DNA of 50,629 nt, from contig CAISYC010000039.1 in assembly GCA_903889565.1 (NCBI GenBank), positions 1 through 50,629 of the forward strand. Reading direction: 5' to 3'. A model generated the notes under the pieces. The model was not told the DNA's origin. It worked only from the letters and a program-made list of their open reading frames with translations, and ran no database searches. Within the stretch, counting starts at the first letter, position 1. The number at the start of each line of letters is the position of its first letter. A program made the position numbers and the translations under genes. Below are positions 1-50,629 of the stretch, piece by piece. Origin of the DNA: an uncultured beta proteobacterium (GTDB taxonomy: Bacteria > Pseudomonadota > Gammaproteobacteria > Burkholderiales > SG8-41).

Positions 1-111
1 AATGAACTCATCAAGGATCTTGCGCTTCTCGGCGCCGGCCGAAGCGCAGTAACGCTGCCGAATAACGTTGGTCAGTTCAGCCCGTGCTGTGTGCGTCATC
101 TTGGTTCCCAT
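1..111 (-). CDS. Transposase/integrase-type protein, N-terminal 37 residues (cut by window edge)
   Basis: This is the start of a protein running off the left edge, so only 37 residues are visible. The start ATG is at 111 with a strong ribosome site (GGAGG) eight bases upstream; a second in-frame ATG is at 99. The sequence contains an ELTNVIRQRY...AEKRKILDEFI pattern, which I recognise as the N-terminus of integrase-core (DDE, rve) transposases of unclassified or IS481-like insertion sequences. No catalytic residue is in view, so the family is inferred from the N-terminal helix only. The tandem repeats just upstream of the gene (159-213) look like the end of the same element. Confidence 0.55.
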   Translation of the reverse strand, partial: MGTKMTHTARAELTNVIRQRYCASAGAEKRKILDEFI

Positions 112-158
112 AGATCCTCCAAATTAGTGGAGGCACCATGGTGACAGGCGCAGTCGCC

Positions 159-213
159 GGTAACATATCACCTGAGGCAACTAGCCCATCTGGTAACATT
201 TTTGCTGAGGCAA
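159..213. repeat. Tandem 22-bp repeats at the insertion-sequence end
   Basis: Two copies, 159-180 and 192-213, share GGTAACAT at the left and TGAGGCAA at the right with six variable bases between. They are 33 bp apart, three helical turns, which suits paired transposase binding sites. They lie between the transposase start and the GC-poor flank, so the element probably ends close to 214-221. The exact terminus cannot be fixed without the other end. Confidence 0.5.
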
Positions 214-333
214 TGCGGGGGGCGTAATCTTGTCAAGCAATACGAAAGCGACAAATGCACAAGTAAATCCGATTGCGAGTGCTATGTACCACTCAGCTAG
301 CCGGCTCGGTGTTTGAAGGTCAAACGCATTCAT
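181..333 (-). pseudogene. Small membrane-protein gene fragment apparently truncated by the insertion sequence
   Basis: An ORF of 50 codons starts at ATG 333, preceded by AGGAAA about 12 bases upstream, and stops at TAG 183-181. Residues 15-33 are a plausible transmembrane segment (WYIALAIGFTCAFVAFVLL), preceded by a short polar N-terminus. The reading frame runs straight into the insertion-sequence repeat (from about 213 downward), and the last roughly ten residues are encoded by that repeat. The likely history is that a longer membrane-protein gene was interrupted here. It lies 110 bases downstream of psd on the same strand and could have been its operon partner. Family not recognised; it could also be a fortuitous ORF. 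Confidence 0.35.
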
Positions 334-442
334 TTCCAGAGTTTCCTACGGGAAATGGGCCAATGCAAATCTCTACAAGCAGTATCGAGAATAAACGTGG
401 GCGAAGTAAGTTATTCAGCTAGTAAAGGGCGCGCCAGCCGCT

Positions 443-1306
443 TCACGCAAAACACATCAGAGGTGCGCCAACCAGTATTGGCGTGCCTTCGGCAATGCCG
501 TCGTACAGGTTGAATCCGCGCGGTGCGAAAACGAGGATGGTCGAGCCGTGCTGGAACCAGCCCATCTGTTGGCCTTTTCGGTAGTCCGCATCGCAGGCGA
601 TCTCGTTCGGTCCCGGATAGTCGATATGCAGCAGGGCATCTACAAAATCAAGTTTGATGCTGGCGACCAGCACTGCGGCCACCGGCACCAGCACCAGTGC
701 CTGGCCGCCCGGCAGACGGGTAACGATAGCGGCACGCTCGTTTTTACAGAACAGTTTCTCGACGCGTTTCAGCGCAATCGGATTGACGTTCCAGGTGTCG
801 CCCGAGAAGTACGTGGTGCGTTCGACATGGCAGTCATAGGGCGCGTGGAAGCGGTGATACATGCTTGAGGTGATGCGCAGCGTGGCATAACAGCCGTCGC
901 GCACGAGGTCGATCGTCGCCGCGTCGCCGAGCAGTTCGTCGAGCGTGTAGGGAAAGCCTTTGGCCTGGAATACGCGCGTGCCGTCGATGCAGCCGCAGGC
1001 GCCGACGATGCCGTCGCAGGGACTCGTCAGCACCTGCGGATCGGTGTCGATGCGGCGCGCGCCGTCCTTGAGTTCGCGGATGAAGCAGTCGTGCAGGCTG
1101 TCAAAGCGGGTTTTCTTCGCTTCCGCGAGGTCGAGATCGGCGAAGCTTTTCCACAGCGCAATGGACAGGTCGCGGATCAGCGGCTGTTCGATCTTGCTGA
1201 ACCAGCCCATGAAGCGGGTCAAGGCCAGGCGCGGAATGCGGTTGGTGAGCAGGAAATTGAGGTCTTCCTGGAGAAACAGTCCGGCGAGGCGGGAGCGCAT
1301 GGTCAT
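443..1306 (-). CDS. psd: Phosphatidylserine decarboxylase proenzyme
   Basis: This 287-residue protein decarboxylates phosphatidylserine to phosphatidylethanolamine at the inner membrane, using a pyruvoyl group made by self-cleavage. The processing motif is HGST near residue 251 (QHGSTILVF), where the serine becomes the pyruvoyl group of the alpha chain. The other members of the Asp-His-Ser processing triad are visible as SPCDGIVG near residue 95 and YHRFHAP near 150. Length matches the normal bacterial family. There are two near-start ATGs (1306 and 1300) and no clear ribosome site. It is divergent from the aminotransferase gene with only about 60 bases between start codons, so their promoters must overlap. 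Family assignment is secure. Confidence 0.93.
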   Translation of the reverse strand: MTMRSRLAGLFLQEDLNFLLTNRIPRLALTRFMGWFSKIEQPLIRDLSIALWKSFADLDLAEAKKTRFDSLHDCFIRELKDGARRIDTDPQVLTSPCDGIVGACGCIDGTRVFQAKGFPYTLDELLGDAATIDLVRDGCYATLRITSSMYHRFHAPYDCHVERTTYFSGDTWNVNPIALKRVEKLFCKNERAAIVTRLPGGQALVLVPVAAVLVASIKLDFVDALLHIDYPGPNEIACDADYRKGQQMGWFQHGSTILVFAPRGFNLYDGIAEGTPILVGAPLMCFA

Positions 1307-1367
1307 CAGTTTGTAAAGTGTTTCAGGTAAATGAATGGCGCAAACGGATCATCAACCAAGGGAAGCC

Positions 1368-3026
1368 ATGGAAGAAACCCTGATCATGTATGCGCTGGGG
1401 GCCGCCGCTGCCGCACTGGCGCTGCCGAAAATCAAAACGCGGCTTGAATTGTCGAAGGCCAAACATCCTTCGCTTTCGGGCCATTCGCGCATGGCGCGGC
1501 GCATTGCCGCACTGGTGCCCTATTATGAATACGACGAGGCAAAATTCTTCCGTTGCGACGACGCGCCCTACGAGGTCGCCGCACAACGCCGCGCGGCTTT
1601 CCTGCGCCTCGCCGAACTGTATCGCCAACGTTACCCCAAATCGGTGGCGCTCAGCGCCGAGGCGGCCGCCAGCATCGCCGACATGCAGTTTACCGCCGCC
1701 TATCGCGTGCCCTTCCAGTTCAGCCGTTATGTGCGCGAACACCTCAAGGGCGGCTCGTTTCTGCAGTCCGGCGCCGGTCTCAAGGTGACCGATCTCGACG
1801 GCAATGAATTCTACGATTTGACCGGCTCGTACGGCGTCAATGTGTTCGGCAACGATTTCTACAAGGCCTGTATCGAAGAGGGCGTCGCGCGCGCGCGCGA
1901 TCTCGGCCCGGTGCTCGGCAGCTACCATCCGGCGGTGGCCTTCAATGCGCGGCGGCTGCGCGAAATTTCCGGTCTCGACGAAGTGTCGTTTCACATGTCC
2001 GGCACCGAAGCGGTGATGCAGGCAGTGCGGCTGGCGCGTTACCACACGCGGCGCTCTCATCTGGTGCGTTTCTGCGGCGCTTATCACGGCTGGTGGGGCG
2101 ACGTGCAGCCGGGTCCCGGCAATCCGATGCCGGCGCGCGACACCTATACGTTGAAGGACATGGACGGGGATTCGCTGCGCGTGCTGCGCCGGCGCCGCGA
2201 CATCGCCTGCGTGCTGGTCAATCCGCTGCAGGCGCTGCATCCGAACGCGGGCGCGCCCGGCGATTCCTCGCTGGTGGACAGCGGCCGTCGCGCCCATTTC
2301 GACCGCGAGGGTTACACCGCGTGGTTGAAGGAATTGCGCGCGGTGTGCAGCGAACGCGGCATCGTGCTGATCTTCGACGAGGTGTTCGTCGGCTTTCGAC
2401 TCGCGCCCGGCGGCGCGCAGGAGTACTTCGGCGTCAAGGCCGATATGGTGACCTACGGCAAGACGCTCGGCGGCGGCCTGCCGGTCGGTGTGGTCTGCGG
2501 TCGCGCCGATCTGATGAAACGTTTTCGCGATGACCGTCCGGCCGACATCTGCTTTGCGCGCGGCACGTTCAACTCGCACCCCTACGTGATGGGCGCGATG
2601 CAGGCGTTCCTCGAGCGCCTCGAAACACCTGCGGTGCGGGTCCTCTACGCCAATCTCGACGAGCACTGGAACGGCCGCGCGCGCCGGCTCAATCTGCGCC
2701 TGATGGAGGCAGGATTGCCGGTGCAGGTTGCCAACCTGTCGTCGATCTGGACGGTGTTCTACACGCAGCCGTCGCGTTACAACTGGATGCTGCAATATTA
2801 TCTGCGCGCCGAGGGGCTGGCGCTGAGCTGGGTCGGCACCGGCCGGCTCATTTTCAGTCTCAACTACGGCGACGCCGATTTCGAGGCGGTGTGCGATCGT
2901 TTTGTCACGGCAGCACGGGCGATGCAACGCGACGGCTGGTGGTGGGCGGACGCTGCGCTGACCAACAAGGCGATCAAGCGCGGAATATTGCGGGAGTTGA
3001 TTGTGCAACGACTGCGTCGCTCCTGA
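1368..3026 (+). CDS. Class III (PLP-dependent) aminotransferase, glutamate-1-semialdehyde aminomutase-like, with N-terminal extension
   Basis: The C-terminal two thirds is a fold-type I class III aminotransferase. Visible marks are the cofactor-binding SGTEAVMQAVRLAR, the AYHGWWGD loop, the FDEVFVGFR segment with the PLP-pyridine Asp, and the Schiff-base lysine in TYGKTLGGGLPVG. The protein (552 residues) is about 120 residues longer than HemL; the extra N-terminus begins with a hydrophobic stretch (MYALGAAAAALALP), so membrane association is possible. I chose ATG 1368 because AAGGGAAG lies just upstream; an in-frame ATG at 1335 is the alternative. The substrate is unknown. Its place beside psd and an Mpo1-like gene suggests a lipid or amino-alcohol link, but that is inference. 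It is not hemL by architecture. Confidence 0.8.
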   Translation: MEETLIMYALGAAAAALALPKIKTRLELSKAKHPSLSGHSRMARRIAALVPYYEYDEAKFFRCDDAPYEVAAQRRAAFLRLAELYRQRYPKSVALSAEAAASIADMQFTAAYRVPFQFSRYVREHLKGGSFLQSGAGLKVTDLDGNEFYDLTGSYGVNVFGNDFYKACIEEGVARARDLGPVLGSYHPAVAFNARRLREISGLDEVSFHMSGTEAVMQAVRLARYHTRRSHLVRFCGAYHGWWGDVQPGPGNPMPARDTYTLKDMDGDSLRVLRRRRDIACVLVNPLQALHPNAGAPGDSSLVDSGRRAHFDREGYTAWLKELRAVCSERGIVLIFDEVFVGFRLAPGGAQEYFGVKADMVTYGKTLGGGLPVGVVCGRADLMKRFRDDRPADICFARGTFNSHPYVMGAMQAFLERLETPAVRVLYANLDEHWNGRARRLNLRLMEAGLPVQVANLSSIWTVFYTQPSRYNWMLQYYLRAEGLALSWVGTGRLIFSLNYGDADFEAVCDRFVTAARAMQRDGWWWADAALTNKAIKRGILRELIVQRLRRS

Positions 3027-3053
3027 AAAAACGCCCCGCTCGTCGGCGGGGCG
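3026..3053 (-). terminator. Rho-independent terminator of the Mpo1-like gene
   Basis: A perfect 8-bp GC stem (3032-3039 with 3046-3053, loop TCGTCG) is followed on the minus strand by six T residues (A-run at 3026-3031). It lies 25 bases after the stop of the gene at 3078-3683. The hairpin may also serve the converging aminotransferase gene, but the T-run points to the minus strand. Confidence 0.8.
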
Positions 3054-3077
3054 CATGTTCAACTGCACTTCATTCAA

Positions 3078-3683
3078 TCAGGCGTGCTGTTTGCCCAGAG
3101 CCGGATCGATCAGTTCGCCGCGCAGCAGGCACAGCGGCGCTTTGTAATAGAGCATCAGGTCGTGGAAGGGATCGGTCAGAATCTTGGTCATCCACACGAG
3201 GCCGGTCTGCACATCCTTCAGGAAGAACAGATGCACGGTGCGGAACAGCAGGCCGCCGACACCGATGACGAGCCAGGCAATGCCGACGCGGTGAATGTAG
3301 TCAATTTCCGAATTGGCTTCAAACAGGCCGAACAGCGTCGGATTGTAGTAAAGCACCACCGGCGCCGCCGCCCAGATGGCGAGCAGCACGATTTTGCGCT
3401 TCAGGTTATAGCCGACCTTGATCGACTCCTTGTATTCATGCGTGGCCTGATTGACTTCGTCGTAACCCTTGGGTTCGAAGAAGAAGTGGCCGGCCTGGCG
3501 GCTGACCATGGCGGCCAGCCAGCCGATCAGCGCTGCGGCAACCGGGTCGGTGAAAATGAACACGTAGGCGGTGAGAAAGCTCAGCGCGCTGACGAAATGC
3601 AGCGACTGGTTGATGCGGCTGTGGTGATAGTAGCGATGGTCGTCCCAGCGCTGAACCTTCAGGGCATGCAAAAAATCTTTCAT
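3078..3683 (-). CDS. Mpo1-like (DUF962-type) integral membrane protein
   Basis: The protein has 201 residues and about four hydrophobic segments. Near residue 19 it shows YYHHSRINQSLHFVSA and near 60 RQAGHFFFEP. These match the two histidine motifs of the Mpo1/DUF962 family (YHxxxxNxxLH and GHxxFE), whose yeast member is an iron-dependent dioxygenase of 2-hydroxy fatty acid oxidation. The spacing between motifs is shorter than in yeast Mpo1 and there is an extra C-terminal membrane pair, so this is a divergent relative and the reaction is not assured. The start ATG 3683 has GGAGACGT immediately upstream. A three-unit PhoB-like box lies 69 bases upstream and a terminator follows directly, so it is probably monocistronic. 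Confidence 0.6.
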   Translation of the reverse strand: MKDFLHALKVQRWDDHRYYHHSRINQSLHFVSALSFLTAYVFIFTDPVAAALIGWLAAMVSRQAGHFFFEPKGYDEVNQATHEYKESIKVGYNLKRKIVLLAIWAAAPVVLYYNPTLFGLFEANSEIDYIHRVGIAWLVIGVGGLLFRTVHLFFLKDVQTGLVWMTKILTDPFHDLMLYYKAPLCLLRGELIDPALGKQHA

Positions 3684-3703
3684 TACGTCTCCTTTGCCGG
3701 TAA

Positions 3704-3721
3704 CGGGTAAATGACTACCCG
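3704..3721. promoter_or_regulatory. Short inverted repeat in the divergent promoter region
   Basis: CGGGTA and TACCCG form a perfect 6-6-6 inverted repeat between the Mpo1-like gene and the glycosyltransferase. It falls in the leader or core promoter of the minus-strand gene. It may be an operator; the regulator is unknown and a chance palindrome is possible. Confidence 0.25.
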
Positions 3722-3751
3722 TGAATGGTGCCCTGCCGATGCTGCGGTTTG

Positions 3752-3780
3752 TTTACGGATGTTTTACAGCGCGGTGACAA
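3752..3780 (-). promoter_or_regulatory. PhoB-box-like triple repeat upstream of the Mpo1-like gene
   Basis: Read on the minus strand there are three 7-base units separated by 4 bases: TTGTCAC, CTGTAAA and CCGTAAA. The PhoB consensus unit is CTGTCAT/C with the same 11-bp period. The first 18 bases match the box before the OlsB-type gene at 14 of 18 positions. It lies between divergent genes (starts 3683 and 3860), so it could act on both. Confidence 0.5.
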
Positions 3781-3859
3781 TCCGGCAGTAACAAAAGCTT
3801 CAACCAAAATTGCGCGGGACTGTAATGATAGTTTCTTGAATCATTGCCATGATGGCGGC

Positions 3860-5104
3860 ATGGAAACAGACGGCATCATACTGGAGCAACTGCCCGTGAT
3901 GAATAAATCGCTGCGCGTCGCTTTTGTCACCGAGACCTATCCCCCCGAGGTCAACGGGGTCGCCAACACCGCCGCGTGTTTTGTCGAAGGCATGCGCGCG
4001 CGCAATCATGAAATCCAGCTGGTGCGGCCGCGCCAGAACCGCGCCGATCAGGCCGGCGAATATGCCGGGCTGCAGGAAGTCTTGATGCGCGGCCTGCCCA
4101 TTCCTAACTATCCGAGCCTGAAAATGGGCCTGCCTGCCAAACAGGCACTGGTCCGCATGTGGACGCGTCATCGGCCGGATGTCGTGCATATCGTCACCGA
4201 AGGGCCGCTCGGCTGGTCGGCGCTGCAGGCGGCTCTGAAGCTGAAAATACCGGTCAGTTCGGACTTTCGCACCAATTTCCACGCCTACAGCCGTCACTAT
4301 GGCATCGGCTGGCTGCAGAAGCCGATTGCCGCATATTTGCGCAAGTTTCACAACCGCACGCAATTGACGCTGGTGCCGACCGACTCGATGCGGCGCGAGC
4401 TGGCGACGCGCGGATTCCGCAATCTGCGGGTGGTTGCGCGCGGGGTCGATACCGCGCTGTTTACGCCAGCGCGGCGCAGCGAGGCACTGCGCGCGGAGTG
4501 GGGCGCGGCGGCGGACGATCTGGTGATTCTTTATGTTGGCCGCCTTGCGCCGGAAAAGAATCTGGATCCGGTGGTCGCGGCATACGAACGCATCCGCAGC
4601 ATTGAGCCGCGCGCCAAGCTGGTGTTTGTTGGTGACGGCCCGGCGCGCGACAGTCTGCGCGCGCGCCGTCCGGACGCGCACTATGCCGGCATGCGCACTG
4701 GCGAGGATCTCGCAGCGCATTACGCGTCCGGCGACGTTTTTCTGTTTCCGAGTCTGACTGAAACCTTCGGCAACGTGACAATTGAAGCAATGGCGAGCGG
4801 GCTGGCGGTGGTCGCTTACGATTACGCGGCGGCAGCTGAATATATTGCGCACGGCCGCAACGGCGTGCTGGCTGCATTCGACGATGCCGACGATTTCGTG
4901 CGCCTCGCGGCGGAACTGGTCGAACAGCGCGCCAATGTGCGCGCCTTCGGTCAACAGGCGCGCCTGAGCGCGGAACAACTGGCGTGGTCGCGCGTGGTCG
5001 GGCAGTTCGAAAGCCTGCTGATGAACGTTGCCGGCGCGCAGTCAGGGCCGCAGGGCGCTTTGACGATGGATGCGGTGGCCGGCGCCAGCGGTGCCGGCGG
5101 CTGA
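3860..5104 (+). CDS. GT4 glycosyltransferase, Agt-like (diacylglycerol glycosyltransferase candidate)
   Basis: A 414-residue two-Rossmann-domain (GT-B) glycosyltransferase of family GT4. Marks are the N-terminal VTETYPPEVNGVA glycine loop, VHIVTEGPLG, the acceptor-side HAYSRHYGIGWL, LYVGRLAPEKNLD at the domain linker, and the E-x7-E nucleotide-sugar motif in TETFGNVTIEAMASG. The start at 3860 was chosen by alignment with the paralogue at 12465-13685: METDGIILEQLP matches MESEQIIFQQLP. The longer ORF upstream is rejected. The paralogue is coupled to a PlcP-type phosphoesterase, and such enzymes make glycolipids from diacylglycerol under phosphate stress, so the same role is inferred here. Its end overlaps the opposing GT gene by 63 bases. 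Sugar donor unknown. Confidence 0.8.
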   Translation: METDGIILEQLPVMNKSLRVAFVTETYPPEVNGVANTAACFVEGMRARNHEIQLVRPRQNRADQAGEYAGLQEVLMRGLPIPNYPSLKMGLPAKQALVRMWTRHRPDVVHIVTEGPLGWSALQAALKLKIPVSSDFRTNFHAYSRHYGIGWLQKPIAAYLRKFHNRTQLTLVPTDSMRRELATRGFRNLRVVARGVDTALFTPARRSEALRAEWGAAADDLVILYVGRLAPEKNLDPVVAAYERIRSIEPRAKLVFVGDGPARDSLRARRPDAHYAGMRTGEDLAAHYASGDVFLFPSLTETFGNVTIEAMASGLAVVAYDYAAAAEYIAHGRNGVLAAFDDADDFVRLAAELVEQRANVRAFGQQARLSAEQLAWSRVVGQFESLLMNVAGAQSGPQGALTMDAVAGASGAGG

Positions 5105-6268
5105 CAGGCGCCGCGGCGCGGCAATCACCTCGGCGTAAAAAGCCGCCAAGCGTTCGGCTTGTCTGGCAGCGCTCCATTCCGCGGCGTAGGCGCGGCCTTC
5201 CCGTGAAAGACGCGCGCGCAGTGCCGGCGCGTCGAGCAGGCGGCACACCGCGTCGGCGAAGTTTTTCTCGTCGTGTTCCGCAACCAGCGCACCGCGGCCG
5301 GCATCAAGAATATCGCGCGTGCCCATTTCGGAAAGTGCGACGACGGGCACGCCCAGCGCCATCGCTTCGAGCAGCACCAGGCCCTGCGTTTCGGTGCGCG
5401 AGGCGAACACGAAAGCGTCGCCGGCGCGATAACAATCGAGCAGCGTGGTCGCGCGGTCCAGATAGCCGACGAACCGGACGCAGTCCTCGAGCAGCAGGCT
5501 GCGTACTAGCGCTTGCAGATGGGGCAACGCCGGGCCTTCACCGGCGATCAGCAGCATGGCGTCCGGATGGCGGACGCGCACGCGCAGCAGCGTATAGAGC
5601 AGAAAATCGATGTTTTTCTCGAAGGCGACGCGGCCGATGTGCACCAGCAGCGGTCGATCGGACGCGATGTCGTGCGCGCGCCTGAACGCGGCGCCGTCGC
5701 CGCCCGACAGTTCCTCCAGACGAACGCCGGTCGGCAGGATGGTCATCGGCGAATTCACGCCGTAGGCGCCAAGCGCGTCATGCATGGCGCGTGAGGGCAC
5801 CACCAGCGCATCGACCTGATTGCCCTGGCGGCGCGAAAATTCGCGCGCCAGCGCACGCATCAGTGCGCGCGGCGCGAACGGCACATAGTGATAGAGATAT
5901 TCTTCGAAAAACGTGTGATAGGTCGCCACGCAGGGAACGCCGAGCTCGCGCGCGATGCGCAGACCGGCGTAATGGGCGGCGAACGGCGTTTGTATATGCA
6001 CGAGGTCAAACGGCTGCCCGTCCAGGGCCGCCGGTAACGCGCGCAACGCGGCGCCAAGCATCAGGCGGTCTTCGGGATCCATTGGAATATTGCGTGCGGC
6101 GATGCGGACGATGCCTGCTTCGTCGGCGGTCGGTTGCCGTGGATAATCCGGCGTAACCACCGCGACTTCGTGTCCGAGCGCCTGCAATTCGCGACGGAAG
6201 GTGCGGATCGACGTCGAGACGCCGTTCACGCGCGGAAAATACACGTCGGAAATGTAGAGCAGGCGCAA
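5042..6268 (-). CDS. GT4 glycosyltransferase (second type)
   Basis: The protein has 408 residues and is a GT-B fold, GT4-family enzyme. It shows SDVYFPRVNGVSTSI at the N-terminus, the HIQTPFAAHYAG and TYHTFFEEYLYHY acceptor-side segments, HIGRVAFEKNIDFL at the linker, and the ExxE donor motif in SRTETQGLVLLEAMALG near residue 305. It is clearly divergent from the Agt-like pair in this window and resembles alpha-mannosyl/glucosyl-transferases and diacylglycerol glucosyltransferases (MgdA/AlgMGS-like HTFFEEY signature); the acceptor is inferred. It starts with ATG 6268 and its tail overlaps the converging glycosyltransferase by 63 bases. A PhoB-like box sits 44 bases before the start. Confidence 0.78.
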   Translation of the reverse strand: MRLLYISDVYFPRVNGVSTSIRTFRRELQALGHEVAVVTPDYPRQPTADEAGIVRIAARNIPMDPEDRLMLGAALRALPAALDGQPFDLVHIQTPFAAHYAGLRIARELGVPCVATYHTFFEEYLYHYVPFAPRALMRALAREFSRRQGNQVDALVVPSRAMHDALGAYGVNSPMTILPTGVRLEELSGGDGAAFRRAHDIASDRPLLVHIGRVAFEKNIDFLLYTLLRVRVRHPDAMLLIAGEGPALPHLQALVRSLLLEDCVRFVGYLDRATTLLDCYRAGDAFVFASRTETQGLVLLEAMALGVPVVALSEMGTRDILDAGRGALVAEHDEKNFADAVCRLLDAPALRARLSREGRAYAAEWSAARQAERLAAFYAEVIAAPRRLSAAGTAGAGHRIHRQSALRP

Positions 6269-6311
6269 AGTCCGTCCATCAAGTCGAGACGCGCCAATGT
6301 GCCAGATTCAG

Positions 6312-6329
6312 GTTACCGTTTTGCTACAG
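6312..6329 (-). promoter_or_regulatory. PhoB-box-like repeat upstream of the GT4 gene
   Basis: On the minus strand the units CTGTAGC and CGGTAAC are separated by AAAA, giving 10 of 14 matches to two CTGTCAC units. The box ends 44 bases before the GT start at 6268, nearly the same distance as in front of dgkA and the OlsB-type gene. Weak on its own; the shared position supports it. Confidence 0.4.
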
Positions 6330-6360
6330 TCAGTCCTCGCGTCGCCGCGCAAGCGGTCAG

Positions 6361-6792
6361 TCAAGCCGCGGGCAGCAGGATTTCATTGACCGCGCCGCGC
6401 GGTATATCGCCGCTGAGCACGTCGAGGATATTGCGCGCCGCCTCGATTTCAGCTTCAGCGTCTTCGCGGCGCATGGCGACATTGGTGACCCAGATGCCAC
6501 GCCGGGTGCAGGCGGCGACATCGATATGCTCTGGAAGGCGGAAGGTGCAGGCGATCACCTGCAAACGCGGAAACTCGTCCAGCAGCTTGTCGTCGATTCG
6601 TTCCGGCGAGGCCAACTGCAGCGCCTGGGCGCAACCGGCCACCAGTGCGAAGTCACGGCGGCGGTCGCCGCCAAGATCCACGCGCGGCAGAATGTCGCAT
6701 ACGGTGATCAGCATTTCGATGGCGGCCGGCACCACCGGTCGCGAAATCAAGACGAAGGGTTTCAGCCGGTGCTCCCTGAAATGACGCCGCAT
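6361..6792 (-). CDS. D-2-hydroxyacid dehydrogenase catalytic-domain protein lacking the NAD-binding domain
   Basis: This 143-residue protein aligns with the two ends of D-isomer-specific 2-hydroxyacid dehydrogenases. Residues 10-100 match the N-terminal substrate lobe (LDEFPRLQVIACTFRLPEHIDVAACTRRGIWVTN). Residues 108-140 match the C-terminal helix that returns to that lobe (EIEAARNILDVLSGDIPRGAVN). The ~180-residue Rossmann domain that normally lies between them, with GxGxxG and the catalytic Arg/Glu/His, is missing. It resembles the phosphite-dehydrogenase (PtxD) branch most in my reading. The frame is open and clean. Either an in-frame internal deletion made an inactive remnant, or a standalone substrate-binding lobe is kept. 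It follows the OlsB-type gene by 66 bases and is probably cotranscribed. Confidence 0.6.
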   Translation of the reverse strand: MRRHFREHRLKPFVLISRPVVPAAIEMLITVCDILPRVDLGGDRRRDFALVAGCAQALQLASPERIDDKLLDEFPRLQVIACTFRLPEHIDVAACTRRGIWVTNVAMRREDAEAEIEAARNILDVLSGDIPRGAVNEILLPAA

Positions 6793-6858
6793 GGCGCCTC
6801 CACGAAGGCAAGCTTAGCGATCAATTGTTGCAGTCGATGCGGCGACGCGGCGCATGAT

Positions 6859-7620
6859 TCAGGGCAGGGCGCGCAGAAAGTGGCGCGGGTAACGCGGGTC
6901 CATCCGCGCGACCGGCAGCATCATCAGCAGATCGGCGGTGTTGAAATCCGGATCCCACGCCGGCGCGCTGCAGACATAGGCGCCGACCTTGAGGTAGCCC
7001 TTGATAAGCGGCGGCAGTCTGATCGCCGAGGCTGTTACGGCATAGGCGTCGAGCGGCAGTTCGCAGCGCGGGAAGGCACGGTATTCGATCGGGCTCAGAT
7101 GCGTGGATTGCAGGCGGTGGTAAAGGGATGCCGCCATCTGGCCGCCATCGGCCATGCCGACGCTGGCGCAGCCGATGATGTATTGGTAGCTGTGGGTCTG
7201 CACGTAACGCAGAATGCCCGACCACAGCAGCGCGATCGTCGCGCCCGAGCGGTAATTCATGTGCACGCAGGAACGGCCGATCTCGACCGTCTGCCCGCGC
7301 AGGTGGTTGAGGCGCGTCAGATCAAATTCCTCTTCGGCATAGTAGCCGCCTATGCGGCGTGCCGCCGCCGGCGTCAGGATGCGGTAGGTGCCGACGACCT
7401 GGCCGGTGACGCTGTCGCGCACGATCAGGTGTTCGCAGTAGGGATCGAACATGTCGCAATCGATGCCGCGCTCGGCTCCGGCGACGCGTGCGCCCATTTC
7501 CTCGGCAAACACCTTGTAGCGCAGACGTTGTGCTTCGAATACTTCCTGTTCGCCGCGCGCGATCGATACTTCGAGCGGGGGGCGTTGTTCAGGACGGCCT
7601 CTGACAAGGCGCTGCAGCAT
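6859..7620 (-). CDS. olsB: GNAT/hemolysin-type N-acyltransferase, OlsB-like (ornithine lipid synthesis candidate)
   Basis: The 253-residue protein belongs to the acyl-ACP-dependent N-acyltransferase family related to acyl-homoserine-lactone synthases. Marks are EAQRLRYKVFAEEMGA near residue 30, DMFDPYCEHLIVRD near 56, VGTYRIL near 76, and VEIGRSCVHMNYRSG with IIGCASVGMADG further on. OlsB transfers a 3-hydroxyacyl chain from ACP to the alpha-amino group of ornithine, the first step to ornithine lipids; these phosphorus-free lipids replace phospholipids when phosphate is scarce. OlsA, needed for the second step, is not in this window, so the exact product is inferred. The start at 7620 is supported by GGAGATC upstream. 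A PhoB-like box lies 46 bases before it. Divergent from ppx. Confidence 0.75.
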   Translation of the reverse strand: MLQRLVRGRPEQRPPLEVSIARGEQEVFEAQRLRYKVFAEEMGARVAGAERGIDCDMFDPYCEHLIVRDSVTGQVVGTYRILTPAAARRIGGYYAEEEFDLTRLNHLRGQTVEIGRSCVHMNYRSGATIALLWSGILRYVQTHSYQYIIGCASVGMADGGQMAASLYHRLQSTHLSPIEYRAFPRCELPLDAYAVTASAIRLPPLIKGYLKVGAYVCSAPAWDPDFNTADLLMMLPVARMDPRYPRHFLRALP

Positions 7621-7649
7621 GCGTGATCTCCATGAATGAAAACCGCGCC

Positions 7650-7683
7650 ACGTTAAACACGCGCAGTTACAGCGCGGTGAAGA
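7650..7683 (-). promoter_or_regulatory. PhoB-box-like repeat and -10 upstream of the OlsB-type gene
   Basis: At 7666-7683 the minus strand reads TCTTCAC-CGCG-CTGTAAC, a 7-4-7 arrangement. Ten bases downstream is a possible -10 (TAACGT, 7650-7655). The CACCGCGCTGTAA core is shared with the box upstream of the Mpo1-like gene. It ends 46 bases before the start codon. Confidence 0.45.
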
Positions 7684-7766
7684 AAATCTTGCGAAATGGT
7701 TAAGCGGCGCCTTGAAAGGGCCGTCCGGATCGCAAAAAATCCGTGGCAGGCACGCCGCGAATTGCC

Positions 7767-7772
7767 TATACT
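7767..7772 (+). promoter_or_regulatory. Possible -10 element of ppx
   Basis: TATACT is a good sigma-70 -10 hexamer, 81 bases before the ppx ATG; a weak -35 (GTGGCA, 7743-7748) lies 18 bases upstream. A TTGTCAC lies nearer the gene (7816-7822) but has no partner unit at 11-bp spacing, so I do not claim a PhoB box here. Confidence 0.35.
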
Positions 7773-7853
7773 TGTAACCATCGTGAAAACGCGTGATTCA
7801 ACAGATTTTGTCACTGCGTACCGTCTGTTTTGCGGCGGGGAGTTTTAGCCGAA

Positions 7854-9374
7854 ATGGCGGTCTACTCCACACTTGCCGCGGTCGATCTCGGTTCGAATTC
7901 CTTCCATCTGCAGGTCGCGCGCGCCGTCGGTGACCAGATTTATCCACTCGATTCCCTGCGCGAGCCGATCCGGCTCGGCGCCGGCCTGAATCGCGAAAAG
8001 CGGCTCGATGAGGAATCGCAGCAGCGCGCACTCGATTGTCTGAAGCGTTTCGGCGAGCGCCTGCGCGGCTTCGACCGCCATGCGGTGCGCGCGGTCGGCA
8101 CCAATACGCTGCGGGTGGCGAAAAATTCCGCGGCCTTCCTGAAGCAGGCGCAGGCGGCGCTCGGATTTCCGATCGAGGTCGTCGCCGGCCGCGAAGAGGC
8201 GCGCCTGATCTATCTCGGCGTTTCGCACAGCCTGCCGGTCTCAGTGGACAAGCGGCTGGTCGTCGATATCGGCGGCGGTTCCACCGAGTTCATCATCGGC
8301 CGCGCGTTCAAGCCCCTGCGCCTGGACAGCACCTACATGGGTTGCGTCAGCTACAGCCGCAAATATTTCGACGACGGCAGGATCACCAAGGGCGCGATGA
8401 AGCGCGCCGAACTGGCGGCGCGCAACGAATTGCAGACGCTGACTGCCGGATTCGCGCGCGGCAACTGGCAGGAGGCCTACGGTTCGTCGGGCACGGCGCG
8501 CGCACTGGCGGAAATTCTGCAACTGAACGGTTTCAGCGACGGCGCCATTACCGCCGACGGGCTCGAAATGCTGCGCGCCGCGATGATACGCGCCGGCAAT
8601 ATCGAGGTGCTGGATCTCAAGGGCCTGAAGAGCGACCGCCGGCCAGTGATTGCCGGCGGCCTCGCCATCATGAGCGCGGTGCTCGCCGAACTCGGCATTG
8701 AATCGATGGGCGTGGCGGGCGGCGCGATGCGCCAGGGCATACTGTACGATCTGCTCGGCCGCACCCAACATCACGATATGCGCGACGTCACGGTTTCGCA
8801 GTTCATGCAGCGCTATCATGTCGATTCGCGGCAGGCGCGGCGCGTCGCCGCGCTGGCGGTCGATTTGTTTGCGTTGTTCACGCAGGCCGACGAAAGCCCC
8901 GACGACACTGCGCCGCAGTACCTGGCGTGGGCGGCAAAACTGCACGAGATCGGAATATCGGTGGCCTACAGCGGGTATCACCGCCATTCCGCTTACATCG
9001 TGCAGAATGCCGACATGCCGGGTTTTTCAAAGATGGAACAGGCGCAGTTGTCGATGCTGCTGCTAGGTCATCGCCGCACTTTGCGCAAATTGTTTGCCGG
9101 CGGCGAGACCGCAATCGACTGGCGCATGGTGATGGCGCTGCGGCTGGCGGCGTTGATGCTGCGCAACCGTGCCGACATAGAACGCCCGCCGATAGTCGCC
9201 AAGGCCGGCAACCGCAGCCTGCGTCTCGATATCGATCGCGACTGGCTGGCGCGCAATCCGCTGACCGTCACCGCGCTCGAAGAAGAGGTCGAGGAGTGGA
9301 ATGCGACCGATTACCGGCTCGATATCCGTACGCTGCGCGAACCTGAAAACGCGCCGGAGGCGCAGGCCGCCTGA
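7854..9374 (+). CDS. ppx: Exopolyphosphatase (Ppx/GppA family)
   Basis: The 506-residue protein removes terminal phosphate from polyphosphate (and may act on pppGpp as GppA relatives do). It has the actin-like ATPase fold: phosphate-1 loop AAVDLGSNSFHLQVARA at the N-terminus, the VGTNTLRVAKN segment near 90, the catalytic Glu region AGREEARLIYLGVSHSL near 115, and phosphate-2 loop VVDIGGGSTEFIIG near 137. An HD-like C-terminal domain follows (LHEIGISVAYSGYHRHSAYIVQNADMPGFS split over 365-395). ATG 7854 with GGGGAG upstream was preferred to an in-frame TTG at 7830. It converges with ppk at 26 bases, the usual pairing of polyphosphate breakdown and synthesis. Confidence 0.93.
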   Translation: MAVYSTLAAVDLGSNSFHLQVARAVGDQIYPLDSLREPIRLGAGLNREKRLDEESQQRALDCLKRFGERLRGFDRHAVRAVGTNTLRVAKNSAAFLKQAQAALGFPIEVVAGREEARLIYLGVSHSLPVSVDKRLVVDIGGGSTEFIIGRAFKPLRLDSTYMGCVSYSRKYFDDGRITKGAMKRAELAARNELQTLTAGFARGNWQEAYGSSGTARALAEILQLNGFSDGAITADGLEMLRAAMIRAGNIEVLDLKGLKSDRRPVIAGGLAIMSAVLAELGIESMGVAGGAMRQGILYDLLGRTQHHDMRDVTVSQFMQRYHVDSRQARRVAALAVDLFALFTQADESPDDTAPQYLAWAAKLHEIGISVAYSGYHRHSAYIVQNADMPGFSKMEQAQLSMLLLGHRRTLRKLFAGGETAIDWRMVMALRLAALMLRNRADIERPPIVAKAGNRSLRLDIDRDWLARNPLTVTALEEEVEEWNATDYRLDIRTLREPENAPEAQAA

Positions 9375-9399
9375 CCGCCTTGTTGCGCGCCGACGGCGT

Positions 9400-11484
9400 T
9401 CAGGCGCCGGTTTTTGCCGCGAGCAGATCCAGCAATATGTTTTGCGCGTGACCGGCGCGGCCGCGCTTGCCCTTGTGGAAACGATATTGTCCGTCAGCGC
9501 CCATTTCCCAGGCTTCGATGTCGCGGCCGAGGTAGGGATTAAGCCCCTCGCGCAGCACGCGTCGCTTCAGGCGCGGCTCCAGCACCGGAAAACAGATCTC
9601 AATGCGGCGGAAGAAGTTGCGGTCCATCCAGTCGGCGCTCGACAGATAGACGTCCTCGGCACCGCCGTTGTGAAAATAAAACACGCGGCTGTGTTCGAGA
9701 AACCGTCCCAGTACCGAGCGCACGCGGATGTTGTCCGACACGCCGGGCAGTCCGGGGCGCAGGGCGCAGACGCCGCGCACAATGAGGTCGATGCTGACGC
9801 CGGCCTGGGATGCGGCATACAGCGCGGCAATGATTTCCGGCTCGAGCAGCGCGTTCATGCGGGCGATGATGCGGCCCTTGCCGCCGGCGGTGGCGTTGCG
9901 CGCCTCGTTCTGGATGGCGCGGATGACGCGCTGGTGCAGGGTGAACGGCGCCTGCCACAAATGTTTGAGTTTGCTCGCCTTGCCGAGGCCGGTTAGCTGC
10001 ATGAATACTTCGTTGACGTCGGCGCAGATCTCTTCGTTGCAGGTGAACAGGCCGAAGTCCGTGTAGAGCATGGCGGTGCGCGAGTGGTAGTTGCCGGTTG
10101 ACAGGTGAACATAGCGGCGCAGCGCGCTGCCTTCGCGCCGCACCACCAGGGCCATTTTGGCATGCGTTTTGTGACCGACCACGCCGTAGATGACATGCGC
10201 GCCGGCTTCTTCGAGGCGCTGCGCCCAGTTGATATTGGCTTCTTCGTCGAAGCGCGCCATCAATTCGACCACCACCGTCACTGCCTTGCCGCTGCGCGCA
10301 GCCTGCATGAGCAATTCCATCATCGCCGACTGCGCGCCGGTGCGATAGACCGTTTGCTTGATGGCGACGACCTGCGGATCGTTGGCCGCCTGCTCAATAT
10401 AGTTGATGACCGGCGCAAAGGACTGGAATGGATGGTGCAGCAGAATGTCGCCGCGGCGGATGCAGTCAAACACGTTCGGCGTGCGCGTCAATTCGCGCGG
10501 CACGCCCTGGACCAGCGGCGGAAACTGGAGTTGCGGGCGGTCCACCTTGTTGGCGATCTGTAAAAGTCGCACCAGGTTGACCGGGCCGTTGACCTGGTAG
10601 AGGTCCTGGTCGGTGAGACCGAACTGCAGCAGCAGAGCGTCGGCGAGGCGGCGCGGGCAATTGTCGGCGACCTCAAGGCGCACGCTGTCGCCGAACTGGC
10701 GCTGCGAAAGTTCGCCCTGCAGCGCCTTGCGCAGGCTTTTGAGTTCGCGCAGTTCCTCTTCGTCGATATAGAGATCGCTGTTGCGCGTAAGCTGGAACTG
10801 GTGGCAGCCGAGCACGGTCATGCCCGGGAACAGTTCGCCGACATGCGCGTGAAGGATGGACGACAGAAACATGAAGCCGTGTTCGCAGCCGGCAACCGAA
10901 CGCGGCAGCGTGATCACGCGCGGCAGCACGCGCGGTGCCTGCACGATCGCCATGCTCGATTTGCGGCCGAAGGCGTCCTTGCCCTCCAGCTCAACCACGA
11001 AGTTGAGGCTCTTGTTGAGCAGACGCGGAAACGGATGCGAGGGATCGAGTCCCATCGGCGTCAGCACCGGCATCAGTTCGCGAAAAAAATAGTCGCGTAC
11101 CCACGCTTTTTGCGCGGTGGTCCACTTGGTCCGGCGCAGGATGCGGATGCCCTCGGCGGCCAGCTGCGGCAACACGTCGTTGTTCAATATCGCATATTGC
11201 CGTTCGACCAGCTCGCGCGTGACCTGGGCGATGCGCTTGAACACCTGATCGAGCGGCATGCCGTCCGGACCGGGCGGCGAGCCTGCAGCGATCTGCTCTT
11301 TGAGTCCGGCGACGCGGATCTCGAAGAATTCGTCGAGATTGCTGTCAACGATGCAAAGATAGCGCAGGCGTTCCAGTGCCGGCATGCGGCGGTCTTCCGC
11401 CAGTGCGAGCACACGCCGGTTGAAATCCAGCTGGCCTAGTTCACGGTTGAGATAAAGCTCTGGGGGTAGTACGGTTTTGGCCAT
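9400..11484 (-). CDS. ppk1: Polyphosphate kinase 1
   Basis: At 694 residues this is a full-length PPK1, which reversibly transfers the ATP gamma-phosphate to polyphosphate. Visible are the N-terminal ELYLNRELGQLDFNRRVL, the PVLTPMGLDPSHPFP loop, AIKQTVYRTG and the phospholipase-D-like histidine motif GVVGHKTHAKMALVVRR (near residue 440) whose histidine is autophosphorylated. The second histidine is in FLEHSRVFYFHNGG, and the C-terminus has DWMDRNFFRRIEICFPV. The start ATG 11484 begins MAKTVLPPE. An upstream PhoB-like box and -10 element suggest induction by phosphate starvation. It converges on ppx. The assignment is secure. Confidence 0.96.
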   Translation of the reverse strand: MAKTVLPPELYLNRELGQLDFNRRVLALAEDRRMPALERLRYLCIVDSNLDEFFEIRVAGLKEQIAAGSPPGPDGMPLDQVFKRIAQVTRELVERQYAILNNDVLPQLAAEGIRILRRTKWTTAQKAWVRDYFFRELMPVLTPMGLDPSHPFPRLLNKSLNFVVELEGKDAFGRKSSMAIVQAPRVLPRVITLPRSVAGCEHGFMFLSSILHAHVGELFPGMTVLGCHQFQLTRNSDLYIDEEELRELKSLRKALQGELSQRQFGDSVRLEVADNCPRRLADALLLQFGLTDQDLYQVNGPVNLVRLLQIANKVDRPQLQFPPLVQGVPRELTRTPNVFDCIRRGDILLHHPFQSFAPVINYIEQAANDPQVVAIKQTVYRTGAQSAMMELLMQAARSGKAVTVVVELMARFDEEANINWAQRLEEAGAHVIYGVVGHKTHAKMALVVRREGSALRRYVHLSTGNYHSRTAMLYTDFGLFTCNEEICADVNEVFMQLTGLGKASKLKHLWQAPFTLHQRVIRAIQNEARNATAGGKGRIIARMNALLEPEIIAALYAASQAGVSIDLIVRGVCALRPGLPGVSDNIRVRSVLGRFLEHSRVFYFHNGGAEDVYLSSADWMDRNFFRRIEICFPVLEPRLKRRVLREGLNPYLGRDIEAWEMGADGQYRFHKGKRGRAGHAQNILLDLLAAKTGA

Positions 11485-11536
11485 ATTCCATGCGGCCGGC
11501 AGACGGTCGCCGCAGGGCAGACACCAGCCGACTCCG

Positions 11537-11583
11537 ATATTGCAACGCTAGTGTAACAATATATCGACAGGCAATTGTTACAG
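11537..11583 (-). promoter_or_regulatory. ppk1 promoter: PhoB-like box, inverted repeat and -10
   Basis: On the minus strand CTGTCGA-TATA-TTGTTAC (11553-11570) has two 11-bp-spaced units, and a further CTGTAAC lies at 11577-11583. Ten bases after the box is CAATAT (11537-11542), a plausible -10. The same bases form a perfect 9-bp inverted repeat, TGTAACAAT at 11552-11560 and ATTGTTACA at 11574-11582, centred 22 bp apart, so a dimeric regulator other than PhoB is the alternative. Confidence 0.45.
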
Positions 11584-11625
11584 TCGCCGGCAAATCCCGC
11601 ACAGCCGGCTCTCCCGGGGCCGGGG

Positions 11626-12468
11626 TCAGGCGACCGGCGCTTCAGCGATCGCCACGGCGCTTGCCGCGTTGGCTTCGGCGGGATGGGTCCAGCGCACCAA
11701 TTGCATCCGGCCGTCATATTGTTCGATGATGGCGGTGCAACTGTCGACCCAGTCGCCGCAATTGATATAGGTCATGCCGTCGATGCGCTTGATCACCGGC
11801 GTGTGTATGTGTCCGCAGATCACGCCGTCCAGACCGCGTTTCTTGATGTTGCGGACAACCGAATTTTCAAAGTCGCCGATAAAGCTGACCGCGCGCAGCA
11901 CATTGCGCTTGGCGTAATCCGCGAGTGACCAGTGGCCGCTGACGCCGAGTTTGCGCCGGATCAGTGAAAGCAGGCGATTCACATGCACCAGCATGGTGTA
12001 GGAAACATCGCCAAGTATCGACGCCCAGCGGTGATAGGTGGTGACCTGGTCGTATTCGTCGCCGTGGATCAGCGCATAGCGGCGGCCGTCCGCGGCGGTG
12101 TAAACATAATCGCGCATGACCTCGATGTCGCCGAAGGAACTGCCGACATATTCGCGCAACGCTTCGTCATGGTTGCCGGGGATCAGGCAGACGCGCACGC
12201 GATGGCGCGCCTTTTTCAGAATTTTCTGCACGACGGTGTTGTGCTCGGGCGGCCAGTAGAGGCTGCGGCTCATCGCCCAGAAATCGACAATGTCGCCGAG
12301 CAGAAAGATATTCGACGGCTCGTAGGCTTTCAGGAAATCGAGCAGTTCGTCGGCGCGGCAGGCGCGCGAGCCGAGGTGGATGTCGGAGAGAAACAGCGAG
12401 CGGATTTTGCGCGGGCCTTCCGGCAGCGGCTGATTGGCGGTGGTATCCATCGCGTCAGGTGCATTCAT
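11626..12468 (-). CDS. plcP: PlcP/LpxH-type metallophosphoesterase (phospholipase C candidate)
   Basis: A 280-residue calcineurin-like phosphoesterase of COG2908. All metal ligands are visible: SDIHLG (near 28), LGDIVDFW (near 57), PGNHDE (near 97), IHGDEYD (near 135) and CGHIHTP (near 220). Annotation pipelines usually call it UDP-2,3-diacylglucosamine diphosphatase (LpxH). The ~280-residue length, the YWPPEHN and YINCGDWVDSCTA segments, and the 4-bp ATGA overlap with an Agt-type glycosyltransferase fit PlcP better. In rhizobia and marine bacteria PlcP splits phosphatidylethanolamine and phosphatidylglycerol to diacylglycerol when phosphate is low, and the partner glycosyltransferase uses the diacylglycerol. 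The assignment to PlcP rather than LpxH is inference from context. Confidence 0.72.
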   Translation of the reverse strand: MNAPDAMDTTANQPLPEGPRKIRSLFLSDIHLGSRACRADELLDFLKAYEPSNIFLLGDIVDFWAMSRSLYWPPEHNTVVQKILKKARHRVRVCLIPGNHDEALREYVGSSFGDIEVMRDYVYTAADGRRYALIHGDEYDQVTTYHRWASILGDVSYTMLVHVNRLLSLIRRKLGVSGHWSLADYAKRNVLRAVSFIGDFENSVVRNIKKRGLDGVICGHIHTPVIKRIDGMTYINCGDWVDSCTAIIEQYDGRMQLVRWTHPAEANAASAVAIAEAPVA

Positions 12469-13685
12469 GCGGAAAGGCGGTTTTCGATCGCGTTGGTGTG
12501 CGCGCGGCCGCTGATGACTTCGCGCAACGCTGCCTCGAAAATGTCATGCACCACCTCCCAGTCAATCTTTTCGGCAGTTGCGCGCGCCGCCGTCCCCAAA
12601 GCGTTTCTGCGCGACGCATTGGTGGCCACGCGCACGGCAATATTGATGAAGTCCTGCGTTTTGTCGAATGGCGCGAGCAATCCGTTTTTGCCGTCGCGAA
12701 TGTATTCGGCGGCGGCTGCATAATCGTAGGCGCAGACCGCCAGACCGCTTGCCAGCGCCTCTACCGTGACATTGCCGAAAGTTTCGGTGGTGCTCGGAAA
12801 CAAAAAGATGTCCGCCGAGGCGTAATGTTCGGCGAGTGCCTCGCCGGTCTGCATTCCGGCGAAGACGACGTCCGGGTGGCGCGCCTCCAGCGCCGGCCGC
12901 TCGGGGCCGTCGCCGACCAGCACGAGTCGCGTGTCGGGCACCGCATTGCGCATGGCATCGTACGCCTTGATCACCACCGGCAGGTTCTTTTCAGGCGCGA
13001 GGCGGCCGACGTATAACGCCACCGGCTGCTCGGGAGTCACGCCCCACTGATTACGCAAAACATTGCTGCGGCGTCGTGGTGTAAACAAACCGGTATCGAC
13101 ACCCCGCGGAACCACGCGCAGATTCAGGTAGCCGTGCCCATCGAGGCCGTCGCGCATCGACGCGGTCGGCACGATGGTGGCCTGCGATTTGTTATGAAAC
13201 CTGCGCAAATAACCCGAGATCGGTTTGCGCAGCCAGCCGATACCGTAATGGCGGCTGTAGCTGTGAAAATTCGTGTGGAAATCGGAACTGCATGGAATGC
13301 GCAGCTTGAGCGCCGCGGCCAGCGCCGAAAAGCCGAGCGGCCCTTCGGTGACGATGTGCACGATATCCGGCCGGTTGAGCGACCACAGGCGAATCAGCGC
13401 CTGTTTGGCCGGCAGGCCCATCTTGAGATTTTCGGAGCGCGGAATCGACATTCCCTTGCGCAGCACTTCCTCGAAGCGCGGCCCGGCGGCTGCAAAGTCG
13501 TTGCGGCTCTGGCGCGGGCGGATCAGCTGAATTTCGTGATTGCGCGCGCGCAGGCCCTCGATCATGCGGTGTATCGTGATGGCCACGCCGTTGATTTCGG
13601 GCGGATAGGTCTCTGTAACAACTGCGACGCGCATGCTGCGGCGGGCGGCCGGCAGTTGTTGGAAGATGATCTGCTCACTCTCCAT
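12465..13685 (-). CDS. GT4 glycosyltransferase, Agt-like, operon partner of the PlcP-like gene
   Basis: The protein has 406 residues and is a close paralogue of the one at 3860-5104, alignable over almost the whole length (VTETYPPEINGVAITIHRM, HIVTEGPLGFSALAAALKL, HSYSRHYGIGWL, LYVGRLAPEKNLPVV, TETFGNVTVEALASG). It is a GT-B retaining enzyme with the ExxE donor motif in the last of these. Its stop codon overlaps the start of the PlcP-like gene by four bases, so translation is coupled. In PlcP-Agt systems the glycosyltransferase converts diacylglycerol into glucosyl- or glucuronosyl-diacylglycerol; the sugar here is unknown. A three-unit PhoB-like box lies upstream. The family is secure; the acceptor is inferred. 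Confidence 0.82.
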   Translation of the reverse strand: MESEQIIFQQLPAARRSMRVAVVTETYPPEINGVAITIHRMIEGLRARNHEIQLIRPRQSRNDFAAAGPRFEEVLRKGMSIPRSENLKMGLPAKQALIRLWSLNRPDIVHIVTEGPLGFSALAAALKLRIPCSSDFHTNFHSYSRHYGIGWLRKPISGYLRRFHNKSQATIVPTASMRDGLDGHGYLNLRVVPRGVDTGLFTPRRRSNVLRNQWGVTPEQPVALYVGRLAPEKNLPVVIKAYDAMRNAVPDTRLVLVGDGPERPALEARHPDVVFAGMQTGEALAEHYASADIFLFPSTTETFGNVTVEALASGLAVCAYDYAAAAEYIRDGKNGLLAPFDKTQDFINIAVRVATNASRRNALGTAARATAEKIDWEVVHDIFEAALREVISGRAHTNAIENRLSA

Positions 13686-13719
13686 CTGCGGGATTCTGAT
13701 CGCCGATCGCGTATTTTCA

Positions 13720-13748
13720 ATGACGGTTGTGTGAAGCTTTGATGACGC
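13720..13748 (-). promoter_or_regulatory. PhoB-box-like triple repeat upstream of the agt-plcP operon
   Basis: On the minus strand three units, GCGTCAT, GCTTCAC and CCGTCAT, are spaced by 4 bases each (11-bp period). Matches to CTGTCAT/C are 5, 4 and 6 of 7. The box ends 35 bases before the start codon at 13685, or 46 bases if only the distal pair is used. Confidence 0.55.
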
Positions 13749-13769
13749 GTGCCGTTTTGCGCGGCCGCT

Positions 13770-14138
13770 TCACTGAAGCACGGCGAACACCCACACCGTG
13801 ACGACATTGGCGATCGACAGCAGTACTGCGGCGCTGCCGAGATCCTTGGCGCGCTTGGCCAATGCGTGGTCTTCGAGCGAGACGCGGTCGGTGACCGCTT
13901 CGATGCCGGAGTTGAGGAGTTCGACGATGAGGACGCCGAGCACGCTCGATATCATCAGGCATTTCATGGTCGCACTGACCGGAATGAATACGGCGGCCGG
14001 GATCAGGATGCTGGCGAGCAACAGTTCCTGCCGGAACGCATCTTCGTGCTTGAAGGCGGCAGCCAGCCCGTCGAAGGAGTAAAACAGCGCGTTCCATACG
14101 CGCTTGAGTCCGGTCTTGCCTTTATACGGGCTTTCCAT
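13770..14138 (-). CDS. dgkA: Diacylglycerol kinase (prokaryotic DgkA family)
   Basis: The 122-residue, three-helix membrane protein phosphorylates diacylglycerol to phosphatidic acid. The family signature is visible as ELLNSGIEAVTDRVSLEDHALAKRAKDLGSAAV, with the N-terminal amphipathic RVWNALFYSFDGLAAAFKHEDAFRQE before it (quoted in pieces of the same protein). Three hydrophobic segments lie at about residues 37-55, 57-75 and 100-120. The start was set at ATG 14138 (MESPYKGKTG), which gives the normal family length; the longer ORF upstream is rejected. The best PhoB box of the window lies 44 bases upstream. With PlcP making diacylglycerol nearby, DgkA would return part of it to the phospholipid pathway. 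Confidence 0.9.
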   Translation of the reverse strand: MESPYKGKTGLKRVWNALFYSFDGLAAAFKHEDAFRQELLLASILIPAAVFIPVSATMKCLMISSVLGVLIVELLNSGIEAVTDRVSLEDHALAKRAKDLGSAAVLLSIANVVTVWVFAVLQ

Positions 14139-14165
14139 CGCGGGGCCGTTGCGTTGAAAGCGCGC

Positions 14166-14199
14166 AGCGTACGCGCAACATGTGACAAGGCTATGACAG
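14166..14199 (-). promoter_or_regulatory. Near-perfect PhoB box and -10 upstream of dgkA
   Basis: The minus strand reads CTGTCAT-AGCC-TTGTCAC at 14182-14199: 13 of 14 unit positions match the PhoB consensus, with exact 7-4-7 spacing. Ten bases after it is TACGCT (14166-14171), a plausible -10. The start codon is 44 bases from the box. Confidence 0.7.
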
Positions 14200-14386
14200 C
14201 GCGGAAGGGGCGGGGGCCCGCATGTTATTATTGGCACCTGACGTGACGGGCCCGTTGCGGTTGTTTCGATCTGCGACGACGGCCACCAATCCCACTGATC
14301 GAGGAGTCGCAATTGACAGGATGCGGCCACGCAACCACGCCGCTGCAATGGTCGCGCATTGCAGCTGGCCGCCGGGCGCGCTCAGC

Positions 14387-15502
14387 ATGAGTGTGATCGC
14401 CGTCGAAGACGATAAAGTCCTGCGCTTTCTGCAGGTGCTGGTCGATCCGTCGACCACCGCCGAACGCATGGCAGTGTTCAAGGATTACGTCGCGCACGAT
14501 CTTGATCAGGACGCGTGGATTGCAGAAGTAAAGGCACGCCTGCCGGGCGTGTTTCCGTCGGATGTGCGGTTGATCCAATCGAAAGACGATCTGCGCGCGG
14601 CGCTGCCCGAGGCGGCGGCGCTGGTGGTCGAAAGCATGGCGATCGGCGAGGCGGAGCTCGCGCTGGCGCCGCGTCTCAAATTCATTCACAAATTCGGCAT
14701 CCGCGCCGACAACATCGATCTCGCCGCCTGCGCGCGCCGCGGCATCGCGGTGAAGACGCAGCGCCGGCGCACCAATATCGCGGTGGCCGAACACACGCTG
14801 GCGCTGATGCTCGTGCTGGCCAAACAATTGCACCGGGCGGGCGGTCGCGTCACCGAACGGCAGTTGCGCGAGCGCGGTTACATTTATCGCAAATACGACA
14901 CGCGGCACACCGGCGCCAACAACTACGGCCGTGTCGGCGGCCTGCGCGTGCTGCACGGCATGACTCTGGGCCTGCTCGGCATGGGCGAGATCGCGCGCGA
15001 AGTGGCCCCTTTGGCGCGCGCCTTCGGCCTCAATCTGCAATATCACCGGCGCAACCGTTTGCCGGCGGCGGAAGAAACGGCGCTCGGCGTGACCTTTTGC
15101 GGCTGGAACGACTTGTTCGAAACCTCCGATATCGTCAGCGTCCATGTGCCGCTGGCGCCGGAAACGCGCGGCCTCGTCGGCGCCGATGCCTTGCAGAGAA
15201 TCAAACCGGGTGCGTGGCTGGTCAACACCTCGCGCGCGGATATCGTCGAGCACGATGCATTGGTTGCCGCGCTGGCTTCGGGCCGCCTTGGTGCCGCCGC
15301 CTGCGATGTGCATTATCAGGAGCCGGTGACCGACGACGAGCCGCTGCTCCAGTTCGACAATCTGCTGCTGACGCCGCATTTTGCCGGTGGGCCGCGCCAG
15401 ACTTTGCTCATCGACATTGAAGAAATCGCATCCAATATCCAGCAGGCACTGGCGCCGTATCACAAAGCGAATGCAAACGCGCAGGGGAAAACCGCACCAT
15501 GA
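14387..15502 (+). CDS. D-2-hydroxyacid dehydrogenase (NAD-binding, D-isomer-specific family)
   Basis: About 371 residues from the ATG at 14387 (MSVIAVEDDK). It has the family layout: N-terminal substrate lobe with FIHKFGIRADNIDLAACARRGI, Rossmann domain with LGLLGMGEIAREVA (GxGxxG), the RIKPGAWLVNTSRADIVEHDAL active-site segment carrying the catalytic Arg, the Glu in YQEPVTDDEPL, and the catalytic His in LLTPHFAGG. The likely reaction is interconversion of a D-2-hydroxyacid and a 2-oxoacid. The upstream ORF extension to 14222 is low-complexity and rejected. It is the first gene of the catabolic operon and its TGA overlaps the next ATG by four bases. The substrate is not evident. Confidence 0.82.
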   Translation: MSVIAVEDDKVLRFLQVLVDPSTTAERMAVFKDYVAHDLDQDAWIAEVKARLPGVFPSDVRLIQSKDDLRAALPEAAALVVESMAIGEAELALAPRLKFIHKFGIRADNIDLAACARRGIAVKTQRRRTNIAVAEHTLALMLVLAKQLHRAGGRVTERQLRERGYIYRKYDTRHTGANNYGRVGGLRVLHGMTLGLLGMGEIAREVAPLARAFGLNLQYHRRNRLPAAEETALGVTFCGWNDLFETSDIVSVHVPLAPETRGLVGADALQRIKPGAWLVNTSRADIVEHDALVAALASGRLGAAACDVHYQEPVTDDEPLLQFDNLLLTPHFAGGPRQTLLIDIEEIASNIQQALAPYHKANANAQGKTAP

Positions 15503-17658
15503 ACGATGTGTTGAACGAAACCATTCCGAAACCCGAGCTGAAAAAATTCTTCAATCCGGCCAGCGTGGCGCTGGTCGGCGCCACCGACGATTTGAGCCGA
15601 TTTGCCGGCAAGGTGCTGATGCGCATGACCGACTTCGGTTACGCCGGCAAGATCTATCCGGTCAATCCGCGCTTTGCGGGTCAGAAGGTGCGCGGCCGCG
15701 AGTGTTACGCCAGCGTGCGCGATCTCCCGGAAGCGCCCGATCACGTCGGCGTGGTGGTGCCGGCGGCGCATGTGCTGGGCATACTCGAAGACTGCGCGGC
15801 GCGCGGCGCGCGTTTCGTCACGGTCTATACCGGCGGCTTTGCCGAGAGCGGCACCGCCGAGGGCAAGGCGCTGCAGGCCGAAGTGGTGGCGCTGGCGCGA
15901 CGTTCCGGCATGCGCATCATGGGCCCCAACTGCAACGGCATGATCAGCTTCGTCGACGCCTTCGCGATGACAACCTCGGCGACCATCGCCGGTCCGCGCC
16001 GGCCCGCCGGCAATGTCGGCGTGGTGTCGCAAAGCGGCGGCGCCGGCCAGGTCAACGTGATGTGGCGCGCACTCGAAGCCGGCGTCAACATCAGTTATCA
16101 GGTCAGCTGCGGCAACTCGGCCGATCTCAACATCATCGACTTCATCGAGTTCATGCTCGACGATGCCTCGACCGACGTCATCATGGCGCTGGTTGAACAT
16201 ATTCCGGACGGCCGCCGCTTCATGCAAACCGCGCGGCGCGCGGCTGCCGTCGGCAAGCCGATCGTGATGGTCAAGCTCGGCCGCACCGAGGCCGGCGGCC
16301 ATGCCGCCGCTTCGCACACCGGCGCGATGGCCGGTTCCGACGATGTCACCGATGCCGCGCTGAAACAATGCGGCGTGATCCGCGTCGATGACTGCAACGA
16401 ACTCTACGAGATGGCGATGCTGTTGCGCGCGAAACGCATTCCGCGCGGCGCGCGCGCGGCGGCGACGACGATTTCCGGCGGCAACGGCGTGCTGCTGGTC
16501 GATCACGGTGCTGCCAACGGCATCGGCTGGCCCGAATACAGCGCGGCGACGCGCGCCGAGCTGGCGAGCTTTCTGCCGAAAATGGCGACCACCGCGAATC
16601 CGACCGACGTCAGCAATGCGCTGATCGGCAAGGCCGATCTGTTTCGCCGCTGCGTTGAAACCATCGCCGCCGATGAAAACATCGACATCGTGATTCCGAC
16701 TTATACGATGACGCCGCGCGCCGACCTCGAGGCGGCGGTCGAAGCGTGGAAGTCCACGACCAAGCCGATGGCGATGCTGTGGATCGGCAAGTGCAACGAC
16801 CAGCCCGAGTTCAACCAGCTGACCATCGCCGCCACCGGCATGCCGGTGTTTCGCAATACGCTGTCCTGCGTGAAAGCAGTGAAGGCCGCGATCGATTACG
16901 GCCGCTTCATCGCCGCCAATGCAAAGCGCGCGATGCCGGAGCGGCCGGCCGGTATTGACATCGACGCGGCGCGCGCCCTGGTGCGGGCGGCCGGCGGCAC
17001 CATGACCGAGCGCGCGAGCAAACAGGTGCTCGCCGCCTACGGCCTGCCGGTGACGTGCGAAACGCTGGCGAAGACGGCGGCCGACGCCGTGCGCATCGCG
17101 TCCGAGATCGGCGGCGAAGTCGCGCTTAAAATCGAATCGGCCGACATTCCGCATAAGACCGAAGCGGGCGCGATTCGTTTGCACGTCAAGGGCAACGCCG
17201 CGGTGCGCGAGGCCTTCAAGGCGGTGCTGGCGGCGGCGAAGAGTTACAAGCCCGAGGCGAGACTCGATGGCGTGCTGGTGCAGGAAATGGCGCCGGCCGG
17301 CCTTGAGATCATGCTCGGTCTGGTGTCGGATCCGGTATTTGGTTCGGTGATCGTCGCCGGTCTCGGCGGCATCCACGTTGAAGTGCTGCGCGATCTCGCT
17401 TACCGCGTGGGGCCGATCGATCTCATGGAAGCGCATGCCATGCTCGACGAATTGCGCGGCCGCAAACTGCTTGACGGCGTGCGCGGTGCGGCGCCGCGCG
17501 ACATCAACGCGTTGTGCGACCTCATCGTGCGCCTGTCGTGGCTGGGCTACGATCTCGCGGGTGAAATCGCTGAACTCGATGTCAATCCGCTGATTCTGCG
17601 CGAGCAGGGTGCCGGCGCCAAAGTGGTCGATGCGCTGGTGATCGGGCGCAAGGGGTGA
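15499..17658 (+). CDS. Acyl-CoA synthetase (ADP-forming), acetate-CoA ligase family
   Basis: The 719-residue single-chain enzyme makes acyl-CoA from acid, ATP and CoA with release of ADP. The CoA-binding domain begins FFNPASVALVGATDDLSRFAG; the ligase-CoA domain has SQSGGAGQVN and the phospho-histidine loop AASHTGAMAGSDD near residue 275. The C-terminal ATP-grasp part includes LKIESADIPHKTEAGAIRL and ELDVNPLI. Start is fixed by the 4-bp overlap with the dehydrogenase gene. It activates the operon substrate. Acid specificity cannot be read from sequence. Confidence 0.9.
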   Translation: MNDVLNETIPKPELKKFFNPASVALVGATDDLSRFAGKVLMRMTDFGYAGKIYPVNPRFAGQKVRGRECYASVRDLPEAPDHVGVVVPAAHVLGILEDCAARGARFVTVYTGGFAESGTAEGKALQAEVVALARRSGMRIMGPNCNGMISFVDAFAMTTSATIAGPRRPAGNVGVVSQSGGAGQVNVMWRALEAGVNISYQVSCGNSADLNIIDFIEFMLDDASTDVIMALVEHIPDGRRFMQTARRAAAVGKPIVMVKLGRTEAGGHAAASHTGAMAGSDDVTDAALKQCGVIRVDDCNELYEMAMLLRAKRIPRGARAAATTISGGNGVLLVDHGAANGIGWPEYSAATRAELASFLPKMATTANPTDVSNALIGKADLFRRCVETIAADENIDIVIPTYTMTPRADLEAAVEAWKSTTKPMAMLWIGKCNDQPEFNQLTIAATGMPVFRNTLSCVKAVKAAIDYGRFIAANAKRAMPERPAGIDIDAARALVRAAGGTMTERASKQVLAAYGLPVTCETLAKTAADAVRIASEIGGEVALKIESADIPHKTEAGAIRLHVKGNAAVREAFKAVLAAAKSYKPEARLDGVLVQEMAPAGLEIMLGLVSDPVFGSVIVAGLGGIHVEVLRDLAYRVGPIDLMEAHAMLDELRGRKLLDGVRGAAPRDINALCDLIVRLSWLGYDLAGEIAELDVNPLILREQGAGAKVVDALVIGRKG

Positions 17659-17667
17659 GCGGCCGCG

Positions 17668-18402
17668 ATGACAGAACTCGATAGCGGACTTTCAAGCACG
17701 CGGCGCGACCGCGTGTTGTGGCTGGCGTTCGATCGGCCGCGCGCCGGCAATGCGGTCAACGCCGATGTTGCGGCGGCTTTTTCGCAGGCACTGGCGGCGG
17801 CCGGGAAGGACAGCGACATCTCCGCCGTGGTGCTGACCGGCGCGGGCGAGAAAATATTTTCCGCCGGCATCGACGTCAAGAATCCTCACAACCTCGCGCA
17901 CGAGGCGCTGGCGGCGAGCCGCCGCGGCGCGGTCGAGCAATGCATGGCGGCCATCTTGGAGTTCGACAAGCCGCTGATCGGCGCGGTCAACGGTTTTGCA
18001 ATCGGGCTTGGCTTCATGCTCGCTTTGCTGACCGACCGCGTGATTGCTTCAGACAATGCGCAGTTCTCGCTGCCGGAAATCGACATCAACATTCCGACTT
18101 TTCTCGGTATTTCGATCGTCGGCCGCGGCGGCGGCATTGCGCTGGCGCGCGACCTGGTGCTAACCGGGCGCCGTATGCATGCCGTCGAGGCGCAGGCGCG
18201 CGCATTGATTGCGCAGGCGGTGCCGGCGGCCCAACTCGCGGCCACCGCGCAGGCGGCGGCGCTGGAACTGGCGGCCAAACCGCGCGCCGCCTTCGCGCTC
18301 GACAAGCAATGGCTGGCGCGTGGACTCAGAGAGGAATTCGCCGCCGCCAACGCGCGTTCGGCAAGCGTGCAGGACCTGCTGGCTGCCGGCGCCGCGCATT
18401 GA
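17668..18402 (+). CDS. Enoyl-CoA hydratase/isomerase family protein
   Basis: The 244-residue crotonase-fold protein starts 10 bases after the ligase gene. The first oxyanion-hole segment is FSAGIDVKNPHN near residue 68, with the CoA-side substrate tunnel GAVNGFAIGLGFMLALL near 107-125. The place of the second catalytic Glu of true hydratases is occupied by SLPEIDINIP, so a hydratase, isomerase or hydrolase activity is possible. In this operon it would act after acyl-CoA dehydrogenation. The residues needed for a specific substrate are not diagnostic. Confidence 0.82.
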   Translation: MTELDSGLSSTRRDRVLWLAFDRPRAGNAVNADVAAAFSQALAAAGKDSDISAVVLTGAGEKIFSAGIDVKNPHNLAHEALAASRRGAVEQCMAAILEFDKPLIGAVNGFAIGLGFMLALLTDRVIASDNAQFSLPEIDINIPTFLGISIVGRGGGIALARDLVLTGRRMHAVEAQARALIAQAVPAAQLAATAQAAALELAAKPRAAFALDKQWLARGLREEFAAANARSASVQDLLAAGAAH

Positions 18403-18435
18403 CTCATTCGCATGAACGTTTAAAGGAAAAGAGCG

Positions 18436-19611
18436 ATGGAAACACTGGCGATGGATGTGGAATTGAGCGACGAACTGTGCGCAATGCGCGATGCGGTGCG
18501 CCGGTTTGTCAGCAAGGAACTCGAGCCGTGGGCGCGCGAGATCGACAAGAGCGGTGAAATCCCGCAGGGCTGCATCGATGTGCTGCAGAAGAACGGCTAC
18601 TGCGGCATGCGCCTGCCGACCGAATACGGCGGCGGCGGACTCAGTCTGTTCCAGTATTGCATCGCGCTCGAGGAATTCAGCCGCCTGCATCGTGCCTTTA
18701 CGATTGCAGCCAACTACTCTAGCGGCATGACGCCGATGGCGATCACGCGCCACGGCACGCCGGAGCAGAAAGAGAAATTCCTGCGTGGTTTTGCCGCCGG
18801 CAAACTGAAATCCGGCTTCGCGCTGACCGAGCCCGAGGGCGGCTCCGACGCGGCCGGTATGCGCACCCACGCCGAGAAGCGCGGCGACAAATGGATATTG
18901 AACGGCCGCAAACATTACATCAGCGGCGGCCACGTTGCCGACGTCATCATGGTGATGGCGGTGACCGATCCGGTGAAACGCGCGCGCGGCGGCATCACCG
19001 CCTTTCTGGTCGAGAAGGGCATGCCCGGTTTTGAAGTGACGCGTGTCGATACGACGATTGCGACCGATGCGATCAAACTCGCCGAACTGACGTTTGAAGA
19101 TTGCGAGCTGCCGGAATCCGCCGTCGTCGGTGAAGTCGGCGCCGGTTTCAAAGTGGCGATGAAGTCATTGAATGACGGCCGGTTGTCGGTATCCTGCTCC
19201 TGCGTCGGCGCCGCCGAAAGCCTGCTCGAGATGGCGACCGAACACGTCAAGGTGCGCAAGACTTTCGGCAAGCTCCTGGCCGAACGCCAGGCGATCCAGT
19301 GGATGCTGGTCGAATCGGCGACTGATATCGCGGCCGGCCGCGCGCTCGCCTACGATGTGCTGCGCCGCCTCGAAGCAGGCAAGAACGTCGGCTCCGCCGG
19401 CAGTATGTGCAAGCTGTTCTGCTCCGAGATGGTCGGCCGCGTCGCCGACCGCGCGGTGCAGATCCACGGCGGCATGGGCGTGATTCGCGGCTTTCCGGTC
19501 GAGCGCTTCTACCGCGACGTGCGCCATTACCGCGTCGGCGAAGGCGCCTCCGAAATCCAGAAAATCGTCATCGCGCGCGATCTGTTGCGCGGCGTCGATA
19601 TCGGCGACTAA
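18436..19611 (+). CDS. Acyl-CoA dehydrogenase
   Basis: A 391-residue FAD flavoprotein of the acyl-CoA dehydrogenase superfamily. Visible are GFALTEPEGGSDAAGMRT (FAD/substrate loop), KHYISGGHVADVI, RKTFGKLLAERQAIQWML and the C-terminal RVGEGASEIQKIVIARDLL, where the Glu of the GEG(A/T)SEIQ turn is near the usual catalytic position. AAAGGAAAAGAG lies before the ATG 18436. It oxidises the CoA ester at the alpha-beta bond and passes electrons to ETF. It sits between the hydratase and the thiolase-like gene in one operon. Confidence 0.9.
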   Translation: METLAMDVELSDELCAMRDAVRRFVSKELEPWAREIDKSGEIPQGCIDVLQKNGYCGMRLPTEYGGGGLSLFQYCIALEEFSRLHRAFTIAANYSSGMTPMAITRHGTPEQKEKFLRGFAAGKLKSGFALTEPEGGSDAAGMRTHAEKRGDKWILNGRKHYISGGHVADVIMVMAVTDPVKRARGGITAFLVEKGMPGFEVTRVDTTIATDAIKLAELTFEDCELPESAVVGEVGAGFKVAMKSLNDGRLSVSCSCVGAAESLLEMATEHVKVRKTFGKLLAERQAIQWMLVESATDIAAGRALAYDVLRRLEAGKNVGSAGSMCKLFCSEMVGRVADRAVQIHGGMGVIRGFPVERFYRDVRHYRVGEGASEIQKIVIARDLLRGVDIGD

Positions 19612-19624
19612 GCAAGGAACAGAT

Positions 19625-20785
19625 ATGACAAGTTCCACCAAAGCAGCGATCGTCGGCATCGGCGAGAGCCGTGTCGGCAGTGTGCCCGACCGCTCGGCCC
19701 TGCAGTTGCAGGCCGATGCGGCGCAGGCGGCGCTGGCCGATGCCGGATTGAAAATGTCCGACATCGATGGCCTGTTGACGACACCGGTGCGCGTCGAGCA
19801 CTGGAACATGCCTTGCGGCGTGGTCGCGCATCATCTCGGCGTGAAGGCGAAGTTTCTGTCGACGGTCGATCTCGCCGGCGCCTCCGGCTGCGGCATGATT
19901 CATCAGGCGGCCATGGCGGTGGCCTCAGGCCAGTGCGAAACCGTGTTGTGCGTGGCCGGCCAGAACCTGCTGTCGCACGGCTCGCGCGCGAAAGCGGTCA
20001 AAAGCATGGCCGAGGGCGGTAGCGCGCATCCGCAATTCGAAGTGCCGTACGGTCCGCTGGTGCCTTCGCTCTATGCATTGGTCGCGCAGCGCCATATGCA
20101 CGAATACGGCACCACGCCGGAACAGCTGGCAGACGTTGCCGTCACCATCCGCAAGCATGCGAGTCTCAATCCGAATGCGCATAAGCGCGAATTGATTACG
20201 GTCGAGGATGTGTTGAAGTCGCGCATGATCACTTCGCCGCTGCATATTTTTGATTGCGCCATCGTCTCCGACGGCGCCGCCGCGGCAATCGTCACCAGCG
20301 CGGCGCGCGCGCGCGATCTGAAAGCGAAGCCGGTGCATCTGCTGGGGCAGGGCTACGGCCTGCGCCACAGTCACATCGGCGACACCGAGTTGACGACCAC
20401 CGGCGCGGTCGATTCCGGACGCGACGCCTTCCGCACGGCGGGACTGACGCCGGCCGATGTGGACGTCGCGCAGATCTACGATTGCTTCACTATCACCGTC
20501 ATCGTGGAACTCGAAGACCTCGGCTTCTGCAAAAAGGGCGAGGGCGGCGCTTTCGTCGAGAACGGCCGCATCGGTCTCGGCGGAGAACTGCCGATCACCA
20601 CCCACGGCGGTCTGCTCTCGGGCGGTCATCCGGGGTTGGGCGGTGGTTTTTTTCACGTCATCGAAGCGGTGCGCCAGGTGCGCGGCGAAGCCGGCGCGCG
20701 TCAGGTCAAGGATGCCGAGGTTGCGCTGGTGCATGGCAACGGCGGCGTGATCAGCATTCATTGCACGCTGTTGCTCGGCGTCTAG
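19625..20785 (+). CDS. SCP2-thiolase-like protein (lipid-transfer/aldolase branch)
   Basis: A 386-residue thiolase-fold protein. The nucleophile-side segment is DLAGASGCGMIHQAAMA (Cys near 86) and the C-terminal part has THGGLLSGGHPGLGGG. The last thiolase motif CxGxG is replaced by VHGNGGVIS, so the second catalytic Cys is absent. That pattern and the adjacent DUF35 gene match Ltp-type retro-aldolases and SCP-x-like enzymes rather than a classical thiolase. Thirteen bases separate it from the dehydrogenase gene, with AAGGAAC as ribosome site. Confidence 0.82.
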   Translation: MTSSTKAAIVGIGESRVGSVPDRSALQLQADAAQAALADAGLKMSDIDGLLTTPVRVEHWNMPCGVVAHHLGVKAKFLSTVDLAGASGCGMIHQAAMAVASGQCETVLCVAGQNLLSHGSRAKAVKSMAEGGSAHPQFEVPYGPLVPSLYALVAQRHMHEYGTTPEQLADVAVTIRKHASLNPNAHKRELITVEDVLKSRMITSPLHIFDCAIVSDGAAAAIVTSAARARDLKAKPVHLLGQGYGLRHSHIGDTELTTTGAVDSGRDAFRTAGLTPADVDVAQIYDCFTITVIVELEDLGFCKKGEGGAFVENGRIGLGGELPITTHGGLLSGGHPGLGGGFFHVIEAVRQVRGEAGARQVKDAEVALVHGNGGVISIHCTLLLGV

Positions 20786-20799
20786 CAAAAGGAGTCATC

Positions 20800-21210
20800 A
20801 TGAGCGAAGTCATCGATCGTCCGGTGCCGGTGCCCGATGCGGCGACCGGCCCCTACTGGGCGGCGGCGCAGGAAGGGCGGCTGGTGATGCCGCGTTGCGC
20901 GGATTGCGGCAAGTATCACTTTTATCCGCACCCGCTGTGCCCGCATTGCAGCTCGGCAAAACTCGAATGGACCGCGGTCAGCGGTCGCGGCACGCTGTAT
21001 TCGTACACCGTGGTGCATCGCGCGCCGAGCCCGGCCTTCGCTGCCGAGGTGCCCTACGTGGTGGCGGTCGTCGAACTCGCGGAAGGCCCGCGTCTGATGA
21101 GCAACCTCGCCGGATGCGCGCCGGAGGCTGCGAGCATCGGCATGCCGCTGCAAGTGGCGTTTCGCAAGTTGTCGGAGTCGGTTACACTTCCCGTATTCAA
21201 GCCGCAATAG
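20800..21210 (+). CDS. DUF35 zinc-ribbon/OB-fold partner of the thiolase-like protein
   Basis: The 136-residue protein starts at ATG 20800 after AAAGGAG. The zinc ribbon is CADC...CPHC near residues 30-50, followed by an OB fold (GRGTLYSYTVVHR, VPYVVAVVELAEGPRLMSNL). DUF35 proteins bind next to thiolase-like partners and deliver or hold the acyl-CoA substrate, as in ChsH2-Ltp2. The position 14 bases after the thiolase-like gene supports this. Confidence 0.88.
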   Translation: MSEVIDRPVPVPDAATGPYWAAAQEGRLVMPRCADCGKYHFYPHPLCPHCSSAKLEWTAVSGRGTLYSYTVVHRAPSPAFAAEVPYVVAVVELAEGPRLMSNLAGCAPEAASIGMPLQVAFRKLSESVTLPVFKPQ

Positions 21211-21290
21211 ATTCGCCGGCCGGCGTGGCGCACGCTGCCGGCGTATCAAGCCATAGCGGCATACCGTGCGCCTCATTCCGGAGGGGAATC

Positions 21291-22814
21291 ATGTTGAACG
21301 CGAGCAGGGCTTTTGCGTTTCGTCGCAGTCGCTGGGCGGCCGTCGTGGCCGCGGGGTTTGGCATTGCCGCGGCCGCCGCGGCGTGGGCCGCGCAGGATGG
21401 CGCGACCATCGCGCCGGCCTCGCGCAAGATCGAATCGAAGAACATGCGTCTGGTTGGTTACAGCGATCTGCAGGGGCGCAGCGCTTACCAGCCGCTGGTG
21501 GTCAAGCAGGGCGATCGCTGGGTCGCTTATATCGGGCATCACGGCGGCAAATCGGTCAATCCGCTGACCGGCAACACCGAGGATAGCGGCACTTCGATCA
21601 TCGATGTGACCAATCCGAAAAAACCGTCTTATCTGTCGCACATTCCCGGCGAACCCGGACAGGACGAGTCGGGCGGCGCGCAGATGGTCCGCATCTGCGA
21701 CGGCAAGACGCTGCCGCATGCCGATCCTGCCAAGACCTACCTGCTGCGTCCCTACGGCAGTTCGGCCCAGGAAATCTGGGATGTCAGCGATCCGAAAAAC
21801 CCCAGCCTGTTGACGACCATCATCAAGGGGCTCAAGGACACGCACAAGAACTTCTGGGAATGCGACACCGGCATCGCCTATCTGGTGGTGGACGGCCGGC
21901 CGGAAGGTTTCCGCGCCAGCCGCATGACCAAGATCTACGATCTGTCCGATCCGGCGCATCCGAAATTCATCCGCAACTTCAGCCTCGTCGGCCAGGAACC
22001 CGGTTCGACCATGAAGGAGGTGCCGGAGAATCTGCACGGCGCGATCCGCGTCGGCAACCGCGTCTATTTCGGCTATGGCACCCTGCTCGGCGGCGTGATC
22101 CAGATTGTCGACCGCGAGAAACTGCTCAAGGGCAATCCGAATGCGAAGGATCCGTTCGCGCCGACGCCGGAGAACCTGCTTTATCCGCAGGTCGGCCGCA
22201 CCGACATGTATCCGACCGTCGGCGCGCACACCACGCTGCCGCTGCTCGGCATGGAAGTGCCGGAGTTCAGCGATTTCGTGCCGGCGACCGCAGGCTCCCG
22301 CAGCGGGCGGCCGAAAACGCGCGACATGATTCTGGTGACCGACGAATCGACGCAGAACGAATGCCGCGAGGACTATCACATGGCGTTCATGGTCGATATC
22401 ACCGACGAGACAAAGCCGTTCGGCGTGTCGAACTTCCATATCGACGAAAAGGCCGGCAAGTTCTGTGAGCGCGGCGGCCGCTTCGGCGCGCACTCGTCGA
22501 ACGAGAACATGACGCCGATTTATTACAACCGGCTGGCCTTCATCACCTGGTTCTCCGGCGGCCTGCGCGTGGTCGATATCCGCAATCCGTTCTCGATGAA
22601 GGAAGTTGCCTACTACATTCCGGCGATCAACAAGAACACCGCGCCGCGCTGCATCAAGGTTGACGGCGTCGAGCGCTGCAAGATCGCGATCCAGTCGAAC
22701 AATCCCGACGTCGATGATCGCGGCTACATCTACGTGGTCGACCGCGCCGGCACCGGCATGCACATCCTTGAGCTGACCGGCGACGCGCGCAAAATCGCGA
22801 ACTTCCCGAAATAA
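21291..22814 (+). CDS. Secreted LVIVD/beta-propeller-type protein
   Basis: The protein has 507 residues from ATG 21291, which has GGAGGGG upstream. Residues 1-36 form a signal peptide ending in AAAAAWAA. The mature part has repeats of the LVIVD type, for example TSIIDVTNPKKPSYLS, QEIWDVSDPKNPSLL, TKIYDLSDPAHPKFI and GLRVVDIRNPFSMKEV, so it folds as a propeller in the periplasm or outside. No catalytic motif is recognised. Conserved cysteines (RICDG, WECDT, ECREDY, KFCERG, PRCIKVDGVERCK) suggest disulfides. It is the last gene before the terminator, so it probably serves the operon substrate; the role is unknown. Confidence 0.7.
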   Translation: MLNASRAFAFRRSRWAAVVAAGFGIAAAAAAWAAQDGATIAPASRKIESKNMRLVGYSDLQGRSAYQPLVVKQGDRWVAYIGHHGGKSVNPLTGNTEDSGTSIIDVTNPKKPSYLSHIPGEPGQDESGGAQMVRICDGKTLPHADPAKTYLLRPYGSSAQEIWDVSDPKNPSLLTTIIKGLKDTHKNFWECDTGIAYLVVDGRPEGFRASRMTKIYDLSDPAHPKFIRNFSLVGQEPGSTMKEVPENLHGAIRVGNRVYFGYGTLLGGVIQIVDREKLLKGNPNAKDPFAPTPENLLYPQVGRTDMYPTVGAHTTLPLLGMEVPEFSDFVPATAGSRSGRPKTRDMILVTDESTQNECREDYHMAFMVDITDETKPFGVSNFHIDEKAGKFCERGGRFGAHSSNENMTPIYYNRLAFITWFSGGLRVVDIRNPFSMKEVAYYIPAINKNTAPRCIKVDGVERCKIAIQSNNPDVDDRGYIYVVDRAGTGMHILELTGDARKIANFPK

Positions 22815-22826
22815 GCAGCTAAACGG

Positions 22827-22860
22827 TCCGGTGGGCGCGCGGCGTCCACCGGATTTTTTT
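22827..22860 (+). terminator. Rho-independent terminator of the catabolic operon
   Basis: TCCGGTGG (22827-22834) pairs perfectly with CCACCGGA (22846-22853) around an 11-base loop and is followed by seven T residues. It lies 12 bases after the LVIVD gene stop. Confidence 0.9.
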
Positions 22861-22890
22861 CGTCCGCAGTTTGCAGCACGGGAGCGCGTC

Positions 22891-23874
22891 ATGACCGATC
22901 AGACGAATTTTTCCAGTCGCGGCATTTTCGTCATTGCGCTGGCGCTGGTTGCCGCTGCCGCCGCCGCGCAAACCTATCCGTCGAAGCCGGTGCGCCTGGT
23001 CTCGCCCTATCCGCCGGCCGGCGTCAACGATCTGCTGGCGCGCATCATCGCGCCTAAACTCGGTGAATATCTGGGGCAACCGGTGGTGGTGGAGAACCGC
23101 GCCGGCGCCACCGGCAACATCGGCGCCGACATCGTCGCGCACTCGCCGGCCGACGGTCATACGCTGCTGATGGGGCAGGCCGGCAATCTTTCAATCAACA
23201 TCAGCCTGATGGCGAAGATGCCGTTCGACCCGGTGCGCGATTTCGCGCCGATCACGCTGGTGGCGGCGACGCCCAATGTGCTGGTCGTGCATCCGTCGCT
23301 GCCGGTAAAGAGCGTCAAGGACCTCGTGGCGCTGGCGAAAGCGAAGCCCGGCATGATCAACTACGCAACCTCCGGCATCGGCAGCCCCGGGCATCTCGCC
23401 GCCGAACTCCTCAATAAATCGGCGGGCATCAAGCTCGTGCATATTCCATACAAGGGCGCGGCGCCGGCGCTGCTCGATGTGGTGGCCGGCAACGCGCAGC
23501 TTTATTTCACCTCGCCGGCATCGGCCATGCCCTTCATGCCGTCGGGCCGTTTGCGCATGGTCGCGGTGGCGAGCATCAAGCGTTCGGCGCTGCTGCCCGA
23601 TCTGCCAACGGTAGCGGAGGCCGGCTATCCCGATTTCGACGTCTCGTCGTGGTGGGGCGTGGTGGCGCCGGCGGCGACACCGCGCGATGTCGTGATGCGT
23701 CTGCATGCCGAGATCAACCGCGCTCTCGCGCTGCCGGAGACGCGCGCCAGGATCGCCGAGTTGGGCGCCGAGATTGTCACCAGCAATACGCCCGAGCAGT
23801 TCGCCGCCTACATCAGGACGGAGACCGTCAAATGGGCCAGGCTGATCCGCGAGGTCGGCGTCAAGCCCGAGTAG
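22891..23874 (+). CDS. Bug-family (TctC) periplasmic solute-binding protein
   Basis: The 327-residue protein has a signal peptide (hydrophobic IFVIALALVAAAAAA, cleavage before QTYPSKPVR). The Bug hallmarks are PVRLVSPYPPAGVNDLLARIIAPKL, VVVENRAGATGNIGADIV, HIPYKGAAPALLDVVAGN and VRMVAVASIKRSALLPDLPTVAEAG in pieces. Such proteins bind carboxylates in the periplasm for a TctAB permease, or act alone as sensors. No TctA/B gene is here, which is normal in Burkholderiales. It lies after the terminator so has its own transcript. The ligand may be the acid used by the upstream operon. Confidence 0.9.
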   Translation: MTDQTNFSSRGIFVIALALVAAAAAAQTYPSKPVRLVSPYPPAGVNDLLARIIAPKLGEYLGQPVVVENRAGATGNIGADIVAHSPADGHTLLMGQAGNLSINISLMAKMPFDPVRDFAPITLVAATPNVLVVHPSLPVKSVKDLVALAKAKPGMINYATSGIGSPGHLAAELLNKSAGIKLVHIPYKGAAPALLDVVAGNAQLYFTSPASAMPFMPSGRLRMVAVASIKRSALLPDLPTVAEAGYPDFDVSSWWGVVAPAATPRDVVMRLHAEINRALALPETRARIAELGAEIVTSNTPEQFAAYIRTETVKWARLIREVGVKPE

Positions 23875-23967
23875 GGGGCTGATACACGGCGCCGTATGCC
23901 GCCGGCCGCGCTATTGATTTCGCGCCATGGCGGAGCGTTCATGCAGCGCCGGCAAGTTTGAACGAAC

Positions 23968-24318
23968 TTACGCCGCCAGTGCGGTGAGGCGGTTGCGTGT
24001 GCGCAGGCGCCGCGCGTGTTCGCTGCCCCACTTGCACATCAGGCGCAGGATCGGCACGAGCGTGCGGCCGAATTCCGTCAGCGAGTATTCGGTTTTGGGC
24101 GGCACCTGCGCGTAGACCTTGCGCAGCACCACGCCGTCGCCTTCCAGCTCGCGCAGCTGCTGGCTCAGCATGCGCTGGGTGATGCCGGGGATAGCGCGTT
24201 TGAGTTCGCTGAAGCGTTTGGTGCCGCCGCTCAAATGCCACAAAATCACCGGCTTCCATTTTCCCCCTATCACGCTCAGGGTGATTTCCGCCGGGCACAA
24301 TGCCGCTTCAGGTGCCAT
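23968..24318 (-). CDS. HxlR-family winged-helix regulator
   Basis: A 116-residue protein with the HxlR pattern: [31 protein letters not shown] then [41 protein letters not shown] (quoted in pieces). It lacks an obvious ligand domain, as usual, and keeps one Cys (LCPAEI) near the N-terminus, the position used for thiol or quinone sensing in some relatives. It is divergent from the molybdenum hydroxylase genes, which it probably controls. A palindrome lies just upstream of its start. Confidence 0.9.
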
Positions 24319-24342
24319 TGTTTACTCCCCTCTTTCATGATG

Positions 24343-24358
24343 GTTACTTTTTTGTAAC
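24343..24358. promoter_or_regulatory. Likely HxlR operator
   Basis: GTTAC-TTTTTT-GTAAC is a perfect inverted repeat 25 bases before the hxlR-type ATG. On the minus strand a TTGATA -35 and TATTCT -10 with an 18-bp gap lie just upstream, so the repeat would cover the transcription start and give autorepression. GTTAC/GTAAC palindromes are common before HxlR-family genes. Confidence 0.6.
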
Positions 24359-24494
24359 TACTATACAGAATAGCCTGTAGCATGCAAAATTATCAAGCAG
24401 CATGCGGCCTGCCTGTCATCGAATTTACATCAGGCGATGATGAAATGGCCGTTTCGACACTGTTTCAATCACCCCGATTCCCGCGGAGAATGCG

Positions 24495-24962
24495 ATGGCT
24501 AAACTCATAGTGAACGGCAGGCTGCGCGAGGCGGATGTGGCGCCGGATACGCCGCTGCTGTGGGCGCTGCGCGATCATCTCGAATTGACCGGCACCAAAT
24601 ACGGCTGCGGGATGGCGCTGTGCGGCGCCTGCACCGTGCACATCGACGGTGTCGCCACGCGCTCCTGTGTCACGCCGGTGTCGGCGGTCGCCGGAAAAAA
24701 AATCACCACCATCGAAGCCGTCGGCGCCACCCGCGCCGGCCGCGCGGTGCAGACCGCGTGGGAAAAACTCGATGTCGTGCAGTGCGGCTACTGCCAGTCC
24801 GGGCAGATCATGAGCGCGGCGGCGCTGCTGGCGAAGAAGCCGCAGCCGAGCGACGCCGACATCGATGCCGCGATGACCGGCAACATCTGCCGCTGCGCGA
24901 CCTATGTGCGCATCCGCGCCGCGATCAAGACCGCGGCACGGCTGGCGGAGGGGGCGGCATGA
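24495..24962 (+). CDS. Molybdenum hydroxylase [2Fe-2S] small subunit (isoquinoline 1-oxidoreductase alpha type)
   Basis: The 155-residue protein has the two iron-sulfur motifs of the xanthine oxidase family: [15 protein letters not shown] with the later Cys in RSCVTPVSA (plant-type cluster), and [10 protein letters not shown] with [13 protein letters not shown] (second cluster). It passes electrons from the molybdopterin subunit to an acceptor. ATG 24495 has GGAGAA upstream. The next gene starts inside its stop codon. The substrate class (isoquinoline, aldehyde or other N-heterocycle) is not set by this subunit. Confidence 0.9.
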
Positions 24963-27136
24963 AAGGGCTGATCGCAATGAGTCTCGAAAATCCGCAGCGC
25001 CGGGTGTTTCTGCAGGCGGCAGCGCTTGCCGGAGGCGGCTTCGTCATTGGCATTGCGCCGCGCGAGGCCGGCGCTGCGGATGCCGCGCCCGCCGTTCTGA
25101 ATCCCTTCGTGCGGGTGAATGCGGACAACACGGTGACCGTTATCGTCAAGCATGTCGAAATGGGGCAGGGCACCTATACGGGCATGCCGACGCTGGTGGC
25201 CGAAGAAATGGATGCCGACTGGGCGCAGATCCGCGTCGAAGGCGCGCCCGCCGACGCGAAGCTGTACAACAATCTTGCCTTCGGTCCGATGCAGGGCACC
25301 GGCGGCAGCACCGCGATGGCGAACTCCTGGACCCAGTTGCGCATGGCGGGGGCTGCGGCGCGCGCCATGCTGGTGGCTGCGGCGGCCGAAAAATGGAAGG
25401 TCCCCGCGGACTCGATCGCGGTGAGCAACGGCGTGCTGACGCATCGCGCGACCGGGCGCCGGCTGGGTTTCGGCGCACTCGCGGCGGACGCCGCGCGCCA
25501 GCCGCTGCCGGCCGACATCCGGCTCAAGGAGCCGAAGGATTTCAAGCTGATCGGCAAACGCCTTGCGCGCAAGGACGGCCGCGACAAGACCAACGGCAGC
25601 GCGAAATTCACCAGCGACGTCAAACTGCCCGGCATGCTGACCGCGCTGGTGGCGCATCCGCCGCGTTTCGGCGCGACCGTGAAATCGTTCAACGCGTCGA
25701 AGACGATCATGGTCAAGGGAGTGGTCGAAGTCGTGCGTATTCCGTCGGGCGTTGCGGTGCTCGCGCGGGACTTCTGGTCGGCCAAACAGGGGCGCGATGC
25801 ACTGCTGGTCGAATGGGATGAGTCGGCCGCCAACCGTCTTGGCTCCACGGAAATCCTCGACCAGTACCGCGCACTCGCGGCCAAACCCGGCGCGGTCGCG
25901 CGCAGCGAGGGCAATGCCGCCGACGCGCTGGCCGGCGCCGCCAAACGCATCGATGCGGCATATGAATTTCCATTTCTTGCACACGCACCGATGGAGCCGA
26001 TGGACTGCGTGGTCAAGTTCGACGGCGACCGCTGCGAAGTCTGGAGCGGCGAGCAGTTCCAGACGGTCGATCAGGCGGCGATCGCCGGCGTGCTCGGCTT
26101 GAAGCCCGAACAGGTCAGCATCAATATGCTGTATGCGGGCGGCAGCTTCGGCCGGCGCGCCAATCCGGTGGCGGATTTTTCGGTGGAAGCAGCGCAGATC
26201 GCCAAGGCTATCCGCGGACAATCACCGGTGAAACTGGTGTGGACGCGCGAGGACGATATGCGCGGCGGTTATTACCGCCCCCTGTACCTGCACACGCTGT
26301 CGGCGGGGCTCGACGCCGGCGGCAATATTACGGCGTGGCAGCACCGCATTGTCGGTCAGTCGATCGTTGCCGGCACCGCGTTCGAGGGCATGCTGGTGAA
26401 GGACGGCATCGATCCGACTTCGGTGGAAGGCGCGAGCACGCTGCCGTACGCCATTCCCAACCTGCTGGTCGATCTGCACACCACCAAAATCGGCGTGCCG
26501 GTGCTGTGGTGGCGGTCGGTCGGTTCGACGCACACGGCATTTTCGACCGAGACTTTTCTCGACGAACTGGCCGCCGCTGCCGGGCGCGATCCGCTTGAGT
26601 TTCGCCGCGCATTGCTGGCGAAACATCCGCGTCATCTCGGTGTGCTGAATCTCGCGGCCGAAAAGGCCGGCTGGGGCAAGCCTCTGGCCAATATCAGGGA
26701 CCAGGCGCGCGGCCGCGGCCTCGCGGTGCACGAGTCGTTCCATACGTTTGTCGCACAGGTTGCCGAGGTCAGCGTCGGCAAGGACGGCGCATTGAAGGTC
26801 GATCGCGTGGTATGTGCGGTCGATTGCGGCGTGGCGGTCAATCCGGATGTGATTCGCGCGCAGATGGAAGGCGCGATCGGTTTCGGCCTGTCGGCGGCGC
26901 TGCACGGCGCCATCACGCTGAAGGACGGTGTCGTCGAGCAGTCAAATTTTCACAATTACGCGCCGTTGCGCATCAATGAAATGCCGCGCGTCGAAGTGTA
27001 TATCGTTGACAGCAGCGAACAGCCGACCGGCGTTGGCGAACCGGGTCTGCCGCCGGTTGCGCCGGCAGTGGCGAACGCGATCCATGCGGCGACGGGCAAG
27101 CGCCTGCGAAATCTGCCGTTGCGGTTGACGGCATGA
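24959..27136 (+). CDS. Molybdopterin-binding hydroxylase large subunit (isoquinoline 1-oxidoreductase beta type)
   Basis: The protein has 725 residues from ATG 24959, which overlaps the small-subunit stop by four bases and follows GGAGGGGG; ATG 24977 is an alternative. A twin-arginine-like signal ([14 protein letters not shown]) near residue 15 points to export. Features of the IorB type are [68 protein letters not shown] and [17 protein letters not shown] with the catalytic Glu. There is no separate FAD subunit, typical of this branch, which uses a cytochrome or other acceptor. Confidence 0.9.
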
Positions 27137-27406
27137 TGAAACGCGCCTGCCCCCTTCCTTCGGCGTCGGCTTTCAACAATGCGTTTGTTGCGATAACGGC
27201 TGCAGCCTCTCATATTCGCGCGTCGCGCATGAATGCCTGAGGCGATGCAACCGGCAAATCGCCAGCGCGCGCAGCGCTGCATTGTTGCAGTAACCGTAGC
27301 AGCGGTGGCCGCAAATGCGGTGCACTGCATACTCTGTCAGAATAGCCGTTTTTTTCGTGCGTAACGCTGGAATTTTGAGTTTGCGGCGGGTAACCGGGAG
27401 AATTTC
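27137..27406 (+). promoter_or_regulatory. Intergenic region before the RND efflux operon
   Basis: No gene is seen in this 270-base gap. It holds two adjacent palindromes, GCAGCGCTGC (27271-27280) and CTGCA-TTGT-TGCAG (27277-27290), that could be an operator for the pump. The pump gene has GGGAG before its TTG start. No regulator gene is beside the operon, and a clear -10/-35 pair was not found. Confidence 0.3.
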
Positions 27407-28687
27407 TTGAGAACCAAAGTATCGAACCTGTTGCAGCCCGCTTCGCGCGGTGCTGTGCTGCTGTTATCGGCAATCACGACGTTGCTGCTGGTCGCCTGTT
27501 CGCCCAATGGCGGCAACCAGGCGCCACCGGTCCCGGAGGTCGGCGTGATAAAAACGGTTGCGCAGCCGGTCAGCATCAACGAGGAATACGTGGCGCAGAC
27601 CGAGGCGATGGAAACGGTCGAGATTCGCGCGCGCGTGAGCGGCATACTCGAGCGCCAGTCGTATGTCGACGGCGCGCACGTCAGCAAGGATCAGGTATTG
27701 TTTGTGATCGATCAGCAGCCGTTCATCGCCGCGCTCGCGCAGGCGAAGGCGGCGCTGGCACAGGCGCAGGCAAGCCACGTCAATTCGCGCCAGGTGCTCG
27801 ATCGCATCCGGCCGCTGCTGGCCGATCATGCCATCAGCCAGCAGGATCTCGACGCGGCGGTGGCGAAAGAAGCGGTCGATGCCGCCAACGAGGATGCGGC
27901 GAAGGCGCAGATGAAGACCGCCGAACTCAATCTTGACTACACGACGATCCGCGCCTCGCGCGACGGCATGATCAGCAAGGCGCTGATCAAGGTCGGCGGC
28001 CTGGTCAACGCCTCGACCACCCTGCTGACCACGCTGTATTCGGTGGATCCGGTCTACGTGAATTTCACGCTGAGCGAACAGAAACTGCTCGACATGCAGA
28101 AGCGCGCGCAGGGACAGCCGGCAGCGGACAAGCGCAAAGCCACGGTTTATCGCGTGAAACTGGTTGACGGCAGCGTTTATGCGCATCCCGGCCAGCTGAA
28201 TTTCGTCGATGCGGCGGTCGACCCGCGTACCGGCACGCTGCAGGTGCGTCTGCTGGTGCCGAATCCGGAGCGCGCGCTGCGCCCCGGCCAGTTCGTGCGC
28301 GTGATCGTTCCGGGCGTCGAAATAGCCGACGCCATCCGCGTGCCGCAGCAGGCGGTGCAGGAAATGCAGGGCAGGCGTTCGGTGTTCGTCGTCGATGCCG
28401 ACGGCAAAGTTGCCTATCGCGAGATCGTCGCCAATACGCGGCTGGAGAATGACTGGATCGTCGAAGGCGGGCTCAAGCCCGACGAGACCATCATTGTCGA
28501 GGGGGTCAACAAGGTGCGCCCGGGCGCGCAGGTTCGTCCGACGCCCTATGTGCCCGGTGGACGCGCGGCGGCAGACGGCAAGGGCGAACCCGCCAAGGAC
28601 GGCGCGGGTGCAGCCAAGGGCGCGCCTGCGAAGGCCGACCAACCCGCGGAGCCGGTCAAGGGCGCGGTCGAGAAAAGCAAAGGCTGA
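27407..28687 (+). CDS. RND efflux periplasmic adaptor (MexA/AcrA type) lipoprotein
   Basis: The 426-residue membrane fusion protein starts at TTG 27407 with GGGAG at 27396-27400. The N-terminal signal ends in a lipobox, LLLVACSPNGG. The barrel-sandwich part carries VEIRARVSGILERQSYVDGAHVSKDQVLFVID, and the coiled-coil hairpin is rich in Ala/Gln (LAQAKAALAQAQASHV). The C-terminus (about 50 residues) is an unusual Lys/Ala/Pro-rich tail, absent from classic AcrA. It joins the pump to the outer-membrane channel and sits two bases before the permease gene. Confidence 0.92.
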   Translation: MRTKVSNLLQPASRGAVLLLSAITTLLLVACSPNGGNQAPPVPEVGVIKTVAQPVSINEEYVAQTEAMETVEIRARVSGILERQSYVDGAHVSKDQVLFVIDQQPFIAALAQAKAALAQAQASHVNSRQVLDRIRPLLADHAISQQDLDAAVAKEAVDAANEDAAKAQMKTAELNLDYTTIRASRDGMISKALIKVGGLVNASTTLLTTLYSVDPVYVNFTLSEQKLLDMQKRAQGQPAADKRKATVYRVKLVDGSVYAHPGQLNFVDAAVDPRTGTLQVRLLVPNPERALRPGQFVRVIVPGVEIADAIRVPQQAVQEMQGRRSVFVVDADGKVAYREIVANTRLENDWIVEGGLKPDETIIVEGVNKVRPGAQVRPTPYVPGGRAAADGKGEPAKDGAGAAKGAPAKADQPAEPVKGAVEKSKG

Positions 28688-28689
28688 AG

Positions 28690-31600
28690 ATGTTCAATTT
28701 TTTCATCGACCGACCGGTTTTATCGACCGTCCTCTCGCTCATCATTACCCTTGCCGGTCTGGTTGCATCGGTTGGCCTGCCGCTCGCGCAGTATCCGCAG
28801 ATCGTGCCGCCCCAGGTGCAGGTGTCGGCGTCTTTCCCGGGGGCGAACGCCGAGACCGTGGCGCAATCGATCGCGGCGCCGCTCGAACAGCAGATCAACG
28901 GCGCCACGAACATGATCTACATGGATTCGAAGAGCGCCAACGACGGCACCTATAACCTCACGGTCACATTCAACGTCGGCACCAATCAGGATCTGGCGGC
29001 GGTAGACGTGCAGAACCGCGTGGCGATCGCGCAGAACTCGCTGCCGCCCGACGTGCTGCGCCAGGGCGTGCAGATCCGCAAGGTATCGACCGACTTTCTC
29101 GAGGTGTTCGCGCTGATTTCGCCGAAGCGCACCTACGACAACGTGTTTCTCTCGAATTACGCGCTGCTCAACGTGCAGGATGCGCTGTCGCGCATCAAGG
29201 GCGTCGGCTTCGTGCGTATTTTCGGCGCGCGCGATTACAGCATGCGAATCTGGCTCGACCCCGACAAGATGGCGCGCCTCGGCGTCAGCGCGGGGGACAT
29301 CAACCGGGTTGTCCAGGAGCAGAACCAGGTTGCGCCGGCAGGGCGCGCCGGTCTGGCGCCGGCGCCGGCCGGCCAGCAGATGCAATATACGATTTACGTG
29401 CAAGGCCGGCTGTCCGACGTCAAGCAGTACGAAAATATCATCGTCAGCGCCGGCGGCAACGGCCAGGTTGTGCGGCTCAAGGACGTCGCGCGCATCGAGC
29501 GCGCCGGCGTCGATTACTCGATCAATGTCGACGAAGGCGGCAATCCATCGGTCTTCATCGGCCTGTTCCTGTCGCCGGACGCGAATGCGCTGGATGTGGC
29601 GAAAGAGGCCAAGCGCACGATGGATCAGATCGCGGCCAGCTTTCCGCCGGACATGACCTACACGATTCCCTATGCGACCACACCGTTCGTGACCGAATCG
29701 CTCAAGGAGGTCGTGAAGACCCTGTTTGAGGCGATCCTGCTGGTGCTGATCGTGGTTTTTGTCTTTTTGCAAAGCTGGCGCGCGACGCTGATCCCGATGG
29801 TGACGGTGCCGGTGTCGCTGGTCGGCACCTTTGCCGCGTTCGTCGCGCTTGGCTTCTCGATCAATACGCTGACGCTGTTCGGCATGGTGCTGGCGATCGG
29901 CATCGTGGTCGATGATGCCATCGTGGTGGTCGAGGCGGTGCAGCACAAACTCGACAGCGAGCATCTGTCGCCTACGGAGGCCGCCAAGGCGGCGATGGCC
30001 GAAGTCGGCGCCCCCGTGATTGCGATCGCACTGGTGTTGTCAGCGGTGTTCATACCGGTGGCCTTTCTCGGCGGTCTTACAGGCGCGCTCTACAAGCAGT
30101 TCGCGCTCACGCTGGCAACCTCCGTGCTGCTGTCAGCCTTTTGCGCATTGACGCTGACGCCCGCGCTGTGCGCGCTGCTGCTGCGTCCGGCGAAGCACGA
30201 CAAGCCGCACGGGCCGGTCGGGCGCTTTTTCGACATCTTCAACCACTATTTCGATTCGTTCAAAACCCGCTACTCGGGCGCAGTCGCCGTGCTGATCCGG
30301 CGCGCGGTGCTGGTTGCGTTGACGTTTGCAGTCCTGCTGGTTGCCGTTTATGGACTGATCTCGCACCGTCCGACCGGATTGGTGCCGGACGAGGATCAGG
30401 GCTATCTGTTCGGCATACTGCAACTGCCGCCGGCGGCCTCGCTTGAACGTTCGACCGCCGCGATGGCGCAACTGACTTCGCTGGCAAGCCAGGTCGAGGG
30501 CGTCAGCGGCGTCGCATCGCTTTCCGGATTCAACCTGCTGACCGGGCTGACCACCTCCTACAACGCGACGGCCTTCATCCGCATGAAACCGTGGGACGAG
30601 CGCTCGAATCCGGAGGCGCAGGCCGCCGGCCTGGTGCGCAAGTTGTCGGGCCAGCTCAACGGTCAGATCAAGGGCGCCAATGTGCTGGTGCTGAACGCGC
30701 CGCCGATCCGCGGCCTCGGCACCGCGGGCGGATTCGAATTCATCCTGCAGGACCGCGCGGGCGGCGATCCGAAGGCGTTTTCACAAGTGCTGCAGAACTT
30801 TCTCGGCGAGGTGCGCAAGCGCCCGGAACTCGGTTTCGTGTTCGCCAACTACGACGATCGCATACCCCAGATCGAGTATCAAATCGATCGTGACAAGGTC
30901 AAGGCGCTAGGCGTGTCGCTGAGCGACGTGTTTCTCTCGCTGCAGACCTTTCTCGGCGGTTACTACGTCAACGACTTCAACCTGTTCGGGCGCACCTTCA
31001 AGGTCGAGGCGCAGGCCGAAGCCGCGGCGCGCGCATCGCCCGACGACTTCAAACGCTATTACGTGAAGAACGCGGACGGCGCGATGGTGCCGCTCTCGAC
31101 GGTGATCACCGCGCGGCCGTTCAACGGGCCCGAGTACTACGAACGCTACAACCTCTATCGCGCGGCGACCATCAACGGCGCGGCCGCGCGCGGTTTCAGT
31201 TCGGGCCAGGCAGTGGCGGCGATGGAAGAGGTGGCGAAGACGCTGCCGCCGGGTTACGGCTACGACTGGACCGGCGCGGTCTATCAGGAGAAAAAGACCG
31301 GCGGACAAACCGGATATATTTTCGCGTTGTCGCTGATGTTCGTGTTTCTGGTGCTCGCGGCGCTGTATGAATCGTGGGCGATGCCGGTGGCGATTCTGCT
31401 GGTCGTGCCATTCGGCGTCTTCGGCGCATTCGCTGGACTCGCGCTGCGCGGCCTCGACAACAACGTGTACGCGCAGATCGGTTTGGTGATGCTGATCGGG
31501 TTGGCGGCGAAAAACGCGATTCTGATCGTCGAATTCGCGAAAATCGCGCATGAACGCGGCGCGTCTATCGTGCGCGGCGCGCTGGAAGGCGCGCAGCTGC

Positions 31601-31851
31601 GCTTGCGCCCCATTCTGATGACGTCGTTTGCGTTCATTCTGGGAACCCTGCCGCTGGCCATTGCGAGCGGTGCCGGTGCCGGCGCGCGCCTGTCGATCGG
31701 CAATACCGTGGTCTTCGGCATGCTGGTGGCGACGATGGTCGGCATACTCGTCATCCCGGTGTTTTATGTGGTGATACAGCGTATCAGCGAGCGCCGGCGG
31801 CCTTTCAAGTACGACGAGGCGGATGATGCGGCACCGTCGCCGCGGTCATAG
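28690..31851 (+). CDS. RND efflux permease, HAE1 family (AcrB/MexB type)
   Basis: A full-length 1,053-residue proton-driven drug exporter with 12 predicted membrane helices and two large periplasmic loops. It begins MFNFFIDRPVLSTVLSLII, has QYPQIVPPQVQV after the first helix, the paired acidic residues of proton transfer in GIVVDDAIVVVEA (near residue 405), and the C-terminal AKNAILIVEFAK helix. It takes up amphiphilic substrates in the periplasm. The tight operon adaptor-permease-channel makes a complete pump. Substrates cannot be predicted. Confidence 0.95.
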   Translation: MFNFFIDRPVLSTVLSLIITLAGLVASVGLPLAQYPQIVPPQVQVSASFPGANAETVAQSIAAPLEQQINGATNMIYMDSKSANDGTYNLTVTFNVGTNQDLAAVDVQNRVAIAQNSLPPDVLRQGVQIRKVSTDFLEVFALISPKRTYDNVFLSNYALLNVQDALSRIKGVGFVRIFGARDYSMRIWLDPDKMARLGVSAGDINRVVQEQNQVAPAGRAGLAPAPAGQQMQYTIYVQGRLSDVKQYENIIVSAGGNGQVVRLKDVARIERAGVDYSINVDEGGNPSVFIGLFLSPDANALDVAKEAKRTMDQIAASFPPDMTYTIPYATTPFVTESLKEVVKTLFEAILLVLIVVFVFLQSWRATLIPMVTVPVSLVGTFAAFVALGFSINTLTLFGMVLAIGIVVDDAIVVVEAVQHKLDSEHLSPTEAAKAAMAEVGAPVIAIALVLSAVFIPVAFLGGLTGALYKQFALTLATSVLLSAFCALTLTPALCALLLRPAKHDKPHGPVGRFFDIFNHYFDSFKTRYSGAVAVLIRRAVLVALTFAVLLVAVYGLISHRPTGLVPDEDQGYLFGILQLPPAASLERSTAAMAQLTSLASQVEGVSGVASLSGFNLLTGLTTSYNATAFIRMKPWDERSNPEAQAAGLVRKLSGQLNGQIKGANVLVLNAPPIRGLGTAGGFEFILQDRAGGDPKAFSQVLQNFLGEVRKRPELGFVFANYDDRIPQIEYQIDRDKVKALGVSLSDVFLSLQTFLGGYYVNDFNLFGRTFKVEAQAEAAARASPDDFKRYYVKNADGAMVPLSTVITARPFNGPEYYERYNLYRAATINGAAARGFSSGQAVAAMEEVAKTLPPGYGYDWTGAVYQEKKTGGQTGYIFALSLMFVFLVLAALYESWAMPVAILLVVPFGVFGAFAGLALRGLDNNVYAQIGLVMLIGLAAKNAILIVEFAKIAHERGASIVRGALEGAQLRLRPILMTSFAFILGTLPLAIASGAGAGARLSIGNTVVFGMLVATMVGILVIPVFYVVIQRISERRRPFKYDEADDAAPSPRS

Positions 31852-31858
31852 CAGGAAG

Positions 31859-33313
31859 ATGAAGATGCGAATACTGATTACTCTGACCGCTGCCGCGCTG
31901 CTCGGTGCCTGCGCGATCGGCACCGATTACAAACGCCCGCCGGTCGATACGCCGGCGGCGTTCCGCGATGCGCCGGCGGCGTCGGGCAAACCGCTGGCGG
32001 AATTGGCGTGGTGGGAGCTTTACCGCGATCCGGTGCTCGAAAAACTGGTCAAGGTCGCGCTCGTGCAGAACTTCGACGTGCGGATCGCGATGGCGAGGGT
32101 TGAAGAGTACCGCGCGCTGGCGGGGGTTGCCAATATCGGCTCCATTCCGCTGATCTCGGCCGGCGGCAACGCGACCCGCAATGCCTATTCGACGGTCGGC
32201 CCGACGCCGTTTCCATCGACCTATCCCACCGTGAACCAGTCCTATACGCCTAACCTGACGGTGTCCTACGAGATCGACTTCTGGCGCCGGGTCGCCGACC
32301 TGCAGGCCGCGGCGCGCGCGCAATTGCTCGCCACCGAGTATGCGCGTGAAACGACCCGCATCACCGTCATTGCCAATGTTGCCTCGGCGTATTTCGCGTT
32401 GCGCACGCAGGACCGCGAGTTGGCGGTCACGCAGCGTTCGGTCGCCGCGCGCGAGAAATTTGCCGTGCTGACGCGGGCGCAATTCGCGCGCGGCGTGGTC
32501 TCCGCGCTTGATTTGACGCGCGCCGAGGCCAACGTTGCCGCCGCGCGCGCGACCGTCTCCGATCTGCAGCGCCAGATTACGCAGAGCGAAAATCTGCTGC
32601 AGGTGCTGCTCGGTCAGAATCCGGCGCCGATTCTGCGCGAGGCCGCCACTGAAGGCGCATTGCTGCCGGAATCGCCGGAGGTGCCGACCGGCCTGCCGTC
32701 GGCGCTGCTCGAGCGGCGCCCGGACCTGCGACAGGCGGAAAACAATCTGATCAGCGCCAACGCGCAGCTGAAATCAGTCAAGGCGTCGCTGTTCCCGACC
32801 ATTTCGCTGACCGGGTCGCTGGGATCGACCAGCGCGACGCTTGCCAATCTTTTCACCGGCCCGTCCAAGGTGTGGACCCTCGGCTTGAGCGCGCTGCAGC
32901 CGCTGATCGATCCGACGCGCAACTTTTACCAGGTCGATGCCTACAGCGCCCGCGAGAAGCAGGCCATCCTGTCTTACCAGCAGGCGGTCGTGCAGGCCTT
33001 CCGCGAAGTGTCCGATGCGCTGGCTGCGCGGCAGGGTTACGCCGAGTTCGAGCGCGCCCAGCAGGATCAGGTGAAGTCGCTGCGCGAGGCGCAACAGCTC
33101 GTGATGAAGCGCTATGCCAGCGGCTATTCGTCCTATTTCGAGGTGATCGACGCCGACAGCACGCTGCTCAACGCCGAATTGCAGCTCGCGCTCGCCCAGC
33201 AGAACAACCTGCTCGCGCTGGTGCAGCTCTACAAGGCGCTCGGCGGCGGCTGGCAGCAGGTGGCCGCGGATGCGCCGAAGGCCGCCGACGCGGCGGCAGA
33301 TGCCTCGCACTGA
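31859..33313 (+). CDS. Outer-membrane efflux channel lipoprotein (OprM/NodT type)
   Basis: About 484 residues. The start is ATG 31859 or 31865, after AGGAAG. A lipobox LLGACAIG ends the signal peptide. It has the two repeated TolC-type domains, with YRDPVLEKLVKVALVQNFDVRIA in the first and RRPDLRQAENNLISANAQ in the second, and LGLSALQPLIDPTRNFYQVDAY between. The trimer would form the outer-membrane tunnel for the preceding adaptor and permease. Confidence 0.93.
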   Translation: MKMRILITLTAAALLGACAIGTDYKRPPVDTPAAFRDAPAASGKPLAELAWWELYRDPVLEKLVKVALVQNFDVRIAMARVEEYRALAGVANIGSIPLISAGGNATRNAYSTVGPTPFPSTYPTVNQSYTPNLTVSYEIDFWRRVADLQAAARAQLLATEYARETTRITVIANVASAYFALRTQDRELAVTQRSVAAREKFAVLTRAQFARGVVSALDLTRAEANVAAARATVSDLQRQITQSENLLQVLLGQNPAPILREAATEGALLPESPEVPTGLPSALLERRPDLRQAENNLISANAQLKSVKASLFPTISLTGSLGSTSATLANLFTGPSKVWTLGLSALQPLIDPTRNFYQVDAYSAREKQAILSYQQAVVQAFREVSDALAARQGYAEFERAQQDQVKSLREAQQLVMKRYASGYSSYFEVIDADSTLLNAELQLALAQQNNLLALVQLYKALGGGWQQVAADAPKAADAAADASH

Positions 33314-33385
33314 GGCCGCGGCTGAACAGGACTGCCACCGGAGGACTGCTTGCGATCGTTTTTTCATTGTTGTGAAGGAACCCGC

Positions 33386-33949
33386 ATGTTCAAAGCTGTC
33401 GCTACGCTTGCAGTGCTCGGCTTTGCCGGTGTGTCCGTCGCCGCCGACAATTACACCGTCGATCCCGCGCATACCTTTCCGCGCTTCGCCATCGACCACT
33501 TCGGTTTCTCGACGCATCACGGCCAGTTCAACAAGACCGCCGGCAAACTGGTGCTCGACCGCGCCGCCAAAACCGGCAGCCTCGAGATCACGGTGCAGAC
33601 GGCCTCGATCAGCACCGGCGATCCGCGGCTCGAGGAGGAACTGCGCAGCGCAAAATTCTTCAACGTCGAAAAATTCCCGACCATGGTGTTTCGCGCGAAA
33701 TCGATCAGCTTTACCGGCGTCGTGCCGGCGCGCGCCGAAGGCGAATTGACGCTGCTCAACGTGACGCGTCCGCTGACGCTGACCATCACCCGGGTCAATT
33801 GCGCCATTCATCCGTACGCCAAAAAGGAAGACTGCGGCGCCGAAGTCAGCGCCAGTCTCAAGCGTTCGGAATTCGGCATGAAGGCATTCCTGCCGATGGT
33901 CGGCGACGATGTCACGTTAAATATTCAGGTCGAGGCGTGGAAGGACTGA
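33386..33949 (+). CDS. YceI-family lipocalin-like periplasmic protein
   Basis: A 187-residue protein with a signal peptide (VATLAVLGFAGVSVAA) and the YceI beta-barrel pattern: YTVDPAHTFPRFAIDHFG, TGSLEITVQTASISTGD, LRSAKFFNVEKFPTMVF and SLKRSEFGMKAFLPMVGDDVTLNI. YceI barrels bind isoprenoid or amphiphilic molecules in the periplasm. ATG 33386 follows GAAGGA. It probably heads a small operon with the DedA-rhodanese and DoxX genes. Confidence 0.9.
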   Translation: MFKAVATLAVLGFAGVSVAADNYTVDPAHTFPRFAIDHFGFSTHHGQFNKTAGKLVLDRAAKTGSLEITVQTASISTGDPRLEEELRSAKFFNVEKFPTMVFRAKSISFTGVVPARAEGELTLLNVTRPLTLTITRVNCAIHPYAKKEDCGAEVSASLKRSEFGMKAFLPMVGDDVTLNIQVEAWKD

Positions 33950-33992
33950 GCATGCGCGGCCGTCGCCGGCCGCAACCGGGGTGGTCGCAGTC

Positions 33993-34922
33993 ATGATGGG
34001 GGAAATCAGTTCGCTGCTCGCGCAGTACGGGCTCGCCTTCGTTTTTTTAAACCTGTTTCTCGAGCAGGCCGGTGCGCCGGTGCCGGCGGTGCCGACGCTG
34101 ATGGTTGCCGGCGCAATGGCGGTGGCCGGCGGCCCGGCGCTGTCGGCGATTGTCGCAGTGGCGGTGATCGGCTCGCTGGCGGGGGACATGATCTGGTATG
34201 TGGCCGGCCGCATCTACGGCTTTCGCGTGCTGCAGCTGCTGTGCCGCATTTCAATTTCGCCGGATTCCTGCGTGCGCCAGACCGAGACGCGTTTCATGCG
34301 CTGGGGCGCGCCCTCGCTCGTACTTGCCAAATTCGTGCCGGGCTTTGCCACGGTGGCGCCACCGGTGGCCGGCGCACTGAAACTGCCGCTGGGCCCCTTT
34401 CTCGTCTACAGCGTGATCGGTGCCGCGCTCTACGCCGCAGCGGCGGCGGGTGCGGGCATGTTCTTCTATCGCGAGATCGACTGGCTGCTCGGGCGGCTTG
34501 AGGCGATGGGCATATACGCGTTGTTCATTCTCGGTTTCGCACTGGCCGTGTTCATCGCCTTCAAGTGGTGGGATCGCAGGCGTTTCTTCAAGGCGTTGCG
34601 CATGGCGCGCATGCCGGTGACCGAGTTGCGCGACCTGATGGCGCGGGGCCGTGAACCGCTGGTGGTCGATGTGCGCTCGGCCGGCGCGCGTTCACTCGAC
34701 CCGCGGCGCATCCCGGGCGCAATCGCGGTCGAAACCGAGAGGATCGACGAACATCTGGCCGGACTGCCGCCGGACCGCGATATCATTCTCTACTGTGCCT
34801 GACCCAACGAAGCCAGCGCGGCGCGTGTCGCCCGCCTGCTGATGGACCGGGGCTACACGCGGGTGCGCCCGCTCGCCGGCGGACTCGATGCGTGGGTCGA
34901 AGCCGGTTATGAATATGAATGA
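33993..34922 (+). CDS. DedA-family membrane protein fused to rhodanese domain, with in-frame TGA (candidate selenoprotein or nonsense mutant)
   Basis: Read to the TGA at 34800-34802, the product is a DedA protein (five or six membrane segments; FLEQAGAPVPAVPTLMVAGAM near residue 25, LVLAKFVPGFATVAPPVAGAL near 115) and the first part of a rhodanese domain (VTELRDLMARG, VVDVRSAGARSLDPRRIPGA, IILYCA). The same frame continues after the TGA for 39 residues, PNEASAARVARLLMDRGYTR then RVRPLAGGLDAWVEAGYEYE, ending at TGA 34922; this is the rest of a normal rhodanese domain. Family relatives with this fusion have YCxCPNEAS, so TGA stands where Cys is expected. A hairpin at 34820-34832 fits a bacterial SECIS. 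The DoxX start follows the second stop at 10 bases. Start ATG 33993; GTG 33981 is an alternative. Confidence 0.75.
34815..34840 (+). promoter_or_regulatory. SECIS-like hairpin after the in-frame TGA
   Basis: Stem GGCG (34820-34823) pairs with CGCC (34829-34832) around loop CGTGT; the lower stem extends with one to three bulged bases to AGC/GCT at 34815-34840. The guanine at the second loop position is 22 bases past the TGA, within the 16-37 range described for bacterial SECIS. The GC-rich background makes chance hairpins common, so this supports but does not prove selenocysteine. Confidence 0.4.
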
Positions 34923-34932
34923 GGAATTGCGG

Positions 34933-35379
34933 ATGGAAAAATTTCAGCAGATCTTAAAGCACTACGGACCGGCGCTGGCGCGCGCGCTGCTCGCGCAGGT
35001 GTTCATCATTTCCGGTTGCGGCAAGATCAAGGCCTTTGCCGCGACTGCCGCGCTGATGGGCAATCTGGGACTGCCGGCGCCGCAACTGCTGCTGGCGCTG
35101 ACCATCGCTCTCGAAATCGGCGGCGGCGCGCTGCTGGTGCTGGGCTGGCAGGCGCGCTGGCTGGCGCTGGCGTTTTTCGGTTTTACGTTTCTCACCGCGG
35201 TCATCGTGCATCCGTTCTGGAGCGCGGAGCCTGCAAATTTCGGCGGTCAGCTCAACAATTTCATGAAGAACCTCGCCATCATGGGCGGCATGCTGTACAT
35301 CGCTGTCTACGGCGCGGGGCCGCTGGCGCTTGACCGCGAACCGGCGACAAGCGCCGAACGCGCCAAAAAAAAACGCTAG
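34933..35379 (+). CDS. DoxX-family membrane protein
   Basis: A 148-residue protein with four predicted membrane segments. DoxX traits are ARALLAQVFIISGCGKIKAF near the N-terminus, LTIALEIGGGALLVLGW, AFFGFTFLTAVIVHPFW and NFMKNLAIMGGMLYIA. GAGGAA overlaps the rhodanese stop and lies seven bases before ATG 34933, which sets the start. Its role in bacteria is uncertain; it is often near thiol- or oxidative-stress genes, and this fits the rhodanese neighbour. Confidence 0.88.
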   Translation: MEKFQQILKHYGPALARALLAQVFIISGCGKIKAFAATAALMGNLGLPAPQLLLALTIALEIGGGALLVLGWQARWLALAFFGFTFLTAVIVHPFWSAEPANFGGQLNNFMKNLAIMGGMLYIAVYGAGPLALDREPATSAERAKKKR

Positions 35380-35418
35380 ACCAGCGCAATCGACAAGCAA
35401 CCCTATTCGGAGAGGAAC

Positions 35419-36024
35419 ATGCTGCAGAAAAACGCCATTACGCAATCACCCATTCACGAATTGCTGGAACGCCGCTGGAGTCCGCGCGCTTATGACGTTT
35501 CGAAAGCCGTCAGCCGCGCCCAGATCCTGTCGCTGCTCGAGGCAGCGCGCTGGGCGCCGTCGTGCAACGGCGACGAGCCCTGGCGCTATCTGGTGTGGAA
35601 TCGTGCCGACCACGCAACCGGCTGGCAGCAGGCCTTCGATACGCTGTCCGAAAATAACCGCAAATGGTGCGTCAACGTGCCGGTACTGATGCTGTCCTGC
35701 GCCGGCAGCGTGTTCGGTCACAGCGGCAAACCGAACCGGCATGCCCAGCACGACACCGGCATGGCCAGTCTCAATCTGTCGCTGCAGGCGGTGGCACTCG
35801 GTTTGATCGCGCACCAGATGGGCGGCTTCGACAGCGAGAAAGCGCGCGCCGCGTTTGCGATTCCGGCGGAATACACGCCGATGGCGATGATCGCCGTCGG
35901 TTACCAGGCGGATCCCGCAGTGCTGCCTGATGATGTCAAAGCCAAGGAACTGACGCCGCGCAAACGCAAGCCGCTCGGCGAGTGTTTTTTTGCCGGTGGC
36001 TGGGGCAGGCCTTACCAGTCATAA
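35419..36024 (+). CDS. Nitroreductase-family flavoprotein
   Basis: The 201-residue FMN-dependent protein begins with LLERRWSPRAYDVSKAVSRAQILSLLEAARWAPSCNGDEPWRYLV in pieces, the FMN-binding RxSxRxF/Y-type start and PS-x-N loop. The second half has ASLNLSLQAVALGLIAHQMGGFD and VGYQADPAVLP. The ribosome site is GAGAGGAA before ATG 35419. It would reduce nitro or quinone compounds with NAD(P)H. It follows DoxX by 39 bases. Confidence 0.9.
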   Translation: MLQKNAITQSPIHELLERRWSPRAYDVSKAVSRAQILSLLEAARWAPSCNGDEPWRYLVWNRADHATGWQQAFDTLSENNRKWCVNVPVLMLSCAGSVFGHSGKPNRHAQHDTGMASLNLSLQAVALGLIAHQMGGFDSEKARAAFAIPAEYTPMAMIAVGYQADPAVLPDDVKAKELTPRKRKPLGECFFAGGWGRPYQS

Positions 36025-36080
36025 TCAGCGAAAGCGCCGTGCAATGTACACGGCGTTTCAACTTCAAGGGGGAGAATTGC

Positions 36081-37853
36081 ATGCTTGGATTTGAACGTGC
36101 CGCGCGTCGCGGCGTGCGTGCGGCTGCGGCCTGTGCCGCATTGGTTGTTCTGGTTGCCGGTGTTGCGCCGGTGCAGGCGCAGTATCCCGCCTCGCCGCAG
36201 ATCCGCAAGGACGGAACCGTAGTGCGCATCGAGGACTACGCGAGCCTGCCGTATTCAAGTCTGCGGCTGGAAGGCCCCTATCCGGCGCCGATCGATTTGC
36301 GCGGCCAGCTCGGCAAATCGAACATGCTGATTTCCGAACCGGCCGCTGCGTCGCAGGCGGCGGCGCGGCTGTTCGTGGTCGAGCAGAACGGTATCCTCTA
36401 CCTGCTCGACAAAAAGACGCGCGCCTTCACGCCCTATATCGATTTCGGCAAGGTCTTCCCGCGTTTCAACACCGATCCCAATCTCGGCATGGGTCTGGTG
36501 TCGATGGTGTTCGATCCGGACTATGCGAAGAACGGCCGTTTCTACACGGTGCACACCGAAAATCCCCGTCGCAGCGAGCCGGCGGCGCCGCTCAACGCGG
36601 CGATGCCCGCGCTCGATCTGTCGGCGCATAAAATTACACCGCCGTTCAATGTGCCCGCTGGCGTCACCGGTTACGAATCGATCGTCACCGAATGGCGCGA
36701 CAGCAACATCGGCAACGCGACCTTCGAAGGCAGCGCGCGTGAACTGATGCGCATCGGCACCAACTTCGCGCGGCATCCGGTCGGCGACCTGCTGTTCAAT
36801 CCGCTGGCCAGACCCGGCGACGCCGATTACGGCAACCTCTATATCAGCACCGGCGACGGCGAGGCGGGCGAGCGCGCCGGGCCGACGCATCCGGTGCCGC
36901 AGCGGCTTGACGCGCTGCCCGGCAAGATTCTGCGCATTACGCCCGACATCACGCTGCACCCGCAGGACAAACTGGCGGCCAACGGCCAGTACCGTATTCC
37001 GTCGGCCGGCGCCAACGCCAACCCCTTCGTCAATGTCGCGCTTGCGCACGGCGAAATTTTCGCCTACGGTCTGCGCAATCCGCACCGCATCAGCTGGGAC
37101 GCAGCGACCAACACGCTGTTGGCCAACGATATCGGCGATCATTCCTGGGAAGAGATCAACGTGATCGTCAAAGGCGGCAATTACGGCTGGGGCGAGCGCG
37201 AAGGCCAGGAACTGCGTTTCACCGGCGGCCCCAACGGCGGCAGAACCGCGAGCCAGATCGATCCGCAACCGGCCATGCCGGCGCCGGATGTGCTGGCGGT
37301 TGACGGTCTGCCGCAGCCGGTGAAGCCGCTCTATCCGGTGGCCGCATTCAGCCACCTCGACGGCATCGCCATCGGGAGCGGCTACGTTTATCGCGGCAAG
37401 CTGATGCCGCAGATGGCGGGCAAATATTTTTTCACCGACATTTCCAGCGGCCGCTTGTTCTACACCGACCTCGACGCGATGCTGGCGGCGCGCGCCACCA
37501 CTCCGCAAAAGCTGGCGCCGATCAGCGAAATCCAGATCGTCTACCAGAGCCCCGACGATGTTGCGAAGGGCGCGGTCAACCGCCGCATGTTCGATATCGT
37601 CGCCGATGCCTTTGTGCGCAAGAAAGGCGTGCGCAGCGGCAATTGCGTGCTGCCTGACGGGTCGAGCAACGAGAAGGGCGTTATCACCTGCGGCGGACGC
37701 GGACAGGGCAAGGATCCCGACGGCGTGCCCTGGGGCGGCGGTCGCGCCGACGTGCGCCTTGCCATTGACGGCGATGGCAAGTTGTACCTGATGAGCAAGG
37801 GAGACGGCATGATCCGCAAACTGACGTCGGTCGTAGTGCCGCCCGCGCGCTAG
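36081..37853 (+). CDS. PQQ-type soluble sugar dehydrogenase (glucose/sorbosone dehydrogenase family)
   Basis: A 590-residue secreted protein with signal peptide MLGFERAARRGVRAAAACAA...PVQAQ. The six-bladed GSDH propeller shows LFVVEQNGILYLLD, FPRFNTDPNLGMGLVSMVFDPDYAKNGRFY, LYISTGDGE, PGKILRI, YGLRNPHRISWDAATNTLLANDIGD and GGNYGWGEREG in pieces. The NPHR segment carries residues used to bind PQQ and calcium in this family. It is longer than glucose dehydrogenase B (about 480) because of an extra C-terminal blade region with a disulfide-like pair (NCVLPDG, VITCGGRG). The substrate is unknown. Confidence 0.85.
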   Translation: MLGFERAARRGVRAAAACAALVVLVAGVAPVQAQYPASPQIRKDGTVVRIEDYASLPYSSLRLEGPYPAPIDLRGQLGKSNMLISEPAAASQAAARLFVVEQNGILYLLDKKTRAFTPYIDFGKVFPRFNTDPNLGMGLVSMVFDPDYAKNGRFYTVHTENPRRSEPAAPLNAAMPALDLSAHKITPPFNVPAGVTGYESIVTEWRDSNIGNATFEGSARELMRIGTNFARHPVGDLLFNPLARPGDADYGNLYISTGDGEAGERAGPTHPVPQRLDALPGKILRITPDITLHPQDKLAANGQYRIPSAGANANPFVNVALAHGEIFAYGLRNPHRISWDAATNTLLANDIGDHSWEEINVIVKGGNYGWGEREGQELRFTGGPNGGRTASQIDPQPAMPAPDVLAVDGLPQPVKPLYPVAAFSHLDGIAIGSGYVYRGKLMPQMAGKYFFTDISSGRLFYTDLDAMLAARATTPQKLAPISEIQIVYQSPDDVAKGAVNRRMFDIVADAFVRKKGVRSGNCVLPDGSSNEKGVITCGGRGQGKDPDGVPWGGGRADVRLAIDGDGKLYLMSKGDGMIRKLTSVVVPPAR

Positions 37854-37916
37854 CGCCGTCCGCCGTTGCTGCCGACGGCCGGCGATCCCGCCCGCCGTTG
37901 TTCCTTCGTTCCATAG

Positions 37917-37950
37917 TTGACTTGGATCAAGCCTGCCAATGCTGGCAGGC
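37917..37950 (+). promoter_or_regulatory. FNR/ANR-type box next to a perfect hairpin
   Basis: TTGAC-TTGG-ATCAA (37917-37930) matches the FNR/ANR consensus TTGAT-N4-ATCAA at 9 of 10 positions. Directly after it, GCCTGCCA-ATGC-TGGCAGGC (37931-37950) is an 8-bp perfect hairpin. It lies 90-120 bases before the small gene at 38040. A role in low-oxygen control of that gene and the macro-domain gene is inferred. Confidence 0.55.
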
Positions 37951-38039
37951 GTAGTCTTTTCGCAACGGTTGCGCGATGCCGGCGCCGTTCGCAGTGAGTA
38001 GCGCCGGCCCTGCGACCGTCCAACGTCGGAGGTACAGGC

Positions 38040-38330
38040 ATGAATGATTCCCCAAAGAAAAGTGGCAGCGGCGTTGATCTCGATGCGGTGTCTAAACTGG
38101 TGGCCGAGCTTGAGCGCGATCTCGAAAAGGTCAAGCAGGGTTCAGGCAACGTCGAGGCCCTGCGCGGCGAGGTGCAGGCGCTGGGTCTCGCGCTGAAGGC
38201 GCCGAACCCGGACGACCATCGCATCAGCCACGGCCTGAAGAACATACACGGCGCGATTGACGTGATTGCCGAGGACGCCCTGATTGCCGCCGATTACGCG
38301 GCGCGCATCGGACGCATGCTCGGCTTGTAA
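38040..38330 (+). CDS. Small unknown protein, heptad-rich
   Basis: A 96-residue soluble protein starting at ATG 38040 after CGGAGG. Residues 15-45 (VSKLVAELERDLEKVKQGSG) have a coiled-coil pattern; the C-terminal half (HGLKNIHGAIDVIAEDALIAADYAARIGRMLGL in pieces) is helical. No family recognised with confidence. It follows the FNR-like box and precedes a macro-domain gene by 52 bases. Confidence 0.7.
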   Translation: MNDSPKKSGSGVDLDAVSKLVAELERDLEKVKQGSGNVEALRGEVQALGLALKAPNPDDHRISHGLKNIHGAIDVIAEDALIAADYAARIGRMLGL

Positions 38331-38382
38331 TCCGCCGCAGGATCCATTTGATACACACTCACCCCATTCAACGAGGTTCATC

Positions 38383-38874
38383 GTGTTACATGAAATTTCC
38401 GGCGACATCCTGCTGACCAGGGCACAGGCGATCGCGCACGGCGTGGCGCCGAACGATCATTTCGACAACGGGCTCGCGCTGGCGTTGCGCGAACGCTGGC
38501 CGGCGATGGCGCGCGATTTTCGCCACTATGCGCACCAGACGCATCCGAAACCCGGCGAGGTCTGGGTGTGGGGCGGCACCGGCGGCACGCGAATATTCAA
38601 TCTGCTCACGCAGGACGGCGAGCAGGGGCAGGGCAGCAAGCCGGGGCGCGCAACCATCGCCAACGTCAATCACTGTCTCGCCAAACTGAAACACGAACTG
38701 AAAAGTTCGGGCGTGACCAGCCTTGCCCTGCCGAAACTTGCCACCGGCGTCGGTCATCTGGAATGGCCCGATGTGCACAAGCTGATCGTGCAGCATCTGG
38801 CCGATCTGCCGATACCGGTTTACCTGTACACCACGTATCACAAGGATCAGCAGGCGGTTGAGCCCGGCCTGTGA
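38383..38874 (+). CDS. Macro-domain protein (ALC1/TARG1-like branch)
   Basis: A 163-residue stand-alone macro domain starting at GTG 38383, with GAGG seven bases before. The macro pattern begins GDILLTRAQAIAHGV, continues DNGLALALRERWP (the GxG of the ribose loop), and ends SLALPKLATGVGHLEWPDVHKLI, which aligns with the GxGLDxLxW strand of human TARG1. The TARG1 catalytic Asp is replaced by Gly-Val-Gly, as in bacterial relatives. It would bind or hydrolyse ADP-ribose compounds. Moderate certainty on function, good on fold. Confidence 0.82.
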   Translation: MLHEISGDILLTRAQAIAHGVAPNDHFDNGLALALRERWPAMARDFRHYAHQTHPKPGEVWVWGGTGGTRIFNLLTQDGEQGQGSKPGRATIANVNHCLAKLKHELKSSGVTSLALPKLATGVGHLEWPDVHKLIVQHLADLPIPVYLYTTYHKDQQAVEPGL

Positions 38875-38933
38875 ACCGGCGCGGGTAAACAAAATGGCGC
38901 GGCATGCCGCCGCGCCGGTTGCGGGAACGAGTG

Positions 38934-40550
38934 ATGGCCATTCCTGACGACAGCGCCGTCCCGCCCTTCATCGATGCCTTGATGAATCCGCGCTGCTATC
39001 CGCATGCCGTGACTGCTGTCGAACGCATCGAAACCCATATCTCATGGGTGTTGCTGGCCGGCGACTACGCCTACAAAATCAAGAAGTCTGTAGCGCCGGG
39101 TTTTCTTGATTTCTCGACTTTGGAGGCGCGCCATCATTTTTGCCTCGAGGAACTGCGGCTCAACCGTGCCACCGCGCCGCAGTTGTATCTGGAGGTATTG
39201 CCGTTAACGGGCACGCCGGCGGCGCCGCGGATCGGCGGCGAGGGCAGGCCGTTCGAATACGCGCTCAAGATGCGCCGCTTCGCGCAGGACGATCTGCTTG
39301 ATGCCAGGATCCGTCGCGGCGACGTCGATGCCGCTTTGATTGACCGGCTGGCGCAAACCATCGCTGCATTCCACCAGCGCAGCGCGGTGGCCGGTCCGCA
39401 GAGCATTCATGGCGCACCGGAGGCCATCACGCCTCCGGCGCTCGACAACTTCGATCAGCTTGCACGCATGGCGCCGCCTGCGGCGGCTGTCGAGCCCCTG
39501 CAACGGTTGCGCGCATGGACCGCGAACGAGTCGGTTCGTCTGGAGCCGGTGTTTCGCCGGCGCCAGGCGGACGGCCGCGTGCGCGAATGCCATGGCGATC
39601 TGCATCTGGGCAACATCGCGGTCATCGACGGCGCACCGGTGCTGTTCGATTGCATCGAATTCAATCCTGAATTCCGCTGGATCGACGTCATCAGCGAAAT
39701 CGCCTTTCTGGTGATGGATCTGCTCGATCGCAATCTCGCACCGTGGGCCTGGCGCTGTCTGAACCGTTATCTGGAAATCAGCGGTGACTACGCCGGAGTC
39801 GCGGTGTTGCGCTATTACCTTGTTTATCGCGCCATGGTGCGCGCCAAAGTGGCGCTGATGCATGCGCGCCAGCCGGTTGCCGGTGCCGTGCGCCGCGGCG
39901 ACGAGGCAAGCTGCCTGCGTCATCTGCAACTGGCTGCGCGCATCGCGGCGTTCGCCGCGCCGGCGTTGATTTTGATGCACGGGTTGTCGGGCGCCGGCAA
40001 GACGACGGTGTCGCAGGCGTTGCTCGAGCGACTCGGCGCCGTGCGCCTGCGCTCGGATATCGAGCGCAAACGCCTGCACGGTTGGCCTGCCACTGCGCGC
40101 AGCGCCAGCGCGGTCGGCGGTGGACTGTATGATGCACAGGCGACGCAACGCACCTATCACCAGCTTTTATACTTCGCCGTTTCGATCCTCGACGCCGGCT
40201 GGGCGGTGATTGTCGATGCGGCCGCGTTGAAGAAAACAGCAAGGGCCGGTTTCCGGCGAGCCGCTGCTGCTGCCGGCGCGCGGTTTCTGATCGTTTCCTG
40301 CGCGGCCCCGGAGGCGGTCCTGCGCGAACGGCTGCGGCGCCGGCTCGCTGCCGGCGTCGATGCCTCCGAAGCGACACCCGACGTGCTGGTTCAGCAGCGC
40401 GCCACGCAGGAAGCATTTGGCGCCGATGAGGTGGACGTTGTCATGCAGGTTGACGCCGCCGGCACCGCAGTGGATGCGATTGCAGCCGATGTCGCCGCCG
40501 TGCTGTCAAAGCAGCCGACGGCCGCTCAGTCGTCGGCGAGCAGGCGGTAA
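38934..40550 (+). CDS. APH-like kinase fused to P-loop (AAA/COG0645) kinase
   Basis: A 538-residue two-domain protein. The first half is an aminoglycoside-phosphotransferase-type domain (COG2187), with ECHGDLHLGNIAVIDGAPVLFDCIEFN containing the HGDxxxxN loop near 212. The second half is a P-loop kinase: Walker A LMHGLSGAGKTTVSQALLE near 345. Start ATG 38934 is preferred over ATG 38904. Such fusions occur widely in proteobacteria and have no proven substrate. Its end overlaps kdpE tail-to-tail by 25 bases. Confidence 0.85.
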   Translation: MAIPDDSAVPPFIDALMNPRCYPHAVTAVERIETHISWVLLAGDYAYKIKKSVAPGFLDFSTLEARHHFCLEELRLNRATAPQLYLEVLPLTGTPAAPRIGGEGRPFEYALKMRRFAQDDLLDARIRRGDVDAALIDRLAQTIAAFHQRSAVAGPQSIHGAPEAITPPALDNFDQLARMAPPAAAVEPLQRLRAWTANESVRLEPVFRRRQADGRVRECHGDLHLGNIAVIDGAPVLFDCIEFNPEFRWIDVISEIAFLVMDLLDRNLAPWAWRCLNRYLEISGDYAGVAVLRYYLVYRAMVRAKVALMHARQPVAGAVRRGDEASCLRHLQLAARIAAFAAPALILMHGLSGAGKTTVSQALLERLGAVRLRSDIERKRLHGWPATARSASAVGGGLYDAQATQRTYHQLLYFAVSILDAGWAVIVDAAALKKTARAGFRRAAAAAGARFLIVSCAAPEAVLRERLRRRLAAGVDASEATPDVLVQQRATQEAFGADEVDVVMQVDAAGTAVDAIAADVAAVLSKQPTAAQSSASRR

Positions 40551-41227
40551 CCGACGCCGCTCTCGGTGATGAAGTGGCGCGGCTGCACCGGATCGGCCTC
40601 CAGCTTGTCGCGCAGCTGCTTCATGTAGATGCGCAGGTAATGCGTGTCTTCGATGTGGGTCGGGCCCCACACTTCGCTCAGCAGCTGGCGGTGGGTGACG
40701 ACCATGCCGAGGTGTTTGGCAAGACAGGCGACAAGGCGGAACTCGATCGGCGTCAGATGCACCGGTTTGCCGCCGCGCGTCGCGCGCCGCGCCTCCAGAT
40801 CGATTGCCGCGTCGCCGAGCGCCAGCGCGCCCTGTCCGGAACCCGCGCGCGCGACATGCCGCAACGCGACCCGCACGCGCGCCAGCAGTTCGCCGACGCC
40901 GAACGGCTTGGTCACGTAATCGTCGGCGCCGGCGTCGAGCGCGTCGATTTTGGCGCGCTCCTGAACGCGCGCCGACAGCACTACGATCGGGATGCTCGAC
41001 CATTCGCGTATGCGCCGGATTAGCTCGACGCCGTCAAAGTCGGGCAGACCGAGATCGACGATCGCAAGGTCCGGTTTGTGCGAGGCCGCTTCGATCGCCC
41101 CGCGGCCCGCCGTGGCGGCCTCCACCACTTTGTAGCCTTCGGCGGCAAGGGAACTGCGCAGGAAGCGCCGGATTTCGGGCTCGTCCTCGACCACGAGTAT
41201 GGTGGCGCGCGTCTCGCTCATCAGCAA
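40526..41227 (-). CDS. kdpE: Kdp response regulator (OmpR/PhoB family)
   Basis: The 233-residue regulator has a receiver domain with the acidic pocket VEDEPEIRR, phosphorylated Asp in AIVDLGLPDFDG (near 56), and Lys in DDYVTKPFG. A winged-helix DNA-binding domain follows (VHLTPIEFRLVACLAKHLGMVVTHRQLL in pieces). It is coupled to kdpD by a 7-base overlap. It should activate kdp through the GCGTAAAG repeats at 49649-49699 and 44825-44853. Confidence 0.95.
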   Translation of the reverse strand: MLMSETRATILVVEDEPEIRRFLRSSLAAEGYKVVEAATAGRGAIEAASHKPDLAIVDLGLPDFDGVELIRRIREWSSIPIVVLSARVQERAKIDALDAGADDYVTKPFGVGELLARVRVALRHVARAGSGQGALALGDAAIDLEARRATRGGKPVHLTPIEFRLVACLAKHLGMVVTHRQLLSEVWGPTHIEDTHYLRIYMKQLRDKLEADPVQPRHFITESGVGYRLLADD

Positions 41228-43968
41228 GCCGCCGCGTTTTCCGCAGGCGCGCCAGGCGCGTCCTCCAGCGGCAGCGTGAAAACAAAGCGCGCGCCGCCAC
41301 CCTGCATGTTTTCGGCGCGGATGCGGCCGCCGTGCGCGGTGATGATCGCCTTGCAGATCGAAAGCCCGAGGCCGACGCCGCTGTGCGCCGATTCGCGCGC
41401 GCTGCGGAAAAATTTCTCGAACAGGCGCTCTTCGTTTCCCGGCGCAATGCCGGGGCCGTGATCGCTCACCGTGACCTCGACGGCGTCGGCCGCGCGGCGC
41501 GCGGAAATTTCGATGCCGCTGCCGGCCGGCGTGTATTTGATCGCATTCTCGAGCAGGTTGACCAGCACCTGCTCGATCATGACGGCGTCGAGTTTGAGCA
41601 GGGGCAGGTCGGGCGCGATTTCAGTTTGCACGGGCCGTCCATGCAGCATTTCGTCCATGCGCTTGAGCACGCTGCCGACGACTTCTTCGATGGGCACCCA
41701 TTGTGCATTGAGTTTAAACGTTCCCGCATCCAGGCGCGCCATCTCGAGGATGTTGTTGGCGAGGCTGGTCATGCGCCGTGCTTCGTCGTAGATGGTGCGG
41801 CTCAATTCAATGCGGGTGGCGGCATCGAGCTTGCTCTCGCCGTAGAGCAGGCTGCTGGAGGCGCCGACAATCGAAGCGAGCGGGGTGCGCAGATCGTGTG
41901 AAATCTCCGCCAGCAGCGAATTGCGGACACTTTCGGTCTCCGCTTTCACTTTCGATGCCGCCGCCTCCTTTGCCAGCCGGACGCGCTCGAACGCCTGCAC
42001 GATCTGGTAGACGAAGGTTTCGATCAGCCGTTGCTGCTCGGGCAGGAATATCCTGCGCAAATTGACCGGCAAGAGTGCGAGCACGCCGATTGAACCGGTC
42101 TGGCCTCGCATCGGAAAATAAACGCCCTCGGTGCCGGGCAAAGTATCGGTGCCTTTGCCGGCGACCTTGGTATTGTCGAATACCCATTGTGCTACGCCCA
42201 GATCGGCGCCGTGAAATGAGTATTGAATGCTCTGCGACTGCGGATGCCTGATTCGTCCGCCACTATCAGGCAGCAGCAGCACGCTCTGGCCTTCGAATTC
42301 CTCGCCGATATGCTTGACCGCTATGCGCACGATTTCATCTTCGCTTTGGGTGCCGCCAAGCTCGCGCGTAAACGCGTAGAGCACGCTGGCGCGGCGTTCG
42401 CGGTGGCTGGAGACCCTGGCCTGGGAGCGCAGATTGACGGTCAGCGTGCCGACGATCAGCCCGACAATCAGCATGACGGCGAAGGTGACCAGGTACTGCA
42501 CATCGGAGACCGCGAAGGAAAACCGCGGCGGCACAAAAAAGAAATCAAAGGCTGCGACCGAAAGGACGGCGGAAAGAACGGAGGGGCCGCGCCCGAAGCG
42601 CATTGCGATGAACATGACGCCGAGCAGATACAACATCACGAGATTGGCCAGCTCGAGAAAGTCGAATACGAACGCCGACAGCGACGTGATCAATGCAGTT
42701 GCGCCGATGCTCCACAGGTAGCCGGGATAGCGCTTTTTTTCACTGTCGCCGCTCTGCTCGGTCAACCCGAGGTAGGCGCGGCTGCGGATCAACAACGACA
42801 GGTCAGGCAGGTTCGGTGCCGCGGTTTCCTTGTCGCAGGCGAGCAGATAAATATCGAAGTCGTGCGCCTCACGCACCACCTCATCGACAACGGATCCCAG
42901 CACCCAGCGCTGCCAGCCGGACCGGGTCGGTTTGCCGAGCACGATCTTGGTGACGTTTTTCTCGCGTGAGTAATCGAGAATCGCGCTGCTCATCCTCTGC
43001 GCCGACAGCGTGGCGGTTGCGGCGCCGAGTTCCTCCGCGAGGCGCAGGTAATCAAGCACGCGGTCGCGCGTTGCCGCCGGCAGCCGCTGCAGCTGGGGTG
43101 TCTCTACATAAACAACGGTCCAGTCGGCGTGCAGCGCGGTGGCGAGCCGCTTGCCGGCGCGGATCAGGCGCGAGGCGAGCGGGTCCGGCCCGATGCATAC
43201 GAGCACGCGCTCGCCGGCCCGCCACACGCTGCGGATCGCCTGGTCGTCGCGATAGTCGCGCATCTGCGCATCGACGCGGTCGGCGGTCCGCCGCAATGCC
43301 AGCTCGCGCAGTGCAATCAGATTGCCTTTGCGAAAGAAGTTGCGGACCGCATGCTCGGCCTGCTGCGGCATGTAAACCTTGCCTTCGCGCAGGCGCTCGA
43401 GCAGATCGTCCGGCGGCAGATCGACGAGTTCGACCTCGTCAGCATGCTCGAAGATGGTGTCCGGTATCGTTTCCCAGACGCGGATCTGCGTGATGCCGCC
43501 GACAATGTCGTTCAGACTCTCCAGATGCTGGACATTGAGCGTGGTATAGACATCAATGCCGGAGTCGAGCAGTTCTTCGACGTCGTTCCAGCGCTTCGGA
43601 TGGCGCGAGCCCTCGGCGTTGGTGTGGGCGAGCTCATCGACCAGGATCAGTGTCGGCCGTCGCTTGAGTGCGCCATCAAGATCGAATTCGCCGATTTTGG
43701 CACCGCGGTGCTCGACGATCCGCGGCGGCAGGACTTCAAGACCTGCGAGCATCGCCATCGTGTCGGTGCGGCCGTGGGTTTCCACGATGCCGACCAGGAC
43801 GTCGCAGCCATCGGCGCGCTTTTCGCGCGCCTCGGAAAGCATTGCGTAGGTTTTGCCGACACCGGCGGCAGCACCGAAAAAAATCTTCAGCCGCCCACGC
43901 CGGCTCTTCGCTTCATCGCGCTGGACTTTGGCGAGCAGTGCGTCGGGATCTGGACGTTGTTCAGCCAC
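41221..43968 (-). CDS. kdpD: Kdp sensor kinase (KdpD)
   Basis: Full-length at 915 residues. The N-terminal KdpD domain carries Walker A GAAAGVGKTYAM near residue 33; a universal-stress-protein-like domain follows (residues ~250-375). Four membrane segments lie at ~405-490, then a GAF-like domain. The histidine phosphorylation site is in AEISHDLRTPLASIVGASSS near 695, and the HATPase domain has VLVNLLENAIKYTP and SDHGPGIAPGNEERLFEKFF. It senses K+ limitation or turgor. Two unrecognised genes lie between it and kdpC, so it may be expressed from its own promoter at 44813-44853. Confidence 0.96.
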   Translation of the reverse strand: MAEQRPDPDALLAKVQRDEAKSRRGRLKIFFGAAAGVGKTYAMLSEAREKRADGCDVLVGIVETHGRTDTMAMLAGLEVLPPRIVEHRGAKIGEFDLDGALKRRPTLILVDELAHTNAEGSRHPKRWNDVEELLDSGIDVYTTLNVQHLESLNDIVGGITQIRVWETIPDTIFEHADEVELVDLPPDDLLERLREGKVYMPQQAEHAVRNFFRKGNLIALRELALRRTADRVDAQMRDYRDDQAIRSVWRAGERVLVCIGPDPLASRLIRAGKRLATALHADWTVVYVETPQLQRLPAATRDRVLDYLRLAEELGAATATLSAQRMSSAILDYSREKNVTKIVLGKPTRSGWQRWVLGSVVDEVVREAHDFDIYLLACDKETAAPNLPDLSLLIRSRAYLGLTEQSGDSEKKRYPGYLWSIGATALITSLSAFVFDFLELANLVMLYLLGVMFIAMRFGRGPSVLSAVLSVAAFDFFFVPPRFSFAVSDVQYLVTFAVMLIVGLIVGTLTVNLRSQARVSSHRERRASVLYAFTRELGGTQSEDEIVRIAVKHIGEEFEGQSVLLLPDSGGRIRHPQSQSIQYSFHGADLGVAQWVFDNTKVAGKGTDTLPGTEGVYFPMRGQTGSIGVLALLPVNLRRIFLPEQQRLIETFVYQIVQAFERVRLAKEAAASKVKAETESVRNSLLAEISHDLRTPLASIVGASSSLLYGESKLDAATRIELSRTIYDEARRMTSLANNILEMARLDAGTFKLNAQWVPIEEVVGSVLKRMDEMLHGRPVQTEIAPDLPLLKLDAVMIEQVLVNLLENAIKYTPAGSGIEISARRAADAVEVTVSDHGPGIAPGNEERLFEKFFRSARESAHSGVGLGLSICKAIITAHGGRIRAENMQGGGARFVFTLPLEDAPGAPAENAAAC

Positions 43969-44031
43969 GGGTTCCTGTTCCTGCGTGAGGTCTGATTGCG
44001 GTGATCGGGCGCGGTTTTTACCGCTGCAACG

Positions 44032-44292
44032 TCAGCTGCTGTTATCGGTTTGATCCGGATTTGATGATAGCGCAGGCCCAGCCCCTGCCGCAGCGCTCAG
44101 GCGATTATTGTCTAATCGCGGCAGCTTTCTTGCGCGCCATTCGACCAGCAGGCCAGCAAGACCGAGTGGCACGACGGTTGCCGCGAGGGCGAGCAGAACC
44201 CCGATCAGAGGATTGTCCAATAGCGCTGGCGCCGGTAGCGGGGATTGTTCAGTTGCGTGTAATGCGGCCGAATTCACAGGCGCTGACCGCAT
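44032..44292 (-). CDS. Small hypothetical membrane protein
   Basis: An 86-codon ORF with one clear membrane segment (LIGVLLALAATVVPLGLAGLLVEW, in the central third) and a polar C-terminus. It overlaps the end of the preceding unknown gene by 44 bases, and a GTG at 44277 is an alternative start. No ribosome site is strong. It precedes kdpD by 63 bases. No family recognised; it might be a real accessory membrane peptide of the Kdp system or a chance ORF. Confidence 0.4.
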   Translation of the reverse strand: MRSAPVNSAALHATEQSPLPAPALLDNPLIGVLLALAATVVPLGLAGLLVEWRARKLPRLDNNRLSAAAGAGPALSSNPDQTDNSS

Positions 44293-44752
44293 GCATAATT
44301 GCGAGCATGATCATTTCCACGGTATTTGCGGTGGTGCCGACAAACAGGCGAACTCTCGAGCTGTGCGGCACCGGGGCGACTCTCAGGATGCCAACCGACT
44401 TGCCGCCCGACCGGAAGACCGCCTTGCGCACGCACAGTACCTCGGTTGATTCGACCGTAACACAGAGTGCCGCCTGTTGATCGTGTGCGCCGACCAGATG
44501 CAGCGTGCCGTGGCTGCCGGGTTGGGCGGGAACTGGCGTGTGCGGCCTCCGGTAGGCGGCGCGGCTGTGGCGGCGTCGCTCCGCCTCGCAGTCCGGACTG
44601 CAGGCAAGTTGCCTACCGTAAGCGAACTGCGCCCTCACCGTCGAAACATAGTGCAGCCTGCTACAGACGGGGCACTGGTGACGGAGTGTGTTTGGCGCCG
44701 GGAAGGCTGAATCGGACGGTTCTGATTCTTTACGCGAACTCATGGTATTCAT
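44249..44752 (-). CDS. Zinc-ribbon-like unknown protein between kdpC and kdpD
   Basis: The 167-residue protein starts at ATG 44752 after AAGGA. Residues about 26-65 have a four-cysteine cluster, CPVC and ACSPDC, with many Arg residues after it, a zinc-ribbon or treble-clef pattern. The C-terminal 80 residues (LCVTVESTEVLCVRKAVF, SSRVRLFVGTTANTVEMIM) look like a compact alpha-beta domain with no family I recognise. GCGTAAAG repeats and a TATATT -10 lie upstream, so it is likely first in a second Kdp transcript with kdpD and kdpE. Function unknown. Confidence 0.6.
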   Translation of the reverse strand: MNTMSSRKESEPSDSAFPAPNTLRHQCPVCSRLHYVSTVRAQFAYGRQLACSPDCEAERRRHSRAAYRRPHTPVPAQPGSHGTLHLVGAHDQQAALCVTVESTEVLCVRKAVFRSGGKSVGILRVAPVPHSSRVRLFVGTTANTVEMIMLAIMHAVSACEFGRITRN

Positions 44753-44812
44753 TGACGGGTTCCTTTGCGGCCGCGGAATTGCTTCCGCCATGACTGTTAA
44801 TGTAGGCCCGAA

Positions 44813-44853
44813 AATATAAGAATTGCGTAAAGACCGGCGCCGTCCGCGTAAAG
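44813..44853 (-). promoter_or_regulatory. Internal KdpE-type repeats and -10
   Basis: GCGTAAAG occurs at 44825-44832 and 44846-44853 (CTTTACGC on the minus strand), 21 bp apart, the same repeat seen at the operon start. Six bases downstream on the minus strand is TATATT (44813-44818), a 5/6 match to a -10. This suggests a KdpE-driven internal promoter for the unknown genes and kdpDE. Confidence 0.55.
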
Positions 44854-44863
44854 ATTTGTATAT

Positions 44864-45442
44864 TTATTTCGCCGTCATGGCGTCGAGCGCCAGATTGAGT
44901 TGCAGCACGTTCACACGCGGCTCGCCGAGAAATCCCCATTGCCGGCTCTCGGTATGTTCCGCGACTAGGTTTCTGACGACGGCTGCATCTACATTACGCG
45001 CTTTGGCGACGCGATTCACCTGATACTCGGCAGCAGCGGGGCTGATATGCGGATCGAGGCCGCTCGCTGAGGCGGTGACCAGATCGACCGGCACCGGCGC
45101 GACATTGCCGGGGTCGGCGTCGCGCAGCGCATTGATGCGGCCGGCGACCGCGTCGGTCAGTGCCGGGTTGAGCGGTCCCAGGTTCGAACCGCTCGAAGCG
45201 CTTGCGTTGTTCGCATACGGCGAGGTCGCCGACGGCCGCGACCAGAAATTCTTCGGATTGCTGAACGCTTGGCCGATCAACGCCGAACCGACGGCCTTGC
45301 CATCCTTTTCGATGAGGCTGCCGTTGGCTTGACGGGGGAAGAGCATCTGGGCGATGCCAGTCACCGCGGCCGGGTAGATGGCGCCGGTGAGGGTGGTCAT
45401 CACGATCAGCATGACGAGGGCGGGTCTGAATTGGGCAAGCAT
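44864..45442 (-). CDS. kdpC: K+-transporting ATPase KdpC subunit
   Basis: The 192-residue subunit has one N-terminal membrane helix ([22 protein letters not shown]) and a periplasmic domain. Family hallmarks are [34 protein letters not shown] and [15 protein letters not shown]. Start was set at ATG 45442 with AAGGAGA upstream; the longer ORF upstream is rejected. It follows kdpB by 35 bases and assembles with KdpFAB. Confidence 0.95.
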
Positions 45443-45477
45443 GTTTGTCTCCTTCAAATGTTCCGGCGTCGTATTCA

Positions 45478-47580
45478 TCAGGCAAGACCGAGCACAACGA
45501 GCAGCATGTCGATCAGCTTGATGCCGATGAACGGCGCGATCACGCCGCCGACGCCGTAGAGCAGGAGGTTGTCGCGTAGCAGCGCAGCGGCGCCGACCGC
45601 GCGATACTTCACGCCGCGCAGCGCCAGCGGCACCAGTGCGATGATGATCAGCGCGTTGAAAATGACTGCAGATAGGATCGCGCTGTTGGGTGTGGCCAGA
45701 TGCATGACATTGAGCGCATTCAATTGCGGGTAGGTGGTGGCAAACGCCGCCGGAATGATCGCGAAATATTTGGCGACATCGTTGGCGATGGAGAACGTCG
45801 TCAGCGAGCCGCGCGTGATCAGCAATTGCTTGCCGATTTCGACGATTTCGATCAGCTTGGTCGGATTGGAGTCGAGATCGACCATGTTGCCCGCTTCCTT
45901 GGCGGCCTGCGTGCCGGTGTTCATCGCCACCGCGACGTCGGCCTGCGCCAGCGCCGGGGCGTCGTTGGTGCCGTCGCCGGTCATCGCCACCAGCCGTCCT
46001 TCGGCCTGCGTGTCGCGGATCAGCCGCAGTTTCGTTTCGGGCGTCGCCTCGGCCAGAAAATCATCGACGCCTGCTTCGGCCGCGATTGCGGCAGCGGTGA
46101 GGCGGTTGTCGCCGGTGATCATCACGGTGCGGATGCCCATTCGGCGCAGTTCGGCGAAACGCTCCTTGATGCCGCCTTTGACGATGTCCTTCAGTTCGAT
46201 CACGCCGAGCACGCGCGCTTCGCCGTTGGCCACTTCGGCGACAACCAGCGGCGTGCTGCCGCGCCGCGCAACGCCGTCGACCGTGTTGTTGGTTTCGTCG
46301 GGGAATCGGCCGCCGGCTTGTGTGACGTAGATGCGGATCGCATCGGCGGCGCCCTTGCGGATCTCGCGTCCGGCGAAATTGACGCCGCTCATGCGCGTGT
46401 GCGCCGAGAACGGCACGAAGGTCGCACCGAGCGCGACGATATCGCGTTCGCGCAGACCGAATTTTTCCTTGGCGAGCACGACGATCGAGCGGCCTTCGGG
46501 GGTGCCGTCTGCGAGCGACGCGAGTTGTGCGGCGTCGGCAAGGGCGCTGTCGGCAACGCCCGGGGCGGGCAGCATGGCGGTGGCTTGCCGGTTGCCAAGG
46601 GTGATGGTGCCGGTCTTGTCGAGCAGCAGCACATCGACGTCGCCCGCGGCTTCGACCGCGCGGCCTGACACTGCGATCACATTGGCGCGCAACATGCGTC
46701 CGATGCCGGCGAGCCCGATCGCCGACAGCAATCCGCCAATGGTGGTCGGGATCAGGCATACCAGCAGGGCGACCAGCACGGTAATCGTAATCGGCTCGCC
46801 GGCCTTCGACACCTCGACCGCGTAGATCGAAAACGGCAGCAGAGTGACAGTCGCAAACAGAAATACCAGGGTGAGCTTTACCAGCAAAATCGTCAGTGCA
46901 ATCTCGTTCGGTGTTTTCTGCCGTCGCGCGCTCTCCACCATCGAAATCATGCGGTCGAGGAAAGACTCGCCGGGATTGGCGCTGACGCGCACGACCAGCC
47001 AATCGGACAGTATGCGTGTGCCGCCGGTGACGGATGAAAAATCGCCGCCGGATTCGCGGATTACCGGCGCCGATTCGCCGGTGATGGCCGATTCATCGAC
47101 CGAGGCGACGCCTTCAACCACCTCGCCGTCTGCGGGAATGAAATCCCCCGCCTGCACCATGTAGACATCGCCTTTGCGCAGCGCCGACGCAGCGACCAGC
47201 CCAAAACGCGAATGCTGATGCGGCGTATCGAGCTTCTTCGCCATCGTGTCGCGCTTGGCCGCGCGCAATGCATCGGCCTGCGCCTTGCTGCGGCCTTCGG
47301 CGATCGCTTCGGCGAAATTCGCAAATATCACCGTAAACCACAGCCACAGCGTAATCGCGAGAATGAATCCGGCCGGGGCCTCGCCATGGCCGGCGAGCGC
47401 CTGGAACCACAGGATAGTAGTAAGGATGCTGCCGACGTAGACGACGAACATCACCGGATTCTTCCACTGGAACTGCGGCAACAGCTTGACCAGCGAATCG
47501 ACCAGCGCGCGCTTGAAAATGCTTTTGGTGACCAGCGAACGCGGCAGTGCGTGAACGGCAGGAAGTGCTTGAGTAGTCAT
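45478..47580 (-). CDS. kdpB: K+-transporting P-type ATPase KdpB subunit
   Basis: A 700-residue P-type ATPase. The phosphorylated Asp is in [14 protein letters not shown] (near 314), with [14 protein letters not shown] in the actuator domain (the regulatory Ser of the TGES loop), [12 protein letters not shown] and [21 protein letters not shown] in the P-domain. ATG 47580 with CGGAGT is preferred to the GTG-like start upstream. It hydrolyses ATP to drive K+ passed from KdpA. Confidence 0.96.
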
Positions 47581-47613
47581 GTTTTTGACTCCGGATTCTG
47601 CGGTGAAGACCAA

Positions 47614-49419
47614 TCAGTTTGCGTTAAGCACCAGCTGTTCGACGATGGGGCCGAGCGCGAGCGCCGGGAAGAACGTCAGCGCGCCGATCACGATGACGAC
47701 GCCGATCAGCCAGAACACGAACAGCAGGTTGTGCGTCGGCAGCGTGCCGGCGCCGGCGGGGACTTTTTTCTTGGTTACGACCGAACCGGCAAGCGCCAGC
47801 ACGGGCACGATGATCCAGTAGCGCGCGAAGAACATGACGATGCCGAGCGCGGTGTTGTAGAACGGCGTATTCGCGGAAAGTCCGGCGAAGGCGCTGCCGT
47901 TGTTGCCGCTGGCCGACGAAAACGCATAGAGGATTTCGCTGAAGCCGTGGGCGCCGGGATTGGCGACGCCGGCGTTGCCGGCATCAACCATCAAAGCGAT
48001 CGCCGTGCCGAGCAAGGCCGTGAACAGCGGCACCAGCACTGCGATCGATGCCATTTTGATTTCGAACGACTCGATTTTCTTGCCGAGGTATTCCGGCGTG
48101 CGGCCGATCATCAATCCGGCGATGAATACGGCCACCACCACGAACATCAGCATGCCGTAGAGCCCGGAGCCGACGCCGCCGAAAATGACTTCGCCCAACT
48201 GGATCAGCCACATCGGCACGAGGCCGCCGAGCGGTGTGAATGAATCGTGCATCGCGTTGACCGAACCGTTGGATGCGGCGGTGGTGGTGGTCGCCCAGAG
48301 CACCGAATTGGCGATGCCGAAGCGGACCTCCTTGCCTTCCATGTTTGCGCCGGACTGGCTCGCGGTCGTCGCCTGATCGACGCCGAGCTTGGCGAGCAGC
48401 GGGTTGCCCTGCTGCTCGGCCCAGAGGCAGACGGCGAGCAGGCTCACCAGCACGATGGTCATGGTGGCAAGGATCGCCCAGCCCTGGCGGGTGTCGCCGA
48501 CCATGCGGCCGAAGGTGTAGCACAGCGCACCGGGAATCAGCAGGATCGCCAGCACCTCGAGAAAATTCGACAGCGGCGTCGGGTTCTCAAACGGATGCGC
48601 CGAATTGGCATTGAAGAAACCGCCGCCATTGGTGCCGAGCTGCTTGATTGCGATCTGCGAGGCCGCGGGACCGACAGCGATGACCTGATCCTTCTGCGTC
48701 GCTTTCTCGGTGACCGGATTGCCTTTTTCGTCCTTGATCGGCTGACCGGCGGCGTCGAGCTTCGGATTGTCGTATTCGATCGATTCGACCAGAGGAACGG
48801 CTGGATACGCGGAGAACGTCTGCACGACGCCCTGCGACACCAGCACCAGCGCAAACGCCAGCGACAGCGGCAGCAGGATGTAAAGAACGGTGCGCGTCAT
48901 ATCGACCCAGAAATTGCCGATGGTTTGCACCGTCTGGCGCGCAAATGCGCGGATCAGCGCAATCACGACCGCCATGCCGGTCGCCGCGGAGACGAAGTTC
49001 TGCACCCCGAGTGCCACCATCTGGGTCAGATAGCTCATCGTGCTTTCACCGCCGTAGCCCTGCCAGTTGGTGTTGGTGACAAAACTGATCGCGGTATTGA
49101 ACGATGAGTCGGGCGAAACCGCGGCCATCCCCGCGGGATTGAACGGCAGGTTAACCTGCAGACGCTGCAGGCCATATACCGCCAACCCGCCCAGCAGGTT
49201 GAAGACAAGAAGCGCGACCGTATACTCGATCCAGCCCGTTTCCTTCGAAGGATCGACTCCGCACAAACGGTAGATCAGGCGCTCGAATGGAGCGCAAAAC
49301 CGGTTCAAAACTGCCGGTTCGTTTTCGTAGATGCGCGCCATATAGGCGCCGAGCGGTTTCGCCAGCGCGATGAGGACGACGAAGTAAAGCCCGATTTGCA
49401 GATAGCCGTTGGCGCTCAT
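47614..49419 (-). CDS. kdpA: K+-transporting ATPase KdpA subunit
   Basis: The 601-residue channel-like subunit has about ten membrane helices and the repeated selectivity-filter loops: FVTNTNWQGYGGES, GTNGGGFFNANSAHPFENPTP and SSASGNNGSAFAGLSANTPF. Length matches E. coli KdpA (557) with small insertions. Its ATG at 49419 shares one base with the kdpF stop. It binds and selects K+. Confidence 0.97.
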   Translation of the reverse strand: MSANGYLQIGLYFVVLIALAKPLGAYMARIYENEPAVLNRFCAPFERLIYRLCGVDPSKETGWIEYTVALLVFNLLGGLAVYGLQRLQVNLPFNPAGMAAVSPDSSFNTAISFVTNTNWQGYGGESTMSYLTQMVALGVQNFVSAATGMAVVIALIRAFARQTVQTIGNFWVDMTRTVLYILLPLSLAFALVLVSQGVVQTFSAYPAVPLVESIEYDNPKLDAAGQPIKDEKGNPVTEKATQKDQVIAVGPAASQIAIKQLGTNGGGFFNANSAHPFENPTPLSNFLEVLAILLIPGALCYTFGRMVGDTRQGWAILATMTIVLVSLLAVCLWAEQQGNPLLAKLGVDQATTASQSGANMEGKEVRFGIANSVLWATTTTAASNGSVNAMHDSFTPLGGLVPMWLIQLGEVIFGGVGSGLYGMLMFVVVAVFIAGLMIGRTPEYLGKKIESFEIKMASIAVLVPLFTALLGTAIALMVDAGNAGVANPGAHGFSEILYAFSSASGNNGSAFAGLSANTPFYNTALGIVMFFARYWIIVPVLALAGSVVTKKKVPAGAGTLPTHNLLFVFWLIGVVIVIGALTFFPALALGPIVEQLVLNAN

Positions 49420-49508
49420 CAGAATTTCTCCGGATAAAGCAATGCAATGATCAGATAGATCACGATCGCCACAGCGACGCCGCCGCTGAGAATGTAGATC
49501 CAGCTCAT
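49419..49508 (-). CDS. kdpF: KdpF small membrane subunit
   Basis: A 29-residue peptide, too short for routine calling: starts MSWIYILSGGVAVAIVIYL and ends PEKF. One membrane helix fills most of it, as in E. coli KdpF, which stabilises KdpABC. The TGATG junction with kdpA and the ATGA junction with the upstream small ORF tie the three genes together. Confidence 0.9.
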   Translation of the reverse strand: MSWIYILSGGVAVAIVIYLIIALLYPEKF

Positions 49509-49597
49509 TTCGGCCTCCGCAGGACTTCGAAGAAATAGACGAGGCCGACGCTGACGGCGAAAAAGCCGACCATCAATGCGACGTAAAGGATATCCAT
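49505..49597 (-). CDS. 30-residue membrane peptide preceding kdpF
   Basis: ATG 49597 to TGA 49507-49505 encodes a single-helix peptide starting MDILYVALMVGFFAVSVGLV and ending in a basic RRPK tail. Its stop overlaps the kdpF start by four bases. It is the first gene after the KdpE-type repeats. Similar tiny ORFs lie before kdpF or kdpA in other proteobacteria in my recollection; no function is assigned. Possibly an accessory Kdp subunit. Confidence 0.7.
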   Translation of the reverse strand: MDILYVALMVGFFAVSVGLVYFFEVLRRPK

Positions 49598-49633
49598 GGC
49601 AAGGCGCTCCGATCGCGAAAGAACATGCGAACG

Positions 49634-49699
49634 ACTATAGGCGCGGAGGCGTAAAGGCCGCGTAATGAATCCGCGGCGGTGCGTAAAGACGGCGTAAAG
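49634..49699 (-). promoter_or_regulatory. kdp promoter: four KdpE-type half-sites and -10
   Basis: On the plus strand GCGTAAAG/GCGTAATG units begin at 49649, 49660, 49681 and 49692, giving spacings of 11, 21 and 11 bp, the tandem 11-bp pattern of OmpR-family regulators. Nine bases beyond the proximal unit on the minus strand is TATAGT (49634-49639), a good -10. This is the likely KdpE-dependent promoter of the kdp operon. Confidence 0.7.
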
Positions 49700-49865
49700 A
49701 TCCCGCGCGGAAACGCGAGAAAATCAGGCGAATGAGGTGGTAGCTTGGGAGGCCTGTGCAGGCCGGCAATGCAGTTGGCCGGCAGGCGCCGTGTGGATCA
49801 CGCGGCGGGAAACCGAATAAGGGACGTAAAGTAATTCAGCGAACGAGGCCGCTGCGACACGACAA
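49700..49865. other. Intergenic stretch with no recognised gene
   Basis: Between the KdpE-type repeats and the porin terminator nothing gene-like is supported; ORFs here are shadows or random. A further ACGTAAAG at 49824-49831 may be a stray half-site. Confidence 0.4.
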
Positions 49866-49898
49866 AGAAAAACGGGGCCGGCTTGCGCCGACCCCGTT
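49866..49898 (-). terminator. Rho-independent terminator of the porin-like gene
   Basis: AACGGGGCCGGC (49871-49882) pairs with GCCGACCCCGTT (49887-49898) with one mismatch and a TTGC loop, followed on the minus strand by TTTTTCT. It lies 26 bases after the stop at 49924. Confidence 0.85.
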
Positions 49899-49923
49899 GA
49901 ACAAAGCGTATTGCCAGAGACGG

Positions 49924-50629
49924 TTAGAACGTCTTTTGGATATAGACGGTACCGGTGCTCTTGCCGATGTTGTTCGGGTACGGGCCCGAAGTAACGTTCA
50001 GGCCGCCAACAGCGTCGCCGGTGCCGCCGTAGCCGGCATTGTTGTAGTTGTAGAGCTTGGTCCAGTAGGCACCAACGGTGAAGTCCTTCGGCAGCGCGTA
50101 GCTGGCGCCGAGCTTGACGTCTTTGTAGCTTAACAGCGCGTCGTTGCTGATCGGTACACCGCCGGCGGTCGGGTTCTGGGCAATGCTGGTGCCCTTGTAC
50201 TTCTGCCAGCCCCAGTGCGCGATCAGCGTGAAGCCGGTGTCTTCGATCGGATAGTTCGCCGACAGGTCGAGGTACGAGGTGCCGCGGCTGCTGGCGGTGC
50301 CGAAGGTGTTGTTCAGGACGCTGTAGGAATACTTGGCCGAGAGGAACTTCCAGGTCGGCGAAACGTAGATTTCCCAGGTATTCGCGTTGGGCGTGCCGGC
50401 CGCTGCGACGTTGACCGTGTTGATGCTGCCCGGGTAGTAATAGAACAGGGTGCCGGTGTCGAGCACGACGTCGCTCGGCAGGTTCCATTTGTAGCCGCCG
50501 TAGACGTCCCACTCAAGGCTGCCGCCTTCGCCGTAGGTGCCTTGAACGCGCGCCGGGGTGGACGCGTTTTCCTTCAGCCAGCTGATGTTCGACAGCCAGG
50601 TGCCGGCGTAGAAGCCGCTCTCATGGCTG
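49924..50629 (-). CDS. TorF-family putative porin, C-terminal part (cut by window edge)
   Basis: The frame is open from the right edge for 235 codons to TAA 49924-49926. Visible segments are SHESGFYAGTWLSNISWL near the edge, LEWDVYGGYKW, LGASYALPKDFTVGAYW and a final aromatic residue (YIQKTF), typical of outer-membrane beta-barrels whose last strand ends in Phe. I recognise the TorF/TIGR02001 porin type from this pattern. Start and signal peptide are outside the window. It is in its own transcript, ended by the terminator at 49866-49898. The substrate is unknown. Confidence 0.78.
   Translation of the reverse strand, partial: SHESGFYAGTWLSNISWLKENASTPARVQGTYGEGGSLEWDVYGGYKWNLPSDVVLDTGTLFYYYPGSINTVNVAAAGTPNANTWEIYVSPTWKFLSAKYSYSVLNNTFGTASSRGTSYLDLSANYPIEDTGFTLIAHWGWQKYKGTSIAQNPTAGGVPISNDALLSYKDVKLGASYALPKDFTVGAYWTKLYNYNNAGYGGTGDAVGGLNVTSGPYPNNIGKSTGTVYIQKTF

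Follow-up and report, generated by a model that had tools for sequence, protein, structure and literature searches.

A predicted phosphate-starvation regulon of lipid genes in an uncultured betaproteobacterium

The block of lipid genes in a 50,629-nucleotide stretch of DNA (the window) from an uncultured betaproteobacterium is probably, with a likelihood of about 0.87, a Pho-regulon island that a predicted PhoB would switch on at low phosphate. This predicted phosphate-starvation regulon is well supported for dgkA-agt-plcP, olsB, the Mpo1-like gene, gtB and gtA, since orthologous promoters, phased -10 hexamers, a geometry like that of pstS promoters, and phoX and pstS neighbours in relatives point to it. 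An earlier note had joined the polyphosphate gene ppk1 to the same regulon; its lipid part is well supported, while the putative polyphosphate half is weak, the ppk1 box being decayed and the ppx box unconserved. Within the genus, PhoB boxes are conserved upstream of dgkA, olsB, the Mpo1-like gene and agt-plcP, and more weakly at gtB. Gene families, box conservation, promoter geometry and the presence of the same sites at pstS are direct observations (features in Table 1).

Table 1. Positions of promoter elements and genes in the window
Feature	Position	Strand	Basis or remark
dgkA PhoB box, CTGTCAT AGCC TTGTCAC	14182..14199	-	exact genome-wide pattern match; genus conservation
dgkA -10 hexamer, TACGCT	14166..14171	-	10 nt past box; NANNNT at +10 in 8/8 boxed genus promoters
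dgkA, diacylglycerol kinase, 122 aa	13770..14138	-	PF01219, 108.8 bits
agt-plcP PhoB operator, GCGTCAT/GCTTCAC/CCGTCAT/AATACGC	13709..13748	-	four 11-nt-phased repeats, last degenerate; read from sequence, orthologs aligned by eye
agt -10 hexamer, CAGAAT	13693..13698	-	7 nt before ATG; predicted leaderless mRNA
agt, GT4 glycosyltransferase	12465..13685	-	Pfam GT4 domains
plcP-like metallophosphoesterase	11626..12468	-	PF00149; without own box
ppk1 decayed PhoB-box position, CTGTAAC AATT GCCTGTC	11566..11583	-	compared with intact G005, G012, G004 and G006 boxes
ppk1 -10 hexamer, TACACT	11550..11555	-	NANNNT at +10 in 4/4 boxed orthologs
ppk1, polyphosphate kinase 1	9400..11484	-	TIGR03705, 925.5 bits (cut-off 465.85)
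olsB-like PhoB box, TCTTCAC CGCG CTGTAAC	7666..7683	-	genus conservation
olsB-like -10 hexamer, TAACGT	7650..7655	-	phased NANNNT
olsB-like N-acyltransferase	6859..7620	-	GNAT domain PF13444
gtB PhoB box, CTGTAGC AAAA CGGTAAC	6312..6329	-	matrix rank 4; orthologous promoters
gtB -10 hexamer, CACATT	6296..6301	-	aligned orthologous promoters
gtB, GT4 glycosyltransferase	5042..6268	-	Pfam
gtA PhoB box, CTGTAAT GATA GTTTCTT	3820..3837	+	composite 16.0
gtA -10 hexamer, CATGAT	3848..3853	+	6 nt before ATG; sequence
gtA, second agt paralog	3860..5104	+	61% identical to agt; sequence comparison
Mpo1-like PhoB operator, TTGTCAC/CTGTAAA/CCGTAAA/CCGCAGC	3741..3780	-	11-nt phase; composite 18.5
Mpo1-like -10 hexamer, CACCAT	3725..3730	-	NANNNT at offset 32 in 6/7
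Mpo1-like gene, 201 aa	3078..3683	-	PF06127, 20.9 bits, under the 24-bit gathering cut-off

Promoters of the lipid genes

The six box sequences of the earlier note are all present at the positions it gave, each on the minus strand. Pairs of 7-nt direct repeats separated by 4 nt, as at the genome's own pstS, precede dgkA, the Mpo1-like gene, olsB, gtB, agt and gtA, and are not found in this spacing at the window's ppk1. The box takes the place of the -35 element at a fixed distance from the -10 hexamer. A NANNNT hexamer lies 10 nt past the box in 29 of 30 pstS promoters, 8/8 boxed dgkA, 5/5 olsB and 4/5 gtA promoters; at gtB the count is 3/5 by best-scoring box and 6/6, window included, with the boxes aligned by eye. 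In the repeat arrays the hexamer is mostly at +21 (agt, 5/7) or +32 (Mpo1-like gene, 6/7). The possible -10 elements reported ten bases downstream of three boxes are indeed there, at dgkA, at olsB and, as CAATAT, past the reported ppk1 register. From box to start codon the distance is 45 nt at olsB and 43 nt at both dgkA (ATG at 14138) and gtB. Within the half-sites, alignment columns are better conserved than elsewhere in the upstream DNA at dgkA (0.74 vs 0.34), olsB (0.83 vs 0.42), the Mpo1-like gene (0.81 vs 0.47), gtA (0.89 vs 0.47), gtB (0.67 vs 0.37) and agt (0.65 vs 0.53), in a comparison that left out G001, G011 and the boxless G002 dgkA promoter.

The dgkA box, which as reported has 13 of 14 matches to CTGTCAY repeats, is kept at 39-50 nt in 8 of the 9 genus promoters, counting that of the window; the one without a box is that of G002. 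Boxed dgkA is mostly limited to the genus, only 9 of the 53 dgkA promoters at loci L058-L132 scoring at least 5. An overlapping ORF (13717-14097) matched no Pfam family. The olsB box is found at exactly 45 nt in 5/5 genus promoters, window included, and all 45 olsB promoters at L058-L132 with a box of at least 5 have a phased -10. Thiobacillus thioparus DSM 505 (locus L100), a relative that can be cultivated, has both agt and olsB loci. Because the NCBIfam OlsB models, although the best, reach 176.8 bits against a curated cut-off of 320, the gene is named olsB-like.

At agt-plcP and at the Mpo1-like gene the reported boxes are conserved PhoB sites, whose real extent is a four-repeat operator. 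The agt-plcP box scores at least 8 in 7/8 genus promoters. Since the -10 hexamer is so close to the ATG, the agt mRNA is predicted to be leaderless, with transcription expected to begin some 6-7 nt past the -10 and so at the start codon. The plcP-like gene adjoins agt, a GT4 gene with a predicted Pho box; its own best upstream score is -2.2, which is not a convincing box. The best NCBIfam model for Agt is monoglucosyl-DAG synthase (140.9 bits, under the cut-off of 400), and neither the PlcP-like nor the Agt protein has a model above cut-off among the matches listed. At L058-L132, 64 of 66 agt/gtA promoters carry a phased -10. The divergent gtA promoter (3820-3853, +) was overlooked in the earlier note; the best gtA site is at 22 nt in 5/7 promoters, window included.

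The Mpo1-like box lies at 79-81 nt in all 7 genus promoters, that of the window among them. The protein is strongly conserved and is called only Mpo1-like because its score is under the Pfam gathering cut-off, as are those of 9 of the 10 homologs, the other reaching 24.3. The E value for PF06127 is below 0.001 in all 10 homologs, and H16, H20, H29, H66 and H82 are invariant across 11 sequences.

Polyphosphate genes

The conserved ppk1 element, found in G005, G012, G004 and G006, consists of CTGTAAC-N4-TTGTCAC/TTGTAAT/CTGTAAT/TTGCAAC followed after 10 nt by TANNNT. In the window's slot the second repeat is shifted by 2 nt, giving a 7-6-7 spacing. The box reported at 11553-11570 is not this element, and its register is rejected because it overlaps the conserved -10 TACACT. 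Among the 30 family promoters examined, a box of at least 8 occurs in only five, all in the same genus, and is absent in 25, the window's included; it is absent in all 19 promoters examined outside the genus. It is rather unlikely that PhoB also activates this genome's ppk1, whether by way of the reported register or a rearranged operator; even though related genomes have intact boxes, CAATAT is correctly placed for the reported register and TACACT is conserved, the overlap, the altered spacing and the lack of a box in most family promoters argue against it. The ppk1 leader also holds, at 11529-11584, a plus-strand composite whose score of 20.5 is the second highest in the window; it faces no gene and is set aside as a by-product of near-palindromic repeats.

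The ppx box (7772-7789, +) is also rejected, as it occurs in the window and in none of the 5 other promoters compared; its score of 14.4 is reached by 1.8% of control genes. A chance origin is likely for both this box and the reported ppk1 register.

The regulator

A phoB-phoR-pst system is present on contig C73 (C73:90616-97255), in which phoB (C73:95184-95849) and phoR follow the pst genes and phoU. Pfam identifies pstS, one permease, phoU, phoB and phoR, while pstA and pstB are assigned by position only. The effector domain of PhoB matches E. coli PhoB (1gxp; 147 bits), and the best structural matches of the full-length protein are other OmpR-family regulators (MtrA, 169 bits). A second PhoB-like regulator, C19:553-1230, also scores above the PhoB family cut-off, and tandem-repeat binding is common in the OmpR/PhoB family. 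Either fact would suit a different member of this family binding the operators in answer to another envelope or lipid stress. Such a regulator is improbable, since repeat, phase and -10 spacing are the same as in pstS promoters (29/30) and relatives have phoX and pstS as neighbours. In six relatives the examined stretches contain phoX, and inspection by eye shows a phased box at each of these genes; this genome has no phoX. In three relatives pstS and dgkA are divergent, with 0.9-1.05 kb between them.

Genome-wide scans

An 18-mer PhoB matrix trained on the pstS promoters of 29 relatives, with the genome's own pstS left out, was run over about 101k window positions on both strands. Rank 1 is a plus-strand site in the ppk1 leader, facing no gene; the Mpo1-like box ranks 2 (second register 9), dgkA 3, gtB 4, olsB 19, agt 27 and 80 in two registers, and ppk1 85. 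Three boxes stand out alone, while conservation and promoter geometry carry the others; the window's agt, olsB and gtB boxes are weak by themselves.

The exact pattern YTGTMAYN4YTGTMAY has 5 sites in the 5.04-Mb genome, the dgkA box among them. With one mismatch there are 27 sites against 20 for the reversed pattern, so that single weak boxes say little by themselves and bare box density is rejected as proof of a regulon. The composite of box and -10 has 24 sites with at most 2 mismatches, against 6 for the reversed pattern. The only exact composites are at pstS and dgkA. Three of the 24 fall in the window, which makes up 1% of the genome, and two others lie in front of another pstS homolog and a PHO4 transporter gene. 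Composites of at least 14 occur at 9 of the window positions and at 11 of 737,608 control positions, taken from 20 own-genome stretches of which 13 were chosen around pattern matches. Four of the 9 are proposed promoters (dgkA, Mpo1-like gene, olsB, gtA), 2 are reversed in the ppk1 leader, 1 is near 14.2 kb and 2 are near 24.4 kb in unrelated genes. The 20 highest-scoring composites of the window do not include agt.

In the shuffled controls, none of 200 dinucleotide shuffles attains the average best-box score for dgkA, agt, olsB, the Mpo1-like gene, gtA, gtB or ppk1, whereas 126 do for ppx, 59 for hadh and 133 for acs; counts are also low for psd (1), plcP (3), amt and hyp143 (0 each). Shuffles lose the relatedness of promoters. 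That a reader expecting a theme linked chance matches in AT-richer intergenic DNA is very improbable, for although the one-mismatch counts, the low ppk1 and agt ranks (85 and 27) and the four proposed promoters among nine composites agree with it, the composite excess over control positions, the fixed spacing to -10 and box conservation across species, at dgkA, olsB, the Mpo1-like gene and agt, argue against.

Proposed mechanism and known systems

PhoB binding, the phosphate response, the enzyme activities and the operon structure of the block are predicted from the DNA. When phosphate is scarce, phosphorylated PhoB would bind the 11-nt-phased direct repeats, which stand in for the -35 element and end 10 nt short of the -10, and would recruit sigma70 RNA polymerase. 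It would act separately at dgkA, agt-plcP, the olsB-like gene, gtB and the Mpo1-like gene, and divergently at gtA. PlcP would strip phosphate from phospholipids to leave diacylglycerol, from which Agt and its paralogs would rebuild glycolipids, while DgkA would recycle surplus diacylglycerol and OlsB would make ornithine-type lipids. DgkA activity would run counter to glycolipid synthesis.

In other bacteria, PlcP-Agt and OlsB are already known or predicted to be under PhoB. PlcP-Agt lipid renovation under PhoBR is described for Pseudomonas aeruginosa (PMC8528852) and marine bacteria (PMC4796936). As in these systems, agt adjoins plcP, a Pho box lies upstream and an extra agt paralog has its own Pho box. 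The present block differs in having a separately boxed dgkA that precedes agt in the same orientation, four phased repeats in the agt operator, and a start codon 7 nt past the -10. Pho boxes of olsB are predicted in Burkholderia sensu lato (PMC7814305), likewise before an OlsB N-acyltransferase gene in Burkholderiales; in contrast to that work, box position (45 nt, 5/5 genus promoters) and -10 phase are checked here, and the olsB-like gene lies within a block of other boxed genes. In the canonical PHO box each 11-nt tandem unit combines 7 conserved bases with 4 loose ones, and the regulon has PhoBR and pstS (PMC4415409). These features are shared, while the predicted members here differ in including the Mpo1-like gene, dgkA and GT4 paralogs.

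The Mpo1-like gene as a Pho member beyond the genus, the boxed dgkA and the leaderless agt mRNA are possibly new. In a literature search that left subscription journals mostly uncovered, no report of a PhoB-controlled Mpo1-like/DUF962 gene, or of PhoB control of dgkA with plcP, was recognised among the matches listed. A tentative reading, close to an even chance and on the lower side of it, is that the Mpo1-like protein would be a Pho member wherever present in this betaproteobacterial order, performing an undescribed step of phosphorus-free membrane remodelling, perhaps on 2-hydroxy acyl chains, and that agt would be translated from a leaderless PhoB-driven mRNA. An uncharacterised enzyme gene appears co-regulated with phosphorus-free lipid genes. 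Operators built of 11-nt repeats and set 10 nt from the -10 may serve as a search rule for Pho promoters in Betaproteobacteria, and the prediction that phosphate controls glycolipid and ornithine-lipid genes is extended to many uncultured lineages.

Of the minor candidate sites, hyp143 has no convincing box of its own. The psd/amt box (1300-1317, +; score 10.1) overlaps the psd start codons, has a hexamer at +10 without the final T, and recurs in relatives.

Gene content

The window, contig C39 (50,629 bases), belongs to a 5.04 Mb genome that is in 74 contigs and is 99.7% complete. The first 17 kb contain psd, a class-III aminotransferase gene (amt), an Mpo1-like gene (mpo1), the GT4 glycosyltransferase genes gtA (+) and gtB (-), a small 2-hydroxyacid-dehydrogenase-like ORF (hyp143), olsB, ppx, ppk1, plcP, the GT4 gene agt and dgkA, while a 2-hydroxyacid dehydrogenase gene (hadh) and an acyl-CoA-ligase-like gene (acs) are divergent from dgkA. 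The names agt, plcP and olsB are based on domains and neighbourhood; among the NCBIfam hits shown for these proteins, none is above the curated cut-off. GtA is 61% identical to Agt and is its second paralog. The named relatives with the closest agt mostly carry Betaproteobacteria or Burkholderiales MAG labels; the nearest is labelled Chitinophaga pinensis, which is at odds with its content.

The pstS yardstick and promoter architecture

Contig C73 of the same genome has a run of pst-phoU-phoB-phoR, in which pstS, one permease gene, phoU, phoB and phoR are assigned by Pfam and the remaining two genes by position only. With a pstS match in 73 of 120 genomes, a set of 30 pstS promoters was assembled. 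Each contains a direct-repeat box (two 7-nt repeats 4 nt apart) with 11-14 of 14 matches. The PhoB box takes the place of the -35 element. NANNNT lies exactly 10 nt past the box in 29 of 30 (mean at other offsets 0.04), or in 27 of 29 with a narrower site choice. The box matrix was built from 29 of these promoters, the own genome being left out.

In the aligned promoters, read by eye, the operators are built from 7-nt repeats phased at 11 nt. There are two repeats each at dgkA, olsB, gtB and gtA; agt and mpo1 have four each, of which the last are degenerate. By the same reading, the -10 hexamer lies 10 nt past the last repeat at pstS (TACCAT), dgkA (TACGCT), olsB (TAACGT), gtB (CACATT), gtA (CATGAT), agt (CAGAAT) and mpo1 (CACCAT). 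Counted in the genus with no hand placement, for boxes scoring at least 8, NANNNT is at +10 of the best box in dgkA (8/8), ppk1 (4/4), olsB (5/5), gtA (4/5) and gtB (3/5), at +21 in agt (5/7) and at +32 in mpo1 (6/7).

The phase was also counted in 75 loci beyond the four nearest (L058-L132). Relative to the best box, the -10 sits at +10, +21 or +32 in 64 of 66 agt/gtA promoters (4.4 at shifted offsets) and 45 of 45 olsB promoters (4.1), scores below 5 being omitted (8/74 and 1/46). In sequence, many boxes in these loci are weak, and scores of at least 12 occur in 10/74 agt/gtA and 19/47 olsB promoters. Among 67 agt/gtA promoters whose -10 is in phase, 62 have their first in-frame start codon 6-8 nt past it (exactly 7 in 43), a spacing that predicts leaderless agt and gtA mRNAs.

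Coordinates of promoter features, the phoX slot and further sites
Location	Strand	Feature
Window 1300-1317	+	Recurring NNKTCAT-N4-TTGTAAA-like element between psd and amt, overlapping psd start codons
Window 3848-3859		gtA start codon 6 nt past -10
Window 6793-6858		Slot of phoX in G005/G006; here hyp143 and olsB adjoin
Window 13686-13698		agt start codon 7 nt past -10
Own genome (G000) C19:12949-12982 (locus L036)	-	Top composite Pho-type site of control stretches, score 24.5; 39 nt upstream of STAS-protein-like ORF (named by eye)
L100:10813-11685	-	Zinc-dependent phospholipase C gene near agt, Thiobacillus thioparus

Conservation in the genus

Genus counts include the window, and several promoters of G001 and G006 are nearly the same. 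The dgkA box scores at least 16 at 39-50 nt from the start codon in 8 of 9 promoters; matrix scoring found no box in that of G002. The box is at 45 nt in all five olsB promoters and at 79-81 nt in all seven of mpo1. The best agt site lies at 23-44 nt in 8/8 (scores 4.4-16.8, at least 8 in seven). For gtA, CTGTMAT-N4-STTTCTY is at 22 nt in five of seven promoters; the same type of element is seen by eye in a sixth (G003) and is absent from that of G011. Five of six gtB promoters score at least 8, but by score only three of the six have the box near the window's position; by eye all six retain a weak box, followed after 10 nt by NANNNT. In each of the six sets tested, conservation is higher in the half-site columns than around them, with the smallest gain in agt (G001, G011 and the G002 dgkA promoter left out).

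None of 200 shuffles attained the observed mean best box for dgkA, olsB, mpo1, agt, gtA, gtB or ppk1. Shuffles did as well for ppx (126/200), hadh (59/200, window sequence only) and acs (133/200). Since psd (1/200), plcP (3/200) and hyp143 (0/200) have low scores and are still rarely matched, the test alone is lenient; amt also gave 0/200. Based on a score of at least 5 in only 9 of 53 dgkA promoters of L058-L132, the dgkA box is mostly a genus feature.

Ranking in the window and genome

Among about 101k matrix-scored positions in the window, mpo1, dgkA and gtB rank 2, 3 and 4, olsB 19 and agt 27, while ppk1 is only 85th. Upstream boxes of at least 12 occur in 9 of 338 own-genome control genes. 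Control genes equal or outscore mpo1 in 0.9% of cases, ppx in 1.8%, olsB in 2.1%, gtB in 3.0%, agt in 5.0% and ppk1 in 19% (dgkA and gtA, whose starts the automatic gene caller misplaced, are not included). This control is harsh, since 13 of its 20 stretches were selected around pattern hits.

The exact composite YTGTMAYN4YTGTMAYN10YANNNT occurs in the own genome only at dgkA and pstS. Allowing as many as two mismatches raises the count to 24 sites, compared with 6 for the reversed pattern; three of the 24 are in the window (dgkA, gtB, olsB). Of the 19 looked at beyond it, two on C57 lie upstream of a second pstS homolog and of a gene for a PHO4 phosphate transporter. Since six are within predicted genes and several have no gene nearby, a good part is probably due to chance. 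In the pstS-trained composite scan of the window, dgkA (24.5), mpo1 (18.5), olsB (18.1) and gtA (16.0) are all in the top five, gtB scores 12.9, and agt is below the 20 best sites. The psd-amt element may be a further Pho promoter.

The C19 STAS-like ORF is followed by an ATPase-like ORF (by eye) and by a gene that Pfam identifies as a SpoIIE phosphatase; C19 also holds a second PhoB-like regulator and an Mpo1-like paralog.

ppk1 and mpo1

The ppk1 box of the earlier note is rejected in its register, where it overlaps the conserved -10. The conserved ppk1 box is intact in four of six genus promoters, those of the window and G007 being the other two. Among 30 family promoters (63 of 74 genomes had a ppk1 match), the five that score at least 8 belong to the genus; the 19 from beyond it all score lower. 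In four family members ppk1 is beside pstS or within 4 kb of it (G017:C110, G055:C78, G032:C345, G021:C5); the G032 ppk1 promoter scored 2.5 and has no box.

The mpo1 gene is sparse: homologs turned up in 35 of the 300 genomes from this order. The sample has 31 loci (28 outside the genus, 3 genus paralogs), of which 29 could be scored; the box reaches at least 8 in 24 and at least 12 in 15. A phased -10 accompanies 20 of those 24 (3.2 at shifted offsets). H16, H20, H29, H66 and H82 are invariant in 11 Mpo1-like proteins with 66-78% identity to the window's, and nine of ten homologs fall below the PF06127 cut-off.

Relation to known systems

This type of regulon is already known, since Pho boxes have been published for P. 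aeruginosa plcP-agt1 and agt2 (PMC8528852), for plcP clusters (PMC4796936) and, as predictions, for olsB of Burkholderia s.l. (21 of 43 genomes, or 43 of 43 by a second matrix; PMC7814305), and the PHO box has been described as 11-nt repeat units with a sigma70 contact (PMC4415409). What is added here, all of it predicted, is which genes belong to the regulon, how dgkA is arranged, the operator arrays and the inclusion of an Mpo1-like gene.

Neighbouring phosphate genes

In six relatives tblastn finds phoX in the fetched stretch. The two tested with Pfam match PF05787 (E 4e-176 and 1.4e-177) and have phoX between hyp143 and olsB. By eye, a box precedes TANNNT by 10 nt in all six phoX promoters. 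PF05787 has no match in the own genome, which is 99.7% complete, and phoX has apparently been lost there. In G003, G001 and G006, dgkA has pstS as a divergent neighbour 0.9-1.05 kb away. These phoX and pstS neighbours tie the block to phosphate starvation independently of any motif. The phospholipase C of Thiobacillus thioparus is possibly in the PlcP role.
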